51,314 nucleotides of DNA from a virus, in the IMG/VR virus record IMGVR_UViG_3300032285_004401, positions 1-51,314 of that record. The stretch is one strand, 5' to 3'. The notes beneath the pieces are model-generated. The model ran no database searches and was not told the DNA's origin. It saw only the letters and a list, made by a program, of their open reading frames with translations. Below, one piece after another: positions 1-51,314 of this stretch. The stretch's first letter is position 1. Each line of letters opens with the position of its first letter. A program made the position numbers and the translations under genes.

Positions 1-744
1 ATCATTTGGAACATATCTGTATCCAATTTGTCCTTCAACTTTGTATCTTGAGTTGTCTCTAAATCTTCCATAGTAAAGAACTGCTGGATCTACTTGATTG
101 TCATATCTGACATCCCAGCCTTGATTTATAATTCTTACAGCTCTTCCAGTAGGGCTGATTTCCAGCGGGAAACCAAAAGTATTAAACACTGGATTTCTAG
201 TATTGTCAATAAGTAAGACGTCGTTTTCCCAAACTTTATCAATCGTTAACATATTTTCAATTAACTCTAAAGCATCGGAACCCTTACCAAATTGTTCTTG
301 TGAGCCATAACGCTGATAAAATCTTTGATTTGTATATCCTTCAATAATTGTTCTTGCTATTTTTTCTGCAGCAGATATTGATTTTGGATCAAAATAATTT
401 GGATCTGATGGCTTGGCACCAAACCCAAAAAAATCAACTATTTCTGAAATTTCAGAATATACTGTTTCAACCTGATAAAATTCTATTTCTTGATTATGAA
501 CACCATTAAGTATATAGTTCCAGGTAACCTGGAGCATTACATTTGCTTGTGTTAAAGCACTTGATAAAAAGAACGAGTACAAACCAATCTGTGGTTCATC
601 AACAGTTGCTGCCTGTAGCAGAGTTGCTCCTGTGTCAGCATCAATAATGTTAATAGTTGGTACAGCATCCGCTTGCACCAAAACACCATCGCTATATATG
701 TTTAAATGTATTTTTTGTTGAGATCTTTTGGATATGGTTTGCAC
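1..744 (-). CDS. Head-tail connector/adaptor-like protein (3' end beyond window)
   Basis: Open to the left edge; 248 codons visible. The start is a GTG, chosen because AGGGGGA lies just upstream and the previous stop is 15 bases away. Residues around 130-150 include ARTIIEGYTNQRFYQRYGS, the type of helix seen in phage head-tail connector proteins that close the portal vertex. This is followed by a beta-rich part (FGFPLEISPTG, INQGWDVRYDNQ). It lies directly downstream of the capsid gene and its small neighbour, the usual place for connector genes. The N-terminal half, which reads like a beta sandwich (LNIYSDGVLVQADAVP), may be an extra domain. The family name is inferred from motif and position. 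Confidence 0.6.
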   Translation of the reverse strand, partial: MQTISKRSQQKIHLNIYSDGVLVQADAVPTINIIDADTGATLLQAATVDEPQIGLYSFFLSSALTQANVMLQVTWNYILNGVHNQEIEFYQVETVYSEISEIVDFFGFGAKPSDPNYFDPKSISAAEKIARTIIEGYTNQRFYQRYGSQEQFGKGSDALELIENMLTIDKVWENDVLLIDNTRNPVFNTFGFPLEISPTGRAVRIINQGWDVRYDNQVDPAVLYYGRFRDNSRYKVEGQIGYRYVPND

Positions 745-759
745 TCAAATCCCCCTATT

Positions 760-1146
760 TTATCTGTAGTACTCTTGAGCCTCTCGTGGAGTCGCAAGGC
801 GGAAACCATTTTGTGTGTCAAAAACACGCTGAGCATCACTTTCTGACATAACAACAAATGGGTGTTCTTGTGAGAATGTATAATCCCCAATTTGATAAGA
901 GTGATTTGATCGCTCCATTTTAACTAAAACTGACTCTTCTTTCTTTAAAATCTTCTTCTCTTTTCTCTCTGTAACCTTAACTTCAACCTTTTCAGCACCA
1001 GAAAGCTTATCATACATTTGATATGAAATGCCTTCTTCTTCTAAAAGAGCTACTATTTCATTCTTTGTTTTTGCTTCTTTTGCATCTACACCAAATGTAT
1101 CTGCAACTTTTCTAAGATCTGAGATCTTAAGATCTGTAAATGACAT
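760..1146 (-). CDS. Small head-region protein with SAP/HeH-like N-terminus
   Basis: 128 aa. Residues 1-45 (LKISDLRKVADTFGVDAKEAKTK then NEIVALLEEEGI) read as a helix-extended-loop-helix of the SAP/HeH/Rho-N type found in small phage head proteins. A highly charged Lys/Glu segment follows (about 50-75), then a C-terminal part with SQEHPFVVMSESDAQRV. Placed between capsid and connector, so a head-completion or decoration role is likely. It has its own extended -10 (TGCTATAAT) about 27 bases upstream and follows a strong hairpin after the capsid gene, so it is probably transcribed separately from capsid. Function unknown. Confidence 0.75.
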   Translation of the reverse strand: MSFTDLKISDLRKVADTFGVDAKEAKTKNEIVALLEEEGISYQMYDKLSGAEKVEVKVTERKEKKILKKEESVLVKMERSNHSYQIGDYTFSQEHPFVVMSESDAQRVFDTQNGFRLATPREAQEYYR

Positions 1147-1172
1147 TATCTTCCTCTCGTTAATGTAATGTA

Positions 1173-1181
1173 ATTATAGCA
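1173..1181 (-). promoter_or_regulatory. Extended -10 promoter (TGCTATAAT)
   Basis: Minus-strand TGCTATAAT lies 27 bases ahead of the start at 1146 and immediately downstream of the hairpin after the capsid gene. No good -35 is visible at 17 bases. It is one of several TGnTATAAT elements in front of leftward genes. Confidence 0.5.
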
Positions 1182-1193
1182 GAAAATGGCTAA

Positions 1194-1215
1194 GGGGGAT
1201 ACTTGTGTATCCCCC
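1194..1215 (-). terminator. Hairpin terminator after the major capsid gene
   Basis: Perfect 9-bp stem GGGGGATAC / GTATCCCCC with a 4-base loop, placed just after the capsid stop in the direction of transcription. A modest T-rich stretch follows. It may be a partial terminator that sets capsid above the downstream genes, or an RNA-stabilising hairpin. Confidence 0.65.
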
Positions 1216-1236
1216 CGCCTTGCAACTAATAAAATA

Positions 1237-2370
1237 TTAGTATGTGTATGTTCCAGAACCACCAGTTACATTTGCACCGTGTGTAACGGAGCCGAATGCA
1301 CCAGAAGCTACTGAACCTGCAACCTTAACGTTCTTAACGATAACGTGTGCATCGTAGTTTTCCATAACGCAACCAACACGAATGAATAGAGTGTATTCAA
1401 TTGTGTCCTTCTTTGGCTGGAAGAGACGATAGACAGTAACATCACGCTTGATACCGATTACAAAGTTCTGTGGGAATGCGAGGTGAAGATCACCATGCAA
1501 ACCTGAAGGGTTTGAATAGTCACCTGCACGGGTCTCATCCATCAACGGAACGTTGATAACTGGGATACCAAAAGCGAATGGAGTTACAGTACCTGGACCA
1601 CCATCGTTAGCAGCAACATCACCACGGATAACGGTTGAACCGATATCGAATGGAGTAGCTGTTGTTGATGATGTTAGGTTGTACAAGTAGTCTTGAACCA
1701 AGTTCGATCCTGTGAAGAAGCGAAGTTGATTTCTGCGTTGCTTGTACTTACGTGGAAGGGTCTTGATAGCGAGATTGAATACTGCCTTATCAAGTCCAAC
1801 ACCTTGTGCATCAACAACGTGTGCGTTGTCCAATGCTAGTTGACGGAATCCCTTGAATGCTGAAAGCAAACCTGTGCTAGTTCCTGTACCATTGATGAGA
1901 ACATCCTCAATATCGTTACCAGCCTGGGTAGCCATCAAACGTGCAATGTGATCTTCTAGATCTGGACCCTCAAGGTTATCCTCAAGAGACTCAGATGAGA
2001 GTTCCCAATCAAGACGAAGCTTGCGTGTTGTCAAAGAAACCTTTGAGAACGTTGCAGCAGCGTTTGAATATTGTCCAGTTGCACCTGCGTCATATCCAGT
2101 GTAGTCACGAGGATTATCTTCAGAAGCAACAGTCATGATTCTCTGACCTACAGAAACACGATCAATTTCGGTTGTATTGGAACGCATACGGATTGTACGT
2201 GCTGCCTTTGCCAAAATTGTTGCATCCCACATATAATCTAGGAAACGGTTAGCTTGGTCTGGGTATAGGAGACCAGTACCTGAAAGGGTACGTCCGTCGC
2301 CTGAGAGATCAGAACCTGCAGTTCCGAGATTTGTTGTATCAATTACTTTTTGTAAAAGTTCATTACTCAT
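1237..2370 (-). CDS. Major capsid protein, HK97 fold
   Basis: 377 aa. An N-terminal arm (1-35) is followed by LYPDQANRFLDYMWDATILAKAARTI, a typical start of the HK97-fold capsid core. The LTTRKLRLDWELSSESLEDN segment matches the region before the spine helix, with MATQAGNDIEDVLINGTG after it, and the end is TLFIRVGCVMENYDAHVIVKNV. There is no N-terminal scaffold domain; the scaffold part seems to sit in the upstream protease protein. The C-terminal 25 residues are Gly/Ser/Thr-rich. Order portal, protease, capsid, connector confirms the role. A strong hairpin follows the stop. Confidence 0.92.
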   Translation of the reverse strand: MSNELLQKVIDTTNLGTAGSDLSGDGRTLSGTGLLYPDQANRFLDYMWDATILAKAARTIRMRSNTTEIDRVSVGQRIMTVASEDNPRDYTGYDAGATGQYSNAAATFSKVSLTTRKLRLDWELSSESLEDNLEGPDLEDHIARLMATQAGNDIEDVLINGTGTSTGLLSAFKGFRQLALDNAHVVDAQGVGLDKAVFNLAIKTLPRKYKQRRNQLRFFTGSNLVQDYLYNLTSSTTATPFDIGSTVIRGDVAANDGGPGTVTPFAFGIPVINVPLMDETRAGDYSNPSGLHGDLHLAFPQNFVIGIKRDVTVYRLFQPKKDTIEYTLFIRVGCVMENYDAHVIVKNVKVAGSVASGAFGSVTHGANVTGGSGTYTY

Positions 2371-2401
2371 TTATTTATTTCACCACCTTATTTTTTCTAG
2401 A

Positions 2402-3778
2402 TTATTTAGTTAAGCTATTAACACCGAGGAAGTGTCCTTGCCATATACTTTTTTGTATTTTTGTTTCTTCCATTGATCCGTTAAGATCACTGGACTTCTT
2501 AACTGCGGTTGCAGACTCAAAACCCTTAAGGGCATGGTCAACGTACTCTATCTTTCCGTACATATCTGCAATCGTCTTCTTCATTTCTTCGTCCTTTTCT
2601 GCCATCTTAGCCTTGACATCATCAATAGCCTTTGACATTTCCGCTCTGGTTTCCTCTACCATGCGATAAACATCTTGAACAGTAGCAGCATGTGTTGCAT
2701 AATTCTTTTCTAGGGAATCACTCAAGAGGGTCTTAAGGTCGGTTACCATTTTTGTGAAATCAAGTGTATCCTCAACCTCTGAAATAGCAACAGCCTTTTC
2801 GATTGCTTCTCCTGTATCAACTGCTGTTTCATCAACAGCAACAACTGCTTCTGCAGCTGGAGCTTCAACTTCAGTAACTTCTGGAGCTACTTCTGCGTTT
2901 GTTTCTTCTGTCATTTCATTACCTCCTTCATTCTTCTTTATAGTCGCCGTACTTACGTCAATAGGCGAAACCTTTTTTGCTTTGTTTTGATCTGGATAAA
3001 GATTAATAGCTGTTGAACTATTAACTACATTATCTGATTCATGAGTTGTTGCAGCATGGTCTGGACCTGGTGCATCATCTTTCTTGAAATAAGAATCAAT
3101 TACCTTTTCAATTGCTTCAAACTTATCTGTATCAGTTTGTTCAACCCAACCAATGTTAGACATTGAATCTCCGCAAACTACACAATTCTTTGACATTTCA
3201 GTTGTTGTTGAAGCAACTTCATCTTCATTGCACCAGAATACATTTTCCAATGTCATTCCTTTTGCCATCTTTTGAATAGAAAAGAAATTAGCAAGTGGAT
3301 TTGCTGGTGAATCAACTAATGAAAGTTCGTGAAGATCGTAGTTATGAATAACTCTATGATCTTCTTGTCCATTGTCAGATTTTTCCATCTTTGCATCTAC
3401 AATATTACCGCCAATTGAGAAACCAGAATATGTGCCATCAAGAACTTTTTCCCAAGCATCTTGTGCACCCTTTGAAATGTATGCAGTAACATAAACACCG
3501 CTATATTTTTTACCAGTAGCCTTATCAAAAAAGGCATCTTCCTTAAAATCAATCATCTTGCCTACAGCAGATGGTCCGTGCATTTCACGAATATTTCCTC
3601 TGAAATTTTCAAATGCTTTCTTGCTTGCTTCAGCAGTTACAATATCTCCATGACGGTCTATATTGTCTAGCGATGCAAATCCAGATACAGTTCTTTTTTC
3701 CTTATTGACCTTCGCAATTGGGAAGGCTAAGGAAAGTGATGATCCGCTATTTTGCCAATAAGTCTTTTGAATATCCAT
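2402..3778 (-). CDS. Prohead protease fused to scaffold-like domain
   Basis: 458 aa. Residues 15-170 are a prohead protease of the HK97/XkdF type (S78-like): His67 in REMHGP, Ser118 or Ser121 in TYSGFSIGG, and the signature LHELSLVDSPANPLA that closes the domain. A CVVCGD...EQ segment near 195-215 is Cys-containing and unexplained. Residues about 285-430 are Glu/Ala/Val-rich then coiled coil (VEETRAEMSKAIDDVKAKMA), as expected of a scaffolding protein removed on maturation. The two functions in one polypeptide match phages that encode an assemblin-like fusion. An internal Met at 286 preceded by GGAGGTAAT (about position 2920) could give a separate scaffold product. Confidence 0.88.
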   Translation of the reverse strand: MDIQKTYWQNSGSSLSLAFPIAKVNKEKRTVSGFASLDNIDRHGDIVTAEASKKAFENFRGNIREMHGPSAVGKMIDFKEDAFFDKATGKKYSGVYVTAYISKGAQDAWEKVLDGTYSGFSIGGNIVDAKMEKSDNGQEDHRVIHNYDLHELSLVDSPANPLANFFSIQKMAKGMTLENVFWCNEDEVASTTTEMSKNCVVCGDSMSNIGWVEQTDTDKFEAIEKVIDSYFKKDDAPGPDHAATTHESDNVVNSSTAINLYPDQNKAKKVSPIDVSTATIKKNEGGNEMTEETNAEVAPEVTEVEAPAAEAVVAVDETAVDTGEAIEKAVAISEVEDTLDFTKMVTDLKTLLSDSLEKNYATHAATVQDVYRMVEETRAEMSKAIDDVKAKMAEKDEEMKKTIADMYGKIEYVDHALKGFESATAVKKSSDLNGSMEETKIQKSIWQGHFLGVNSLTK

Positions 3779-3831
3779 ATGTAAATAAATAATACCAACA
3801 TTTATAATTAACGCATAATTATCAGTTGGTT

Positions 3832-5418
3832 TTATTGTTGTTTTCTACCTTCTCCTTGAGGATTTCTAGCTGTGTTGCTCTTATCTGAAGTGTTTACTGT
3901 TCTTTCTTGATCCCGTGCCCTTGTGCCTTTGCCATCTGTTATCTTTTCAGCAGCATCTTGTGGCTTAAGTTCAAGAGGAACATCCCCGCCTTCAATAGGG
4001 GCAAGACCCTTTTGAGCACGTACTTCATTTGGCAATATAACCTTGTTTACTAGGTACGAAGCATCAATTCTTGACTGAGTTTCTTCATCTGTAAGTGCCA
4101 ACTCGTTAAATCTGATTTGGAAAGCATCAGTAAACTCTGACATGATTTTATTAAGCTTATACTCAAGCTCTTCTTGCATTGGACGACATACTTGCTCTTT
4201 AAATGTCTTATCTGCATCTTTGGCGTTTGCAAGTGAAACGTCTGCTGGCATACCAATTTTAGAAATTGGAACACGGTGAGCAATAAGAATACGATCTCTA
4301 TTCTCTACTGCATAGTTTTTGAATGAGGAATCTTGTACTCCCGCCTCAACTGGATCCATATTAAACTCAACACGGCTATTTTCTCCATCTGAAGGAAGAG
4401 GTATGTAGAGAGTTCTATGGTTGCGTCCACGCAAACCAGTTTGGAAAAATTCAAGAAGCTTACGCTCAGAATCTGCTGTAAGCTTTGCACCCTTTACCGT
4501 AATTATATAGCGTGGAACAGCTTTGTTTTCGAAATAATCTAAGTTGAAACGCTGTGCAAATTCGTCACCAGCTACTGCATTTTTAGCAGAAAGAATATCT
4601 GGAACTCCGTAATAAGTGTTTGAAGGAGTAAACTTTTTAAAATGAATTACTTCATTTGGTTGTGGATCTGTACCAATTTGATCTGGAGTTTCTGTATCCC
4701 CAAAGTTTCTAAAGAATGTGTAGCGGTTGTAAACAACCTGCACAAACCCATCTCTGTGACGGCGAATACGCATTGTGGTAGTTGGAATATGACCAAGATA
4801 TCCAATCTTTCCGTTTGTTGTGCGACCTACTTCAAGATAAGCATTACCAGTAGACTCTAAGTCTGTGTAAAGCTTTTTCATAGTTTCTGAAAAAGAATCA
4901 TCTGAGTTTAATGACTCAATAAAATCACGAAGTTCTACTTTTGCAGCTTCAATTTTTGTGCGTAATTTGTCTAGCTTCTTAGGATCATCAATTACATCTT
5001 GAACCTTTTGTGTAACCTTAAATGTTTCTTCAAATTTATATCCCAAGCCAATTACGTTTGCTACCTTAGCATTAACTGCTGAGTGATGATATGGAGATAC
5101 GTCATAAAGTTGTGAAAGATAAAGCATGTTGTATGGAGGCTGTACAATTTGGAATAAAGAATATCCAGTTAAATCTAGTGGGTCTAACTTCTTAGACTTA
5201 GCATCATCTATACCTGTAAATGACTTTTCTAGTCTGTTTGCTTGACGACGAACATTTGGATTAAGCCCGTCCATCTTTTTAATTTCATCCCATGACTTAG
5301 AAAATGGATCTTCAAAAGAATCTGCAGCAGCATTGCCTAGTCCAAAATCTACGTTAGATCTTACTTGGACTTCTCTATCTTCATTATCGTCGTTTACAAT
5401 GCTTACTGAATGTTCCAT
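3832..5418 (-). CDS. Portal protein (PBSX family)
   Basis: 528 aa. It matches phage portal proteins of the PBSX/SPP1-like type: YVAP-region equivalent LTGYSLFQIVQPPYNMLYLSQLY, ESTGNAYLEVGRTTNGKIGYLGHIP, EVIHFKKFTPSNTYYGVPDI and the C-terminal stem/crown segment ILIAHRVPISKIG. It forms the dodecameric ring at the DNA-entry vertex. The C-terminus (about 485-528) is hydrophilic and low complexity (TSDKSNTARNPQGEGRKQQ). Its ATG overlaps the stop of the preceding 112-aa gene. No terminase gene is next to it. Confidence 0.92.
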   Translation of the reverse strand: MEHSVSIVNDDNEDREVQVRSNVDFGLGNAAADSFEDPFSKSWDEIKKMDGLNPNVRRQANRLEKSFTGIDDAKSKKLDPLDLTGYSLFQIVQPPYNMLYLSQLYDVSPYHHSAVNAKVANVIGLGYKFEETFKVTQKVQDVIDDPKKLDKLRTKIEAAKVELRDFIESLNSDDSFSETMKKLYTDLESTGNAYLEVGRTTNGKIGYLGHIPTTTMRIRRHRDGFVQVVYNRYTFFRNFGDTETPDQIGTDPQPNEVIHFKKFTPSNTYYGVPDILSAKNAVAGDEFAQRFNLDYFENKAVPRYIITVKGAKLTADSERKLLEFFQTGLRGRNHRTLYIPLPSDGENSRVEFNMDPVEAGVQDSSFKNYAVENRDRILIAHRVPISKIGMPADVSLANAKDADKTFKEQVCRPMQEELEYKLNKIMSEFTDAFQIRFNELALTDEETQSRIDASYLVNKVILPNEVRAQKGLAPIEGGDVPLELKPQDAAEKITDGKGTRARDQERTVNTSDKSNTARNPQGEGRKQQ

Positions 5419-5756
5419 TACGCTATACCCATTTCCCTTTGTTCTTTAATAAATTCCATCATTGCTGGTAAGTCTTGTGGATCTGGAACAAGTCCTAGAT
5501 CTGCTCTTTGTCTTTGCTCAACTAATTCTTCATCAGTTACCTGTCTGTGTCCTGCAAAAAAAATAGGCTGACCTTCATCAACACCATATTCTCTTGCAGC
5601 TCTTCTAAGCTTTTGTATCTGACGAATGTCGCCTTTAAGCGACGGGATGCAAAGGTGTCCACCTTCATCATCCATAACCAGAGATTCGTCTGGCATCTGC
5701 CACATATATAATCCCCAGTTAACTTCATCAATTGGGGTGATTTTCATTTTTCCCAT
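5418..5756 (-). CDS. Conserved phage protein encoded before portal
   Basis: 112 aa. Notable features are WGLYMWQMPDESLVMDDEGG at 14-33, a helix with IQKLRRAAREYGV, and GHRQVTDEELVEQRQRADLG. No catalytic motif or membrane segment is seen. The stop overlaps the portal start, so the two are translationally coupled, and proteins of this layout occur beside portal genes in actinobacterial phages (recalled, not searched). A packaging or portal-assembly helper is a reasonable guess only. Confidence 0.75.
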   Translation of the reverse strand: MGKMKITPIDEVNWGLYMWQMPDESLVMDDEGGHLCIPSLKGDIRQIQKLRRAAREYGVDEGQPIFFAGHRQVTDEELVEQRQRADLGLVPDPQDLPAMMEFIKEQREMGIA

Positions 5757-5815
5757 AACGTTATAATACCATTTCTATCAACTAAAGCCTAATAAATGTA
5801 CTTAAGACTGCCATC

Positions 5816-6565
5816 TTACATATTTTTTTGATGATTAACGTACTTAGTTTCATCCGTATGTACACCCTTAAAATATCTTCTTCCAGATTGATGATTTTTT
5901 TCTAAATCCACCGTTACTCTTTCTGTAGAAAGTCTTTGAGACTCCTCATTTTCTTTTTGTATTAAATCATCATTAAAATAATTTTCTACTTTTTCTACAG
6001 AAAATTTTTCAACAAAATTTCTTGGTATAGGAATAAAAGCACCTAAAGGGTCACCTTTTCTTACAGAAATAACAATATTTGGCACCGTTACTTTAAAATT
6101 AAAAGTAAAATCCCTTCTTATATTGTCGCATTCTATGACCCCAGTTAAAGCAATACATCCAGGAATAAATAAATTTGGTGGTTGTATAGTCATAATATTA
6201 ATATTTGGAGGAGTTTTAAGAGCAAAATTATTTTGAATAGTAACTATTCCACTTCCAAAACCATTTTTTATATATTGTTTTTCTTCATTATCATTGTTTA
6301 AAAAAGTTATTTCTGCATCTTTAGTTGTGCCACCCCAAATAATGTCAAAGTCTCTCATAGATTTAATTAAAAATCCATATTGATTTCCTATAGTTAATGG
6401 AAGGCAATAATATGCATGTGCATCGAACCATTCTCTTTTTGCCTTACCTTTTAATGGATCTATAATTTCTTCAAAATATGTTATAGCATTAACTGCGTTT
6501 GGCACAATAAGAATTTTATTTTCTGGTACTTCATACCCTATATCATTAATATATGGACTTCCCAT
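5816..6565 (-). CDS. DUF6065-like protein
   Basis: 249 aa. Contains YCLPLTIGNQYGFLI and GSGIVTIQNNFALKTPPN, then LFIPGCIALTGVIECD and GDPLGAFIPIPRNF, the pattern of DUF6065 proteins, which are often found near 2-oxoglutarate oxygenase and sugar genes. The last 50 residues are charged and probably flexible. It follows the 2OG oxygenase gene with a 35-base gap holding a TTTCTCC-complement ribosome site. A role in the same modification pathway is inferred from position; the biochemical function of the family is unknown to me. Confidence 0.6.
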   Translation of the reverse strand: MGSPYINDIGYEVPENKILIVPNAVNAITYFEEIIDPLKGKAKREWFDAHAYYCLPLTIGNQYGFLIKSMRDFDIIWGGTTKDAEITFLNNDNEEKQYIKNGFGSGIVTIQNNFALKTPPNINIMTIQPPNLFIPGCIALTGVIECDNIRRDFTFNFKVTVPNIVISVRKGDPLGAFIPIPRNFVEKFSVEKVENYFNDDLIQKENEESQRLSTERVTVDLEKNHQSGRRYFKGVHTDETKYVNHQKNM

Positions 6566-6600
6566 ATTTTTCTCCTTGTTTTTTTCTAAATAATTTATTG

Positions 6601-7197
6601 CTATTCAAACATAGCTGGGTATCCATCATAACGATACCAATTGACTACTGCGTATCGTGTTCCAGATGTCACTGGTTTTACACGATGAAGATATGGGAAT
6701 GATGAACTAAATACTATAATATCTCCAGCTTCTGGTTTATGACTTATGCCAAAATGCTGAAATTCAAATTCTCCGCCTTCATAATTATCATTAAGATATG
6801 CACTTACAGAAACTGTACGTGGAAACTTTTTACCATCATCAATATGCCAATCAAATTTATCATTATTTTGATATTTAAGAAAAATATATGGCCCTTTTTG
6901 TATTTTTTCTACATGATAATTAATTGCATAATCATTAATTTTTGGTTCAATCCAATTATTTATTCCTTCATATAGCATATCTAACGCATCATTATTATTA
7001 TTTTCTGATAATGCAGAATTAAAACAACTTCTTGATGGAACAATTTCATCAGAATAACTTTCTGTATTTACGCCCATTGCTGGAGTCCAACTTGATCCTA
7101 GGGTGGGTTCTACTAAACTTAGTAGGTAATCTGCTTCTTCTTTTTTTGCTTTGTACAAAATTATTCCTGGTGCCAATATAGTTTTTTCAATATCCAT
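6601..7197 (-). CDS. 2-oxoglutarate/Fe(II) oxygenase, prolyl-4-hydroxylase type
   Basis: 198 aa. The double-stranded beta-helix core has the metal triad His118-x-Asp120 (DWHIDDG) and His171 (YLHRVKPVTSGTRYAV), with Arg181 placed to bind 2-oxoglutarate. The strand motif GGEFEFQ and the GDIIVFSS turn are characteristic of prolyl 4-hydroxylases. All catalytic residues are present, so it is probably active. Candidate substrates within the same transcription block are the Thr-Pro-Pro linker of the lectin at 11752-13113 and the short collagen-like stretches of the protein at 36600-37187. Small phage P4H-like enzymes with unknown substrates are common, so a free metabolite cannot be excluded. Confidence 0.85.
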   Translation of the reverse strand: MDIEKTILAPGIILYKAKKEEADYLLSLVEPTLGSSWTPAMGVNTESYSDEIVPSRSCFNSALSENNNNDALDMLYEGINNWIEPKINDYAINYHVEKIQKGPYIFLKYQNNDKFDWHIDDGKKFPRTVSVSAYLNDNYEGGEFEFQHFGISHKPEAGDIIVFSSSFPYLHRVKPVTSGTRYAVVNWYRYDGYPAMFE

Positions 7198-7207
7198 ATG
7201 TATATAA

Positions 7208-7783
7208 TTAATTTCTAATCGCTAGGTTAATGCAAGCTCTTGGAGCTTTAAAAGTTTCTACTTCATGAGCTAGAAGCTTCGGAACAAAAATAAAATCTCC
7301 TTCAGTAACATGATATTCATTTTCTAAATTTTCACCTGTTCGCCAAATCATTTCTCCCTTAATAACCCATTGAAATTGATCAACCAAATCTCTGTGGTTT
7401 TTTCCAACTACACCTCTATTTTTCATAAATGTTATCAATGCAAAGTTATTAGTATATATATCACTTGGATACACAGATAATCCCCATTCTGTGACTGGTT
7501 TTAATTCTGGTATTACTTTCATGTAAAGATCCTCTGGATCAAATAGCTGAAAAGCTAACCTTGACCAAAATCTACACTTGAGCTTAAAGCTTAAATACTC
7601 TTCATCTAAATTTTCTGTATCTAAATACGATCTATCTGGAAACTTTTCTATATCCGTTTCTACATAACTTGCAATAACATTTAAAATTGTATCCCAAGAT
7701 GGGAGTTCTGGAAATGGATTTTTAAATATATGTATTCTATTTTCTTGTCTTGCTTTATCTATTTCAGATAAATCTATTGTCAT
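7208..7783 (-). CDS. Cupin-fold protein
   Basis: 191 aa. The C-terminal half holds a cupin barrel: GKNHRDLVDQFQWVIKGEMIW, then VTEGDFIFVPKLLAHEVETF. The His-Arg-Asp at the first motif and His at the second could bind a metal. The N-terminal half is helical and Asp/Glu-rich (ETDIEKFPDRSYLDTENLDEE). It could be a second oxygenase-type enzyme or a sugar epimerase/isomerase, but only the fold is supported. It lies between the carbamoyltransferase and the 2OG oxygenase with a few bases between genes, so all three are probably co-expressed. Confidence 0.65.
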   Translation of the reverse strand: MTIDLSEIDKARQENRIHIFKNPFPELPSWDTILNVIASYVETDIEKFPDRSYLDTENLDEEYLSFKLKCRFWSRLAFQLFDPEDLYMKVIPELKPVTEWGLSVYPSDIYTNNFALITFMKNRGVVGKNHRDLVDQFQWVIKGEMIWRTGENLENEYHVTEGDFIFVPKLLAHEVETFKAPRACINLAIRN

Positions 7784-7805
7784 TTTTACTCCTAGGCTTT
7801 TTTCT

Positions 7806-7814
7806 ATTATATCA
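7806..7814 (-). promoter_or_regulatory. Extended -10 promoter (TGATATAAT) ahead of the cupin gene
   Basis: Minus-strand TGATATAAT ends 22 bases before the cupin start and overlaps the end of the carbamoyltransferase gene. No clear -35. Same form as the elements at 11716, 19208 and 37568. Confidence 0.4.
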
Positions 7815-9236
7815 CATAAGTATTTTACAATTATATTGTTTTTCCCACGCCTTTACATCATAAATATCATTAATCATTGGTTGACCTTTTATGTTTAAAC
7901 TAGTATTCAAAAGAACTGGGATACCAGTTAATTTATACCATTCAGACAATACGGAATAAAGCCCTGAGTGTTGATTTTTATTTACAGTTTGAACTCTTGA
8001 AGTCCCATCTTTATGAACAACGGCGGGGATTAAATCTGGTTTTAAACATTTAACTGTGTATTGCATATACGGAGAGGCAAAGTCCATATCAAACCATTTA
8101 TCTGCAAACTCTTCCATAACAACTGGTGCAAATGGTCTAAAAAGCTCTCTTTGTTTAATTAGATTAACTTTATCTTTAATAGATGTGTTTCTAGGATCTG
8201 CTAATATACTTCTGTTGCCAAGAGCCCTAGGGCCATACTCTGCTCTACCTGTTGCTACCGCTACAACCCCATCTTTTAATATACCGTCAATTATTTTGTC
8301 AACTGGATATTCACCCTTAAGATCATAGCCAAGATAAGGTGTCTTCCAGTCCAAATGTCTTCCGTATAATGCTGCTGCTGCTCCTAAAGAGCTACCCGCA
8401 TCGCCTGGGTTTGGCATAATCCAAATCATATCAAATATATTCCATAGTAATGTGTTGGCTGATGAGTTGAGTGCACATCCACCCATAAATACCAAATTCT
8501 TTTTACCAGTTATTGAATATGCCATGTGCATAAAATCATTAAGTCTTTGTTGGTACACAACTTGAACTGCTGCTGCTATATCAAATTTATCTTGCTCAGA
8601 TTCAATCCATCCCCAATCAGTAATTCCTTTATGAAAGTTATATTTTTGTTTTGTATAGGAAGGAAAATAGTCATCAACTTTTCTATAGTATTTTTTCCAA
8701 TCTCCATATGCAGCCATCCCCATCATAATATATTCTTCCTGGTTGGGCATAAGTCCGATTAGTTTTGTAAATGCAGAATAAAATAATCCAAAACTAACTG
8801 GGTAGTTTTGCTTATATTTCAACCTTATTTTATTCCCCTCACCAACCCATATTGTGGAAGTATTGTATTCGCCAATAGAATCAAGAACAACAATAACAGC
8901 ATCATTAAAAGAGCTTGTATAATATCCTGCAGCAGCATGAGAATAATGATGGCTAAAGGATTTTCTAGGTATTTCTTTTATATTAAATCTTGGCTTCCAG
9001 TCACCAGATCCACCTTTTAAAAACAGTCTGGAGGCTTTCAAAAAAGGTTTTTCGTAATAAGCTATGGCATCAGGTACCCCATACTGCAAAGCATCACTAA
9101 TTAAACTATTATTAACATACCAGTCATTTTTTTCTTTACTATATCTTTCAGCATGACCAGCAAAAAGAATTTTGCTATCTTTAATTAAAGAAACAGAGGC
9201 ATCATGAGATGTTTCATTAATTCCTAAAATAATCAT
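7812..9236 (-). CDS. Carbamoyltransferase (NodU/CmcH/TobZ family)
   Basis: 474 aa. The N-terminal Kae1-like ASKHA domain starts with ILGINETSHDASVSL and has the metal-binding SHHYSHAAAGYYTS and VVLDSIGEYNTSTIW; MMGMAAYGD and GGCALNSSAN follow. The C-terminal YrdC-like part has EYGPRALGNRSILADPR and FRPFAPVV, which bind carbamoyl phosphate/ATP. It transfers a carbamoyl group, via carbamoyl-AMP, to a hydroxyl, usually on a sugar. It is shorter than typical members (about 550-600 aa), with a shortened C-terminus after LLNTSLNIKGQPM. In this setting the likely acceptor is a glycan on the virion. Confidence 0.88.
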   Translation of the reverse strand: MIILGINETSHDASVSLIKDSKILFAGHAERYSKEKNDWYVNNSLISDALQYGVPDAIAYYEKPFLKASRLFLKGGSGDWKPRFNIKEIPRKSFSHHYSHAAAGYYTSSFNDAVIVVLDSIGEYNTSTIWVGEGNKIRLKYKQNYPVSFGLFYSAFTKLIGLMPNQEEYIMMGMAAYGDWKKYYRKVDDYFPSYTKQKYNFHKGITDWGWIESEQDKFDIAAAVQVVYQQRLNDFMHMAYSITGKKNLVFMGGCALNSSANTLLWNIFDMIWIMPNPGDAGSSLGAAAALYGRHLDWKTPYLGYDLKGEYPVDKIIDGILKDGVVAVATGRAEYGPRALGNRSILADPRNTSIKDKVNLIKQRELFRPFAPVVMEEFADKWFDMDFASPYMQYTVKCLKPDLIPAVVHKDGTSRVQTVNKNQHSGLYSVLSEWYKLTGIPVLLNTSLNIKGQPMINDIYDVKAWEKQYNCKILM

Positions 9237-9311
9237 TAATATATATAATCTTTCTTATTTTTATTTTTTTTAAAAATTTTTCTAATAATTTTTTCTAAAT
9301 AATATTTTATA

Positions 9312-10232
9312 TTAGTAATCATTATTTTCCTTTAAAAAAGATTCAGCAATATGCATATGCATGTGTGAATTAAAATGACCAATATAATTTTTATAATGAT
9401 CTTCCGCATAAAAATATCTTTCTCCCCAAATATCTTTATACTCTTGATGACATTCTGGATCATCTATATTAGTTTTTTCTAGACTGTTATATCTTTTAAA
9501 TTTATAAATATCAACTTCTATAAAATTTAAAAATGATTGTTTGTTTTTTTCTTTAATTTTTTTAATAATATTAATTGAATTTTTGCCCCAAATAGAATAT
9601 ATTAAGTTAATCCCAGCTTCTTTACAATACATTTCTAAATTTAATATTGAATGACAATTTATATATAAGATTGATTCATTTGGAAATACATCACTTATTT
9701 TATGAGGAATTTTAGAAAATTTAGGTCTTTCTGATGCTACATCTGATCCAAATTCATTTGCATATGCAAAATTAAACCCAAAATAATTTTCATTATTTAA
9801 AATATTATTGATGTTTGGTAAATGTATTCTATTTAAATCTGGAAAAAGAATAAAAATATTTTTTGGATTTCCAAATTTTTTAATATAAGCAAAAATATTT
9901 TGCACAATAGTATTAATTGCTCCGCCTACTACAGAAATATTTTGATATTCACTATTTATATTTTTTGATAAAATATCAGCCCAAGTTTCATTTTGAGGAA
10001 CTCCTAATCCAAAAGAATGTGAACACCCAGATATTAAAATATTACATTTTGGTGAAAATTCTTGAGACCGATATCCCATGCTATTGTATTTATATTCTAT
10101 ATTTGGACTTGCTATAAAAAGATTATCTTCCCTAATAGTTTCAAAACCAAATCTAGATTTAAAACCAAATTGAAAAAAATTATTTGATCCAAAAAATTGG
10201 ATATCTTCATCAGATAATCCATCCAATATCAT
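9312..10232 (-). CDS. SGNH/GDSL-like hydrolase or acyltransferase
   Basis: 306 aa, very AT-rich gene. Block I is ILISGCSHSFGLGV with candidate nucleophile Ser71; the block II Gly is in ISVVGGAIN (about 103), block III is FPDLNR (Asn134), and HFNSHMHMHIAESFL near the end could supply the catalytic His. Such domains deacetylate or O-acetylate sugars. The gene lies between a glycosyltransferase and a carbamoyltransferase, which supports glycan modification. The usual Asp-x-x-His is not clear, so activity is uncertain. Confidence 0.65.
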   Translation of the reverse strand: MILDGLSDEDIQFFGSNNFFQFGFKSRFGFETIREDNLFIASPNIEYKYNSMGYRSQEFSPKCNILISGCSHSFGLGVPQNETWADILSKNINSEYQNISVVGGAINTIVQNIFAYIKKFGNPKNIFILFPDLNRIHLPNINNILNNENYFGFNFAYANEFGSDVASERPKFSKIPHKISDVFPNESILYINCHSILNLEMYCKEAGINLIYSIWGKNSINIIKKIKEKNKQSFLNFIEVDIYKFKRYNSLEKTNIDDPECHQEYKDIWGERYFYAEDHYKNYIGHFNSHMHMHIAESFLKENNDY

Positions 10233-11222
10233 TTAAACTGGATCTTCATTTCTATGATATACGCAGTGTTGATAACCTTCTGTTTTATGATATTCAGGGT
10301 TATACTCTGTATATTTAACATCCATACCACTAGCTAAACAAAATTCTACAACCTGTTCTTTTGATATGTCCCCATAAATTCCTTTAAGATTTCCAGACAG
10401 CAGTAAGTTTAATTTAATCATAGATTGATCTGAATTATTCCAATAATCTTTTTTATTTTTATCCATCCACGGTCTGTGAGTAAGGTATCTTGGTTTTTCT
10501 TCTCCTGGATATTTCTTTACTGTATTGTGCCAGTATAGAATTTCAGGTGTTACAAAAAATCTCCAGCCCCTGCACCATGCTTGTACTGTTACATAAGGTT
10601 CTTCTCCATTAAAATTCATTTCTGGATCAAGCGGTACTTCTTGAACAAAAGATTTATCCGCAAAACACCAAGTAAAATGAACCCAATATCCTTCATGAAC
10701 ATCACCATCTTTTGGAGGATGAGTAGAGTTTGGAAACCAAAAACCTGGAATAAATCCTTCAGATATTTGTGGGTGATATAAGTTTTCTTCTATATTTAAT
10801 TGTGTATCATGTATTTTAATAGATCCATCTTCTGCAACTTCATAATCTGGACCACAATATGTAATGATTGGTTTTTCAGATTTTAATAAAGCTTTTTTGT
10901 ATTCATAAAGGCATGTTTCATCCCAATTTTCTGCAAAAAGTGTATGACCACAAATATAAAGTATGTAATCATAATCAAAATCAACTTTAGTTGTTAAATT
11001 TCTTGCCCACAAAATACCTCTATATTCAGACAAATCAAACTTTCTATATACAATTTGATTTTCTGGGATAAAGCTAAGATCTGAATAATTGCTTTCTTCA
11101 TCTTCTTCAACAATAGAAAAATATAAATTTTCTTTGTTTTTAGCATTATTATATGCACTTAAAACTGTTCCTTTTAAATCTTTTTCTTTATAAGCTATTA
11201 TAGATATTATTATTTTTGACAT
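10233..11222 (-). CDS. Glycosyltransferase, GlcNAc-transferase (Skp1-type, GT60-like)
   Basis: 329 aa. The N-terminus (IIISIIAYKEKDLKGTV) is a GT-A nucleotide-sugar fold. The layout matches the family named after Skp1 hydroxyproline GlcNAc-transferase (PF11397/GT60): LWARNL at 71-76, LYICGHTLFAENWDE at 88-102 in place of the family's DSHMRF...WD, then WVHFTWCFADKSF, FNGEEPYVTVQAWCRGW at 204-220 and the YWHN His232, ending in RYLTHRPW. Known family members put GlcNAc on hydroxyproline of Skp1. The canonical DSH is changed to CGH here, so metal binding may differ. Two genes downstream of the Thr-Pro-Pro-rich lectin and upstream of a prolyl-hydroxylase-like gene. Confidence 0.75.
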   Translation of the reverse strand: MSKIIISIIAYKEKDLKGTVLSAYNNAKNKENLYFSIVEEDEESNYSDLSFIPENQIVYRKFDLSEYRGILWARNLTTKVDFDYDYILYICGHTLFAENWDETCLYEYKKALLKSEKPIITYCGPDYEVAEDGSIKIHDTQLNIEENLYHPQISEGFIPGFWFPNSTHPPKDGDVHEGYWVHFTWCFADKSFVQEVPLDPEMNFNGEEPYVTVQAWCRGWRFFVTPEILYWHNTVKKYPGEEKPRYLTHRPWMDKNKKDYWNNSDQSMIKLNLLLSGNLKGIYGDISKEQVVEFCLASGMDVKYTEYNPEYHKTEGYQHCVYHRNEDPV

Positions 11223-11227
11223 TTACA

Positions 11228-11470
11228 CTACCACTTTCCTAAAGGACATGAAGCTTCTGCAAGTTTAGTTTTTGAAGGCATAAAACAACCACACTTTTTG
11301 CATTGTTTTGATAAAGATATTAATTCTGGACATGAATTACATATTTTCATTCTATTTTCTGCAACAATAGGCAAAGCCCATTCTGTTTTTGGATTTATTA
11401 AATCCCATGGCCTTGTGTCACCAAGATTTTTTTTATATTGTTGCCAAGGTGTTAGTTTTTCTTCTGACAT
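11228..11470 (-). CDS. Zinc-ribbon protein (DUF6171-like)
   Basis: 80 aa. Cysteines at 44, 47, 57, 60 and 75 in CNSCPEL, CKKCGCF and ASCPLGKW form a zinc ribbon of a kind often found beside tail and glycosyltransferase genes in phages of marine and freshwater bacteria (recalled pattern). The N-terminus has WQQYKKNLGDTRPWDL. It sits 5 bases from the glycosyltransferase and 3 bases from the preceding gene. Function unknown. Confidence 0.7.
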   Translation of the reverse strand: MSEEKLTPWQQYKKNLGDTRPWDLINPKTEWALPIVAENRMKICNSCPELISLSKQCKKCGCFMPSKTKLAEASCPLGKW

Positions 11471-11473
11471 TTA

Positions 11474-11689
11474 TTAAGCCTGTGGTCTTTTAAATTCTGT
11501 GCCGTCCCAAGTCCAGCCAGATTGAACTTCTGAATCATAAGGAATTTCAATAATTGTTGGTTCTGAAGAAAGAGCAGCTGCCAATGCTTTATTGTGATCA
11601 TATTTATCGCTTGAACCTGGCTCACCATCTTCAAAAGTTAAATCTGGACCAACTTCTCCGTCTATAACTAAAACAAACTTTCTTATCAT
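11474..11689 (-). CDS. Small acidic protein of unknown function
   Basis: 71 aa when started at the ATG at 11689, which has GGAG 8 bases upstream; an in-frame TTG at 11701 is too close to that site. Sequence MIRKFVLVIDGEVGPDLTF...SGWTWDGTEFKRPQ; the WTWDGTEF ending is typical of small phage structural proteins. A consensus promoter (TTGACA-N18-TATAAT) lies directly upstream, so this gene begins a new transcript covering the modification cassette. Confidence 0.65.
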   Translation of the reverse strand: MIRKFVLVIDGEVGPDLTFEDGEPGSSDKYDHNKALAAALSSEPTIIEIPYDSEVQSGWTWDGTEFKRPQA

Positions 11690-11715
11690 TTTTTTCTCCA
11701 ATATCTCTTTTACTG

Positions 11716-11745
11716 ATTATATCAGTAATTTATTATTTTTGTCAA
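11716..11745 (-). promoter_or_regulatory. Consensus sigma70-type promoter with palindromic operator
   Basis: On the minus strand: TTGACA (11745-11740), 18-base spacer, TATAAT (11721-11716), with TG before the -10. The -10 lies inside the palindrome TTACTGAT-ata-ATCAGTAA (about 11710-11728), so a repressor bound there would block it. It drives the 11689 gene and probably the whole glycan-modification cassette to its left. Confidence 0.75.
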
Positions 11746-11751
11746 GAACAA

Positions 11752-13113
11752 TTAACAAGCTACGCAACGTCCTCCAGAAACAATTCCTCCGCAACTACGG
11801 CAACAAGTAACACTGCTGAAACAATTGGTTACGCAATCGCAACCTGTAGGTGGGGTAACAGGTGGTGTAACAGGTGGTGTAACAGGTGGGGTTACAGGTG
11901 GTGTAACAGGTGGGGTAACAGGTGGGGTTACTGCAGGTGGGGTAACAGGTGGGGTTACTGCAGGTGGTGTAACAGGTGGGGTTACTGCAGGTGGGGTAAC
12001 AGGTGGGGTAACAGGTGGTGTAACAGGTGGGGTCACTGCAGCAGCATAAGGGGTAACTTGATTTGATGCTGTTGACATCGTACTATATCCATTTTGATTA
12101 TATGCATTTACTGTAAATTGATATGCAGTTCCTTGTACAAATGATCCCGTTACTGTCAGTGGATTGCCTTGTGACGTTACAGTAATATTAGTAATTGGAG
12201 AAGAAAGAACATAGTGTCCTTGTATTAATCTTCCGCCTGTAATTGCTGAGTCTGTATACGATAAACTTACCGTTGTATTACTTGTTCTTGTAGCAGTACC
12301 TATTGTTGGTGTGTTTGGAACATTTGTTGAAATAGTTCCGTATATTCCATTAAAAACAGAATAGTTTTGTGCAACTTCAGCAGCTGATAGTGCACGATTA
12401 TAAAGCATTACTGCTCCAATACTACCGCTATAAAATCTTTCTGGACTTGAAGAAAATCCATTGCCAACTGTAAGAGAAGGAATTTGTGTAGGCCATGTTG
12501 TATTAGATTCATTAAAAACTTGAGATGCATTTACATAGCCAATAGCTAAGTTTGTAGATGTGTTCCAAGTTACAGTAATTTGATACCAGGTGTCGGATGA
12601 GATGGAGCCAAATTGATGACTTGTTAGTGTGCCTGCGTCAGTACCAAATAACATTCCCATTGTTCCACTTGAACCAGTTGTTCCAGCTTGTTCAAATCTA
12701 AAACCAACATTTGACCCTTGAAAATGTGAATGTATTGGATTTCTATAATTGCTTACATCTGTGGAGTTCATCCAAAAAGATATTGTTCCTTGTGTATAAA
12801 AAGATCCAAAACTTGGAATTTGAAAAAGAGCATTATATCCAGGCAAAAATCTAAAAACATTACCATATGTACCTGCTCCAGGTTGTCCGTAATAATTATT
12901 CCAATTTAAAATATTTCTGCCATTGCCACTTAAATCGGTTCCATAAATATTAGTAGGTCTTAAATTGGGATCTATATAAAATTGTAATCCATCTTGTATT
13001 GGAGTTCTTTTAGTGAATGCATATAAATCTTCTTCTTGCCAAATTCCAGTTGACTCATATGTAAATAATGGTCCTAATGGTGCGTATATGCCTATTCTTC
13101 TGTTATTAGCCAT
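11752..13113 (-). CDS. LamG/FnIII lectin with Thr-Pro-Pro repeat linker and Cys-rich tail
   Basis: 453 aa. Residues about 40-255 are a concanavalin/LamG jelly roll (GLQFYIDPNLRPTN, QGTISFWMNSTD, WYQITVTWNTST, GSIGAVMLYNRALSAAEV), a carbohydrate-binding fold. A fibronectin-III-like domain follows (about 265-355, PNTPTIGTATRTSNTTVSLSY). Residues about 360-425 are repeats of VTPP and AVTPP. The last 28 residues hold nine Cys (CDCVTNCF, VTCCRSCGG, CVAC). It looks like a surface adhesin, with binding domain, rigid extensin-like stalk and disulfide or metal knot. It overlaps the next lectin gene and is probably displayed on the virion. Confidence 0.8.
   Translation of the reverse strand: MANNRRIGIYAPLGPLFTYESTGIWQEEDLYAFTKRTPIQDGLQFYIDPNLRPTNIYGTDLSGNGRNILNWNNYYGQPGAGTYGNVFRFLPGYNALFQIPSFGSFYTQGTISFWMNSTDVSNYRNPIHSHFQGSNVGFRFEQAGTTGSSGTMGMLFGTDAGTLTSHQFGSISSDTWYQITVTWNTSTNLAIGYVNASQVFNESNTTWPTQIPSLTVGNGFSSSPERFYSGSIGAVMLYNRALSAAEVAQNYSVFNGIYGTISTNVPNTPTIGTATRTSNTTVSLSYTDSAITGGRLIQGHYVLSSPITNITVTSQGNPLTVTGSFVQGTAYQFTVNAYNQNGYSTMSTASNQVTPYAAAVTPPVTPPVTPPVTPPAVTPPVTPPAVTPPVTPPAVTPPVTPPVTPPVTPPVTPPVTPPVTPPTGCDCVTNCFSSVTCCRSCGGIVSGGRCVAC
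11850..12042 (-). repeat. Coding minisatellite (12/15-bp VTPP/AVTPP units)
   Basis: Tandem 12-base units (forms of GTTACACCACCT on the coding strand), interrupted at three places by a 15-base unit that adds Ala and carries a CTGCA. The units are nearly identical, so copy number could change by slippage and alter linker length. It is part of the lectin reading frame; every unit is a multiple of three. Confidence 0.9.
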
Positions 13114-14042
13114 TATCTAACATACACCTCTACTCGGGCAGATCTATTAATTCCCGTCGTATCTTGACAACAACTAATTTTATCACCTGCAGAATAGCTT
13201 CCGAAACCTGTGTCCATACCAATTCCACCAGATACGTCATTAGAGCCTAAATAAATTGGTACTGGGGCTAAGCTAGGCCACAATCCTTCACCGTTTTCAT
13301 TCCAACCAAATCCCCACCTTACTCCTCCAGAAACCGAGTATCCTGGGAAAGGATAATAATTAAATCCATAAAATCTAACATCTACTTGACTACTAAATAC
13401 TCCAGAACCCCAACCAGAAAAAGTTTTAGCATCTCTTTTGAAGTAACCTGTTCCTCCAGAAGTACTGCCAACGCCTACGTTTGAATTAAAAAAATTAACA
13501 GGCTCTATTCTATTTGAATTAACATAAAAATTATTCTCTAGCCATGTCCAAACGCCTTGCCCAGTTATACTTCCGCCTGTTCCTGTGGTTATATCAGGCC
13601 AAATTGCAAGCAAATCTTTTGCTTTAAAATAATTAAAAGTGTGATATTTTGCATCAGCATTATTTCTTGTAACATCTGTTGGGTTTAATGTATTTGTTGT
13701 TGTCCAATAATTTGCACTATAGGAAAAAGTTGTTCCTGTTGTTGCTTTCATTGCCATCATCCATCCCCCGCCATCATAAGCCGAGTTCATTATGCAATAA
13801 ATTTGTGTTGGACCAACATTTGGCAAATTAATCCAATAGGCACCGTCCGTGTTATATCCAAAATCATTTTTAAGCTGTACTGCAGAAATTCCCGCTGTTG
13901 CAGCAGAAAGTCCATCTTTAACCCATGCGGAATTTGCATTAAGTCCCAGCTGATCTTGCATTTTAAAAATGCCTTTTGCTGTACCAGAACTTACTGTTGG
14001 ATTTCCAATATATCTATTGATTCCCGCATGGTTTTTAGTCAT
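13113..14042 (-). CDS. Fibrinogen-like (FReD/intelectin-type) lectin
   Basis: 309 aa. Residues 62-100 carry the start of a fibrinogen-related domain: DGAYWINLPN, IYCIMNSAYDGGGWMMAMK, followed by NYWTT. The C-terminal region (GGVRWGFGWNENGEGLWPS, GIGMDTGFGSYSAG, DKISCCQDTTGINRSARVEVYVR) resembles the ligand-binding end of intelectin-like proteins. Such domains recognise sugars or acetyl groups. The first 40 residues (NRYIGNPTVSSGTAKGIFKM) look like a tail-attachment segment. It overlaps the LamG lectin gene. Most likely a receptor-binding protein for the host surface glycan. Confidence 0.75.
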   Translation of the reverse strand: MTKNHAGINRYIGNPTVSSGTAKGIFKMQDQLGLNANSAWVKDGLSAATAGISAVQLKNDFGYNTDGAYWINLPNVGPTQIYCIMNSAYDGGGWMMAMKATTGTTFSYSANYWTTTNTLNPTDVTRNNADAKYHTFNYFKAKDLLAIWPDITTGTGGSITGQGVWTWLENNFYVNSNRIEPVNFFNSNVGVGSTSGGTGYFKRDAKTFSGWGSGVFSSQVDVRFYGFNYYPFPGYSVSGGVRWGFGWNENGEGLWPSLAPVPIYLGSNDVSGGIGMDTGFGSYSAGDKISCCQDTTGINRSARVEVYVR

Positions 14043-14044
14043 AA

Positions 14045-14404
14045 CTAGCTAAGTGTTTCGTATGAGCAAACAGCTTCTAAATATGAGTTAGCAGATGCTG
14101 TTAAACGAAGACTGTCCCCTTCTTGAAGATATATTCCAGTCGCTTTATCAATTACCACTAAAGAAGAACCTGCTGGAACAGAAATTAAATAAGCTAATCT
14201 GTAATCAACGCTACCTCTATAAACTGTTGCAGTAATTGTTGCTGCTGCCGTTCCATTAACATTTGCAACAACAAGGTTATTTACTTTTACAACTGTATTG
14301 CTTGCTGCAGTATTTGAAACAATAGCTGTTGCAGATGTTGTAACTTGTTGTACTGCAGTGCTTCCGCTAATATTAACAACGTTTACTATATTTGGTGCTG
14401 CCAT
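14045..14404 (-). CDS. Small beta-rich virion protein
   Basis: 119 aa, Ser/Thr/Ala/Val-rich with no Trp. IVNVVNISGSTAVQQVTTSATAIVSN then YRLAYLISVPAGSSLVVIDKATGIYLQEGDSLRL, the pattern of small phage head-fibre or baseplate proteins. It is similar in style to the 101-aa protein at 33478-33783 (same VPAGSS.VV / IPAASVVNF strand) and may be a distant paralogue. Lies between fibre genes. Confidence 0.65.
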   Translation of the reverse strand: MAAPNIVNVVNISGSTAVQQVTTSATAIVSNTAASNTVVKVNNLVVANVNGTAAATITATVYRGSVDYRLAYLISVPAGSSLVVIDKATGIYLQEGDSLRLTASANSYLEAVCSYETLS

Positions 14405-14405
14405 T

Positions 14406-14816
14406 TTATCCTCCGAATACTATTGCCATAGCAATAGACTTTCCCATTGTTGCTAGTGCTGCTGATGATGGTATTGTTGTGTTATTTATTGTTACTCCCG
14501 CAAGATTTGATATTGTTGTTCCTGGGGTTAAAGATGTTGATCCAAGTACTGGGTAAACAGCCCAACGAATACCGCCAGTTTGTGTGGCATCTGCAATTAA
14601 CAAAGTTCCATCTGCACCCACAGTTAAATTAAGATAATTTCCCTGAGATGTTCCAACAAGTATATCTCCTTTGGCATTATAAGCAAGCTTTTTGATATAT
14701 GCCGTATGTGGGTCTGCTGCAGCATTATGCGTAGATATAGCAGTTGGAATTTCAGAGTGCAACGCAAGAGAACTATTGCCAGTTAAGGCTATTCCTAAGT
14801 CATTAGCTCTTGTCAT
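14406..14816 (-). CDS. Short tail-fibre-like protein
   Basis: 136 aa. ADPHTAYIKKLAYNAKGDILVGTSQGNYLNLTVGADG is a standard phage tail-fibre shaft motif (HTAYI and the GDILVGT repeat). The C-terminus (ATMGKSIAMAIVFGG) is hydrophobic. It is too short for a full fibre and may be an adaptor or a shaft segment made as a separate chain. Preceded by its own extended -10. Confidence 0.7.
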   Translation of the reverse strand: MTRANDLGIALTGNSSLALHSEIPTAISTHNAAADPHTAYIKKLAYNAKGDILVGTSQGNYLNLTVGADGTLLIADATQTGGIRWAVYPVLGSTSLTPGTTISNLAGVTINNTTIPSSAALATMGKSIAMAIVFGG

Positions 14817-14838
14817 TACACACCTCTTTTACTAGTTA

Positions 14839-14847
14839 ATTATACCA
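14839..14847 (-). promoter_or_regulatory. Extended -10 promoter (TGGTATAAT)
   Basis: Minus-strand TGGTATAAT lies 23 bases ahead of the start at 14816, in the gap after the DUF401 permease. Weak -35. Probably restarts transcription for the two lectin genes. Confidence 0.45.
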
Positions 14848-14855
14848 TTTTAGGC

Positions 14856-15773
14856 TTATAATCCAGTTGTATATGTATGAACCAGGGCCACGGCTATTAC
14901 TGCTGCAACTACTCCAACTAATACCTTGTAATAGTCTTTAAAATCTGAGCCAAAAATACGCTTACCAATTATCATGCACTTATGCATAGGGGACAATATA
15001 TATCCCGCCCAATTAACTGCAAAAAGAATTGGAAGATACATTTGACCATAAATTGGAAGAAGGATTCCAAGAACTCCTGCAAATTTTCCGCTACTCCCAA
15101 GAATGAATGAAAGTACAAATGAGCCAATTAATGCAACAATCAAAAATGATGAATTTTGTCCATTACCTAAAGCACTTGCAATAGCGTCTCTATGATATCC
15201 AACAAAATTACCAAGAACCAAAAGTCCAGTTACAATAAGCAGTGTGATTATATTGTCTTTTACAATAGCTTTTGTGTCTAGCTTTTGAACTTCCCGCCTT
15301 GATCTAACATTAATTTCTACGTCATCTTCCTTGATCTTTCCAAAGATATACCATAGGGTGCATACGGCTACTGTTGCAAGTAATGGCCATGTTGATCCTA
15401 GAAATGACCAGTATCCAATATTAAGTGCTGCCATTGGCAGAATAACTGTTTTTTCTAGAGGAGACCAAAAATAGAAATGATGAGTTGCTAAATAATCAAT
15501 AACTCCATACTTCTTTCTACGCTCATCTCCGTGTACTGGTGCTAATGTATTTAAAACTCCAGCAGAAATAACTACACGACCATTAATTGGAAGAACTCCA
15601 GAAATGGCTGATGTAAGAGCAATTACTGCTCTTTTTGATTTTATTCTCTTTGCAATAAATGCATAAAGAGGTTGAAACACGTCATATTTACGTGCATAAT
15701 ATGAAAGAACCAATACGGTTCCAAGCATTAAAATGTAATACCATTCTTCGAATAGTATGTTAAGTGATGGCAT
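14856..15773 (-). CDS. DUF401-like integral membrane permease
   Basis: 305 aa with about 8 hydrophobic spans (YYILMLGTVLVLSYYA, LLATVAVCTLWYIF, NIITLLIVTGLLVLGNFV, FLIVALIGSFVLSFILG, LVGVVAAVIAVALVHT). SGVLPINGRVVISAGVLNTLAP and HHFYFWSPLEKTVILP near the first third, with GSSGKFAGVLGILLP later, resemble the paired re-entrant loops of DUF401 / ion-transporter-superfamily proteins. The substrate is unknown, possibly an organic acid. Unusual in a tail-gene block; it overlaps the U32/methyltransferase gene by 14 bases, so the two form one unit. Likely an auxiliary metabolic gene acting in the host membrane. Confidence 0.7.
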   Translation of the reverse strand: MPSLNILFEEWYYILMLGTVLVLSYYARKYDVFQPLYAFIAKRIKSKRAVIALTSAISGVLPINGRVVISAGVLNTLAPVHGDERRKKYGVIDYLATHHFYFWSPLEKTVILPMAALNIGYWSFLGSTWPLLATVAVCTLWYIFGKIKEDDVEINVRSRREVQKLDTKAIVKDNIITLLIVTGLLVLGNFVGYHRDAIASALGNGQNSSFLIVALIGSFVLSFILGSSGKFAGVLGILLPIYGQMYLPILFAVNWAGYILSPMHKCMIIGKRIFGSDFKDYYKVLVGVVAAVIAVALVHTYTTGL

Positions 15774-17424
15774 CTAATTTCTCCTTTGTAACTACCACTA
15801 TATAAAGCCCATTCCACCAATCTTTTTCAGATTCAATGTCGTTAAGGACCATTTTTGAATACAGTATACTTAATCCTGCTTTCTTAATACCATCTGCTGC
15901 ACCTTTTACAACCCCGTCCCAATTTGCATCATCAAATATAATAACGGCGGTATCAGCAAGACAATCTTTATAATATTGTACTGCATTTGCTGTATTAACA
16001 GGATCGTGGGGACCATCGTAAAAGAAAAACTTTACATCTTTAATATCAGATGTATTTACAGCAAACATATGAGAATCAAAGAGCATAACATCGTTGCCTT
16101 TGATATATGGTTTAATATTATTGATAAACTTATCTTTCTTATTCTCAACAATGTTAATGCCATCTTGTGTAACGGGTGTCACATCTTCTTTCCAATTGTC
16201 TACAAAATAAGCTTTTATACTATTATCTTTTAATGCTGCTGCTCCAGTAGATCCGAGATATGAGCCAACCTCTAAATATGATCCGAGCTTTCCAGCAAGT
16301 CCATTTATAAGTGATTGCACTCTAGTACTAGTTAATCCTGGAATATCAAGTTCTACTCTTCTGTTTACAGAATCAACTAGTTCTTGTGTGACTTGCATCA
16401 CAATAGGATCTTGAGTCTTGCCATATTTAGCATTATAAATCTTATCGCAAAAACCACAATCCCAGCAGTCAAACTTACAATTTTTAATCTTATTACGCCA
16501 TACATCAATAGGCTTATCTGCTAGATTTGTTTCTTCTAAGAAACCCTTAAATGATTCAAACAAGATTTCGTGACCTTCTCTGTACTTATCAATTATGTCC
16601 ATGGTTTCACGGAGTCTACTTGTAGATTCCCGCCCATGCATCTTTATAACATCTATGCCTAGGTCATTTAAGAACTCGTCCCAGTCAGCCTTCCAAGGGG
16701 GAAAATTAGCTGTTTTAAGGGGCATTGCGGGATCTTCATGATCCCACTTTGGACAAGATACACGACTGATTGGATCATTAAAGTATTGCGGGGTTGTAGA
16801 GATTCTTGTATTATTAAACTGATAATGTTCATCCATCATAATACAACCGCCAGCACAGCCTTCGTTTGCCAATAATGAAAGTTTAACTCCGTACTTTTCT
16901 TTAGCTTTTTTAAACCTTAAAAGTTTTTCGTGATCTCTCATCAAATCTCTATCAAGATTAATATAATTAAATCCTGCTTTTGCAAGCTTTTCAATATCTC
17001 TTGGCTCTGATACATTTCTGAGGATTGTGTTCTTTATAAATAACTCTGGAAAACTTGCTTGTATTTGACCTGTAGACACCCAATGTGTATGGGGTATTGT
17101 GACAGATCTTATTCCAGCCTCATAGACGGGTTTAAAGCTTTCTATCCATAGGTCTAGGTTTTGTTGTGAAGGTCTTACTTCAATATTGTTAAATACGGCG
17201 GAAGCGGTAATACCAGTAACCTCTTGGACATATGTAGCCATTCCAATAAGATAATTGTGGTCTTCTTCATTTTTAAACGTATCCCCCATAGCATCTTGAC
17301 TAAATGGGGGGATACGGCATGTAAAATAAAAATCGTATATTAGATCTTTATTCCGCTTGAGAAACTCCAGGAAGTTCTGAAAGTCTTTCTCCGTTAACTT
17401 TGGATTCAATGGCACTGAAAACAT
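15760..17424 (-). CDS. U32-peptidase-like barrel fused to SAM methyltransferase
   Basis: 554 aa. Residues 1-340 resemble the peptidase U32/UbiU family: MFSVPLNPKLT start, NEGCAGGC (Cys190, Cys194), EHYQFNNTR (His200), SCPKW (Cys224), and a Cys cluster at 316, 320, 323 and 326 that could hold an Fe-S centre. Residues about 360-554 are a class I methyltransferase: SYLEVGSYLGSTG at 382-394 (SAM motif I), AYFVDNW, FFFYDGPHD and VIIFDDANWDGV, as in Methyltransf_24/TylF-type domains. The start at 17424 lies 77 bases inside the preceding gene, an unusually long overlap. Substrate unknown; the fusion suggests a two-step modification of one target. Confidence 0.75.
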   Translation of the reverse strand: MFSVPLNPKLTEKDFQNFLEFLKRNKDLIYDFYFTCRIPPFSQDAMGDTFKNEEDHNYLIGMATYVQEVTGITASAVFNNIEVRPSQQNLDLWIESFKPVYEAGIRSVTIPHTHWVSTGQIQASFPELFIKNTILRNVSEPRDIEKLAKAGFNYINLDRDLMRDHEKLLRFKKAKEKYGVKLSLLANEGCAGGCIMMDEHYQFNNTRISTTPQYFNDPISRVSCPKWDHEDPAMPLKTANFPPWKADWDEFLNDLGIDVIKMHGRESTSRLRETMDIIDKYREGHEILFESFKGFLEETNLADKPIDVWRNKIKNCKFDCWDCGFCDKIYNAKYGKTQDPIVMQVTQELVDSVNRRVELDIPGLTSTRVQSLINGLAGKLGSYLEVGSYLGSTGAAALKDNSIKAYFVDNWKEDVTPVTQDGINIVENKKDKFINNIKPYIKGNDVMLFDSHMFAVNTSDIKDVKFFFYDGPHDPVNTANAVQYYKDCLADTAVIIFDDANWDGVVKGAADGIKKAGLSILYSKMVLNDIESEKDWWNGLYIVVVTKEKLDAIT

Positions 17425-18256
17425 TTGATGCTGTTTCTTCTAACCCGTCTTCTATTAGTGGTAATTCTAGTTGATTTGCTGCAATAAGTTCATTCACTTG
17501 CTTCTGAACACTATCGCTAATTGCTGCTACATTTGCATTTACAATACCTGAATATTGAATTGCTACTGTTAAAGTTTCAATCTGATCTTCTCTATCCATC
17601 ATGGCAATTGAATCCATATTTCCAGTTCCTAAACGACCAAATGAAAGAATATCCATTGCAGCTTGCTTACCCATTCTAAGTATCCAATACTTGCGTTCTT
17701 CTTCTGGATTATCTCTTAAAAAATATTCTAAACTATCTTGATCTGGTGCATGCTCTTTGATAATATCTAGGAAGGTCTTGATTTCAATTTCAGATTGTCT
17801 CATCTTACGCTTCCAGATTGTAATGTCATAAAGATTCTTATCTTTATCAATCTTTAACATTTCTGCTTCTAGATCAAGTCCCGCATCTAAGTTAGCTTCG
17901 ATATCTCTGGCAAACTTCTTATCAATAATCTCTGCTTTCTTTAGACTATTGTTAATCTCAAAATAAGCATGATAACGAACTTCAAGTTCCATTAATGCTT
18001 GTCTTACCTTCTTATAAGGAGTAATTTGAGAATTAGCAACAAAATACTTTGATTGAAAATCTGTTTGTCCATTATTAGACAAAACTGATTGTTTAATTAA
18101 ATCAATATCATAACCTTGTAAATCGTATTTTTCTATAAATTGTCCTGAAATGTTAATTGTATTTAAATCACTTGATACTATATTTCCAGAAACTAAATTG
18201 CTTTCATCTGTAATTATTGTGGCTTGTTCCACAATATTGTCAGAAGTTGAATGCAT
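17348..18256 (-). CDS. Uncharacterised phage protein
   Basis: 302 aa, acidic and mainly helical. RQALMELEVRYHAYFEINNSLKK (about 85-107), DIEANLDAGLDLEAEMLKID and WKRKMRQSEIEIKTFLDII read as long helices, followed by YWILRMGKQAAMDILSFGRLGTGN and DREDQIETLTVAIQYSG. No membrane segment or enzyme motif is seen. The start overlaps the preceding gene by 17 bases and GAGG precedes it. Position between tail genes and the U32 fusion suggests a virion or assembly protein, but this is not shown. Confidence 0.7.
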   Translation of the reverse strand: MHSTSDNIVEQATIITDESNLVSGNIVSSDLNTINISGQFIEKYDLQGYDIDLIKQSVLSNNGQTDFQSKYFVANSQITPYKKVRQALMELEVRYHAYFEINNSLKKAEIIDKKFARDIEANLDAGLDLEAEMLKIDKDKNLYDITIWKRKMRQSEIEIKTFLDIIKEHAPDQDSLEYFLRDNPEEERKYWILRMGKQAAMDILSFGRLGTGNMDSIAMMDREDQIETLTVAIQYSGIVNANVAAISDSVQKQVNELIAANQLELPLIEDGLEETASNVFSAIESKVNGERLSELPGVSQAE

Positions 18257-19184
18257 GTGCTTTGACCTCTACTTTTCTATTCCAATCGGTATCGCTAACT
18301 GTTAAACCTAGTTGAATTGCCTGGCTTTGAGGCATTAATATGCCAAAGTGGAATTCATAGAACATATTCATGTCCCAAATTGTTTTACATCCTTCTGCTG
18401 CTTTAAGTAGTCTTTGAAAATCTACTAGGAGCTTGGAAAGATTGTCATAATAGTCTTCTGACTTTTTTAATATTTTTTGACAGAAAGCTGCTTTATCTTC
18501 TATTCCTCTTTCTTGAACTATATAATCTAGGAATGGAGTATATGCAGTTTCTGGGTTATTTAAGAATTCTTGTGCTTCGTGCTTTTGAACATCCCACGAT
18601 TCTTGCTCTAGTGTTGATACGTCAACCATTTCATGATATCTATCATTAAATTCTACTTCAATAATCATCTTAGCAAACATGTACATAAACTTAACAACTT
18701 TTTCTTCAATTTCTGGAGTAATAACAACAGGAATCTTTTTAAGTGGAATTTGATCTGCTACGCTATCTGTATAGCTAACTGAGGACTTAGTATTTTGATA
18801 ATGTGGCATCTTTGCTTCCCACATCTTACCTTCAGGACGAATTTCAGAGAAGAATGCTGCACCATAAATAGCAGTCTCTTCATCTATCTCTAATACTTTG
18901 CCAGTCCATTGTGGCCTGAAGGTGTTGTATAACGTGCTACTTATCTTTACACAAACAATATCATAAATTGAATAAACATCTGTACATGTTAAATTTATAT
19001 CCCCGTGTCCATCCCCATGAAGGAAATCATTAACCATGCTTTGACGCATGATTAAATACTTCATAGTTGGAGGTGTAGGTGGAGCAACTGGTGTTGCGGG
19101 ATCTGTAGAAACAACTGCTGATGCAGGAGTATCTGTATATGGCGATGGAACGCTCAAATCATTTGTATTTGTTTCATCAGTCAT
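18240..19184 (-). CDS. Uncharacterised phage protein with Pro/Thr-rich N-terminus
   Basis: 314 aa. The first 40 residues are Ser/Thr/Pro/Ala-rich and disordered (ending VAPPTPPT). Then comes a mixed alpha/beta region with KYLIMRQSMVNDFLHGDGHG, and from about 150 a helical region (EEKVVKFMYMFAKMIIEVEF, KKSEDYYDNLSKLLVDFQRLL). No known motif recognised. It runs directly into the next uncharacterised gene (17-base overlap), and the pair is probably functionally linked. Confidence 0.7.
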   Translation of the reverse strand: MTDETNTNDLSVPSPYTDTPASAVVSTDPATPVAPPTPPTMKYLIMRQSMVNDFLHGDGHGDINLTCTDVYSIYDIVCVKISSTLYNTFRPQWTGKVLEIDEETAIYGAAFFSEIRPEGKMWEAKMPHYQNTKSSVSYTDSVADQIPLKKIPVVITPEIEEKVVKFMYMFAKMIIEVEFNDRYHEMVDVSTLEQESWDVQKHEAQEFLNNPETAYTPFLDYIVQERGIEDKAAFCQKILKKSEDYYDNLSKLLVDFQRLLKAAEGCKTIWDMNMFYEFHFGILMPQSQAIQLGLTVSDTDWNRKVEVKAHAFNF

Positions 19185-19207
19185 TATTTTCTCCTATTAA
19201 CTTTTCT

Positions 19208-19216
19208 ATTATATCA
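19208..19216 (-). promoter_or_regulatory. Extended -10 promoter (TGATATAAT)
   Basis: Minus-strand TGATATAAT, 24 bases ahead of the start at 19184, in the gap after the third tandem fibre paralogue. No clear -35. Confidence 0.45.
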
Positions 19217-19228
19217 GAATATTGCAAA

Positions 19229-20407
19229 CTATGCACCGTATCTTGTAGCAGTTACTGAAGCTGCTGCGGATGCACAAAAACCAGAAGATTGTCCATTATG
19301 TCCCTTTGGCATAGTTGTTGTACCCATAGCTGTTACAGCATTGTTTGAATAAGTAAACTTCCATGTCATATTATTTTGATTACCATTATAGTTTCCAAGC
19401 ATGTATCCCCAACTTTGTCCCATTTCAAGGTTTTCTTCACCTATGGTGGATATACCATTAAATGTTGTGATTGATGCACCTGTTGTATCATTTACTTGTG
19501 CCCAGCCCAAAGTAACGTTTCCGCCAGTTCCAATATAAAAATATCCCAATTTAGTACACAAAAACTTTCTATAACCATCGGATCCTGGTTGTGACCATGT
19601 AACCCATGAATCATTTGAGAATGTAAGTTTGTATCCCGTTCCAGCGTTTACTGCCCATCCATAAGTTTGACCCATTCCACCAGTTCCAGCTCCTGTAGAA
19701 AATGGTGCAGATGTTGTGGTATACATAACTTCTGTAGCAAAATCCATTTTATCTACTGCAGCATAACCGCCACCAATTGCGTATCCTTTTTGACCTACTT
19801 GATCTGTTATTGCTCCGTGTGTGTGTCGTGGAACAGACATATCCCATCCACCAACACCTGGTGTTGCGGTTCCTTCTGCTGCATATCCAGATCCGTATGT
19901 TACACCTTGTGCAGTTGGGTTATCTCCAATATATCCAAAATTTGGAGCTGTTCCCGATCCAAATGTTCCGTAACCCCTTGTTCTTGCAGACCCAGTATGT
20001 AAATTGATTGAAGATGTATGAACTGTTCCTCCTGAGTTTGAGCAACATGTATATGATTCATTTAAAAATGTACCTAGTCCATACGCATTGTAATCTGACC
20101 AAAAACCATCAAAATACCCGCCTGCTCTGTCCATTTGTTCTCCAACATAATAGGTAGTGTCAGTTGCATGCCATGTCTTGTTAACTGAACGCCAAGGATT
20201 AGAGTTTTTGTATCCGCCTAAAAGAAATCCGTGAGTGATTATACTTCTATATTGAAAGCTTGCGTTATTAATTAATGTATTTGTTTCACCTGGATAATTC
20301 CAATATGTTGTTGATCCGTTTGAATATAAATGCGTTCCGCCTGCTGTAGCAGTTGGTGCATTATATATACCAGGAAATACTGAAGTTGTAGAAAGTTTAA
20401 ATGCCAT
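19229..20407 (-). CDS. Tandem fibre paralogue 3 (MAFK family)
   Basis: 392 aa from the ATG at 20407, which overlaps the stop of paralogue 2 (TAATG); a longer frame from 20452 would overlap far more and lacks a good ribosome site. Shares with its two upstream neighbours a MAFK..TT..FPGIYN start, THGFLLGGYKNSNPWRSVNKTWHATDTTY, the EQMDRAGGY, EENLEMGQSWGYMLGNYNGNQNN and TMPKGHNGQSSG motifs. The repeated WGYMLGNY/NYGY segments look like kelch-type beta blades. Likely a virion surface protein. Its extra central segment (TCCSNSGGTVH) distinguishes it from the other copies. Confidence 0.75.
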   Translation of the reverse strand: MAFKLSTTSVFPGIYNAPTATAGGTHLYSNGSTTYWNYPGETNTLINNASFQYRSIITHGFLLGGYKNSNPWRSVNKTWHATDTTYYVGEQMDRAGGYFDGFWSDYNAYGLGTFLNESYTCCSNSGGTVHTSSINLHTGSARTRGYGTFGSGTAPNFGYIGDNPTAQGVTYGSGYAAEGTATPGVGGWDMSVPRHTHGAITDQVGQKGYAIGGGYAAVDKMDFATEVMYTTTSAPFSTGAGTGGMGQTYGWAVNAGTGYKLTFSNDSWVTWSQPGSDGYRKFLCTKLGYFYIGTGGNVTLGWAQVNDTTGASITTFNGISTIGEENLEMGQSWGYMLGNYNGNQNNMTWKFTYSNNAVTAMGTTTMPKGHNGQSSGFCASAAASVTATRYGA

Positions 20408-21513
20408 TATGTAGATACCGCCGAAGTTATTGTAGCTGCTGCTGTAAAACAATCCCCAGAAGATTGACCAACGTGACCTTTAGGCATACAAGCAGAACCC
20501 ATTTGAGTTTGTACATCTGTAGAATAAAGAGTTTTAACTGTATGATTATTTTGTTGTCCATCATATTGACCCAACATATAACCCCAATCTTGACCCATCT
20601 CCATATTTTCTTCTCCCAAACCTCTAAGCTTTGAAAGTGTTGCTAAAGCAGCTCCAGTGGAATCTGAAAATTTCATAATTCTAGAATCAGTATTTCCACC
20701 CATTCCCGCATATGCCCATCCATATTTTGATCCCAAAGTTTTATTTTGACCATCAGTTGAAGTTGCTGCTGCCCATGTAGATATAGAATCATTTGACCAG
20801 GTAATATATCTTCCTGCTGATGGATATTGCATCCAACCATATGTTTGTCCGCCCCAAGGGGCTACTGACTGTCCTGTATTAGGACCCACTATTGAAGTTG
20901 CATACATTATTTCTGTAGGAAAATGTAATTTATCAATTGCAGTTCTTCCACCGCCCAAAACATATCCTACTTGACCAGTTATATTTGTCATTCCACTACC
21001 AACAGCTATAGTTCCTGAAAGATTCCATCCACCTACGTCTGCTGTTGCACCTTGTGCATCTGTATATCCAAAATTAGATGCTGTTCCAGAAAATGTGCCT
21101 GGTCCATTTTGTCTCATCAAACCATTATGTAAATTAATTGAAGAAACGTGAGAAGATGCACCTTGGAATGTATCCATTGTTCCAAACATATATCCGTTGT
21201 AATCTGAATATGCACCACCTACATAAGCTCCCGCTCTATCCATTTGCTCTCCAACATAATAAGTAGTATCTGTTGCATGCCAAGTTTTATTAACTGATCT
21301 CCATGGATTTGAGCCTTTGTATCCATTACATAAAAATCCGTGAGTATAAATTGTGCGATATCTCCAACCAGTTCCTGGGACAGTGCTTATTGCACCTGGA
21401 TATGCAAAATAATAATTTGTTCCATCATTGTACATTGGTGAACCTTGATCAGCACTTGAAGGTGTTGGTAAAGTTCCTGGATATATTTGAGTTCCGCCTA
21501 TTTTAAATGCCAT
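20407..21513 (-). CDS. Tandem fibre paralogue 2 (MAFK family)
   Basis: 368 aa from the ATG at 21513 (TAATG overlap with paralogue 1). Same plan as its neighbours: MAFKIGGTQIYPGTLPTP, YTHGFLCNGYKGSNPWRSVN, GEQMDRAGAYVGG, EENMEMGQDWGYMLGQYDG and CMPKGHVGQSSGDC. It is the shortest of the three. Differences concentrate in the middle (about residues 105-250), as expected if the ends hold the fold and the centre meets the receptor. Confidence 0.75.
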   Translation of the reverse strand: MAFKIGGTQIYPGTLPTPSSADQGSPMYNDGTNYYFAYPGAISTVPGTGWRYRTIYTHGFLCNGYKGSNPWRSVNKTWHATDTTYYVGEQMDRAGAYVGGAYSDYNGYMFGTMDTFQGASSHVSSINLHNGLMRQNGPGTFSGTASNFGYTDAQGATADVGGWNLSGTIAVGSGMTNITGQVGYVLGGGRTAIDKLHFPTEIMYATSIVGPNTGQSVAPWGGQTYGWMQYPSAGRYITWSNDSISTWAAATSTDGQNKTLGSKYGWAYAGMGGNTDSRIMKFSDSTGAALATLSKLRGLGEENMEMGQDWGYMLGQYDGQQNNHTVKTLYSTDVQTQMGSACMPKGHVGQSSGDCFTAAATITSAVST

Positions 21514-22814
21514 TATACTGGATATCCTGACGTTATAGTTGCTGCTGCAAATGAACATGCTGCTGAAGATTGTCCAAAGTGTCCTTTTGGCATTCCCGCT
21601 GCACCTATTGATACACAGCTATCTGTTGTGTAATAAATTTTCATAGTTTGATTATTTTGTTGTCCATTATAGTTTCCAAGAAAATATCCCCAGTTCTGCC
21701 CCATTTCACCATTTTCTTCAGATGTTCCAGTATATGATTTAGCAAATGTAGATATTGTATTGCCAGTAGAATCAGAAGTTTTAAATATATTATCTCCAAC
21801 AACAACATAGTGTTGACCCAATTTACTTGAAACAGCTTTATACCATGCACCCTGACCATTTGTTGATGATCCTGAAGTGTTATTCCATGTTGTATATGCT
21901 TGATTGCTAAAATTAAATTGTTGATGATTACCGTCAAAATTTACCCATGCATAACTTGTTCCAAAAACACAAGTTGTCATTCCTGCAGTAACTGGAGCTG
22001 ATGTTGTTGTGTACATTGTTTCTGTAGGGAAATGAAGTCTATCTGTTGCTGATGTACCACCACCGTGTACATATCCAACTTGGTTTATTTGATCATTTGA
22101 GCAACCATGAAAGTCTCTGGCTTCTGCTGTATCCCATCCACCAACACCTGCTGATTGATAAAGAGTTGAATCTGTAAGAGTTGTGCTACCAGTATTTTCA
22201 ATCTGACTACCATATGAAACTCCTGCACCATCATGTGCTGGATCAAGACCAATATAACCAAATGGAACTGATGATGTACCAAAAGATCCATCTCCAGAAG
22301 ATGTTCCTGTAGGTCTAAATATTCCAGTATTATAGGCTGGTGCTACATATCCAGCTGTTGTTGAAGTTGAAATTGCATTTACGTTATAATCCCATTGCTG
22401 CATTCCACGTTGTCTACCAACTCCATTATGAAGATTATATGAAGAAGTGTGCGGGGAAGATCCAGAATAAGCATTGATAGTTCCATGAACATAAGCATTA
22501 TAATCAGATGTTGTTCCATCTCCATATGCCATAGCTCTATCTATTTGATCTCCTACTAAAAATGTAGTGTCATTAGCATGCCATGTTTTATTTACAGAAC
22601 GCCAAGGGCTTGAACCTTTATAGCCTCCCGCCAAAAATCCGTGAGTTAATATACTTCTATATTGAAGTCCTGTACCTGGGTTATTTGATGTTTGTCCTGG
22701 ATAAGCAAAATATGTTGAGTTTCCATCAGTTTCTAAAGGTGCACCAATTGTTGCAGATGAAGGAAAGTTAAATACTCCAGGGAAATAAGATGTTGAACCT
22801 ACTTTAAATGCCAT
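21513..22814 (-). CDS. Tandem fibre paralogue 1 (MAFK family)
   Basis: 433 aa, the longest of the three. MAFKVGSTSYFPGVFNFPSS, THGFLAGGYKGSSPWRSVNK, GDQIDRAMAYGDG, EENGEMGQNWGYFLGNYNG and GMPKGHFGQSSAAC are shared with paralogues 2 and 3. The start overlaps the S74-chaperone fibre gene by 11 bases. It has an insertion near residues 140-215 (GIFRPTGTSSGDGSFGTS) absent from the others. Probably part of the adsorption apparatus. Confidence 0.75.
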   Translation of the reverse strand: MAFKVGSTSYFPGVFNFPSSATIGAPLETDGNSTYFAYPGQTSNNPGTGLQYRSILTHGFLAGGYKGSSPWRSVNKTWHANDTTFLVGDQIDRAMAYGDGTTSDYNAYVHGTINAYSGSSPHTSSYNLHNGVGRQRGMQQWDYNVNAISTSTTAGYVAPAYNTGIFRPTGTSSGDGSFGTSSVPFGYIGLDPAHDGAGVSYGSQIENTGSTTLTDSTLYQSAGVGGWDTAEARDFHGCSNDQINQVGYVHGGGTSATDRLHFPTETMYTTTSAPVTAGMTTCVFGTSYAWVNFDGNHQQFNFSNQAYTTWNNTSGSSTNGQGAWYKAVSSKLGQHYVVVGDNIFKTSDSTGNTISTFAKSYTGTSEENGEMGQNWGYFLGNYNGQQNNQTMKIYYTTDSCVSIGAAGMPKGHFGQSSAACSFAAATITSGYPV

Positions 22815-23934
22815 CTATGATACCCCGCAATTCTGTAACTTCTGCACGGAGTTCTTTAATGGCTTCTACCAGCAGTCCAACCAAGTTGCCATAGGCAACC
22901 GATTTGATTCCATTTTCATTTTCAAGAACTGCTTCTGGCATAACTGCCTCTACATCTTGAGCAATTAATCCTACGTGACGAATCTTTTTATCATCAGAGA
23001 TAAGACTATATGTTACACCATTAATTTGATCTACAATTGCAAGAGCATCTGTAATTTTTTCAATATTATCTTTAAGGCGGGAATCAGAGTTTGTTGTAAT
23101 ATCTCCAGCTGCTACCAAGTTACCTGAGTTATCTATGGATCCAACAACTGTTCCTGCAGAGTTTAACCAATTTTGAAGAGAGGCAGTTTGACTTGCTATA
23201 CCTTGAATAGAAAGAGGAATTTGTGTTGTTGCTTGAGATTGAATTAAGTTTGAAGTTCTTGTAAAGTTAATACCAACACCTGGCATTCTAAAAGATGTTA
23301 CATTTGTATCACCTATTGTAACTTCTCCACTTACTGAAGATGATGATGGTTGAACATTTCCACCAATAATTATATTATAGCTACCATTTAATGTTATGGT
23401 ACCTGCACTATTTCCAAGAAATGTATTCCATGATCCGTTGTTTGAAAATCCCGCTGCATTGCCAAGAGCTGTAGCATAAGCACCATTATTATTTTGTAAA
23501 GCTTGGTATCCAACTCCTGTATTTGCAAATTGAGATGAAGAGTATCCATACATAGTTCCTGCTACTGCTGGTGCTGCAAGTCCTAATGCTACCCATGAAG
23601 CAGATGTACCATTTGATTGAAGATAATATCCTGTAGTTCCTGCAGATTGGGCGGGAAGAGCAATAATACTTATAGATCCACCTAAAGATACAGATGTACC
23701 ATTAATAGTTACAGATGAATTTGTTAAAGCACCATTAGGGATATTTGTTAATCCTGCTCCAGAACCTGAAAAAATTCCTGATGCTGATATATTTCCTACA
23801 ATAGAAACTGTTCCTGAAGGGGCTGATATTGATGGTACCGATAATTTAGATGAAACACTTAAAATACCATCAACAATTTCATTGCTTACCTTAAGCGGAT
23901 CAAGGTAATTATGGTTTAATTTAGCTAGAGCCAT
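22804..23934 (-). CDS. Tail fibre with C-terminal S74 intramolecular chaperone
   Basis: 376 aa. The first 30 residues (ALAKLNHNYLDPLKVSNEIV) are an attachment region. The shaft contains NSSVTINGTSVSLGGSISI and NNGAYATALGNAAGFSNNGSW-type left-handed beta repeats. Residues about 280-376 are the S74 endosialidase-type chaperone: DSRLKDNIEKI with the catalytic-type Ser-Arg-Leu-Lys-Asp-Asn, HVGLIAQDVEAVMPEAV and VAYGNLVGLLVEAIKELR. This domain trimerises the fibre and then cuts itself off. The MCP-type phage fibre shaft is shared with the proteins at 28153-30711 and 32345-33481. Confidence 0.9.
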   Translation of the reverse strand: MALAKLNHNYLDPLKVSNEIVDGILSVSSKLSVPSISAPSGTVSIVGNISASGIFSGSGAGLTNIPNGALTNSSVTINGTSVSLGGSISIIALPAQSAGTTGYYLQSNGTSASWVALGLAAPAVAGTMYGYSSSQFANTGVGYQALQNNNGAYATALGNAAGFSNNGSWNTFLGNSAGTITLNGSYNIIIGGNVQPSSSSVSGEVTIGDTNVTSFRMPGVGINFTRTSNLIQSQATTQIPLSIQGIASQTASLQNWLNSAGTVVGSIDNSGNLVAAGDITTNSDSRLKDNIEKITDALAIVDQINGVTYSLISDDKKIRHVGLIAQDVEAVMPEAVLENENGIKSVAYGNLVGLLVEAIKELRAEVTELRGIIDGI

Positions 23935-23955
23935 TAATACCCACCCCTTTTTATT

Positions 23956-26900
23956 TTAAGCTTGTGCTTCAGTCCAAGATAAACGACCTGCAACGTTTAC
24001 AGGAGTTGCAGAAAGGTTCTGTACAACAATTGTAAGGTTATCTGGACCATCTGGGTAAATGTTAGTGTTAGAGTTTGTTCCACCACCACCAAGAATTGAG
24101 TTACCTAGATCACGTACTAGTGAAAGATCAACGGATCCTGTTGAATTTGTAAAGAATCCACCAGTATTTTCACCACCAGATACGTTTGCATATCCACCTG
24201 CATAGTCTGCAATCTGTGCAAGAGATGAGTTTGCACGTCCTGCAATGTTTCCAACTGCATTTGTATATGCCTGTGAAATTGTTGGTACACCATTCAAAAT
24301 TGCAGTAACAAGTACGTTGTTTGTATTAGAAAGTGTAAGGTCAAGAGCACGAAGAACTAACTGCATTCTATTAATAAGTTCACGAGCACCAAATGGAGCT
24401 GCTATACCATTATCAACTGATGGAGAAATTCTGATCGAGAACAATGCTTTTGTTGTTCCTCCGCTGAATGTTCCGTTACCAGATACTGTTCCAGAATTGT
24501 TAACAGACAAAGTTAATGTTGTACCATTAATATTTGTAATGATAGCACCTGTTCCAATACCTGTTCCAGTTACTGACATACCGTTTACAAGGTTTGTATT
24601 TGCACCCACTGTAATTGTATTTGTTCCAGATGTTCCAGTAATTGTTGTTACAGTTGCTGCTGTTCCAGCAATTGCTGTCTGTGTTGTTTGTCCATAAGTA
24701 AAGAGAAGAGACTTATCATCATCAAAACGACCATCCATAATAACAGATGTTCCCCAGTGCGATAGTGTTGGAGAAAATGTTGGATATGCTGTTTCTACCA
24801 TAACTGGAGCTGTTGCAGCATATGTAAATGCTTGTGCAGTTCCCGCCATTGGAGGAATTATAGCTGTTGGATTAGAAGATGTAACACCTTGAGAAAGAGT
24901 AAGTGTTGTTCCGCTAATTGAGCTGATCCATGTTCCATCTGCAATACCAGTTCCAAATACACGTTGTCCGACTTGTAATCCTGATGTAGAAGAAACTGTT
25001 GCAATGTTAGATCCTGCTGCAGCTGTAAGAGCAATTGACAGATTACCTGTTTGTGCTCTTGTAACACCAGTAAATGATGTTGAAGTTATTCCTGTATAGT
25101 TTACAAACTCAAATTGGCTTGCATTTCTAATACATATTGTTCCACCTGCAGGATTAAAACCTGTTGTAGATGCAACGTTGACTGTTGTATCAGAAGTACC
25201 AATGCTTTGAGAAATAGTAGTTGTAATTGGATTTGTAAATGTTTCGTAACGTCCTGGCAAGTTACCTGAACGCATATAAGCCATTGGGTTTAAGTTGTTA
25301 TTAGGCATGCGGTGAGCATAAATAATTTCACCCTTTGGACCTCTTACACCCCAACGCACAAAACCTGCACCGTACCATGTATAGTCTACATAGAACATCT
25401 GCATTGTATTAAAGTTTGCATTATATCCAGAAGGTCCAGTACCATCAAGTTTATCAATGTTAAACTGAGATTGTGGAATTACTGTATCTACAGTCTTTGA
25501 AATAACTACAAAGCTTGCTGATGCTCCACGATATGATGGAGAGATTGTAAGAGATGTATCTGAAGCAATTTCAGTAACACGATATGATTGTCCACGAAGA
25601 ACAATAAAGTCTCCTGGATTTAATTGCTTTGAAAAATATGTAGGGTATGATGCATTTGTTTGAGTAACTGTGTTAGAACCCTGAGTTACTGTTACACGTC
25701 CCGCTACCTGAAGAGTAGAATTTCTTTTAACAATAGAAATATTTTGTCCATCATACTGCCAGAAAAGACCATTTTGTTGATCAAAAATTCCTAGACGGTT
25801 TGTTGCACCATACCATGTTGATATAGAAGCATTTGGAGCACCTGTTGCAACTACCGCTGATGGAACTGTTGCTGCAGTATATGTAAACTGATTGTATGAA
25901 GTAACGTTAGTAACTGAAAATGTTCCATTGTAAGCAGATTCGTTAGCTCCAGAAATTGTTACTGTGGTTCCTGGTTGAATATTGTGACGTTCTTTGGTTG
26001 TAACAGTTACTGTAGTACCTGATGAAGTTAAATTATCAATACCTGCATATGGCTTAAGTGTTGTTCCAGATGACATCTGAATACCTTTACCTGATTGATA
26101 ACGGAAATAACGGCGGGTCTGACGAACAGCCTGTTCAAAGTTGGAAGAACCATTAGCAGAAAATATAACTCCGCCATCAAATGCACGGTGCAAGAACTGT
26201 CCTTGTGGACGTACATAGATCGCTGCTGATGAGAATCCAATAGTTCCTGTTGGAGTACTTGGTGTGTAATAAGAGAATGTAGCATTGTTTGTAATTCCAC
26301 TTACAACATAAGAGCCATTTGGAGCATTTGTTGAAGCTGTTAAACCAATGATAGCAACTTCATTTCCAAGTGAAAGTCCATGTGGTACAGATGTTATTAC
26401 TGTAACCATATTACCGCTATAAGTTACAGATGTTGGAGCTGCACCAATTTGTGCATTTGAATAAAGTGTACCTGAGTAGATAGCTGTTTTATTTGGATCA
26501 TACATTGATGTAACTGTTGTTGTATTTACAGTACGTGCTGTATAGGTAAATGTAGTTGATGTTGGAACTGTTTCAATAATAAAATTACCATTAACAAAAG
26601 AAAAATATCCATCTTGCACGGTAATTGGAGTTCCAACAGCAAAACCGTGAGCTTGAGATGTTGTAATTGTTACTGTACGTGAAGATGTAGGAATAGTAAG
26701 ATCTGTTACGTAAGGAACAACTGCTGGAGACTGAGAAGCAAATGGGCGATTATTAATCATTGTAAGATTTTCCCACTTAGAAATCTGAGTTCCATATTCA
26801 AAGTCAGTATCAATAAGTGCTTGTGGCTGTGTCACACGAAGCTTATTTGTTGGATCTGTAAGGTTTTCTGCAGGAGTAAATCTTTCATCCCATTCATCAA

Positions 26901-27165
26901 TTGTAACTTGAATTTTATCTGTAGCTGCCATAGCAGTTGTATTGTAGTTAAGTACAATTGTGGTTGTTTCATTCATTACAGAGTCGTATGCAGGTGTATA
27001 AGAAGTAGCTAAAAGGGATGCGTCTGAAAAGTTATATATTACCTTGTTGGCAGTAACGTTAGTGATTAAGATCATACGCTCTCTAGGTATATATCTTGGA
27101 ATAACCAATGTTCTTGTAGATGGAGTAAATGTATACGCCGTATCCTTTAATACTTTTCTTGCCAT
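23956..27165 (-). CDS. Large tail/baseplate structural protein
   Basis: 1069 aa. The N-terminus VLKDTAYTFTPSTRTLVIPRYIPRERMILITNVT is a segment I recognise from large structural proteins of T4-like cyanophages. The middle has several repeats of a bacterial Ig-like type (TVTITTSQAHGFAVGTPITV, TVTTKERHNIQPGTTVTISG, MVTVITSVPHGLSLGNEVAI). Residues about 540-640 (MFYVDYTWYGAGFVRWGVRG) are aromatic. The C-terminus ends PDNLTIVVQNLSATPVNVAGRLSWTEAQA. It is the largest protein in the window. Probably a baseplate or tail-tip protein that carries the fibres; the exact location is not shown. Confidence 0.8.
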   Translation of the reverse strand: MARKVLKDTAYTFTPSTRTLVIPRYIPRERMILITNVTANKVIYNFSDASLLATSYTPAYDSVMNETTTIVLNYNTTAMAATDKIQVTIDEWDERFTPAENLTDPTNKLRVTQPQALIDTDFEYGTQISKWENLTMINNRPFASQSPAVVPYVTDLTIPTSSRTVTITTSQAHGFAVGTPITVQDGYFSFVNGNFIIETVPTSTTFTYTARTVNTTTVTSMYDPNKTAIYSGTLYSNAQIGAAPTSVTYSGNMVTVITSVPHGLSLGNEVAIIGLTASTNAPNGSYVVSGITNNATFSYYTPSTPTGTIGFSSAAIYVRPQGQFLHRAFDGGVIFSANGSSNFEQAVRQTRRYFRYQSGKGIQMSSGTTLKPYAGIDNLTSSGTTVTVTTKERHNIQPGTTVTISGANESAYNGTFSVTNVTSYNQFTYTAATVPSAVVATGAPNASISTWYGATNRLGIFDQQNGLFWQYDGQNISIVKRNSTLQVAGRVTVTQGSNTVTQTNASYPTYFSKQLNPGDFIVLRGQSYRVTEIASDTSLTISPSYRGASASFVVISKTVDTVIPQSQFNIDKLDGTGPSGYNANFNTMQMFYVDYTWYGAGFVRWGVRGPKGEIIYAHRMPNNNLNPMAYMRSGNLPGRYETFTNPITTTISQSIGTSDTTVNVASTTGFNPAGGTICIRNASQFEFVNYTGITSTSFTGVTRAQTGNLSIALTAAAGSNIATVSSTSGLQVGQRVFGTGIADGTWISSISGTTLTLSQGVTSSNPTAIIPPMAGTAQAFTYAATAPVMVETAYPTFSPTLSHWGTSVIMDGRFDDDKSLLFTYGQTTQTAIAGTAATVTTITGTSGTNTITVGANTNLVNGMSVTGTGIGTGAIITNINGTTLTLSVNNSGTVSGNGTFSGGTTKALFSIRISPSVDNGIAAPFGARELINRMQLVLRALDLTLSNTNNVLVTAILNGVPTISQAYTNAVGNIAGRANSSLAQIADYAGGYANVSGGENTGGFFTNSTGSVDLSLVRDLGNSILGGGGTNSNTNIYPDGPDNLTIVVQNLSATPVNVAGRLSWTEAQA

Positions 27166-27169
27166 GTTT

Positions 27170-27553
27170 TTACGCTCCTAGTAATATATCCAATGCTTTG
27201 AAAGGATAGTTTTTGTTTATAGTTGTAGTGGTTGGACCTACTACAATCCTGCCGTCAAATGTTGATCCTGCTGGGGGAACTTCAGAAAACGATATATATC
27301 CATCTGAATCCACAAAGTAGCCATCAATATTCACCATAGACTGCCAGACGTATTCTGGAGTTCCTACAGTTTGAATTATACCATTTACACTGATTAAAAG
27401 CCTAAATGGATTAGTTATTGATTGTTGTACGCCTTGATATAATGCTGCAAATCTACTTTCAAGCCCGTCAAAAAAAGGCGGGTCAAGAGGAATGATGTCC
27501 GAAACAACCGAAGCTGTTAAACCATTTGCTATCTGATACGATTTACTTGGCAT
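27170..27553 (-). CDS. Small baseplate/tail protein
   Basis: 127 aa. PFFDGLESRFAALYQGVQQ and FRLLISVNGIIQTVGTPEYVWQSM, then FSEVPPAGSTFDGRIVVG. The phrase SVNGIIQ...EY plus FSEVPPAG..F is the phage-fibre 'NG ...Y.....ITF..PP..G' module that also appears in the N-termini at 28153-30711 and 32345-33481 (LNGVLL.RGIDY). It lies 5 bases before the large protein, so both probably assemble together. Confidence 0.7.
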   Translation of the reverse strand: MPSKSYQIANGLTASVVSDIIPLDPPFFDGLESRFAALYQGVQQSITNPFRLLISVNGIIQTVGTPEYVWQSMVNIDGYFVDSDGYISFSEVPPAGSTFDGRIVVGPTTTTINKNYPFKALDILLGA

Positions 27554-27589
27554 ATTTCCTCCTATCCTATTATATCGTTAAATAGTTAA

Positions 27590-28153
27590 TTATAAAAGTT
27601 CATGGAACGAAGAAATATTATATTCTCCAGTTCCTTGTCCGTCTGTTATAGCAATATTTTTAAAATAAGCAACTGATGTTGCTCCAGATGTGTCCATCTC
27701 CGCAACTAGATTATAGTGATTTAAGCTTTTACCAATTGAAGATCCGCCAGTAAATGTGGTAATCGGAATAACACGATGATACCATTTTCCATAAGCATAA
27801 GAAGATAAATCTGTTGATGGATGGCAAAGAATTCCATTTTGATCTGTTGCACCTGAGTCTCTTAAATTATTACCATCACTTACATGAAGATCCATTGACA
27901 TCTGTATATTTCCAGAACCCACCCAATATACGTCATACTCAAGATAATCTCCTGCCTGTATAGTATAAGATCCAATACTTGTTATGTCTGCATAATTATA
28001 AAGATTCCCAGTTCCAGTTAAATATCCAGAAGCAGAAATGTAATCGCTAGACAAAGAAAAAGTTGTTAAATTTGAGCTTCCGCTGGTTAAATATGTTTGA
28101 CTAAATGTCGGAAGAGAATCTGGATATACCCATATTTTTTTTCTAATAGCCAT
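27590..28153 (-). CDS. Carbohydrate-binding-like virion protein
   Basis: 187 aa from the ATG at 28153, overlapping the upstream stop (TAATG). A beta-sandwich pattern is visible: ISASGYLTGTGN, SYTIQAGDYLEYDVYWVGSGNIQMSMDLHVSDG, KWYHRVIPIT, TSVAYFKNIAITDGQ. The YLEYDV.W and KWYHR..P segments are typical of galactose-binding/jelly-roll domains. It may be a cap that binds host sugar. Follows a long fibre gene in the same transcript. Confidence 0.65.
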   Translation of the reverse strand: MAIRKKIWVYPDSLPTFSQTYLTSGSSNLTTFSLSSDYISASGYLTGTGNLYNYADITSIGSYTIQAGDYLEYDVYWVGSGNIQMSMDLHVSDGNNLRDSGATDQNGILCHPSTDLSSYAYGKWYHRVIPITTFTGGSSIGKSLNHYNLVAEMDTSGATSVAYFKNIAITDGQGTGEYNISSFHELL

Positions 28154-30711
28154 TAGAAGTTTCCTAATCTGGCAACCAAATCCCACTTAGAATCTGTTGA
28201 ATTATATACAAATCCAAGATATAAAGTTTTATTTGCCACAGTTATAGTTGGCAATGCTAAATCTGATGATCCTCTATAAATAGCATTCCATGCAAGAGTT
28301 CTTGCTGTACCGTTATCTTTAATTCTTATTTTAAGGCTCTGACCATTTACTGGAGTTCCCGCTGGTGCTGCAAATGTTGCAGTTTGAGTTAATCCTGTAA
28401 TTACATAAAAATCATCTGTATTTGCAGATGGAGCGGGAGTTGCTGTATCTGTTACAGTTGTAGTTCTTGGAGCAATATATGTTGGAAGTGGGGCAAGCCA
28501 AGTAATTGCACCATTCATAGCTGCATGTGATGCACATTGATACTTATATAAAGTTCCTGCTGGTACTGATGCTGGTACGTTCCAATATAAAGTACCACTC
28601 ATTTGTGATTGTGCTAATGATCCACTTTGAACAGTTCCATTAGTTCCCACCCATGTTAAACCAGTTGTGATGTTTGAATAAGTTGAGCCAGATCCACCGT
28701 TTGATTGAATTTGGAATGGATGTCCTGCTGCACCTAGATTAAATGCAACTGTTGTTCCACCAGTTACAGATATTGTTGGATTATTTCCTGAATAATGGCT
28801 GTTAAATGTATATGCGGTTTGTGCAACATTTCCTACTGTAAGATTTGTCGCTGCAATTCCCGCTGCTTGGTCAATTGTTAGGGCATTTGGATTATCTGAT
28901 AGTTGAGAATATGCTGGTTGAGACCAAGAAAGAGTTTCTGATCCTACTGAACCAGTAACCTGTAAGAATTTGTTAATATTGTTTGTTAAATTTGGTTGTG
29001 GATAAAATCCGTAAGGCATAGATGACCATGCATATGATCCATTACCAATTCTAAAATATCCTTTTTCATAATCATAACCAATTTCACCATTGTAGAGTAT
29101 TGATGCGTATGATGCCCAAGATGCACTTGAATTTGCTTTCATCTTAAGAATATTTGTCAAACCATCAATGGTTTTATTCATAAATGATTCTGCAGTTGTT
29201 CTAGCAACTAAAGTATCTGTGACATTTGCAGGTAATGTTAAAGTACCGCCGTTTGAAATAGTAGCAATTACTGGAGATGTAAGGGTTTTATTAGTAAGAG
29301 TATCTGTTGTATTTCTACCTACAAGTACATCTGTTGTTGCTGTAGAAGGAATCACTATTGTTCCCGACGCAACTGTTGAAGAAGTTACTGTAGTTGTTCC
29401 TGAAGTAGAACCTGCAATTGTAAATCCACTTGAACCAATTGCTGGCAATGTAATTGTTGGATTTGTAAGTGTTAAGCCAGTAATTGTTGTAACTGATCCA
29501 CCCAATGAAACTCCAGATGTTCCAATAGTTATAGATGAATTCTGCAAAGATGTGTTTGGAATATTTGTGGTAACTGGCGGGGTAATCCAGACAAGCTGTG
29601 ATCCATTCCATGAAAGAATATATCCATTTGTTACTCCGTTTGTATCAAACCCAAGTCCTGGAATTCTAAGTCTTGATATATTAGCATTACCCAGTGTGAT
29701 CTCATTTGACGATGAAGCAGATGAAGAGTTTGCACTGTTTCCAATAATTATATTATTAGATCCGCTATTTAAAGTTGTTGCTGCATTGTATCCAACAACT
29801 GTATTATTTCCACCGCTTATATTATTTTTATATGATTGAGATCCTACTGCAACGTTTCCAGATGATGAAACTCCAGATGCTAGGGCATTTTGACCTATTG
29901 CAACGTTTTCTGTACCTGATGCATTTGCGTATAAAGCTGTATCTCCAACTGCTGTGTTGTTTGAACCGTTTGTTATATTAAGTTGAGCATTTACACCCAA
30001 AGCAGTATTCTTAGTACCAGAGGTTAATTGCTGTAATGCTGCTGATCCTAATGCTGTATTTGAAGATGTTGTAATACCAATTAAACCAGATCCAGAACCA
30101 CCTGTAAATGTTGCGGTACCGCCCAAAGGAATAACTGTTCCATTTAATGTAATAGTAGAGTTAGCCAAAGCTGAGTTTGGAATATTAGTTAATGTATTTA
30201 AAGCACCATTAATTGAAAGACCAGTGACAGCTGATGCTGTTTGTCCTAAAGCAATATTTGTTGAGCCAAGAGTAATAGAGTAATTTGTAAGTGCTGTATT
30301 GGGAATATTACTTAATGTATTAAGTGCACCCGAAATTGATTTATTAGATAAAGATTGGGATGAGGCGGTGGTAGCAATAGTAGAATCCACCTGTGTGGAT
30401 GTAATTAATCCATTAATAGAAGATGCAGCAATATATGTAGAAGCATAGTTATTATTTGCTTGAATTGTAACAACATCGCTAGCTGTTAAAGCATTTGCCA
30501 ATGTTATTGTAGATCCATCAGTTGCTGTATAGTCTATACCTCTTTGCAAGAGTACTCCATTTAGGAAAAACTTTTCTTTTCCTAGGAAATACTGAAGTAC
30601 GTTATTTGAAGAATCATAGCCAGAAAGTATTAATTCTCCGCCTGCAGCAACATATGACCAATTTAGTTCGGTTAATGTTCTGCTAGTTGGTGGATATTTA
30701 TCTATTGCCAT
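28153..30711 (-). CDS. Long tail fibre
   Basis: 852 aa. Residues 1-110 are a docking domain shared with the 378-aa fibre (FFLNGVLLQRGIDYTATDGSTITL). Then come beta-helical repeats with TSGTKNTALGVNAQLN, SNNTAVGDTALYAN and ENVAIGQNALASG (a 'NTAVG..AL' repeat also found in S74 fibres), and DTLTNKTLTSPVIATI tail-fibre repeats shared with the 787-aa protein. A segment with NKFLQVTGSVGSETLSWSQ follows, then a cupredoxin/blue-copper-like part (AAGHPFQIQSNGG, LYKYQCASHAAMNGAI) that retains Cys and His, and finally a TFAAPAGTPVNGQSLKIRIKDNG end domain. Homotrimeric fibre probable. Confidence 0.85.
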   Translation of the reverse strand: MAIDKYPPTSRTLTELNWSYVAAGGELILSGYDSSNNVLQYFLGKEKFFLNGVLLQRGIDYTATDGSTITLANALTASDVVTIQANNNYASTYIAASSINGLITSTQVDSTIATTASSQSLSNKSISGALNTLSNIPNTALTNYSITLGSTNIALGQTASAVTGLSINGALNTLTNIPNSALANSTITLNGTVIPLGGTATFTGGSGSGLIGITTSSNTALGSAALQQLTSGTKNTALGVNAQLNITNGSNNTAVGDTALYANASGTENVAIGQNALASGVSSSGNVAVGSQSYKNNISGGNNTVVGYNAATTLNSGSNNIIIGNSANSSSASSSNEITLGNANISRLRIPGLGFDTNGVTNGYILSWNGSQLVWITPPVTTNIPNTSLQNSSITIGTSGVSLGGSVTTITGLTLTNPTITLPAIGSSGFTIAGSTSGTTTVTSSTVASGTIVIPSTATTDVLVGRNTTDTLTNKTLTSPVIATISNGGTLTLPANVTDTLVARTTAESFMNKTIDGLTNILKMKANSSASWASYASILYNGEIGYDYEKGYFRIGNGSYAWSSMPYGFYPQPNLTNNINKFLQVTGSVGSETLSWSQPAYSQLSDNPNALTIDQAAGIAATNLTVGNVAQTAYTFNSHYSGNNPTISVTGGTTVAFNLGAAGHPFQIQSNGGSGSTYSNITTGLTWVGTNGTVQSGSLAQSQMSGTLYWNVPASVPAGTLYKYQCASHAAMNGAITWLAPLPTYIAPRTTTVTDTATPAPSANTDDFYVITGLTQTATFAAPAGTPVNGQSLKIRIKDNGTARTLAWNAIYRGSSDLALPTITVANKTLYLGFVYNSTDSKWDLVARLGNF

Positions 30712-30735
30712 AATACTCCTATTATACTATAATGT

Positions 30736-30993
30736 CTACTTATTTAATGCTTCAAGAATTTGATCAACTTTTTGCTCAAGTAGAACTATTCTATCTATTT
30801 GTGATTCTTGATTATTAAGCATTTCTACATGAGCATTTGCCCATACCAGAGCTTCTTCTTCAGATTCCCAAGTTGCACCATTTTTTTCAGGATTAAAAGG
30901 CTGTTCAATACATATTGAGCCATCTCTATCAATCCATGCAGTTATAAAATCTTGTGCATTTTTTTCTATTCTAACGCTAAAATTTGTTGCCAT
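30736..30993 (-). CDS. Small fibre-associated protein, paralogue of 30966-31418
   Basis: 85 aa, with AGGAGAT upstream of the ATG. ITAWIDRDGSICIEQPFNP and WESEEEALVWANAH repeat the core of the preceding gene. The C-terminus is a coiled coil (IDRIVLLEQKVDQILEAL). Perhaps a fibre-assembly chaperone or a small adaptor, in view of its position directly between fibre genes. The start overlaps the upstream gene by 28 bases. Confidence 0.7.
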   Translation of the reverse strand: MATNFSVRIEKNAQDFITAWIDRDGSICIEQPFNPEKNGATWESEEEALVWANAHVEMLNNQESQIDRIVLLEQKVDQILEALNK

Positions 30994-31418
30994 GAACCTA
31001 TCTCCTTATAATTTGACTTAACGTTTTCTATTGCAGAGTTATATTTAGTTCCTAATTCATTTAATACAGACAAATTATGTCTGGCTTCGGTCATAAATAA
31101 ATCTGCAAACTCTTCATTTTCTTTTGATGCAAAAACAGCAAGTGCTGCAGCTTGCAAAATAGTTGCACGATTTGCTTGTCTTTGTAACTCTTCATTTGCT
31201 TGCCTATTAATCTCTACAACTTCTGTATATGCAGCATTTTCAAGAAGATTTTTTTTGTGTGCCTCTGCCCATCTAAGTGCTTCTTCTTCTGATTCCCAGC
31301 CTTCTTTTTCTGAACGTCCTGGTCTCATCGGTTGTTTAATGCAAATTTCTCCGTCTTTATCAATCCAAACGGTAATTTTATTTCTTTTTTTAGTTAATCT
31401 AATATCGTATTTTGTCAT
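30966..31418 (-). CDS. Small fibre-associated protein, chaperone-like
   Basis: 150 aa from the ATG at 31418, whose A is the last base of the previous stop (TAATG). N-terminal domain: ITVWIDKDGEICIKQPMRPG and GWESEEEALRWAEAH. Then a long helix (NRQANEELQRQANRATILQ) and a helical C-terminus. The domain WIDxDGxICIxQPxxP..WESEEEALxWA also makes up the next gene, so it arose by duplication. Similar small proteins next to fibre genes serve as assembly chaperones (inference). Confidence 0.7.
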   Translation of the reverse strand: MTKYDIRLTKKRNKITVWIDKDGEICIKQPMRPGRSEKEGWESEEEALRWAEAHKKNLLENAAYTEVVEINRQANEELQRQANRATILQAAALAVFASKENEEFADLFMTEARHNLSVLNELGTKYNSAIENVKSNYKEIGSWQQILALE

Positions 31419-32335
31419 TATGCGTACTTCCATGTATATGTTCCAGTGGATCCGTATGCTGCTGTTCCAGATACGGTTCCTGTTGTATATGAGCTTCCTG
31501 GGCTACCGCTTGGCCCTACTGACCAACTTCCACCAGTTCCACTATAAATATATGCAGTTGATAAATTGGTTCCACCCAATTCTACTATTTTACCATCTAA
31601 ATTAGTTCCATAAGTTCTTCTTGTTGCAACAGGCTGGGAAGTTTCTGTTGTCCAAGCACTTCCATTATATGAATATACTGCAGTTGAATCAGATTCTGAT
31701 CCTGGTCCGCCAAAATAATATGTTCTGCTATTTACATCAACTAAAGCTCCAAATCCCATTGATGCTGGAGTTGAACCTCTATTTGTCCAAGAAGATCCAT
31801 TAAAGCTTTCTACAGTGCTGCTAAATCCACCTGCTTTTAATATTGCACCTAGCCCTGCTGCATATGTTGATTCGTGCCAATATGCTGATGAGCATGAAGC
31901 TCCAGTTGTCCAAGATGACGCTGTATTTGATGTTCCATAAACATTTGTTGTAGCGGGATATCCAGCAATTCCCCATATTGTACCTGATAAATTATCTCCA
32001 AATGGACCTTGTGTGGATGTTGGATAGTTTGTTTTAGAAGTCCAAGTTGATGGACTATTTATAAGATCTGCACTATAACATAAATTAGAAAAAGGTGATT
32101 CTCCACCAAATCTTATACATACACTATTGCTATATACGCCAAAACCTACTGCACCTTTATTATCTGGGTAATTATTACTTAATCCAGTAAATGCTCTTAC
32201 TGTAGAAAACCATTGTCTCCAAGTCCCACCAATTCTTGTCCAACCTTGAGAAACAGTTCTCCAGGTTCCAGAAACTTTTATATATGCTGAAGAAACAGAT
32301 CTCCATGTTCCAGAAACTTTTATTGATGCAGTCAT
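31418..32335 (-). CDS. Kelch-like tail protein with N-terminal GTWR repeats
   Basis: 305 aa. The first 45 residues carry three copies of [K/R][V/I][S/G]GTWR (IKVSGTWRSV, IKVSGTWRTV, TRIGGTWRQW), a motif seen at the start of phage tail proteins. The remainder is kelch-type: NGSSWTNRGSTPASMGFGALVDVNSRTYYFGG and NGSAWTTETSQPVATRRTYG, with each blade ending in a W. A beta-propeller is expected, probably receptor- or sugar-binding. It is at the 5' side of the two small chaperone-like genes. Confidence 0.75.
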   Translation of the reverse strand: MTASIKVSGTWRSVSSAYIKVSGTWRTVSQGWTRIGGTWRQWFSTVRAFTGLSNNYPDNKGAVGFGVYSNSVCIRFGGESPFSNLCYSADLINSPSTWTSKTNYPTSTQGPFGDNLSGTIWGIAGYPATTNVYGTSNTASSWTTGASCSSAYWHESTYAAGLGAILKAGGFSSTVESFNGSSWTNRGSTPASMGFGALVDVNSRTYYFGGPGSESDSTAVYSYNGSAWTTETSQPVATRRTYGTNLDGKIVELGGTNLSTAYIYSGTGGSWSVGPSGSPGSSYTTGTVSGTAAYGSTGTYTWKYA

Positions 32336-32344
32336 ATTGATTTC

Positions 32345-33481
32345 CTATACGTAAACAAGCCAAACATCTCCATCATTTCCTCCAGATGGTGCTGTTGTAG
32401 CAGTATAAATATTTCTTAATGTTCCAGTAGTGGTGGTTTGTGCAGTTGTTAATGCTCCACCCAAAGAATCAATTATTTTTCTCCAAGGTTGCCAAACTCC
32501 ACCTCCACCGATTGATGTAGGATTTCCAGATCTTGTCCATAAATTTCCAGTTGCGTAATCTCCATAAATTTGAGTTATTGTATCTGCAGCAGAATGAACT
32601 ACTATTAATTGACCCCACTCACTTGCACCTAAAGATTGTGGACCATTTGTATTATTATTATTAACTCTATAATGGCCAGATGTTGTTAATGCATTAAAAT
32701 CTGCATTTAATACGCTTGTTCCAACAGAAAGTATTCCGTTATATGTTCCTGATGCTGTTAAAGAGGTTGAAGAAAGTGATGCAAGGCCTGTAATAGTTGT
32801 ATTTGTGGATCCAGAAGATATAGAAGTATTTCCAATAGTTGGTGCTAAATAACTTACTGCTGGCTGCCAAGTTAAACTAGTTCCGTCTGTTTGTAAAAAT
32901 TTTCCACCATTACCTGCTTGACCTGGAATAACATTTGAGTTTGTCCAATAAAGATTTACTCCATCAGTTGTAAGATAATAACCTGCTTTACCTGCTTGTG
33001 CAGGAATAACAGATGATGGATTTAAACCAATTGTAACTGCACCTGTTGTTCCACCACCAGTTAATCCCGTTCCTGCAACTATAGAGTTAATTGCACCTGC
33101 AGTTACAGATCCTCCAAGTGGAATAGATACGCCATTTACTGTAATTGCATTGTTTGCTAATTGTGAATTTGCTATAGAACCTGTAATAGATGCTGCAGGA
33201 AATGCTGCAAGGCTATAATTGCTTGCTGCATATACTTTTAAATTATCTCCGCTGGTAATTCCAGAAAGCCCTGTTATTGTGTTTCCTGTAGTAGCAATAT
33301 AATCTATACCACGAGTTAATAGAACACCATTTAAATAAACTTGTTCTTGTCCTGGAGTATATGCTAAAGTTTGACCTGTATCGTCATTACCTGAAAGAGA
33401 TGTTATTGCTGATCCCGCTGTTTTAACCCAAGTTAGGGTTGTTAAAATACTTTCCGCAGGAGGATATTGCGTTACTGTCAT
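32345..33481 (-). CDS. Tail fibre (shares docking domain with 28153-30711)
   Basis: 378 aa. The N-terminus (1-100) has LTTLTWVKTAGSAI, EQVYLNGVLLTRGIDYIAT and NTITGLSGITSGDNLKVYAASNY, matching the 852-aa fibre. The middle has SIVAGTGLTGGGTTGAVTIGL, a common fibre shaft motif, and two QAG[K/N]xGxx[Y/F]L[T/Q]TDG repeats. The C-terminus (TSGHYRVNNNNTNGPQSLGASEWGQLIVVHS, WQPWRKIID, TTATGTLRN) is a pyocin-knob-type tip (GHYR...W..W..I), a known tail-fibre end. Overlaps the preceding gene by 4 bases. Confidence 0.85.
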   Translation of the reverse strand: MTVTQYPPAESILTTLTWVKTAGSAITSLSGNDDTGQTLAYTPGQEQVYLNGVLLTRGIDYIATTGNTITGLSGITSGDNLKVYAASNYSLAAFPAASITGSIANSQLANNAITVNGVSIPLGGSVTAGAINSIVAGTGLTGGGTTGAVTIGLNPSSVIPAQAGKAGYYLTTDGVNLYWTNSNVIPGQAGNGGKFLQTDGTSLTWQPAVSYLAPTIGNTSISSGSTNTTITGLASLSSTSLTASGTYNGILSVGTSVLNADFNALTTSGHYRVNNNNTNGPQSLGASEWGQLIVVHSAADTITQIYGDYATGNLWTRSGNPTSIGGGGVWQPWRKIIDSLGGALTTAQTTTTGTLRNIYTATTAPSGGNDGDVWLVYV

Positions 33482-33783
33482 ACACTCTCAACTCCTGAGA
33501 TATGTAACGTCACCCCAGTAGAGGTTGCAAAACCAGCTACAATCTTGCTTGAATTAATTACCTTTTTAAATTGAAAATTAACTACAGAAGCTGCTGGAAT
33601 TGCAATAGCTGGGAGTAGGTTAACTCCGCCAACAGTGATTGTTACGTTTTGTTGCAATGTTGTTGTATTAGAAATAATAATTTCCGTCAAAATTGCTTTA
33701 CCATTTGACGGGGAAGTATAAAGAGTTGTAGATGAGGTTGAGGCTGCTGTTTCTGCCATAGTGACTGGTGTATTAGTAGCCAT
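33478..33783 (-). CDS. Small beta-rich virion protein
   Basis: 101 aa. TPVTMAETAASTSSTTLYTSPSNGK then ILTEIIISNTTTLQQNVTITVGGVNLLPAIAIPAASVVNFQFKK. A compact beta sandwich is likely, similar in style to the protein at 14045-14404. Overlaps the genes on both sides by a few bases. A head-fibre or baseplate-cap role is likely by position. Confidence 0.65.
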   Translation of the reverse strand: MATNTPVTMAETAASTSSTTLYTSPSNGKAILTEIIISNTTTLQQNVTITVGGVNLLPAIAIPAASVVNFQFKKVINSSKIVAGFATSTGVTLHISGVESV

Positions 33784-34187
33784 TAGTAAACCCCCATAAT
33801 TATATTCATCTCAAGATTACTTGTATCAGCATTAATTATACCCCAAGATGCTGCAGTTCCATTAGTTGTAAGGTATTTTCCTGAATTACCTGTTTGAGAA
33901 GGCAAAGAAGATAAAGCTGATGGATTAATTTGAGATGTTGGAATATATCCAGATCCATCTAATGTTGCTACACCACCTGGAACTCCAAGTTGAGAATAAG
34001 ATATATAATCTACACCAGCAACTGGCAGGGATGAAGAAGTAAGTAATGAATACCAACTAAAACCGTCATAATAATTAACAGTTAGTGTATTAGAGTTAAA
34101 ATAAAGAGATCCCGCTTTAGAATTCTGAGTAGTCGGGTTAGTACTAATAGATGCTAACGCAATAGGTGTTAGAAATTTTTTAGACAC
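33783..34187 (-). CDS. Short tail-fibre-like protein
   Basis: 134 aa. The TQNSKAGSLYFNSNTLTVNYYDGFSWYSL segment is the small 'G.LYFN.....L..YDG..W..L' domain that opens many fibres and is also in the 787-aa protein (GQIYYNTGNNLLYTYTGSAWNPV). The end has QTGNSGKYLTTNGTAASWGI. It is a short version, perhaps an adaptor between the long fibre and the smaller one. Confidence 0.65.
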   Translation of the reverse strand: MSKKFLTPIALASISTNPTTQNSKAGSLYFNSNTLTVNYYDGFSWYSLLTSSSLPVAGVDYISYSQLGVPGGVATLDGSGYIPTSQINPSALSSLPSQTGNSGKYLTTNGTAASWGIINADTSNLEMNIIMGVY

Positions 34188-34215
34188 GACTCTCCTTTAC
34201 TTACTACTACAAAAT

Positions 34216-36579
34216 TTATCCAACAATTACAACGTTATATGTAGTACCAGAGGCTGGGGCTGATGCGAATCCAATCGTTACATCGTTTGTATTTGCTGCA
34301 CTTCTTGTAATATCTACTTCAACATCGCCATATTGAGTATCTGGGCTTGCAGAAGTCTGATATACACGAACTGTAATATCTCTTGTAGCTAAGCTGTGAG
34401 TAATTGTAAAGTTAGATGTTGATGCATCTCCAGTAATTGTTCCAACATACTTTCTTACTCCATAACCTGAAGCAAAGTTAAGTGTGTTGCCTGTTGTATT
34501 GAAACCAGTTCCTGTATTAATCTTCAATCCCGCTGAAGTTGTGGTTAAACCACCAGCTGAATTAAGTCTTAATTGAAGTGTGTTTCCACTTAATGACAAG
34601 CCAGTTGAATCCGAACCAGTTGTAGTATCTGTTGAAGAACCAAGAGCAATTGCAATTTGATTTCCAGCTGTCGAGATACCAGAACCTGCTGTAATTGATG
34701 ATGCTCCAGAGAACTGTGTCCATGTAATTGAATCTGTTCCAATTACAATTGACTTTCCTGTTCCAGTTCCCTGTGCGTTCATTACAAACGAAACATTTTG
34801 ATTTGTTGGTGTAACTGTAAATTGTGATGGATGTGAAACCACAAATGTAAGGTCACCAGCATTTGCTTGAGCAGCAACATGATTATCATAATCTGTAGCA
34901 CGAGTAAGTACCCACTTTGAAGATCCTGAACCAATATTTGTTACTACGTAAATACCATTTTGAGTTGCAGTTGCTTGATTCTTAACAAGCACTCTGTCTC
35001 CAGATGCTAACGTTACATTATCAATTATTAATGCTGAATTTGCAGAAGCTGTAAGTGTAGCTCCTACACCAGTTCCACCGTCTCCACCTGTTGTTCCTGC
35101 TGCATATACTGCAGAAAGTGAAGAAACTGTTGCTGCAATTACTGCATCATGAGCATTAATTCCAGAAGAAATGTTGTCAACATATTGCTTTGTAGCAACC
35201 TGTAGTGCTTGTGTAGGATCTGCGGTAACTGCAACTTGAGTAACAGAAATATTACCTGAAGAATCACGTTGTACAACTGCATTGTTTACATTTGTAGCAG
35301 TTGCTTGTGTCCATGTTGGTGCTCCTGAACCTCCAGAAGTTAGAAGATATCCAGATGTTCCCGCTGAAGTAATTGCAAGTGCTGATGCACCAGAATAAAC
35401 TATTCCTCCAGCAGTTGCTGTAAGATTAGCATTTGTTCCACCATTTGCAAGAGCAACAACACCTGTTACGTTTGCAGCATTTCCAGTAATATTTCCTGAA
35501 ATATCAGAACCTGGAATTGTAGATGAAGCTGAAAGAACTCCAGAGGTTGCAGAAATGTGTCCACTTAATGATGTTGATATTGTGCCTAAAGATGTAAGAG
35601 ATGTTACTGCAGTATTAACAAGTGTTCCAGATGTTGGAAGAGTTACTGCTGTTGCACCAGTTGCTGTAATATTAATTACATACGCACCAGTTGTTTGAAG
35701 TGTTCCACCATCAGCAATTGTAAGTGTTGCAGCAGTTGTTGGTGCTGTAATTGCAACCTTATTTACAGATGTAGCTGTTGCTACACCTAAAGCTGGTGTA
35801 ATGAGAGTTGGAGATGTTTGAAGAACTACTTTGCCAGTTCCAGTTACATCTGAAAGTGTAACTCCATTGATCTTGAATACGTTGCCTGTAGCAGCAGTAT
35901 CAAATGTCTTATTTGTTAGTGTATCAACTGTTGCACGACCCACAAGTGTATCTGTAGATGTAGGAAGAGTTAATGTTCCTGTATTAAGAATTGTTGCAAT
36001 AGTTGGTGCAGTTAAAGTTTTATTTTGAAGTGTTTGTGTGCTGTCAAGATCAACAAGAATATGATTTGCAGGAGTTCCGCCATATCTTGCTGTAAGTCCT
36101 GATGAAGTTAACCAAATATCACCAGTTGCTGGTGTTGTTGGTGCTGCTGTAGCAACAGGAATATTAATTGATGCATTAGAAGTTGTTGATGCAGCAAATG
36201 TTGCCTTATTAGTAAATGTTGTTGAATCAAGAGTTGTAGCATTTCCAGTTGAAACTGTAAGTGAACCTGGTAATGTTAATGCTGTTGAAAGAGATGCGGT
36301 AACTGTTCCATTTGGTGTAGAACCTGAAGGGGTAAGAACAATTTGATTAGAAGTTCCAGCAAAAGTGGTAACGCCATAAAATGTAGAAGCACCAACAATA
36401 ATACCACCATTAACAGGATTCCATGCAGAACCTGTATATGTGTAAAGAAGATTATTTCCAGTGTTGTAATAAATTTGACCTTGTGTTACGCCAGAAGGTG
36501 CTGAGCCTGCAGGATGCAGTGCTGCATTAATTAATTGATTTCCGACTAAATTAATATTAGTTCTAAAGATTTTTGCCAT
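34216..36579 (-). CDS. Long tail fibre with repeat shaft
   Basis: 787 aa. After an N-terminal INLVGNQLINAALHPAGSAPSG attachment segment and a small QIYYNTGNNLLY domain, the shaft consists of tail-fibre repeats: LQNKTLTAPTIATI and DTLVGRATVDTLTNKTFD. ATKQYVDNISSGINAHDAVIA and SGDRVLVKNQATATQNGIYVV follow, a standard fibre domain, and the C-terminus has GYGVRKYVGTITGDASTSNF-type beta strands. Low-complexity Ser/Thr/Ala/Gly composition throughout. Its own ATG is preceded by a GGGGA-type site. Confidence 0.85.
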   Translation of the reverse strand: MAKIFRTNINLVGNQLINAALHPAGSAPSGVTQGQIYYNTGNNLLYTYTGSAWNPVNGGIIVGASTFYGVTTFAGTSNQIVLTPSGSTPNGTVTASLSTALTLPGSLTVSTGNATTLDSTTFTNKATFAASTTSNASINIPVATAAPTTPATGDIWLTSSGLTARYGGTPANHILVDLDSTQTLQNKTLTAPTIATILNTGTLTLPTSTDTLVGRATVDTLTNKTFDTAATGNVFKINGVTLSDVTGTGKVVLQTSPTLITPALGVATATSVNKVAITAPTTAATLTIADGGTLQTTGAYVINITATGATAVTLPTSGTLVNTAVTSLTSLGTISTSLSGHISATSGVLSASSTIPGSDISGNITGNAANVTGVVALANGGTNANLTATAGGIVYSGASALAITSAGTSGYLLTSGGSGAPTWTQATATNVNNAVVQRDSSGNISVTQVAVTADPTQALQVATKQYVDNISSGINAHDAVIAATVSSLSAVYAAGTTGGDGGTGVGATLTASANSALIIDNVTLASGDRVLVKNQATATQNGIYVVTNIGSGSSKWVLTRATDYDNHVAAQANAGDLTFVVSHPSQFTVTPTNQNVSFVMNAQGTGTGKSIVIGTDSITWTQFSGASSITAGSGISTAGNQIAIALGSSTDTTTGSDSTGLSLSGNTLQLRLNSAGGLTTTSAGLKINTGTGFNTTGNTLNFASGYGVRKYVGTITGDASTSNFTITHSLATRDITVRVYQTSASPDTQYGDVEVDITRSAANTNDVTIGFASAPASGTTYNVVIVG

Positions 36580-36599
36580 GTGTTGTTACACTCCCCTTT

Positions 36600-37187
36600 T
36601 TAGGTGAGATATGCGTAACCAGAAATAGATGATGTAAATGTTATTGTTAAACGATTTACGCTATTGTGGACGATATCCCCCTCAATATTGTTGTTACCAT
36701 AGTCCATTATAGCAACAGATGGTTTATAACCTAAATTATGATTGATAACCCATGTTGTTGAATTTGACTGTTGTTCGTATGAATATGAAAAAGCTGCTTG
36801 AGTTATAATTTGTTGAGCATTTGTCCAATGCCCGTTTACCTTATTGTATATTTTATTGGCGGTAGACTGGATAAAAACGTCTCCATCTAAGCCTAAAGTG
36901 TCTGCGGGATTTGTAGTGTCTGCAAAAACTGAATATCCCTGAACACCTTTATCTCCTTGAACACCTTTAATAACAACGCCTGTTGAAGGCCAAGTTGTTT
37001 GTCCTTTTGGACCATAGAGTGTTTCTGGATTATCTGTATTGATATAATAATCTCCGACAATACCAAGAGAATTACTTGGAAGTCCCGACCCTGAGTAGAT
37101 TAAGGATCCTCTAGGTCCTTGAACACCAGCTGTCGCTACAGTAACTTTATTATCTTTTTTAATTATTGTTACTTTATCAATTGTCAT
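36600..37187 (-). CDS. Collagen-like tail protein
   Basis: 195 aa from the ATG at 37187, which overlaps the previous stop (ATGA); an upstream in-frame start would overlap more. Short Gly-X-Y stretches (GVQGPRG, GVQGDKGVQG) alternate with small domains (VGDYYINTDNPETLYGPKGQTTWP, DGDVFIQSTANKIYNKVNGHW). The C-terminus (TWVINHNLGYKPSVAIMDYGNNNIEGDIVH) is a known phage fibre-tip module (HNLGY.P.V...D..G..IE). It could be a substrate of the prolyl-hydroxylase-like enzyme, although GPR/GPK occur only twice. Confidence 0.8.
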   Translation of the reverse strand: MTIDKVTIIKKDNKVTVATAGVQGPRGSLIYSGSGLPSNSLGIVGDYYINTDNPETLYGPKGQTTWPSTGVVIKGVQGDKGVQGYSVFADTTNPADTLGLDGDVFIQSTANKIYNKVNGHWTNAQQIITQAAFSYSYEQQSNSTTWVINHNLGYKPSVAIMDYGNNNIEGDIVHNSVNRLTITFTSSISGYAYLT

Positions 37188-37537
37188 GAAATTACTCCTG
37201 CCTGTACCATAAACCAACCACAAAGAAGGGTTGTTCTTCTTCCAACTACGTCTATTGCTTGAATTTGATATCTTGATCTTGGATAATTAAATTTTCTTGT
37301 TTTAGCAGGAGTTAATTCTACTTGTAATATTCCGCTAAAAGGACTTGCAACAGTTATTCCATCATTTAAAGCAGCGGTGGCACAAAGAATTGAACCACCA
37401 TCTTTATCTCTTACTTCCATATAAAAAGTATAACCAGTCCAGTTAATTGGTGTATTTAATGAATCAGTAACATCAATCTCAACACTCCATGTGTCTCCTT
37501 GAATTACTTCCCAATTAACATCTTTGATGACTGACAT
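37184..37537 (-). CDS. Small baseplate-like protein (BppU-type)
   Basis: 117 aa. EVIQGDTWSVEIDVTDSLNTPINWTGYTFYMEVRDKDGG is the common phage 'IQGDTW...' Ig-like fold found in upper baseplate or head-decoration proteins. A C-terminal GRRTTLLCGWFMVQAGV strand completes it. It is the first gene behind the promoter at 37568 and overlaps the next by 4 bases. Confidence 0.7.
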   Translation of the reverse strand: MSVIKDVNWEVIQGDTWSVEIDVTDSLNTPINWTGYTFYMEVRDKDGGSILCATAALNDGITVASPFSGILQVELTPAKTRKFNYPRSRYQIQAIDVVGRRTTLLCGWFMVQAGVIS

Positions 37538-37567
37538 GATACCTCTTATTAGTTTATTTGTATTGAC

Positions 37568-37596
37568 ATTATATCAGTTTTTACCGATATCTACAA
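37568..37596 (-). promoter_or_regulatory. Promoter for the adsorption block (TTGTAG-N17-TATAAT)
   Basis: On the minus strand: TTGTAG (37596-37591), 17-base spacer, TATAAT (37573-37568) with TGA before it, inside the last codons of nrdJ. The start codon at 37537 is about 24 bases after the expected transcript start. Confidence 0.55.
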
Positions 37597-39508
37597 TTTC
37601 ACATTCCCCAGAAACACATGCTAGTGCTTGGGTTCCAGTTGTAGTATCCTCAAGCTCATAAAGTGATAAAGCTTCCCAATTAATTGATTTTGGCATCTTT
37701 GAAGCAAGATCTAAATAAGCTGCCTCATCAATTTCTTGATATGGTGCTTGAACATAAGTATGATCAGAATAAGGAAGGAAAGAAATTCCAGAAACTTCAT
37801 CAAAGTTCTTATATACCCAAGCTCCAACTTCCATCCATTCATCTTCTTTTACTGAAACAGTAATAGAAGGCTTATGCTCACACCAGTGACGCTGGTATAC
37901 AAGCCAAATGTCTAACTGTTGAATTGCATTTAACTTATCTCTAGTAATTGCATTGCTTGGTGCTTTTACTGGAAATGAAAATACTGTTGTATCTTGTGGC
38001 TTCATAAAATCATCTTCTGCAGGAATTCCTGAATCCTTAAGGAATTGAGTTAGTGGATCTTTCTTATCTCCACGAACCGTTCTAATATAATAATCTGAAT
38101 GCCATGCATGCATTCCTGAAGACACCCCGACCAATTGAGATACTGTACCTGATGGCTTTACACAAGTCACCGCTGCAGATGCGGGAATCCCAATTTTCCC
38201 TGCTTCTTCAATATTAACTTCAACAGCATACTCTCTTAATCCATCAAGAACTGTTGCAAGCTTATCTAAGCCATCTTGTCCAGAGAAGAACTTATTTCCA
38301 AATTGTCCAGTTAAAGAAACTCCAAGTAGTCTCTCTTCTTCTGTATTATCCTTCCAAACTTTACGAATATACTTAAAATCTGTAAGTGTTGATTGCCAAG
38401 TTCCAAGTATTGATGCTAAGCGAACTTTCTTTGCAACAGATTCTGGAGTATCATCTTCACGAAGAACAACTTCTGAAAGATTACAGAATTGATAAGGGCG
38501 TAAAATAATTTCAGAACAAGGATTTGTTCCATAATGAATTTCAGAACTACGTCTTCCATATTTAGCTGCTTGAGCTTGTGCAGCTGCAACATTGTAGATA
38601 CCACGCTCTCCTGACTTAGAATCATAAAGAGATTTCCACTCAGCAATAAATTGTGCCATTTCTGGCTTACGTGAATATGCAACAGAGTTGTTAGATAATG
38701 CACGTTGAGAATTTTGTTCCCACCAGTTACCAGCCTTTGCTGCTGCCATTTCAATATCATTAATATTTGAAAGTGAAATCATTGCAGAACGACGCACACC
38801 ACCAACAACAACAACTTCACCAATCTTACACATAATGTCATGTGCTTCAATTGGCTTTAATTGGCGACCAAGTGCATTCTTAAAAATTTGAATTGTAAAA
38901 TCAAAAAGATTTACTAATGGCTGTGGTCCAGATGATCTTCCACCCATTGTCTTTAAACGTGCACCTGAAGGACGAACTTTGCTAATATCTATTTGAGGAA
39001 TTTGACCAGCCCATAAAAGCCCTAGGAGTTCTCTGTAAGCTTTTGCCCAGCCTTCTTTAGAGTCTCCAACAATAACTGTTGTTGATGATTTCTCAAGTGT
39101 TTCTGGAAGGGCGGGAAGCTTATTAATGTACTTATATTCAACAGAGAAACCAACACCAGTACCACACATAAGAATATACATTGCTTCATCAAAAGACTTT
39201 GGATTATCTACAGGAAGAAATGCACAATTATATCCAGAAACATTTTCTCTTTCTAAAGCAGGTCCTGCAGTCATTACAGAACGCATAGATGGCATAACAT
39301 TTCTATTGTAAACAGCTTCCTTTAATTCTGCAATCAGTGCATCATCTGCAACATAGCCATGCTTATCACGAAGTTGGCCTTGCATAAAATTAAAATAACG
39401 ATCTACTGTTTCACCCCATACTTCACGACGATTTTCATTTTCTAACCATCTTGCATAGCGAGATAGGGCAATAAAATTTTCGTACGGGGTATCAATAGTT
39501 CTAGACAT
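37574..39508 (-). CDS. nrdJ: Adenosylcobalamin-dependent ribonucleoside-triphosphate reductase (class II, monomeric)
   Basis: 644 aa. It reduces ribonucleotides to deoxyribonucleotides for phage DNA synthesis. Cys95 (SGYNCAF) and Cys342 (FCNLSEV) fit the redox pair, Cys331 in NPCSE (with Glu333) is the radical cysteine, and Cys631/Cys636 in ACVSGEC are the C-terminal shuttle pair. The 11-residue spacing 331-342 and 5-residue spacing 631-636 equal those of the monomeric Lactobacillus enzyme (408/419 and 731/736). GGVRRSAMISLSN and VKPSGTVSQL are further family blocks. It is shorter than the 740-aa archetype. All catalytic residues are present. Position at the head of the structural block, not with replication genes, is unusual. 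Confidence 0.95.
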   Translation of the reverse strand: MSRTIDTPYENFIALSRYARWLENENRREVWGETVDRYFNFMQGQLRDKHGYVADDALIAELKEAVYNRNVMPSMRSVMTAGPALERENVSGYNCAFLPVDNPKSFDEAMYILMCGTGVGFSVEYKYINKLPALPETLEKSSTTVIVGDSKEGWAKAYRELLGLLWAGQIPQIDISKVRPSGARLKTMGGRSSGPQPLVNLFDFTIQIFKNALGRQLKPIEAHDIMCKIGEVVVVGGVRRSAMISLSNINDIEMAAAKAGNWWEQNSQRALSNNSVAYSRKPEMAQFIAEWKSLYDSKSGERGIYNVAAAQAQAAKYGRRSSEIHYGTNPCSEIILRPYQFCNLSEVVLREDDTPESVAKKVRLASILGTWQSTLTDFKYIRKVWKDNTEEERLLGVSLTGQFGNKFFSGQDGLDKLATVLDGLREYAVEVNIEEAGKIGIPASAAVTCVKPSGTVSQLVGVSSGMHAWHSDYYIRTVRGDKKDPLTQFLKDSGIPAEDDFMKPQDTTVFSFPVKAPSNAITRDKLNAIQQLDIWLVYQRHWCEHKPSITVSVKEDEWMEVGAWVYKNFDEVSGISFLPYSDHTYVQAPYQEIDEAAYLDLASKMPKSINWEALSLYELEDTTTGTQALACVSGECEIVDIGKN

Positions 39509-39561
39509 GTTTTTCTCCTTGGATTTTTAAAAGTAGATTCCTAGTGTATCACACTGGAATT

Positions 39562-40563
39562 CTAAAAATGGTCTTTTTGTATTTTTTTCAATCTCTCAAC
39601 TGCAGGTTTAGAGACTTTAACCCAACTGTAGTCACGATGGATTAAGAAAGCATTTTTGTAAGCAAGCTTAGAATAATTTTCATAATTTCTTACAGCATCT
39701 TGCATATAAAATTTTAATTGTGCATAATCTGGTTTTACCATTAATCCTGGATGAGTATCTTGCCATGGAGATTCAACCCACTTAGAGTCTAAAGGCATTG
39801 TAATATACTTAGAATATGGTGCCCATGCTTCTGTGCAGATTGTTGGCATTCCCGTTGCCATTGCTTGCAATGGATTAAATCCAAAACCTTCGCCCCATGA
39901 TGGATAAACAAAAACATCTGCTGTTTCGTAAAGCCCAATCATTTGCTCGGGAGTGAGAAAAGATTCTATTATGTGAATATTATTATATTTACTATCAGGA
40001 GAACCAATAACATCTCCAGTCGTTTTGTCAAATATTTTTGTTGTATTTATCTGAGTGCACTTTAATATTAATTCATAATTAGGATTATTTCCATATAAAG
40101 AAATAAATGCATCTACAACTGATTGAGCATCTTTACGAAATGCAGGTTCTCCAACATGTAAAAATCTAAAAGGCAAGTGTGATCTTATTTTTCTTTCTTT
40201 TGGAATCCATGTATCTTCAATTCCATGTTCATAAACAAAGATAGGTTTAGTTGTATGATGAGAATAAATGTTTGCAACCCATTCTGATGTAGCCCAAATT
40301 TCATCTACAACAGTATTCATAATTGTGTCCCAACCAAATTTTAATTCGGTGGATTCCCAAGGTGAGTAACCAATTCTATATTGATTTTTACCAAACAAAT
40401 ACATATCTGGTTGAATAAAAGATATTCCGATATCAGCTGATTTATCTTTAACTAGTACCTCAACACCTAATTTTTCAAATGTATCCATTATGTGTGTTGA
40501 TGCTTCGCCATATCCAACACTTCGATCTCTATATTCTGGAGCACCCGTAAATGATACTTTCAT
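39562..40563 (-). CDS. Glycosyltransferase, GT4-like (GT-B fold)
   Basis: 333 aa. RFLHVGEPAFRKDAQSVVDAF opens the nucleotide-sugar-binding half and EGFGFNPLQAMATGMPTICTEAW carries the E-x7-E-type glycosyltransferase motif of group 1 enzymes. The N-terminal half has FTGAPEYRDRSVGYGEASTH. It transfers a sugar from an activated donor, to either phage DNA, virion protein or the host surface; the acceptor is not shown. The first leftward gene next to the divergent promoter region. Confidence 0.85.
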   Translation of the reverse strand: MKVSFTGAPEYRDRSVGYGEASTHIMDTFEKLGVEVLVKDKSADIGISFIQPDMYLFGKNQYRIGYSPWESTELKFGWDTIMNTVVDEIWATSEWVANIYSHHTTKPIFVYEHGIEDTWIPKERKIRSHLPFRFLHVGEPAFRKDAQSVVDAFISLYGNNPNYELILKCTQINTTKIFDKTTGDVIGSPDSKYNNIHIIESFLTPEQMIGLYETADVFVYPSWGEGFGFNPLQAMATGMPTICTEAWAPYSKYITMPLDSKWVESPWQDTHPGLMVKPDYAQLKFYMQDAVRNYENYSKLAYKNAFLIHRDYSWVKVSKPAVERLKKIQKDHF

Positions 40564-40585
40564 TACGCTTATTTCTCTTTTCGAC

Positions 40586-40614
40586 TTGTTTTTCCAATTG
40601 TATCATGCTAAGAT
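40586..40614 (+). promoter_or_regulatory. Rightward promoter (TTGTTT-N17-TAAGAT)
   Basis: TTGTTT (40586-40591), 17 bases, TAAGAT (40609-40614) with TGC before the -10. It faces the lytic transglycosylase gene, whose start is 35 bases on behind an AAGGAGG site. Confidence 0.6.
40597..40605 (-). promoter_or_regulatory. Leftward extended -10 (TGATACAAT) of divergent promoter pair
   Basis: Minus-strand TGATACAAT in the gap between the two divergent genes, about 34 bases ahead of the glycosyltransferase start. No clear -35. Overlaps the spacer of the rightward promoter, so the two probably compete. Confidence 0.45.
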
Positions 40615-40648
40615 AGATTTTGCTACTCTTTCCTCAAGGAGGTTCAAA

Positions 40649-41348
40649 ATGAACAATGAGAACAAAACAAGGATAAGAACAGTATGGACAATGGTTTGTG
40701 TGACTATTCTCACAATGCTATTTGGAATTAATTCCGAAGCCCATGCTCAAATGAAAGAAGCAATAGTGTATAATAAAAATATATTATATATTAATAAATA
40801 TACTAATTTAGTTAATATTAAAGATATAATTAATATTGATTATAATAATATATTATTAAATAATAATAAAAAGAAAGTTAATCAAAAGATTATCTATCTA
40901 ATCAATGATTTACGTTCTAGAAACACTTTTCTGATGCCCGCATATAGCGTTAAGCTAAATTCAAATTCAAGAGTAGATAATCGGGTAATGATATCAAGAC
41001 TAGCGAATGCACTTAAATCCACTGAAACGGGTGGACCTGGTGCGTACTATCGCAAGTCTTATTCCAGCAGTGCATGTGGTGCATACCAATACATGCCTTC
41101 AACATGGAACAACTACATGGGGTACAAAAATGCTTGCAAGGCTCCAGAATGGGTACAGGACAGTAGAGTAATTCATGAACTTGAATTTAACTACGCCAAG
41201 TACCACAACTGGCAAAAGGTCATTGCAGCACACTTGATGCCCTCTAGAGCAGGTAATAAGAAAACTTGGAATTTAAGAGTTCCAGGCAATCCTACTGTTC
41301 AAGAATATGTAAATTCTGTTTTTGCCAAGGCGAATATTTCGGTAGTGT
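40649..41348 (+). CDS. Secreted lytic transglycosylase-like lysin
   Basis: 233 aa from the ATG at 40649, chosen for AAGGAGG 8 bases upstream; the frame is open further upstream but across the promoter. A signal peptide (basic TRIRTVW, then MVCVTILTMLFGI, cleavage after AHA at 33). Residues about 40-90 are Asn/Ile/Lys-rich. From 110 the lysozyme-like fold: catalytic Glu126 (KSTETGGPG), SSACGAYQYMPSTW and a helical end. It cuts peptidoglycan glycan strands. The Sec signal allows export without a holin. Could also be a virion enzyme, but signal peptide and position argue for host lysis or wall remodelling. Confidence 0.85.
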
Positions 41349-41349
41349 A

Positions 41350-41589
41350 ATGCACATCCAAGTATTTTCAGAATATTTACAATTGGGACAGGCGGGCAGG
41401 GTAAAACCTCTCGCCTGTCCTATGCATAAAGAGGAAGAAGCATTTTTCCCCTTATATCACAAAGAAGAAAACGATTCAATAGTTTTAAATTGCTACGCAT
41501 GCGATTACAAACAGATCGTTGGACAAACTTTGTATAATCTTTTAATTCAACGCATAGAGGAAGCTCATAAAGTGAGTGCCGAAAAATGA
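41350..41589 (+). CDS. Small zinc-ribbon protein
   Basis: 79 aa. The ATG at 41350 overlaps the stop of the lysin gene (TAATG); the longer frame runs inside that gene. ACPMH and LNCYACDYK supply Cys-Cys/His ligands of a zinc ribbon, followed by a helix (LYNLLIQRIEEAH). It resembles small phage zinc-ribbon proteins that bind nucleic acid or RNA polymerase; the role is not known. Confidence 0.7.
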   Translation: MHIQVFSEYLQLGQAGRVKPLACPMHKEEEAFFPLYHKEENDSIVLNCYACDYKQIVGQTLYNLLIQRIEEAHKVSAEK

Positions 41590-41597
41590 ATATCTGC

Positions 41598-41603
41598 TAC
41601 AAT
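41598..41603 (+). promoter_or_regulatory. Extended -10 (TGCTACAAT) of a likely leaderless transcript
   Basis: TGCTACAAT ends 7 bases before the ATG at 41611, so transcription should begin at or one base before the start codon, and there is no Shine-Dalgarno sequence between. No clear -35. Confidence 0.5.
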
Positions 41604-41610
41604 CAGAGTT

Positions 41611-41835
41611 ATGAGAGCTTATATTGAGGCACACGATGAGAATGAAGATAACTGGTCAATCTTAATTCACATTGATAGCGTTTTGGCGGGAAAAGTAGAA
41701 TGTCCTCCAAAACCTTGGCTATATACCCATTATAACGAAGACGGGGATTTAGTGATCAATAACTCTGAAAGTATGGAACCTTATAAATGGGACCATATAA
41801 CCAAACAATTGTTGGAAGTAAGGGAAATAAATTGA
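41611..41835 (+). CDS. Small protein of unknown function, possibly leaderless
   Basis: 74 aa, acidic. MRAYIEAHDENEDNWSILIHIDSVLAGKV then CPPKPWLYTHYNEDGDLVINNSE. No domain recognised. The start has no ribosome site; see the -10 at 41598. Next gene overlaps its stop. Confidence 0.65.
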   Translation: MRAYIEAHDENEDNWSILIHIDSVLAGKVECPPKPWLYTHYNEDGDLVINNSESMEPYKWDHITKQLLEVREIN

Positions 41836-42044
41836 GCGACGAAAAGCTGGAAAACGAAAAATCAATATTACAAGATATTAGAGAAGCATTGGGAGCTATA
41901 TACATTCAAGCTGCCCGAAATTATGATATGTTGTCCATAATCGCAGATAAGTTAGGTGCAGATGCTACCAAACTTACAGAATTGCATGCATCAGGAATTT
42001 TACTTGCTCCTGCACCATCATTTAGCGTGGAGGACGATGAATAA
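41832..42044 (+). CDS. Small helical protein, TTG start
   Basis: 70 aa. The TTG at 41832 overlaps the previous stop (TTGA) and has GGAAGTAAGGG upstream; the longer frame lies inside the previous gene. Helical: LENEKSILQDIREALGAIYIQAARNYDMLSIIADKL, with an acidic tail SVEDDE. Function unknown. Confidence 0.65.
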   Translation: MSDEKLENEKSILQDIREALGAIYIQAARNYDMLSIIADKLGADATKLTELHASGILLAPAPSFSVEDDE

Positions 42045-42357
42045 GTTCGAAATGCGGGCTTTATCTAATAAAATTAAATTAGATAAGGGATGTGAGGTAT
42101 GCGGGTATAACAAGAATGCTGCTGCCCTCTCATTTGATCACCTAGATCCTAGTATAAAATACCGTACAAAGACAGGAAACCTGGTCCATATAGCAGATAT
42201 GACCAAGGGGGCAAGATATGGCCTTAAAACGGTTCTAGCAGAGATTGCAAAGTGTCGTATAGTATGTATGAATTGCCATATGGAACATACTTATCCGCAA
42301 TCTGCCAATCCCGCCCATATTGAAAATCAACAATTGGAGCTAAATTTCAATGGCTAG
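42037..42357 (+). CDS. HNH endonuclease-like protein
   Basis: 106 aa. GTGGAGG precedes the ATG at 42037, which overlaps the previous gene by 8 bases. Zinc ligands Cys19-x2-Cys22 (CEVCG) and Cys77-x2-Cys80 (CMNCH); catalytic block FDHLDP (Asp34, His35), and NCH (Asn79, His81) complete a ββα-metal site. Small HNH nucleases of this kind nick or cut DNA, and many in phages are homing or packaging-linked. Alone here, without a terminase, it may be a homing nuclease or act on host DNA. Confidence 0.8.
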   Translation: MNKFEMRALSNKIKLDKGCEVCGYNKNAAALSFDHLDPSIKYRTKTGNLVHIADMTKGARYGLKTVLAEIAKCRIVCMNCHMEHTYPQSANPAHIENQQLELNFNG

Positions 42358-42460
42358 ACGTTATTTTTCAAGATTTTACATAAATGACAAGAAACATTAT
42401 GTCAGAAAAGAAAAAATTACGCTTTTGCAGCGTATTTTCTATTTTTTTTCTAAAAAATAG
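42350..42460 (+). CDS. Possible 36-aa basic peptide
   Basis: MARRYFSRFYINDKKHYVRKE-type start, very basic and aromatic. GGAG stands 9 bases upstream and the start overlaps the HNH stop by 8 bases. The terminator-like hairpin at 42418 lies inside the frame, so this may not be a real gene. Confidence 0.4.
   Translation: MARRYFSRFYINDKKHYVRKEKITLLQRIFYFFSKK
42418..42450 (+). terminator. Terminator at the end of the lysin operon
   Basis: TACGC / GCGTA stem with a 7-base loop, followed by TTTTCTATTTTTTTT. It separates the lysin-HNH group from the promoter region ahead of 42803. Confidence 0.65.
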
Positions 42461-42720
42461 CATATATCTACTCCCATCTAGGTAATAAAGTTCATATTTT
42501 GGGCTTTTTGGCAAATCCCGCCCTTTTTGTATAATGTGATGCAGCTCACATATAAATCAAATTTGATCAAAATGTTAATGGGTATTTAATTTGTATGATT
42601 CACATTCTGAAAAACAAAAATAATTGCGAATAGTGTGCCCATAACGGACAAATCGGACATAGATGACCAGTCAAAGAAAAAATAATTTGCATAATGTCCG
42701 AATTGTACGCATTTTAAACT
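42460..42720 (+). promoter_or_regulatory. Composite control region without genes (block A)
   Basis: No reading frame supported here. It contains, in order, a perfect CRP/GlxR-type palindrome TGTGA-TGCAGC-TCACA (42535-42550), the 12-base palindrome ATCAAATTTGAT (42556-42567), CGGACAAATCGGACAT (42645-42660), TGACCAGTCA (42664-42673) and an inverted CGGACAT (42694-42700). The same elements recur near 46.7, 48.1 and 50.2 kb. It leads into the promoter at 42726. Probably a regulatory region; a role in replication is possible. Confidence 0.7.
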
Positions 42721-42725
42721 TGATT

Positions 42726-42748
42726 TTGTCAGACCCCTATGCTATGCT
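42726..42748 (+). promoter_or_regulatory. PafBC-type promoter 1
   Basis: TTGTCAGAC, 8 bases, TATGCT. Fits TTGTCRGTG-N8-TAnnnT except for GTG to GAC; shares CCCTATGC spacer with promoter 2. Drives the gene at 42803. Confidence 0.75.
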
Positions 42749-42763
42749 TAAGGCATAAGGAAA

Positions 42764-42782
42764 GTTGATAAAGGTTATCAAC
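42764..42782 (+). promoter_or_regulatory. Hairpin in the 5' leader of the 42803 gene
   Basis: GTTGATA / TATCAAC with a 5-base loop, between the promoter and the ribosome site. It could be an operator or a transcript-stabilising stem. Confidence 0.5.
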
Positions 42783-42802
42783 AAAGAAAGGTAGGTCATA
42801 AA

Positions 42803-42970
42803 ATGACTACACTAAATTACATAACAATTACAGAACTATGCTCAATGTGTGACGTAGAGCACACCTACCAAGCGGTAGAGGGTTGCACCCGTTGCGGTGC
42901 TCACGGAGAGGCTCACGAGCCTTTCACTAAGGGTCATAGAGCCCATTGCACAGGTAACTGTTGCTTCTAG
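42803..42970 (+). CDS. Small Cys/His-rich protein
   Basis: 55 aa. Two zinc-type pairs (CSMC and CTRC) and a Cys/His-rich end (HRAHCTGNCC). AAAGAAAGG precedes the ATG. The leader and first codons (GGTCA..AAATGACTACACTAA) recur at the 44550 gene, suggesting duplication of the 5' end. Too short for automatic calling but well supported by promoter, ribosome site and Cys spacing. Function unknown. Confidence 0.75.
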   Translation: MTTLNYITITELCSMCDVEHTYQAVEGCTRCGAHGEAHEPFTKGHRAHCTGNCCF

Positions 42971-43012
42971 TGGCATAGATCACACACACGCTAACGGCGT
43001 GTCGTGTTGATA

Positions 43013-43035
43013 GTGTCAGACCCCTATGCTATACT
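43013..43035 (+). promoter_or_regulatory. PafBC-type promoter 2
   Basis: GTGTCAGAC, CCCTATGC, TATACT. The spacer is identical to promoter 1. It follows a copy of CGGCGTGTCG (42996-43005). Drives the gene at 43078. Confidence 0.8.
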
Positions 43036-43077
43036 TCCAACTATAAATAAACAGTAATAAAAAGAAAAGAGAATTAA

Positions 43078-43224
43078 ATGTCATACAGTTTTGATAACAA
43101 TAACACAGACCGCTGGTCTGAATTAAATGATGAATACCAATCTATGCTAGATGAACTAGCAGAATCAGAGTCTGAATCTGTATTCATTCCCGTTGATGAT
43201 TTTGATGAATTAGAGGTGCTCTAA
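43078..43224 (+). CDS. Small acidic protein
   Basis: 48 aa, strongly acidic: RWSELNDEYQSMLDELAESESES then DDFDELEVL. AAAAGAGAA precedes the ATG. Possibly a DNA-mimic or partner of a host protein; no motif recognised. Its stop overlaps the next start (TAATG). Confidence 0.7.
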   Translation: MSYSFDNNNTDRWSELNDEYQSMLDELAESESESVFIPVDDFDELEVL

Positions 43225-43334
43225 TGTTAAATAGAATAATTACTACTATTGTGCAACTAGCCCTGCTAGGTGTTGTCATACCTATGGTGTACGCTATCTA
43301 TCTAGACATAAAAAACGGAGGCTTAAATGACTAA
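43224..43334 (+). CDS. Single-span membrane peptide
   Basis: 36 aa. MLNRIITTIVQLALLGVVI then PMVYAIYLDIKNGG: one transmembrane helix. Overlaps both neighbours. May be a small holin/antiholin or membrane-effector, but nothing decides this. Confidence 0.65.
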   Translation: MLNRIITTIVQLALLGVVIPMVYAIYLDIKNGGLND

Positions 43335-43476
43335 TGATAAACTAACAGGCTTAGCCCTTATTATAGCGATACTAGTGGGCTTATTCGCTCCCGCCCCTGT
43401 ACACGCTAAAGAATTAAAAACTAAACAGAGAATCATCTGTCACTATACTGGCTGCAAGAAATCACTTCGCCCCTAA
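43327..43476 (+). CDS. Small secreted peptide
   Basis: 49 aa. Signal-peptide-like: TNDKLTGLALIIAILVGLFAPAPVHA then a likely cut before KEL. The mature part has two Cys (IICHYTGCKK) that could form a disulfide. GGAGG lies 6 bases upstream of the ATG, inside the previous gene. May act at the cell surface, for example in superinfection exclusion (inference). Confidence 0.65.
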   Translation: MTNDKLTGLALIIAILVGLFAPAPVHAKELKTKQRIICHYTGCKKSLRP

Positions 43477-43480
43477 CAAA

Positions 43481-43502
43481 TGTCAGTGGTCTATGTTAGA
43501 CT
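43481..43502 (+). promoter_or_regulatory. PafBC-type promoter 3
   Basis: TGTCAGTG, GTCTATGT, TAGACT, exact N8 spacing. Drives the tandem pair at 43540 and 43780. Confidence 0.85.
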
Positions 43503-43539
43503 ACTACTAACAACAACAAAAGAAAAGGATAAAAAATAA

Positions 43540-43701
43540 ATGACAATCGCAAATAAGACTTACCAAGTAGGCGACCTATTCACTACTCAAAAGAGTGGCG
43601 TTACAGGCGTTATCAAGGCTATTGAACCACAGACACCAAATCGCACTCTCGTGCTTCTTGATGTTGATGGTGAGGAACGCTTCACCACAGTAACTTACTA
43701 A
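43540..43701 (+). CDS. Small protein, tandem paralogue a
   Basis: 53 aa. TYQVGDLFTTQKSGVTGVIKAI then LVLLDVDGEERFTTV: an SH3-like/KOW-type small beta barrel is possible. Paralogue of the next gene (TYQIGDLFTTSTTGITGRI). AGAAAAGGA precedes the ATG. Confidence 0.75.
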   Translation: MTIANKTYQVGDLFTTQKSGVTGVIKAIEPQTPNRTLVLLDVDGEERFTTVTY

Positions 43702-43712
43702 AAGTTAAACGA

Positions 43713-43739
43713 CCTGAGCCAAGTCGCTAAACTGGCTCA
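43713..43739 (+). promoter_or_regulatory. Intergenic hairpin between tandem paralogues
   Basis: TGAGCCA / TGGCTCA with an 11-base loop. No T-run follows, so it is more likely an mRNA processing or attenuation element than a terminator. Confidence 0.45.
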
Positions 43740-43779
43740 ACAAAACCCAACTAACGAAAAAAAGAAAAGGAAAACTAAA

Positions 43780-43950
43780 ATGTCACTAAACGGATACACT
43801 TATCAAATCGGAGATTTGTTCACAACCTCTACAACAGGTATCACAGGACGAATTCACTCTTTCGCTCCTATCTCAAATAAAGTAACTCGTGTAGGTCTAA
43901 CTCTAGCAAATGGTCAAAAGCGTCTTGCTATGGTTAAAACTTCCAAGTAA
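43780..43950 (+). CDS. Small protein, tandem paralogue b
   Basis: 56 aa. YTYQIGDLFTTSTTGITGRIHSF then VGLTLANGQKRLAMVKTSK. Same small beta-barrel pattern as the preceding gene, with a more basic end. AGAAAAGGA precedes the ATG. Function unknown. Confidence 0.75.
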   Translation: MSLNGYTYQIGDLFTTSTTGITGRIHSFAPISNKVTRVGLTLANGQKRLAMVKTSK

Positions 43951-43953
43951 TGC

Positions 43954-44003
43954 TATAATAACTTTGGGCGGGTGAGAAACCATTTTTGGGATAGTCCCGC
44001 CCA
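43954..44003 (+). promoter_or_regulatory. TGCTATAAT plus GGGCGGG/CCCGCCC stem
   Basis: TATAAT (43954-43959) with TGC, then tGGGCGGG (43965-43972) and CCCGCCCa (43996-44003), an 8-bp stem with a 23-base loop. Either a promoter with a structured leader for the 44036 gene or a weak terminator. Confidence 0.4.
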
Positions 44004-44035
44004 ATTCACTTAACGAAAAGGATAGTAAATAAAAA

Positions 44036-44215
44036 ATGATGACAAGAAAAGACTATGTAGCAACTGCAGAAATTCTAAACTCTTATGGATCTGAAATGAA
44101 ACTAGAAGTGCTAGAAGATTTGGTAAATGATTTTATCGAAATGTTTGCAGCAGATAACGAAAGATTTGACTCAGATAGATTCTGGGAAGAATGTTTCAAA
44201 AACATAAATAACTAA
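44036..44215 (+). CDS. Small acidic helical protein
   Basis: 59 aa starting ATGATG. RKDYVATAEILNSYGSEMKLE, LEDLVNDFIEMFAADNERFD, FWEECFKNINN: all helical, acidic. ACGAAAAGGA precedes the start. A strong terminator follows. This type (short, 'YVATAEILN...') is common among actinobacterial phage early proteins; no function is known. Confidence 0.75.
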   Translation: MMTRKDYVATAEILNSYGSEMKLEVLEDLVNDFIEMFAADNERFDSDRFWEECFKNINN

Positions 44216-44223
44216 AATAAAAC

Positions 44224-44279
44224 GCAAGGGCTCTAAAGTCAGTATTTTATACTGGTTTTAGAGCTTCCTGCAATTTTTT
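44224..44279 (+). terminator. Strong rho-independent terminator
   Basis: Long stem: GCTCTAAA / TTTAGAGC outside, CAGTAT / ATACTG inside, small symmetric internal loop, then TGCAATTTTTT. Ends the 43481-driven group. Confidence 0.9.
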
Positions 44280-44545
44280 GGTCGACGCCGTTATCCACAG
44301 GTTTTTCCACAGGTTGTGGATTACAATTCACTTTAAGTTAACCTAAAATATACGGCGTGTCGCTTGATTTTTCCGATATTATCTGGTAAACTTCCAGTTA
44401 TATAATTAAATAATGCTATAAAGCGTGTGGCTTATATCACACCGCTAGGCGTCTCAAAGGTTGAGACTACTAGCCAGTATACTTGATAGTAGCGAAAAAG
44501 TATGTTAAACTAGCGATAGTTAAACAGTTAAAAAAGAAAGGTGGT
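44280..44545 (+). promoter_or_regulatory. Gene-free region with DnaA boxes and control elements (block B)
   Basis: No reading frame supported. It holds the DnaA-box cluster (44291-44323), CGGCGTGTCG (44353), an AT-rich stretch (about 44330-44420), the CRP-like GTGTGGCTTATATCACAC (44425-44442), CTCAAAGGTTGAG (44453-44465) and AAGTATGTTAAACT ahead of the 44550 gene. Candidate replication origin combined with a promoter region. Confidence 0.65.
44291..44323 (+). other. Cluster of three DnaA boxes (possible origin)
   Basis: TTATCCACA (44291-44299, perfect), TTTTCCACA (44303-44311, one change) and, reversed, TGTGGATTA (44315-44323, one change), with 3-base gaps. Followed by an AT-rich stretch. 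The close spacing makes chance unlikely. It could be a host-DnaA-dependent origin or a DnaA-responsive promoter element. Confidence 0.65.
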
Positions 44546-44549
44546 CAAA

Positions 44550-44735
44550 ATGACTACACTAACAAATATAGGCTTAGCCTTAAATATCTCTGCTCAATTA
44601 GAGAGCCGTATTCTACACGATTGGAATAATGGTGGGTGTAAATCTGCTTATGGTCTAAGTGTACCTAAGCGTTCCGCTCTTATCCGTATCCTTATCTTAG
44701 AAAATCCTAAGTGTAATTGCCTAGAGTGTATCTAG
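44550..44735 (+). CDS. Small protein of unknown function
   Basis: 61 aa from the ATG at 44550; GTG at 44541 would place the AAAGAAAGG site inside the gene. TTLTNIGLALNISAQLESRILHDWNNGG then SAYGLSVPKRSALIRILI and CNCLEC at the end. A helix-turn-helix-like pattern is possible (GLSVPKRSALIRIL). The leader matches that of the 42803 gene. Confidence 0.65.
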   Translation: MTTLTNIGLALNISAQLESRILHDWNNGGCKSAYGLSVPKRSALIRILILENPKCNCLECI

Positions 44736-44750
44736 GCTCTCCCCGCACTC

Positions 44751-44772
44751 TGTCAGTACCCCCTGCTATAAT
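44751..44772 (+). promoter_or_regulatory. PafBC-type promoter 4
   Basis: TGTCAGTA, CCCCCTGC, TATAAT. Identical to promoter 10 across the motif and spacer. Drives 44809 and following genes. Confidence 0.85.
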
Positions 44773-44808
44773 TAACCCATTAAACAAGAAAGAAAGAAGG
44801 TAGCACTT

Positions 44809-45015
44809 ATGCTAATCTCAACAGCCCTAGAAGGCAAATATGTCCGTTCCTCACAAGGTGAAGGAATTATCCAATTCGCAGATAAGCGAAATGATATTTA
44901 TATCCAAAACGAGAATGTGTTTGCATATGCTTGCAAAGTACGCCCGCATTGGAATGGTACAGGTTTTCCAAAGCCTGATTTTTATACAACTGTGTATGTG
45001 GGGGTAGATGAATAA
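44809..45015 (+). CDS. Small beta-rich protein
   Basis: 68 aa. LISTALEGKYVRSSQGEGIIQFADKR then YIQNENVFAYACKVRPHW and DFYTTVYVGVDE. GAAAGAAGG precedes the ATG. Related in style to other short beta-barrel phage proteins. TAATG overlap with the next gene. Confidence 0.7.
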   Translation: MLISTALEGKYVRSSQGEGIIQFADKRNDIYIQNENVFAYACKVRPHWNGTGFPKPDFYTTVYVGVDE

Positions 45016-45164
45016 TGGCTAAGTATATTTTTTACACCGAGATAGAAGTAGAAGCGGGCGATCAAGATGAAGCCGTTCGCTGGTTTGACTATCAAATGGC
45101 AAAAACAAATGGTTTCTTAGACCGCATATATGTAGCGGAGATATTGGAGAAAACAAATGGGTAA
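45015..45164 (+). CDS. Small protein
   Basis: 49 aa: MAKYIFYTEIEVEAGDQDEAVRWFDYQMAK split as a strand-helix-strand ferredoxin-like half, then GFLDRIYVAEILE. Resembles the 50345 gene in overall plan (strand, acidic turn with DEA, helix). Overlaps both neighbours. Confidence 0.65.
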   Translation: MAKYIFYTEIEVEAGDQDEAVRWFDYQMAKTNGFLDRIYVAEILEKTNG

Positions 45165-45291
45165 CCTAATGGATGAATTAGAGGGCGTGTTTATCTGTGA
45201 TGAATGCGATACCCTTGCAACTGTGTCAGTGGTCAATGATACAATAACCCTAGTTAAATGCCAGTGCTTAGCACTAGAATGGAAAGAATAA
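45157..45291 (+). CDS. Small zinc-ribbon protein with embedded promoter
   Basis: 44 aa. FICDECDTLA and LVKCQCLAL supply two Cys pairs. The middle strand VSVVNDTI is encoded by promoter 5 itself. Overlaps the genes before (8 bases) and after (TAATG). Confidence 0.7.
   Translation: MGNLMDELEGVFICDECDTLATVSVVNDTITLVKCQCLALEWKE
45224..45245 (+). promoter_or_regulatory. PafBC-type promoter 5, inside a gene
   Basis: TGTCAGTG, GTCAATGA, TACAAT. Lies in the 45157 gene in frame xTG TCA GTG. Positioned 46 bases before the 45291 gene. Confidence 0.75.
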
Positions 45292-45485
45292 TGTATAAAC
45301 TAACAACCGCCTATGATGGTCAAGCACCTCATCACACTATCCAGTTAGCAGACGCTCTCGAAGCGTTCAATTCGTTTGCAAGATGTGTAGATCACGGATT
45401 TGCAAATGAATATGCAACTTATAATCTATCTATGCCAGATGGAAAAATGTACACTAAGAATTTCTACCGCCCCCGTGTTAAATAA
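45291..45485 (+). CDS. Small protein of unknown function
   Basis: 64 aa from the ATG at 45291 (GGAAAG 5-10 bases upstream). MYKLTTAYDGQAPHHTIQLADALEAFNSFARCVD then HGFANEYATYNLSMPDGKMYTKNF. A strand-helix-strand pattern. Its own promoter lies inside the previous gene. Confidence 0.7.
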   Translation: MYKLTTAYDGQAPHHTIQLADALEAFNSFARCVDHGFANEYATYNLSMPDGKMYTKNFYRPRVK

Positions 45486-45489
45486 AATT

Positions 45490-45600
45490 ATGGATAAAGT
45501 AAAGAGAATTCAAGAGTTGCGTCGCAGTAATGCTGCGACAGCTATTCCATCAAAGAAAAAATATACACGCAAAACAAAATACAAAAATAAATTTGAATAA
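45490..45600 (+). CDS. Small basic peptide
   Basis: 36 aa: DKVKRIQELRRSNAATAIPS then KKKYTRKTKYKNKF. Very Lys/Arg-rich; could bind nucleic acid. No strong ribosome site, only 5 bases after the previous stop. Confidence 0.5.
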   Translation: MDKVKRIQELRRSNAATAIPSKKKYTRKTKYKNKFE

Positions 45601-45626
45601 TTATTTATAAAGTTGCATAAATATGC

Positions 45627-45655
45627 GGGTCGACCCGTGTCAAGGCGACACGCCG
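45627..45655 (-). repeat. 29-bp inverted-repeat element, copy 1
   Basis: Exact reverse complement of 48048-48076. Starts with the palindrome GGGTCGACCC and ends ACACGCCG. Followed by TTTACGG and a CRP-like half (45665-45680), as at 46735-46764. Confidence 0.85.
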
Positions 45656-45707
45656 TTTACGGCATGTGATTTATATCTCCTGAATACTGGCGAGTACAAC
45701 TTGATAA

Positions 45708-45729
45708 TGTCAGTGGGCCCTGATATACT
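45708..45729 (+). promoter_or_regulatory. PafBC-type promoter 6
   Basis: TGTCAGTG, GGCCCTGA, TATACT. Drives the 45760 gene; 31 bases from -10 to ATG. Confidence 0.85.
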
Positions 45730-45759
45730 TCCACTATTAACAAAAAAGAAAGGTAAACT

Positions 45760-45879
45760 ATGAACTTAGATGAATTTAAGGCTCATGTCCTTGCAACACG
45801 TAAGGCTTCACAACAAGAGGCAATGTCAGTGCTCTCTGCTACAATTACAACTCCCAACAAAGAAAAGGACAACAAATAA
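45760..45879 (+). CDS. Very small protein with embedded promoter
   Basis: 39 aa: MNLDEFKAHVLATRKASQQE then MSVLSATI (encoded by promoter 7) and TTPNKEKDNK, which is encoded by the leader and ribosome site of the next gene. AAAGAAAGG precedes the ATG. It may be an upstream coupled reading frame rather than a protein with a separate role. Confidence 0.6.
   Translation: MNLDEFKAHVLATRKASQQEAMSVLSATITTPNKEKDNK
45824..45845 (+). promoter_or_regulatory. PafBC-type promoter 7, inside a gene
   Basis: TGTCAGTG, CTCTCTGC, TACAAT. In the 45760 gene, same frame as promoter 5. 34 bases before the 45879 start. Confidence 0.75.
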
Positions 45880-46142
45880 TGAAAATGCACGAATTAGATA
45901 CCACTGGCTGGAATGCCTTCCCGTTTGAAGTAGACGGTAATAAGTTTATTTCTAAAATTGCTCCTGAATCCCCGTTTATGTCTCGTATTAAAGTGCTACC
46001 TGCAGGCGTATTTGAACAGATGAACCGTGAGGCAGTGCTTGAACTAGTAGGCAAGAATTTATCTCGTGAGTATATGGTATCTAAAATTTATCAAATTAAT
46101 TCGGGTGCCTCACACGCAGTAATTGAATTGGATGGTGAGTAA
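45879..46142 (+). CDS. Small protein of unknown function
   Basis: 87 aa. MHELDTTGWNAFPFEVDGNKFISKIAPESPF then VLPAGVFEQMNREAVLELVGKNLS. A beta-hairpin followed by a helical region; no motif recognised. AAAGAAAAGGA precedes the ATG. Confidence 0.7.
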   Translation: MKMHELDTTGWNAFPFEVDGNKFISKIAPESPFMSRIKVLPAGVFEQMNREAVLELVGKNLSREYMVSKIYQINSGASHAVIELDGE

Positions 46143-46144
46143 TA

Positions 46145-46429
46145 ATGGGAAGTAATCTAGCAACTGAATTAGCGGACGGTACCCTAGGCCTTGATATGGA
46201 AAGTGCAATTGGCATGCACTTAAGGGGTAACCATTACCCACCCGTTCCACTTTCAATGGTGCCCGTATGTATTGAAGCAATTAATAATTATAATGAAGGT
46301 TATCACAACGAACCCGTTGAATTACCTGAAGGTATTTCATGGCGTGGCGATACAATCGCTCCATCATGGGCAATTATTGAATCGCATCACTTAGATGCAT
46401 GGTGTGATAGCGAGGAAGACTATGAGTAA
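46145..46429 (+). CDS. Conserved-type small phage protein
   Basis: 94 aa. ESAIGMHLRGNHYPPVPLSMVPVCIEAI then NEPVELPEGISWRGDTIAPSWAIIESHHLDAWC. The phrase 'AIGMHLRGNHYPPVP..M' recurs in small actinobacterial-phage proteins (recalled). Overlaps the next start by 8 bases. Function unknown. Confidence 0.75.
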   Translation: MGSNLATELADGTLGLDMESAIGMHLRGNHYPPVPLSMVPVCIEAINNYNEGYHNEPVELPEGISWRGDTIAPSWAIIESHHLDAWCDSEEDYE

Positions 46430-46565
46430 AGATCTATACCAGGTCCTAGCTGAATGGCATCCCGATGGCGATTTTACTGAAGAAGATCTTTGGGATGCAA
46501 TAGCTGAAGTAAATGACGTTGACGTTAATGAAATTATGGATCAAGATCTAACACTATTTATTTAA
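46422..46565 (+). CDS. Small acidic protein
   Basis: 47 aa: DLYQVLAEWHPDGDFTEEDL then WDAIAEVNDVDVNEIMDQDL. Very acidic and helical. Starts inside the previous gene. Confidence 0.6.
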   Translation: MSKDLYQVLAEWHPDGDFTEEDLWDAIAEVNDVDVNEIMDQDLTLFI

Positions 46566-46581
46566 AGGGGATGGGGATAAA

Positions 46582-46662
46582 ATGGATATCGTTGCACATG
46601 TTATTGTGTATGCATTAGTTTGTGTAGCGTTATCCATTTTTTATTTTATATTTCATGATTAG
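46582..46662 (+). CDS. 26-aa membrane peptide
   Basis: MDIVAHVIVYALVCVALSI then FYFIFHD: essentially one transmembrane helix. AGGGGATGGGG precedes the ATG. Part of the set of very short membrane peptides in this region. Confidence 0.5.
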   Translation: MDIVAHVIVYALVCVALSIFYFIFHD

Positions 46663-46666
46663 CTGC

Positions 46667-46740
46667 GGCGTGTTGACTTGACATTCCCCGATTTTTGGGG
46701 TCGACCCGCCTGACCAGTCATTGTCAAGTTACGACACGCC
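46667..46740 (+). repeat. Large inverted repeat with internal palindromes (block C)
   Basis: Arms GGCGTGT-tg-ACTTGACA (46667-46683) and TGTCAAGT-tacg-ACACGCC (46722-46740). Between them lie CCCCG-attttt-GGGG and the palindrome GGGTCGACCC (46698-46707) and TGACCAGTCA (46711-46720). Related to the 29-bp elements at 45627 and 48048. Confidence 0.85.
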
Positions 46741-46748
46741 TTTACGGA

Positions 46749-46764
46749 CGTGAATTTAATCACA
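46749..46764 (+). promoter_or_regulatory. CRP/GlxR-like site plus CGGACA element
   Basis: CGTGA-ATTTAA-TCACA (one change from the consensus), followed at 46773-46793 by ATCGGACATATGGGACAAATG. Upstream of promoter 8. Confidence 0.6.
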
Positions 46765-46824
46765 TTAAAAAAATCGGACATATGGGACAAATGTTTGTCT
46801 ATCTTGCTTTACGTAGTGGACGAA

Positions 46825-46846
46825 TGTCAGTGGGTTATGCTAGAAT
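46825..46846 (+). promoter_or_regulatory. PafBC-type promoter 8
   Basis: ATGTCAGTG, GGTTATGC, TAGAAT: full fit to the consensus, including TAGnnT. Drives the DUF932 gene at 46876. Confidence 0.9.
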
Positions 46847-46875
46847 TGGGATACATTAACAGAAAGAAGGAAAAT

Positions 46876-47916
46876 ATGACTAACCCAATGTCACAGGTTC
46901 ATCGCTCAGAAGTTGAAGATGGTTCTGTATCTCTTGCTGTGTCTACCCGCACTAATCCCGCATGGCACAGTTTCGCAAATAAAGTCTTCACAAAAGATGA
47001 AGAAGTTACAACAGCACAAATGCTAGAGGGTGCTAAGTTGTCTAATTGGAATGTGCAATTAGAATCTGTTTCAGATTTGCTTGCAGATAACTATACAACA
47101 GTTAGCGAGAATTTTCTCGTTACCCGTGATAATCCTTATACAACAGGACAAAAAGATGTTCTCTCAGTTGTAGGCTCACGATACAAGACAGTTCAGAATG
47201 AAGATTTGTTCTCGTTTGCAGATAATTTGCACGATGGCAATTCTGATGTTTATTGGGAGAGTGCAGGTTCTCTCAAGAATGGTCGTGTTGTATTTGGCAC
47301 AATGTCAATTCCCCGCACTATGGTGCTTGACCCTAATGGTGCTAATGATACAACTAATCTCTATCTAGTTGTCTACACTTCACACGATGGCTCAGTTGCT
47401 GTTCAATCTGCAATTACCCCTGTTCGTGTTATGTGCCAAAATACACTTAACTTCGCCATGAAAAAGGCTAAGCAGAGTTTCAAGATTCGCCACACTCAGA
47501 CAGTAGACGGAAAAATTGCTGCTGCTCGTGAGGCACTAGGCTTGACACTTTCTTACATGGACGAATTCGAGAAGCAGGCTCAAGAGTTGTTCTCTCGTGA
47601 AGTTACCAATGCAAAGTTTTCAGAGATTATTAACAAGTTGTATGTTAAGCCTGAAAAAGATGCAAAGGGTTCAATCAAGAAGTGGGAAAATAAAGTTCTA
47701 CTTATTGACGAGTTGTACCATAACTCACCTACTAACGCTAACATCAAGGGTACAGCGTGGGGTGTTGTAAATGCACTCACCGAACGCCTTGATTACTACC
47801 GCACAGCCCGCAAGGGAAATGGCGATTCGCTTATGGCAGGTGCAAGTGGATTTGACCCTGTTGTTACAGCAGAAAAAAATAAAATTGTTAAGCAGGTTTT
47901 AGCACTCACCGCTTAG
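46876..47916 (+). CDS. DUF932 / phage-plasmid-type protein (TIGR03299-like)
   Basis: 346 aa from the ATG at 46876, with AAAGAAGGAAA upstream; a GTG at 46750 would put the promoter inside the gene. STRTNPAWHSFANKV, GSRYKTVQNEDLFSFADNL, SHDGSVAVQSAITPVRVMCQNTL (the core of the family) and NKLYVKPE then RTARKGNGDSLM. The family is widespread on phages and plasmids, and is thought to be linked to DNA replication or maintenance; the biochemical role is not settled. Strong own promoter and low overlap suggest high expression. Confidence 0.88.
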   Translation: MTNPMSQVHRSEVEDGSVSLAVSTRTNPAWHSFANKVFTKDEEVTTAQMLEGAKLSNWNVQLESVSDLLADNYTTVSENFLVTRDNPYTTGQKDVLSVVGSRYKTVQNEDLFSFADNLHDGNSDVYWESAGSLKNGRVVFGTMSIPRTMVLDPNGANDTTNLYLVVYTSHDGSVAVQSAITPVRVMCQNTLNFAMKKAKQSFKIRHTQTVDGKIAAAREALGLTLSYMDEFEKQAQELFSREVTNAKFSEIINKLYVKPEKDAKGSIKKWENKVLLIDELYHNSPTNANIKGTAWGVVNALTERLDYYRTARKGNGDSLMAGASGFDPVVTAEKNKIVKQVLALTA

Positions 47917-47951
47917 TAAATCGTGAGGGGCGAAAGCCCCTCACCTTAGCT

Positions 47952-48027
47952 GGTCCCATAGAATAGTTTGGTTTAATTCGCTACCCTGTCACGGTAGAGA
48001 TCACGGGTTCAAATCCCGTTGGGATCG
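47952..48027 (+). tRNA. tRNA-Asp (anticodon GTC)
   Basis: Cloverleaf by hand: acceptor GGTCCCA / TGGGATC, D stem GAAT / ATTC, anticodon stem CTACC / GGTAG with loop CTGTCAC (anticodon GTC), T stem ACGGG / CCCGT with TTCAAAT. Discriminator G, as in tRNA-Asp; CCA is not encoded. Located behind the DUF932 gene without a separate promoter. Confidence 0.92.
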
Positions 48028-48047
48028 CAAAGTTTGACTGGTCATCA

Positions 48048-48076
48048 CGGCGTGTCGCCTTGACACGGGTCGACCC
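48048..48076 (+). repeat. 29-bp inverted-repeat element, copy 2 (block D)
   Basis: Exact reverse complement of 45627-45655. Preceded by TGACTGGTCA (48035-48044), followed by TGTCAAGT (48091) as in the right arm of block C. Confidence 0.85.
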
Positions 48077-48106
48077 CATCTCAACTTAAATGTCAAGTAT
48101 TACGGG

Positions 48107-48122
48107 TGTGATTACGATCACA
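48107..48122 (+). promoter_or_regulatory. Perfect CRP/GlxR-type site
   Basis: TGTGA-TTACGA-TCACA. Followed at 48139-48167 by ATGTCCGATTTGTC and GTGTCGGATTTG, inverted CGGACA elements. Upstream of the 48219 gene, where TGCTATAAT (48185-48193) is a likely -10. Confidence 0.7.
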
Positions 48123-48218
48123 TAAAATTTTATAGAAAATGTCCGATTTGTCTGCGTGTCGGATTTGATTACCCATCAGTAACTTGCTATAATTGCCACT
48201 TAAATGAAAGGAAAACTA

Positions 48219-48839
48219 ATGAACGAAACCTGGTTTAAGTGGGATTATGTTTGCTCATATTGTGACGCAAATATTACAATGACTATTAAATCTAATGGAC
48301 ACCCTCATAGCGAGATCTGCTCTAAATGCTTTGAGCGTCTAACACTAATGTCAGTGGTAGATGTTACAATTAGCCCAACTACAAAGAAAGAAGAAACAAT
48401 GATAGATACACCTTTATCTCCCGCCGAAACTTACAACCCAAATGCTTTGGTCACTTACAAGAAGATTGTAAATGGTCAGGCTGAGTATGTTACTCTCAAA
48501 ACAACAGAACTTGATTGGGCTATGAACCGAGCAAAGCAAGATGAGAAGCAAGTTCTCAATGACTATGAAAAGGCAGTTGCACTTGAGGATATTATCAAGG
48601 AAAACTATCTTGAGTCTGGTGACCAATCTACACTTCACCAAATTGCAGAACTCTTTAATATCGCACTAACTAAAGATGTTGAGTTTATTGCAACTATCGA
48701 AATCTCAGGCACAGTTACAGTTGATTTAACTGATGAAGACGCTTTGCAGAACCTATTAGAAAATAGCGTTAATGTGTCTTCCTATGATGGTGACCTAGAT
48801 GTATCTGATTATGTCCTAGTAAATTATGAGGAGCGATAA
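48219..48839 (+). CDS. Zinc-ribbon/C-terminal-domain fusion protein with internal promoter
   Basis: 206 aa from the ATG at 48219 (GAAAGGAAAA before it). Residues 1-42 are a zinc ribbon (VCSYCDANI, EICSKCFERL). Residues 44-51 (MSVVDVTI) are encoded by promoter 9, and the next 9 residues by a leader with AAAGAAAGAAG. Then a 146-aa protein begins at an internal ATG (48399): TPLSPAETYNPNALVTYKKIV, helical, with an acidic end. The internal promoter and ribosome site are in the right places, so both a 206-aa and a 146-aa product are expected. Looks like two genes joined by loss of a stop. Confidence 0.75.
   Translation: MNETWFKWDYVCSYCDANITMTIKSNGHPHSEICSKCFERLTLMSVVDVTISPTTKKEETMIDTPLSPAETYNPNALVTYKKIVNGQAEYVTLKTTELDWAMNRAKQDEKQVLNDYEKAVALEDIIKENYLESGDQSTLHQIAELFNIALTKDVEFIATIEISGTVTVDLTDEDALQNLLENSVNVSSYDGDLDVSDYVLVNYEER
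48349..48370 (+). promoter_or_regulatory. PafBC-type promoter 9, inside a gene
   Basis: TGTCAGTG, GTAGATGT, TACAAT. In frame xTG TCA GTG, like promoters 5 and 7. 29 bases before the internal ATG at 48399. Confidence 0.8.
48399..48839 (+). CDS. Internal product: 146-aa protein from promoter 9
   Basis: Same frame and stop as the 206-aa gene. AAAGAAAGAAGAAAC precedes the ATG at 48399. MIDTPLSPAETYNPN; YVTLKTTELDWAMNRAKQDEKQV; then IATIEISGTVTVDLTDEDAL and DVSDYVLVNYEER. Probably the original gene, to which the zinc ribbon was joined. Confidence 0.65.
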   Translation: MIDTPLSPAETYNPNALVTYKKIVNGQAEYVTLKTTELDWAMNRAKQDEKQVLNDYEKAVALEDIIKENYLESGDQSTLHQIAELFNIALTKDVEFIATIEISGTVTVDLTDEDALQNLLENSVNVSSYDGDLDVSDYVLVNYEER

Positions 48840-49111
48840 TGGTAATTACTCTCCAAGTCCCGACCAAAGCCCAAATGGGCTATGGTTTGGGCAAGTGTAT
48901 CCAATATGGCGTGGAATATGATGTATTGGATAATCTGCAAGTCCAGCTAACTTCTGCTGATGAAATTAAACTAACAAAGATGGCAGTTGCCTTTCAGGGC
49001 AAATTGCTTGATGTTAGACAAACTGAGTATGTATCAGTTGATCTTCCTAAGTATGAGGTTCAGTATGCTAGAACTAATAGACCTCATCAGGTAACCCGCC
49101 GTTCCAACTAA
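48839..49111 (+). CDS. Small protein of unknown function
   Basis: 90 aa. ITLQVPTKAQMGYGLGKCIQYGVEYDVLDNL then LLDVRQTEYVSVDLPKYEVQYARTNR. TAATG overlap with the preceding gene; GAGGAGCG in its upstream region. No motif recognised. Confidence 0.7.
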   Translation: MVITLQVPTKAQMGYGLGKCIQYGVEYDVLDNLQVQLTSADEIKLTKMAVAFQGKLLDVRQTEYVSVDLPKYEVQYARTNRPHQVTRRSN

Positions 49112-49133
49112 TGTCAGTACCCCCTGCTATAAT
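49112..49133 (+). promoter_or_regulatory. PafBC-type promoter 10
   Basis: TGTCAGTA, CCCCCTGC, TATAAT. Same as promoter 4. Directly after the 49111 stop; drives the 49169 gene. Confidence 0.85.
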
Positions 49134-49168
49134 ACAACTACCAACCCAACAACAGAAAAGGAAACACA

Positions 49169-49585
49169 ATGTCAAGAGCAATCACAGTTAAGGTGGCAAC
49201 ACCAAAGGTAATCAAGGCTTTGGAAACAAAGTTAGTCACACTAAAGAAAGACTTTGAGTCACAAGCAGAAAACGAAGCAAAGTTCCAAAAGGCTTTGGAC
49301 AAGCATAAGAAGGCACTTGTTGAGTATGCAGTTGCAAACATCAAGAAGGCTGAAAACTTCCGCACCAACTATCGTAGTTGGAACAAGACTCTCAACATTG
49401 ACTTTGATTTGACAGTTGCAGAAGCAGATGTGCCAACAGAGCCAAGCCGTGACTTTGTAACAATGCACCAGCATACATACAATGAAATGGTTGAGGAAAT
49501 TACAAACGCACTTTCTATCCTGCGTATGACAGATGAGGAAACAGTTAATGCTTCTACTATGAAGCAGATTGCTCGTTACCTCTAA
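49169..49585 (+). CDS. Coiled-coil protein
   Basis: 138 aa. VIKALETKLVTLKKDFESQAENEAKFQKALDKHKKALVEYAV region is a continuous coiled coil (about residues 14-55), then NYRSWNKTLNIDFDLTVAEADVP and a C-terminal helix. AGAAAAGGA precedes the ATG. Followed by a strong terminator, so it is the last gene of its unit. Possibly a DNA- or protein-binding early factor, unknown. Confidence 0.75.
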   Translation: MSRAITVKVATPKVIKALETKLVTLKKDFESQAENEAKFQKALDKHKKALVEYAVANIKKAENFRTNYRSWNKTLNIDFDLTVAEADVPTEPSRDFVTMHQHTYNEMVEEITNALSILRMTDEETVNASTMKQIARYL

Positions 49586-49592
49586 TTAAATT

Positions 49593-49630
49593 GGGCGGGG
49601 AGTCGTATTGACTTCCCGCCCCTTATTTGA
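49593..49630 (+). terminator. Rho-independent terminator
   Basis: 12-bp stem GGGCGGGGAGTC / GACTTCCCGCCC (one G-T) with a 5-base loop, then CTTATTTG. Directly after the 49169 gene. Confidence 0.85.
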
Positions 49631-49642
49631 TAGGATACCCAA

Positions 49643-49711
49643 ATGGACAAAATCATAATTCTAGGCGTAATTCTAATCGCAATCGTAATAGCAATCGGAG
49701 GTATTTCATAA
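49643..49711 (+). CDS. 22-aa membrane peptide
   Basis: MDKIIILGVILIAIVIAIGG, then IS: one hydrophobic helix. Overlaps the next start (TAATG). No strong ribosome site. Confidence 0.45.
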   Translation: MDKIIILGVILIAIVIAIGGIS

Positions 49712-50082
49712 TGGGAGCACGAGTTCATTTTATTTTTAAGACAGAGTTAGATAAGCCTAACATTGTTCTATACTCTCACTGGGGCGAAGAGTCTCGCCGT
49801 GAAGACCTAGCCCTAGCACTTCGCAAGGCTGAAAAGCGTATCAACATGGGCGATACACCTTATGCACTTCGTATCGTCATAGACCAGCTAACCAAGTATG
49901 GGCGGGACGAAGAAACTGGTTTCGGTATCTACTTAGCAGATGATGAAACAATGTACATGGATACATCTATGGAAATTGACTTCACTACTCAAATGGTTAA
50001 TGATGAAGGCAACTGGCATTCATTTAATTCATTCTGCGAGTATCACTTAGAAGAGATTCCAGGTAATCATGCTGGGCTATGA
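49711..50082 (+). CDS. Conserved small phage protein
   Basis: 123 aa from the ATG at 49711 (GGAGG 9 bases upstream). MGARVHFIFKTELDKPNIVLYSHWGEESRREDLALALRKAE region: the 'GARVHF.F......P.IVLYSHWGE...' start is a motif I recognise from actinobacterial-phage proteins of unknown function. Then RIVIDQLTKYGRDEETGFGIY and FNSFCEYHLEEI. Confidence 0.75.
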   Translation: MGARVHFIFKTELDKPNIVLYSHWGEESRREDLALALRKAEKRINMGDTPYALRIVIDQLTKYGRDEETGFGIYLADDETMYMDTSMEIDFTTQMVNDEGNWHSFNSFCEYHLEEIPGNHAGL

Positions 50083-50218
50083 GTTGAAAGATATCAACAA
50101 GATGTGTCAGTCAATTGAATTAGCTCGTAGATCTATAACAGATCCTAAAGTCATTACTGGTTTAAATAATGCTGAAAGCTTTTTACAGGGCCTTTGGGCG
50201 GAAGGCTACTTTGATTAG
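50069..50218 (+). CDS. Small helical protein
   Basis: 49 aa: GYELKDINKMCQSIELARRS then ITGLNNAESFLQGLWAEGYFD. Starts 14 bases inside the previous gene. GGTAATC only as a weak ribosome site. Confidence 0.55.
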   Translation: MLGYELKDINKMCQSIELARRSITDPKVITGLNNAESFLQGLWAEGYFD

Positions 50219-50239
50219 ACGACAAACGATTTTTTGCAA

Positions 50240-50317
50240 ATCGGACATTTTGGACATTACGAGATTACGAAACACCATTACGACCCCTTGACAAAATCCA
50301 TTACGAAATGGTAGAAT
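50240..50317 (+). promoter_or_regulatory. Promoter with CGGACA and ATTACGA repeats
   Basis: TTGACA (50288-50293), 18 bases, TAGAAT (50312-50317). Four copies of [C/G]ATTACGA at 50255, 50263, 50276 and 50299, and ATCGGACATTTTGGACAT at 50240-50257. This is the only rightward promoter with a standard -35 here; the repeats are likely operators. Drives 50345. Confidence 0.7.
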
Positions 50318-50344
50318 TGCTTACTGCTCAACGAAAGGAATACA

Positions 50345-50509
50345 GTGCCTAAATACGAAGTAACTGCAACAAGCATTAACAATTATGTTTTACAGGTAGA
50401 GGCTAACTCTGCTGATGAAGCAAGGGAGCAAGTGCAATATCTTTCTCCTGACAAATGGCTATCAAATGGCTATGAGTTCACTATTGACTATGTAGAAGAA
50501 ATTAACTAA
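50345..50509 (+). CDS. Small protein, GTG start
   Basis: 54 aa. PKYEVTATSINNYVLQVEANSADEAREQVQYL then YEFTIDYVEEIN: a ferredoxin-like half-fold, with the pattern of small phage 'strand-DEAxx-helix' proteins. ACGAAAGGAATACA precedes the GTG. Confidence 0.7.
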   Translation: MPKYEVTATSINNYVLQVEANSADEAREQVQYLSPDKWLSNGYEFTIDYVEEIN

Positions 50510-50534
50510 CCCAACTAATAGAAAGAAGTCACCA

Positions 50535-51218
50535 ATGCCAAACTGGGTATACAACGGATTGACCATTGAAGGTAATCCAGAATCTGTAACTAAATTAGTA
50601 TCTCAACTTAATCAACCATTTAAATTACTACATGATTCATTTGACATGTCTACAGGTACTATGGTAAAAAAGAATACTCTTTATCCCGCCCCAATCTTTG
50701 CTTTCTGGAATATCATTAAACCAACAGACATGGAAGAATATCACAAACAACCTGATTATTCATTGCCAATTGCAGAGGCTATGAAATTTGAGGGCAACCA
50801 CTGGTACGACTGGAATGTACGTAACTGGGGAACTAAATGGGATGTGGCCGTATCTTCAGAGGAACAACATCCTAATACCTATATGGAAGGTCCTACACCT
50901 AACGGTGATAACTTAGTAGTTTATTATAACTTTGAAACTGCTTGGTCTCGTCCACTTCCTGCATTAGCAAAATTGTCCGATCAATATCCTGACTTGTTAT
51001 TTACTTTGTCATATGAAGAAGAAACAGGCTGGGGTGGGGAAATGGAAATCCTGCGTGGGCAAATCATTAGCGAATCTCAGTATGATACTAAGTGTAGTGA
51101 CTGTGATTCATATGACACTATGGAGTATTGCGAAGATTGCGAAAATGAGGTATGCTCTTCTTGTAACTTCAATGCCGAAGATACCTGTGAAATTCATAAG
51201 GAGAAAGCAAATGTCTGA
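50535..51218 (+). CDS. Api92-like ferredoxin-fold protein with zinc-finger tail
   Basis: 227 aa. MPNWVYNGLTIEGNPESV is the signature start of Api92/YubB-like (DUF1281) proteins; FAFWNIIKP, WYDWNVRNWGTKWD and YYNFETAWSRP complete the domain to about 165. The C-terminus (about 182-222) has CSDCDSYDTMEYCEDCENEVCS-type Cys pairs and CEIH, like a B-box/zinc-finger. This tail is not usual for the family. Role unknown; the family is common on phages and plasmids. AAAGAAG precedes the ATG. Confidence 0.85.
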   Translation: MPNWVYNGLTIEGNPESVTKLVSQLNQPFKLLHDSFDMSTGTMVKKNTLYPAPIFAFWNIIKPTDMEEYHKQPDYSLPIAEAMKFEGNHWYDWNVRNWGTKWDVAVSSEEQHPNTYMEGPTPNGDNLVVYYNFETAWSRPLPALAKLSDQYPDLLFTLSYEEETGWGGEMEILRGQIISESQYDTKCSDCDSYDTMEYCEDCENEVCSSCNFNAEDTCEIHKEKANV

Positions 51219-51314
51219 TAATTTAACGTTAGACCCATATCTACAGAATATGGTGGACCAAGGTATGGACGGTGCAGATATTATGCACGGTGTGCTTAAG
51301 TCTCTTATGTGGGA
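51211..51314 (+). CDS. Start of a further gene (runs off the right edge)
   Basis: 34 residues visible: MSDNLTLDPYLQNMVDQGMD then GADIMHGVLKSLMW. Overlaps the Api92-like stop by 8 bases; GGAGA precedes the ATG. No identification possible from this length. Confidence 0.6.
   Translation, partial: MSDNLTLDPYLQNMVDQGMDGADIMHGVLKSLMW

Follow-up and report, generated by a model that had tools for sequence, protein, structure and literature searches.

A candidate modular cassette for proline hydroxylation and glycosylation of a virion stalk in an uncultured phage

Described systems and the phage locus

The closest described counterpart of the locus presented here is the Skp1 hydroxyproline pathway of Dictyostelium and Toxoplasma, in which the prolyl 4-hydroxylase (P4H) PhyA acts before Gnt1, a glycosyltransferase of family GT60. 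Genes for a 2-oxoglutarate (2OG) prolyl hydroxylase-like enzyme and for GT60 also lie together in some phages, in the same block of our sequence, adjacent in another locus (L177) and fused in a third (L218), although phage GT60 genes often occur without a P4H. However, the Skp1 target is one proline in a ubiquitin-ligase subunit, whereas the proposed phage target is a long Pro-rich virion repeat; moreover, the phage glycosyltransferase (GT) is swappable and the one studied here carries CGH, not DSH. Plant extensins and arabinogalactan proteins also combine a Pro-rich repeat with a prolyl hydroxylase and glycosyltransferases, and GT61 is found in some phage cassettes, but in our locus there is no Ser-(Pro)n motif, no secretory pathway is involved and the GT families are different. 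With regard to viruses, chlorovirus PBCV-1 encodes a prolyl 4-hydroxylase that acts on Pro-containing peptides in vitro; yet this is a eukaryotic virus, hydroxyproline was not detected in its virions, which is a precedent for caution, and the available part of the source describes no linked stalk-GT cassette (PMC7019647). Phage-encoded transferases and glycosylated virion proteins, as proposed here, are on record for mycobacteriophages (PMC12619734, citing Freeman 2023), and the jumbo phage XacN1 has glycoproteins in its virion (PMC5852040) and a carbamoyltransferase gene beside GT60 and following it; in our locus, too, such a gene comes after GT60. Unlike the phage studied here, neither has a prolyl hydroxylase or Pro-rich stalk described in the accessible portions of these sources (PMC12619734, PMC5852040). 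Searches of an open-access library returned no published account of hydroxyproline glycosylation in a phage, which does not by itself prove its absence.

The window, that is, the whole stretch of 51,314 nt analysed (IMG/VR virus record IMGVR_UViG_3300032285_004401, positions 1 to 51,314), comes from an uncultured phage. Its block at 5816-13113 (Table 1) has all genes on the (-) strand, tightly packed like an operon, with intergenic gaps of 50, 3, 5, 0, 75, 28, 10 and 35 bases. Every ORF named in a first-pass annotation of this DNA was present at its coordinates on that strand.

Table 1. Genes of the block, with predicted products and supporting matches
Coordinates	Strand	Product and proposed role	Evidence
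11752..13113	-	Probable virion tail/fibre protein: LamG/ConA-like + FN3-like + (VTPP)15 stalk + Cys-rich tip; proposed substrate	Pfam Laminin_G_3 2e-15; phrog_8510 1e-13
11474..11701	-	Small 75-aa protein, encoded between the stalk and DUF6171 genes	Two other loci have homologues at cassette positions
11228..11470	-	Small Cys-rich protein of 80 aa, DUF6171-like	Pfam 1.2e-5 (just under cut-off); phrog_13558
10233..11222	-	GT60-family glycosyltransferase, CGH replacing DSH; proposed stalk glycosylation	PF11397 3.6e-23
9312..10232	-	SGNH-like protein; may act on glycans as acyl-transferase or esterase	GCS + late D/H conserved in six homologues
7812..9236	-	NodU/TobZ-like O-carbamoyltransferase; proposed sugar decorator	PF02543, PF16861; phrog_1601 1e-101
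7208..7783	-	Cupin/JmjC-like protein, HxD...H; possible second oxygenase	Cupin_2 3e-5 (under cut-off); weak Cupin_8/JmjC_2
6601..7197	-	Prolyl-hydroxylase-like Fe(II)/2OG oxygenase; proposed stalk-proline hydroxylation	PF13640 4.4e-16; phrog_61 7e-33
5816..6565	-	DUF6065 protein, last in block	PF19541 2e-37

The stalk protein and the enzymes encoded beside it

The annotation had described a lectin with a Thr-Pro-Pro repeat stalk, and this was borne out by a Laminin_G_3/ConA-like domain and by a repeat in which VTPP occurs 15 times, interrupted by three Ala, and which the Cys-rich tip follows. Since the T and V codons differ between units, the repeat is no DNA artefact, and an origin by chance or DNA repetition was rejected; the Ser-(Pro)3-5 repeats of extensins are not present in it. 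The PHROG matched by this protein is a virion structural protein, and we take the LamG protein as a probable tail adhesin in which the TPPV repeat would form a stiff polyproline-type stalk.

For the oxygenase, the Pfam search agreed with the proposed P4H-like character (PF13640, 60 bits against a cut-off of 27), and the four residues of the site claimed to be complete (H118, D120, H171 and R181) were all found and are invariant across 10 diverse relatives. Among proteins of solved structure it is closest to PKHD-type hydroxylases (Sbal_3634, PiuC) and not to collagen-type P4H, prolyl 3-hydroxylase 1 ranking behind them at 0.002, so that the substrate is not readable from sequence.

The assignment of the transferase to GT60, previously made by motif layout, was confirmed by Pfam, where it scored 83 bits for PF11397 with the cut-off at 21. 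Its DSH motif is indeed altered, reading CGH (D to Cys, S to Gly) and hence with Cys in place of the DxH metal-ligand Asp. CGH is invariant among close relatives, as are GEE and the distal His, while DSH is intact in the GT60 of XacN1, L177 and L218; a DSH count of 79/80 is by construction, DSH being part of the search pattern, and was not used. An AF2 model (pLDDT 86) presented a GT-A fold whose top PDB structure matches were ppGalNAc-T (E 1.7e-10, TMq about 0.5), and the predicted fold resembles polypeptide O-glycosyltransferases, the polypeptide GalNAc-transferases being nearest. A PDB sequence search with this enzyme returned chance matches only, and its alignment found no relative in 84,980 prokaryote genomes, which gives no sign of this clade in a host. 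The T. cruzi enzyme that transfers alpha-GlcNAc to polypeptides is likewise a member of GT60 (PMC6939170), so that Thr may be the acceptor in the window; the repeats without Thr/Ser of some relatives (see below) make a case for hydroxyproline, and we infer both acceptor and sugar.

As to the remaining genes, the sugar carbamoyltransferase is NodU-like and has both Carbam_trans domains (N, 1.2e-34; C, 1.6e-52), and the DUF6065 gene was also recovered by Pfam. Two assignments held in part. The SGNH protein has the conserved GCS motif and late D/H but no notable Pfam, PHROG or NCBIfam match, and its structure model was too poor for use; the cupin call had a match under the cut-off, and this protein, which has H130-x-D132...H173 and resembles Cupin_8/JmjC weakly, may be a second oxygenase.

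Linkage to Pro-rich genes and cassette variation

Relatives of the oxygenase were counted as non-redundant clusters (25 with upstream sequence; 30 for the downstream side and cassette content), and a Pro-rich gene, defined by a 30-aa segment with at least 40% Pro, was sought within 6 kb on the same strand. The co-occurrence in related phages that the annotation had put forward as a check was found: a Pro-rich stalk gene lay no more than 6 kb upstream of the oxygenase in 18/25 clusters and downstream in 0/30, against a background of 1/290 ORFs outside the 6-kb upstream stretch. The occurrence of the enzymes without any Pro-rich protein, which had been named as a refutation, was checked in the same set: the other seven clusters have no such gene above the threshold, but two of them have weaker Pro-rich genes (0.33). 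The linked stalks comprise VTPP, VVPP, PTPTP, PVPV, IIATPPP and PPYVPPP repeats. When clusters with a TPPV-scan contig were removed, linkage persisted (14/21), and selection by the TPPV seed was rejected as its full cause; residual bias may remain, six of the ten search-alignment rows being TPPV-selected. In the reverse test, a 2OG oxygenase was found no more than 4 kb downstream of 18/24 genes with at least 8 TPPV, and upstream of none. Nor does the linkage extend to phage 2OG genes in general: among 12 distant 2OG loci, taken from phage isolates and single-cell phages, none had a Pro-rich neighbour, and this wider reading was rejected.

Cassette content varied. A glycosyltransferase was found in 18 of the 30 P4H cassettes, and 12 had none of GT60, GT61 or O-FucT-like; these families substitute for each other, and the transferase is therefore not the fixed component that had been supposed. 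The decorators (carbamoyltransferase or sulfotransferase) interchange as well. A second 2OG-like enzyme was present in 20/30 cassettes, a DUF6171-like homologue in 18/30, DUF6065 in 13/30 and a cupin-type gene in 8/30. In L181, where the P4H is 77% identical to the window oxygenase and the stalk orthologue 65% identical in LamG/FN3, the repeat is PVVP and not TPPV, with Pro kept and almost no Thr, and GT61, two sulfotransferases and an APS kinase stand where the window has GT60, SGNH and carbamoyltransferase genes. In six clusters the densest 60-aa stretch of the stalk contains 2 Thr/Ser or fewer, and three of these (L181, L186 and L188) also have a GT.

L218 bears PF11397 and PF13640 fused in one 498-aa ORF, and a P4H-type gene directly follows GT60 in L177, L261 and L262. 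Most canonical phage GT60 genes, however, have no P4H-type neighbour, and PF13640 was absent from 17/21 contigs with the GT60 clade of the window (many of them fragments), so that the rule "GT60 implies P4H" was rejected. In the large GT60 clade at 57-60%, the stalks are of the PTPEP type and a PF13640 match is mostly lacking. The rule "TPPV implies GT60" was rejected by 0/50 TPPV contigs in a search that recovers GT60 in known carriers.

Interpretation and alternatives

We believe that a modular virion-stalk modification cassette, by which stalk proline is hydroxylated and then glycosylated, probably through hydroxyproline, is the best explanation (probability about 0.55). Its computed basis is the enzyme families, the intact oxygenase site, the packing, the recurrence of oxygenase plus stalk, the interchange of transferases and of decorators, and the single fusion of GT60 with P4H. 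Within the infected cell and ahead of assembly, the P4H-like enzyme would hydroxylate prolines of the stalk, as the strong gene linkage suggests, perhaps assisted by the cupin-type enzyme; hydroxyproline would then receive a sugar from GT60, most likely a HexNAc donated by a host UDP-sugar, with Thr as a possible second acceptor, and the carbamoyltransferase, possibly with the SGNH protein, would decorate this sugar. The earlier wording that these enzymes "would suffice" was too strong, as donor sugars must be host-supplied and the role of the SGNH-like protein is only a candidate one. The likely benefit would be a stiffer stalk, resistance to proteases or a glycan coat that can vary to counter recognition by host receptors or defences. 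The missing DxH Asp, the PKHD-type relatives, the 7/25 clusters without a Pro-rich gene above the threshold and the frequency of GT60 without P4H count against this reading. The broader proposal of a widespread modular phage pathway for hydroxyproline-linked glycosylation of virion stalks, in which a Pro-rich repeat is combined with P4H-like enzymes and with transferases and decorators that can replace one another, is tentative and falls somewhat short of even odds.

The Thr-rich repeat of the window, the closeness of the GT model to ppGalNAc-T, the T. cruzi enzyme in GT60 (PMC6939170) and the PTPEP clade mostly without PF13640 would also fit two separate modifications, P4H hydroxylating stalk Pro for stiffness alone and GT60 glycosylating the repeat Thr directly in a mucin-like manner; we consider this rather unlikely in view of the nearly Thr/Ser-free stalks in cassettes with both P4H and GT (L181, L186 and L188) and of the L218 fusion. 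It is unlikely, too, that the stalk is hydroxylated but unglycosylated, the window GT being inactive or having another acceptor: although Cys replaces the metal-ligand Asp and 12/30 P4H cassettes lack all three GT families, the invariance of CGH, GEE and the distal His is expected under selection for function, and the GT structure model is confident. Carbamoyltransferases, sulfotransferases and SGNH proteins are able to modify surface glycans, and the variable gene content of the cassettes could similarly reflect enzymes that act on cell-wall or capsule glycans, host proteins or the 2-oxoglutarate pool and share an accessory hot spot behind a tail gene. Cyanophage 2OG genes have been interpreted in publications as affecting host nitrogen and 2OG metabolism (PMC9602691, PMC4164917). 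Such a hot spot, however, leaves unexplained the 18/25 here against 1/290 elsewhere, over six repeat types, and the distant 2OG genes of other phages have no Pro-rich neighbours; we hold this explanation to be quite improbable.

The place of the cassette just behind the stalk gene, in this phage and in many relatives, suggests that phage stalks may be coated with sugars attached through hydroxyproline, a type of structure previously known from plants and protists. To our knowledge, there is no earlier case of hydroxyproline O-glycosylation in prokaryotic systems, and this would, if true, be the first. The linkage points one 2OG oxygenase subfamily to a concrete substrate candidate, the neighbouring Pro-rich tail stalk, and some of the 2OG oxygenases that abound in phages would thereby gain a function. 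If this holds, phages would make independent use of the chemistry behind the hydroxyproline glycoproteins of plants and protists; their exchangeable sugars could adjust adsorption or help to escape recognition, and the enzymes might be useful for producing hydroxyproline glycoproteins in bacteria.

The gene block and its enzymes

A leftward block in this virus record of 51,314 bases had been read in the first-pass annotation as a possible hydroxyproline-glycosylation pathway for the Thr-Pro-Pro stalk of a virion lectin. The block proved real and compact, with intergenic gaps of 0 to 75 bases, and Pfam searches placed the transferase in PF11397 and the oxygenase in PF13640 with scores above the curated cut-offs. 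The sugar carbamoyltransferase was borne out by a NodU-like family match, and the SGNH gene was present, although that label is weak. A longer contig (L002, IMGVR_UViG_3300037189_024976, 57.6 kb) carried the same block, with transferase and P4H-like proteins 100% identical.

Features of the window (block genes in leftward order) and of related viral contigs
Contig	Position	Feature
Window	11752-13113	Stalk (LamG/FN3, VTPP repeat)
Window		75-aa gene
Window		DUF6171-like
Window	10233-11222	GT60 transferase
Window		SGNH-like
Window	7812-9236	Carbamoyltransferase
Window		Cupin
Window	6601-7197	P4H-like 2OG oxygenase
Window		DUF6065
Window	14856-15773	305-aa hydrophobic, transporter-like membrane protein within structural region
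Window	15760-17424	554-aa protein; phrog_1458 (unknown) match, C-terminal Methyltransf_24 domain
Window	19229-22814	Row of three glycine/tyrosine-rich tail-like proteins resembling one another (407, 383, 433 aa)
L340	7926-8474	2OG oxygenase
L010	3428-5962	Four divergent 2OG-like genes in tandem, few genes upstream of GT60
L181 / L176	1180-5948	Stalk cassette with APS kinase-like and two sulfotransferase-like genes
L217	6326-7423	Pro-rich stalk, Hint/intein-like end
L202	5246-6541	Pro-rich stalk, Hint/intein-like end
L231	5880-6809	Pro-rich stalk, Hint/intein-like end
L218	2707-5436	Pro-rich stalk, Hint/intein-like end

The DSH motif of the transferase is indeed altered: CGH, which takes the place of the DSH of canonical members, is invariant in its clade, where GEE and a distal His are retained. 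Because an AlphaFold2 model built from 26 relatives (pLDDT 86, pTM 0.89) best matched, among solved structures, polypeptide GalNAc-transferases, with an E-value of 1.7e-10 and a TM-score near 0.5, the enzyme looks like a putative O-glycosyltransferase of proteins in which the metal site has changed. It is known that GT60 holds the Hyp-specific Skp1 enzyme as well as a polypeptide GlcNAc transferase from T. cruzi (PMC6939170). Most phage GT60 genes (about 27-30% identical to that of contig L177) had no P4H-type neighbour, and genes of the window's GT60 clade often had none on the available contig; L005, an 84% sister, carried seven PF13640 genes elsewhere.

The complete oxygenase site (H118, D120, H171, R181) was present and invariant across ten diverse relatives. 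Since the closest solved sequences were PKHD-type hydroxylases, followed by prolyl 3-hydroxylase 1, the sequence does not reveal what the enzyme acts on. PHROGs 3531 and 2954 ("ferrochelatase") and 2297 and 274 ("DNA endonuclease") matched 2OG oxygenases with HxD...H sites (those of the window and L340), and phage genes annotated as "ferrochelatase" next to 2OG genes may be oxygenases under a wrong label.

Linkage of P4H relatives to proline-rich stalks

A search with ten aligned sequences yielded 80 loci, and 79 P4H genes fell into 30 clusters at 80% identity. Genes with at least 40% Pro within 30 residues lay upstream on the same strand, within 6 kb, in 18 of the 25 clusters with more than 2.5 kb of upstream sequence, and downstream in none of the 30, these counts being drawn from related metagenomic contigs and not independent events. 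Beyond this upstream interval 1/290 same-strand ORFs was Pro-rich, and removal of the clusters containing contigs found by TPPV repeat DNA still left 14/21. Enzymes without a Pro-rich protein would speak against the pathway; seven of the 25 clusters had no such gene above threshold, and two of the seven carried weaker ones (0.33). Conversely, the search was started from DNA encoding (TPPV)3 in viral contigs (genes with 2.5 kb of downstream sequence; loci partly redundant): where a gene had at least eight TPPV, a same-strand 2OG oxygenase followed within 4 kb in 18/24 cases and lay upstream in none, whereas with 3-7 TPPV one followed in 2/14. A comparison set of 12 distant 2OG loci, whose phages were known as isolates or from single cells and were mostly cyanophages, had no nearby Pro-rich gene. 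The linked repeats (VTPP, VVPP, VAPPP, PVPV, IIATPPP, PTPTP, PTPQP, PPYVPPP, NPPPYY) had proline as their common element. By genomics, the case for a P4H-stalk link is strong.

Some Pro-rich stalks had a Hint/intein-like end in place of the Cys-rich tip (a Pfam match below cut-off for L217; by eye for L202, L231 and L218), which suggests self-processing beside the stalk.

Glycosyltransferases and the sugar acceptor

Glycosyltransferases were present in 18/30 P4H cassettes (GT60 in three, GT61 in six, O-FucT-like in nine) and are thus frequent, yet interchangeable. Further cassette genes were UDP-glucose-dehydrogenase-like, epimerase, sulfotransferase, APS kinase, carbamoyltransferase and SGNH-like. 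The GT60 and P4H genes overlapped end to start in L177, and a single contig, L218, joined GT60 (DSH intact) and P4H domains, both beyond Pfam cut-offs, in one 498-aa ORF.

Contig L181 resembled the window in its stalk protein (65% identical over LamG/FN3) and P4H (77%), but carried GT61 in place of GT60, and two sulfotransferases and an APS kinase in place of the carbamoyltransferase and SGNH genes; a sulfated virion glycan is possible for the L181 / L176 cassette. Since its PVVP repeat is nearly Thr-free, hydroxyproline would be the likely acceptor if the L181 transferases act on the stalk. The comparison argues, though not conclusively, for the same acceptor in the window, whose repeat offers Thr as well.

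P4H/2OG genes are common in phages and viruses, and their use has been termed cryptic or not investigated (PMC9301287, PMC9602691, PMC12774648). A chlorovirus P4H calls for caution in reading that of the window: it was active in vitro, and hydroxyproline was not detected in virions (PMC7019647). Phage XacN1, in which proteomic analysis identified two or more glycoproteins (PMC5852040), has GT60 and carbamoyltransferase genes like the window, and there the two adjoin. We found no phage hydroxyproline-glycosylation system in the open-access literature searched. The sequence evidence makes glycosylation of the stalk likely, and hydroxyproline, although unproven, would be the best single reading of its sugar acceptor.
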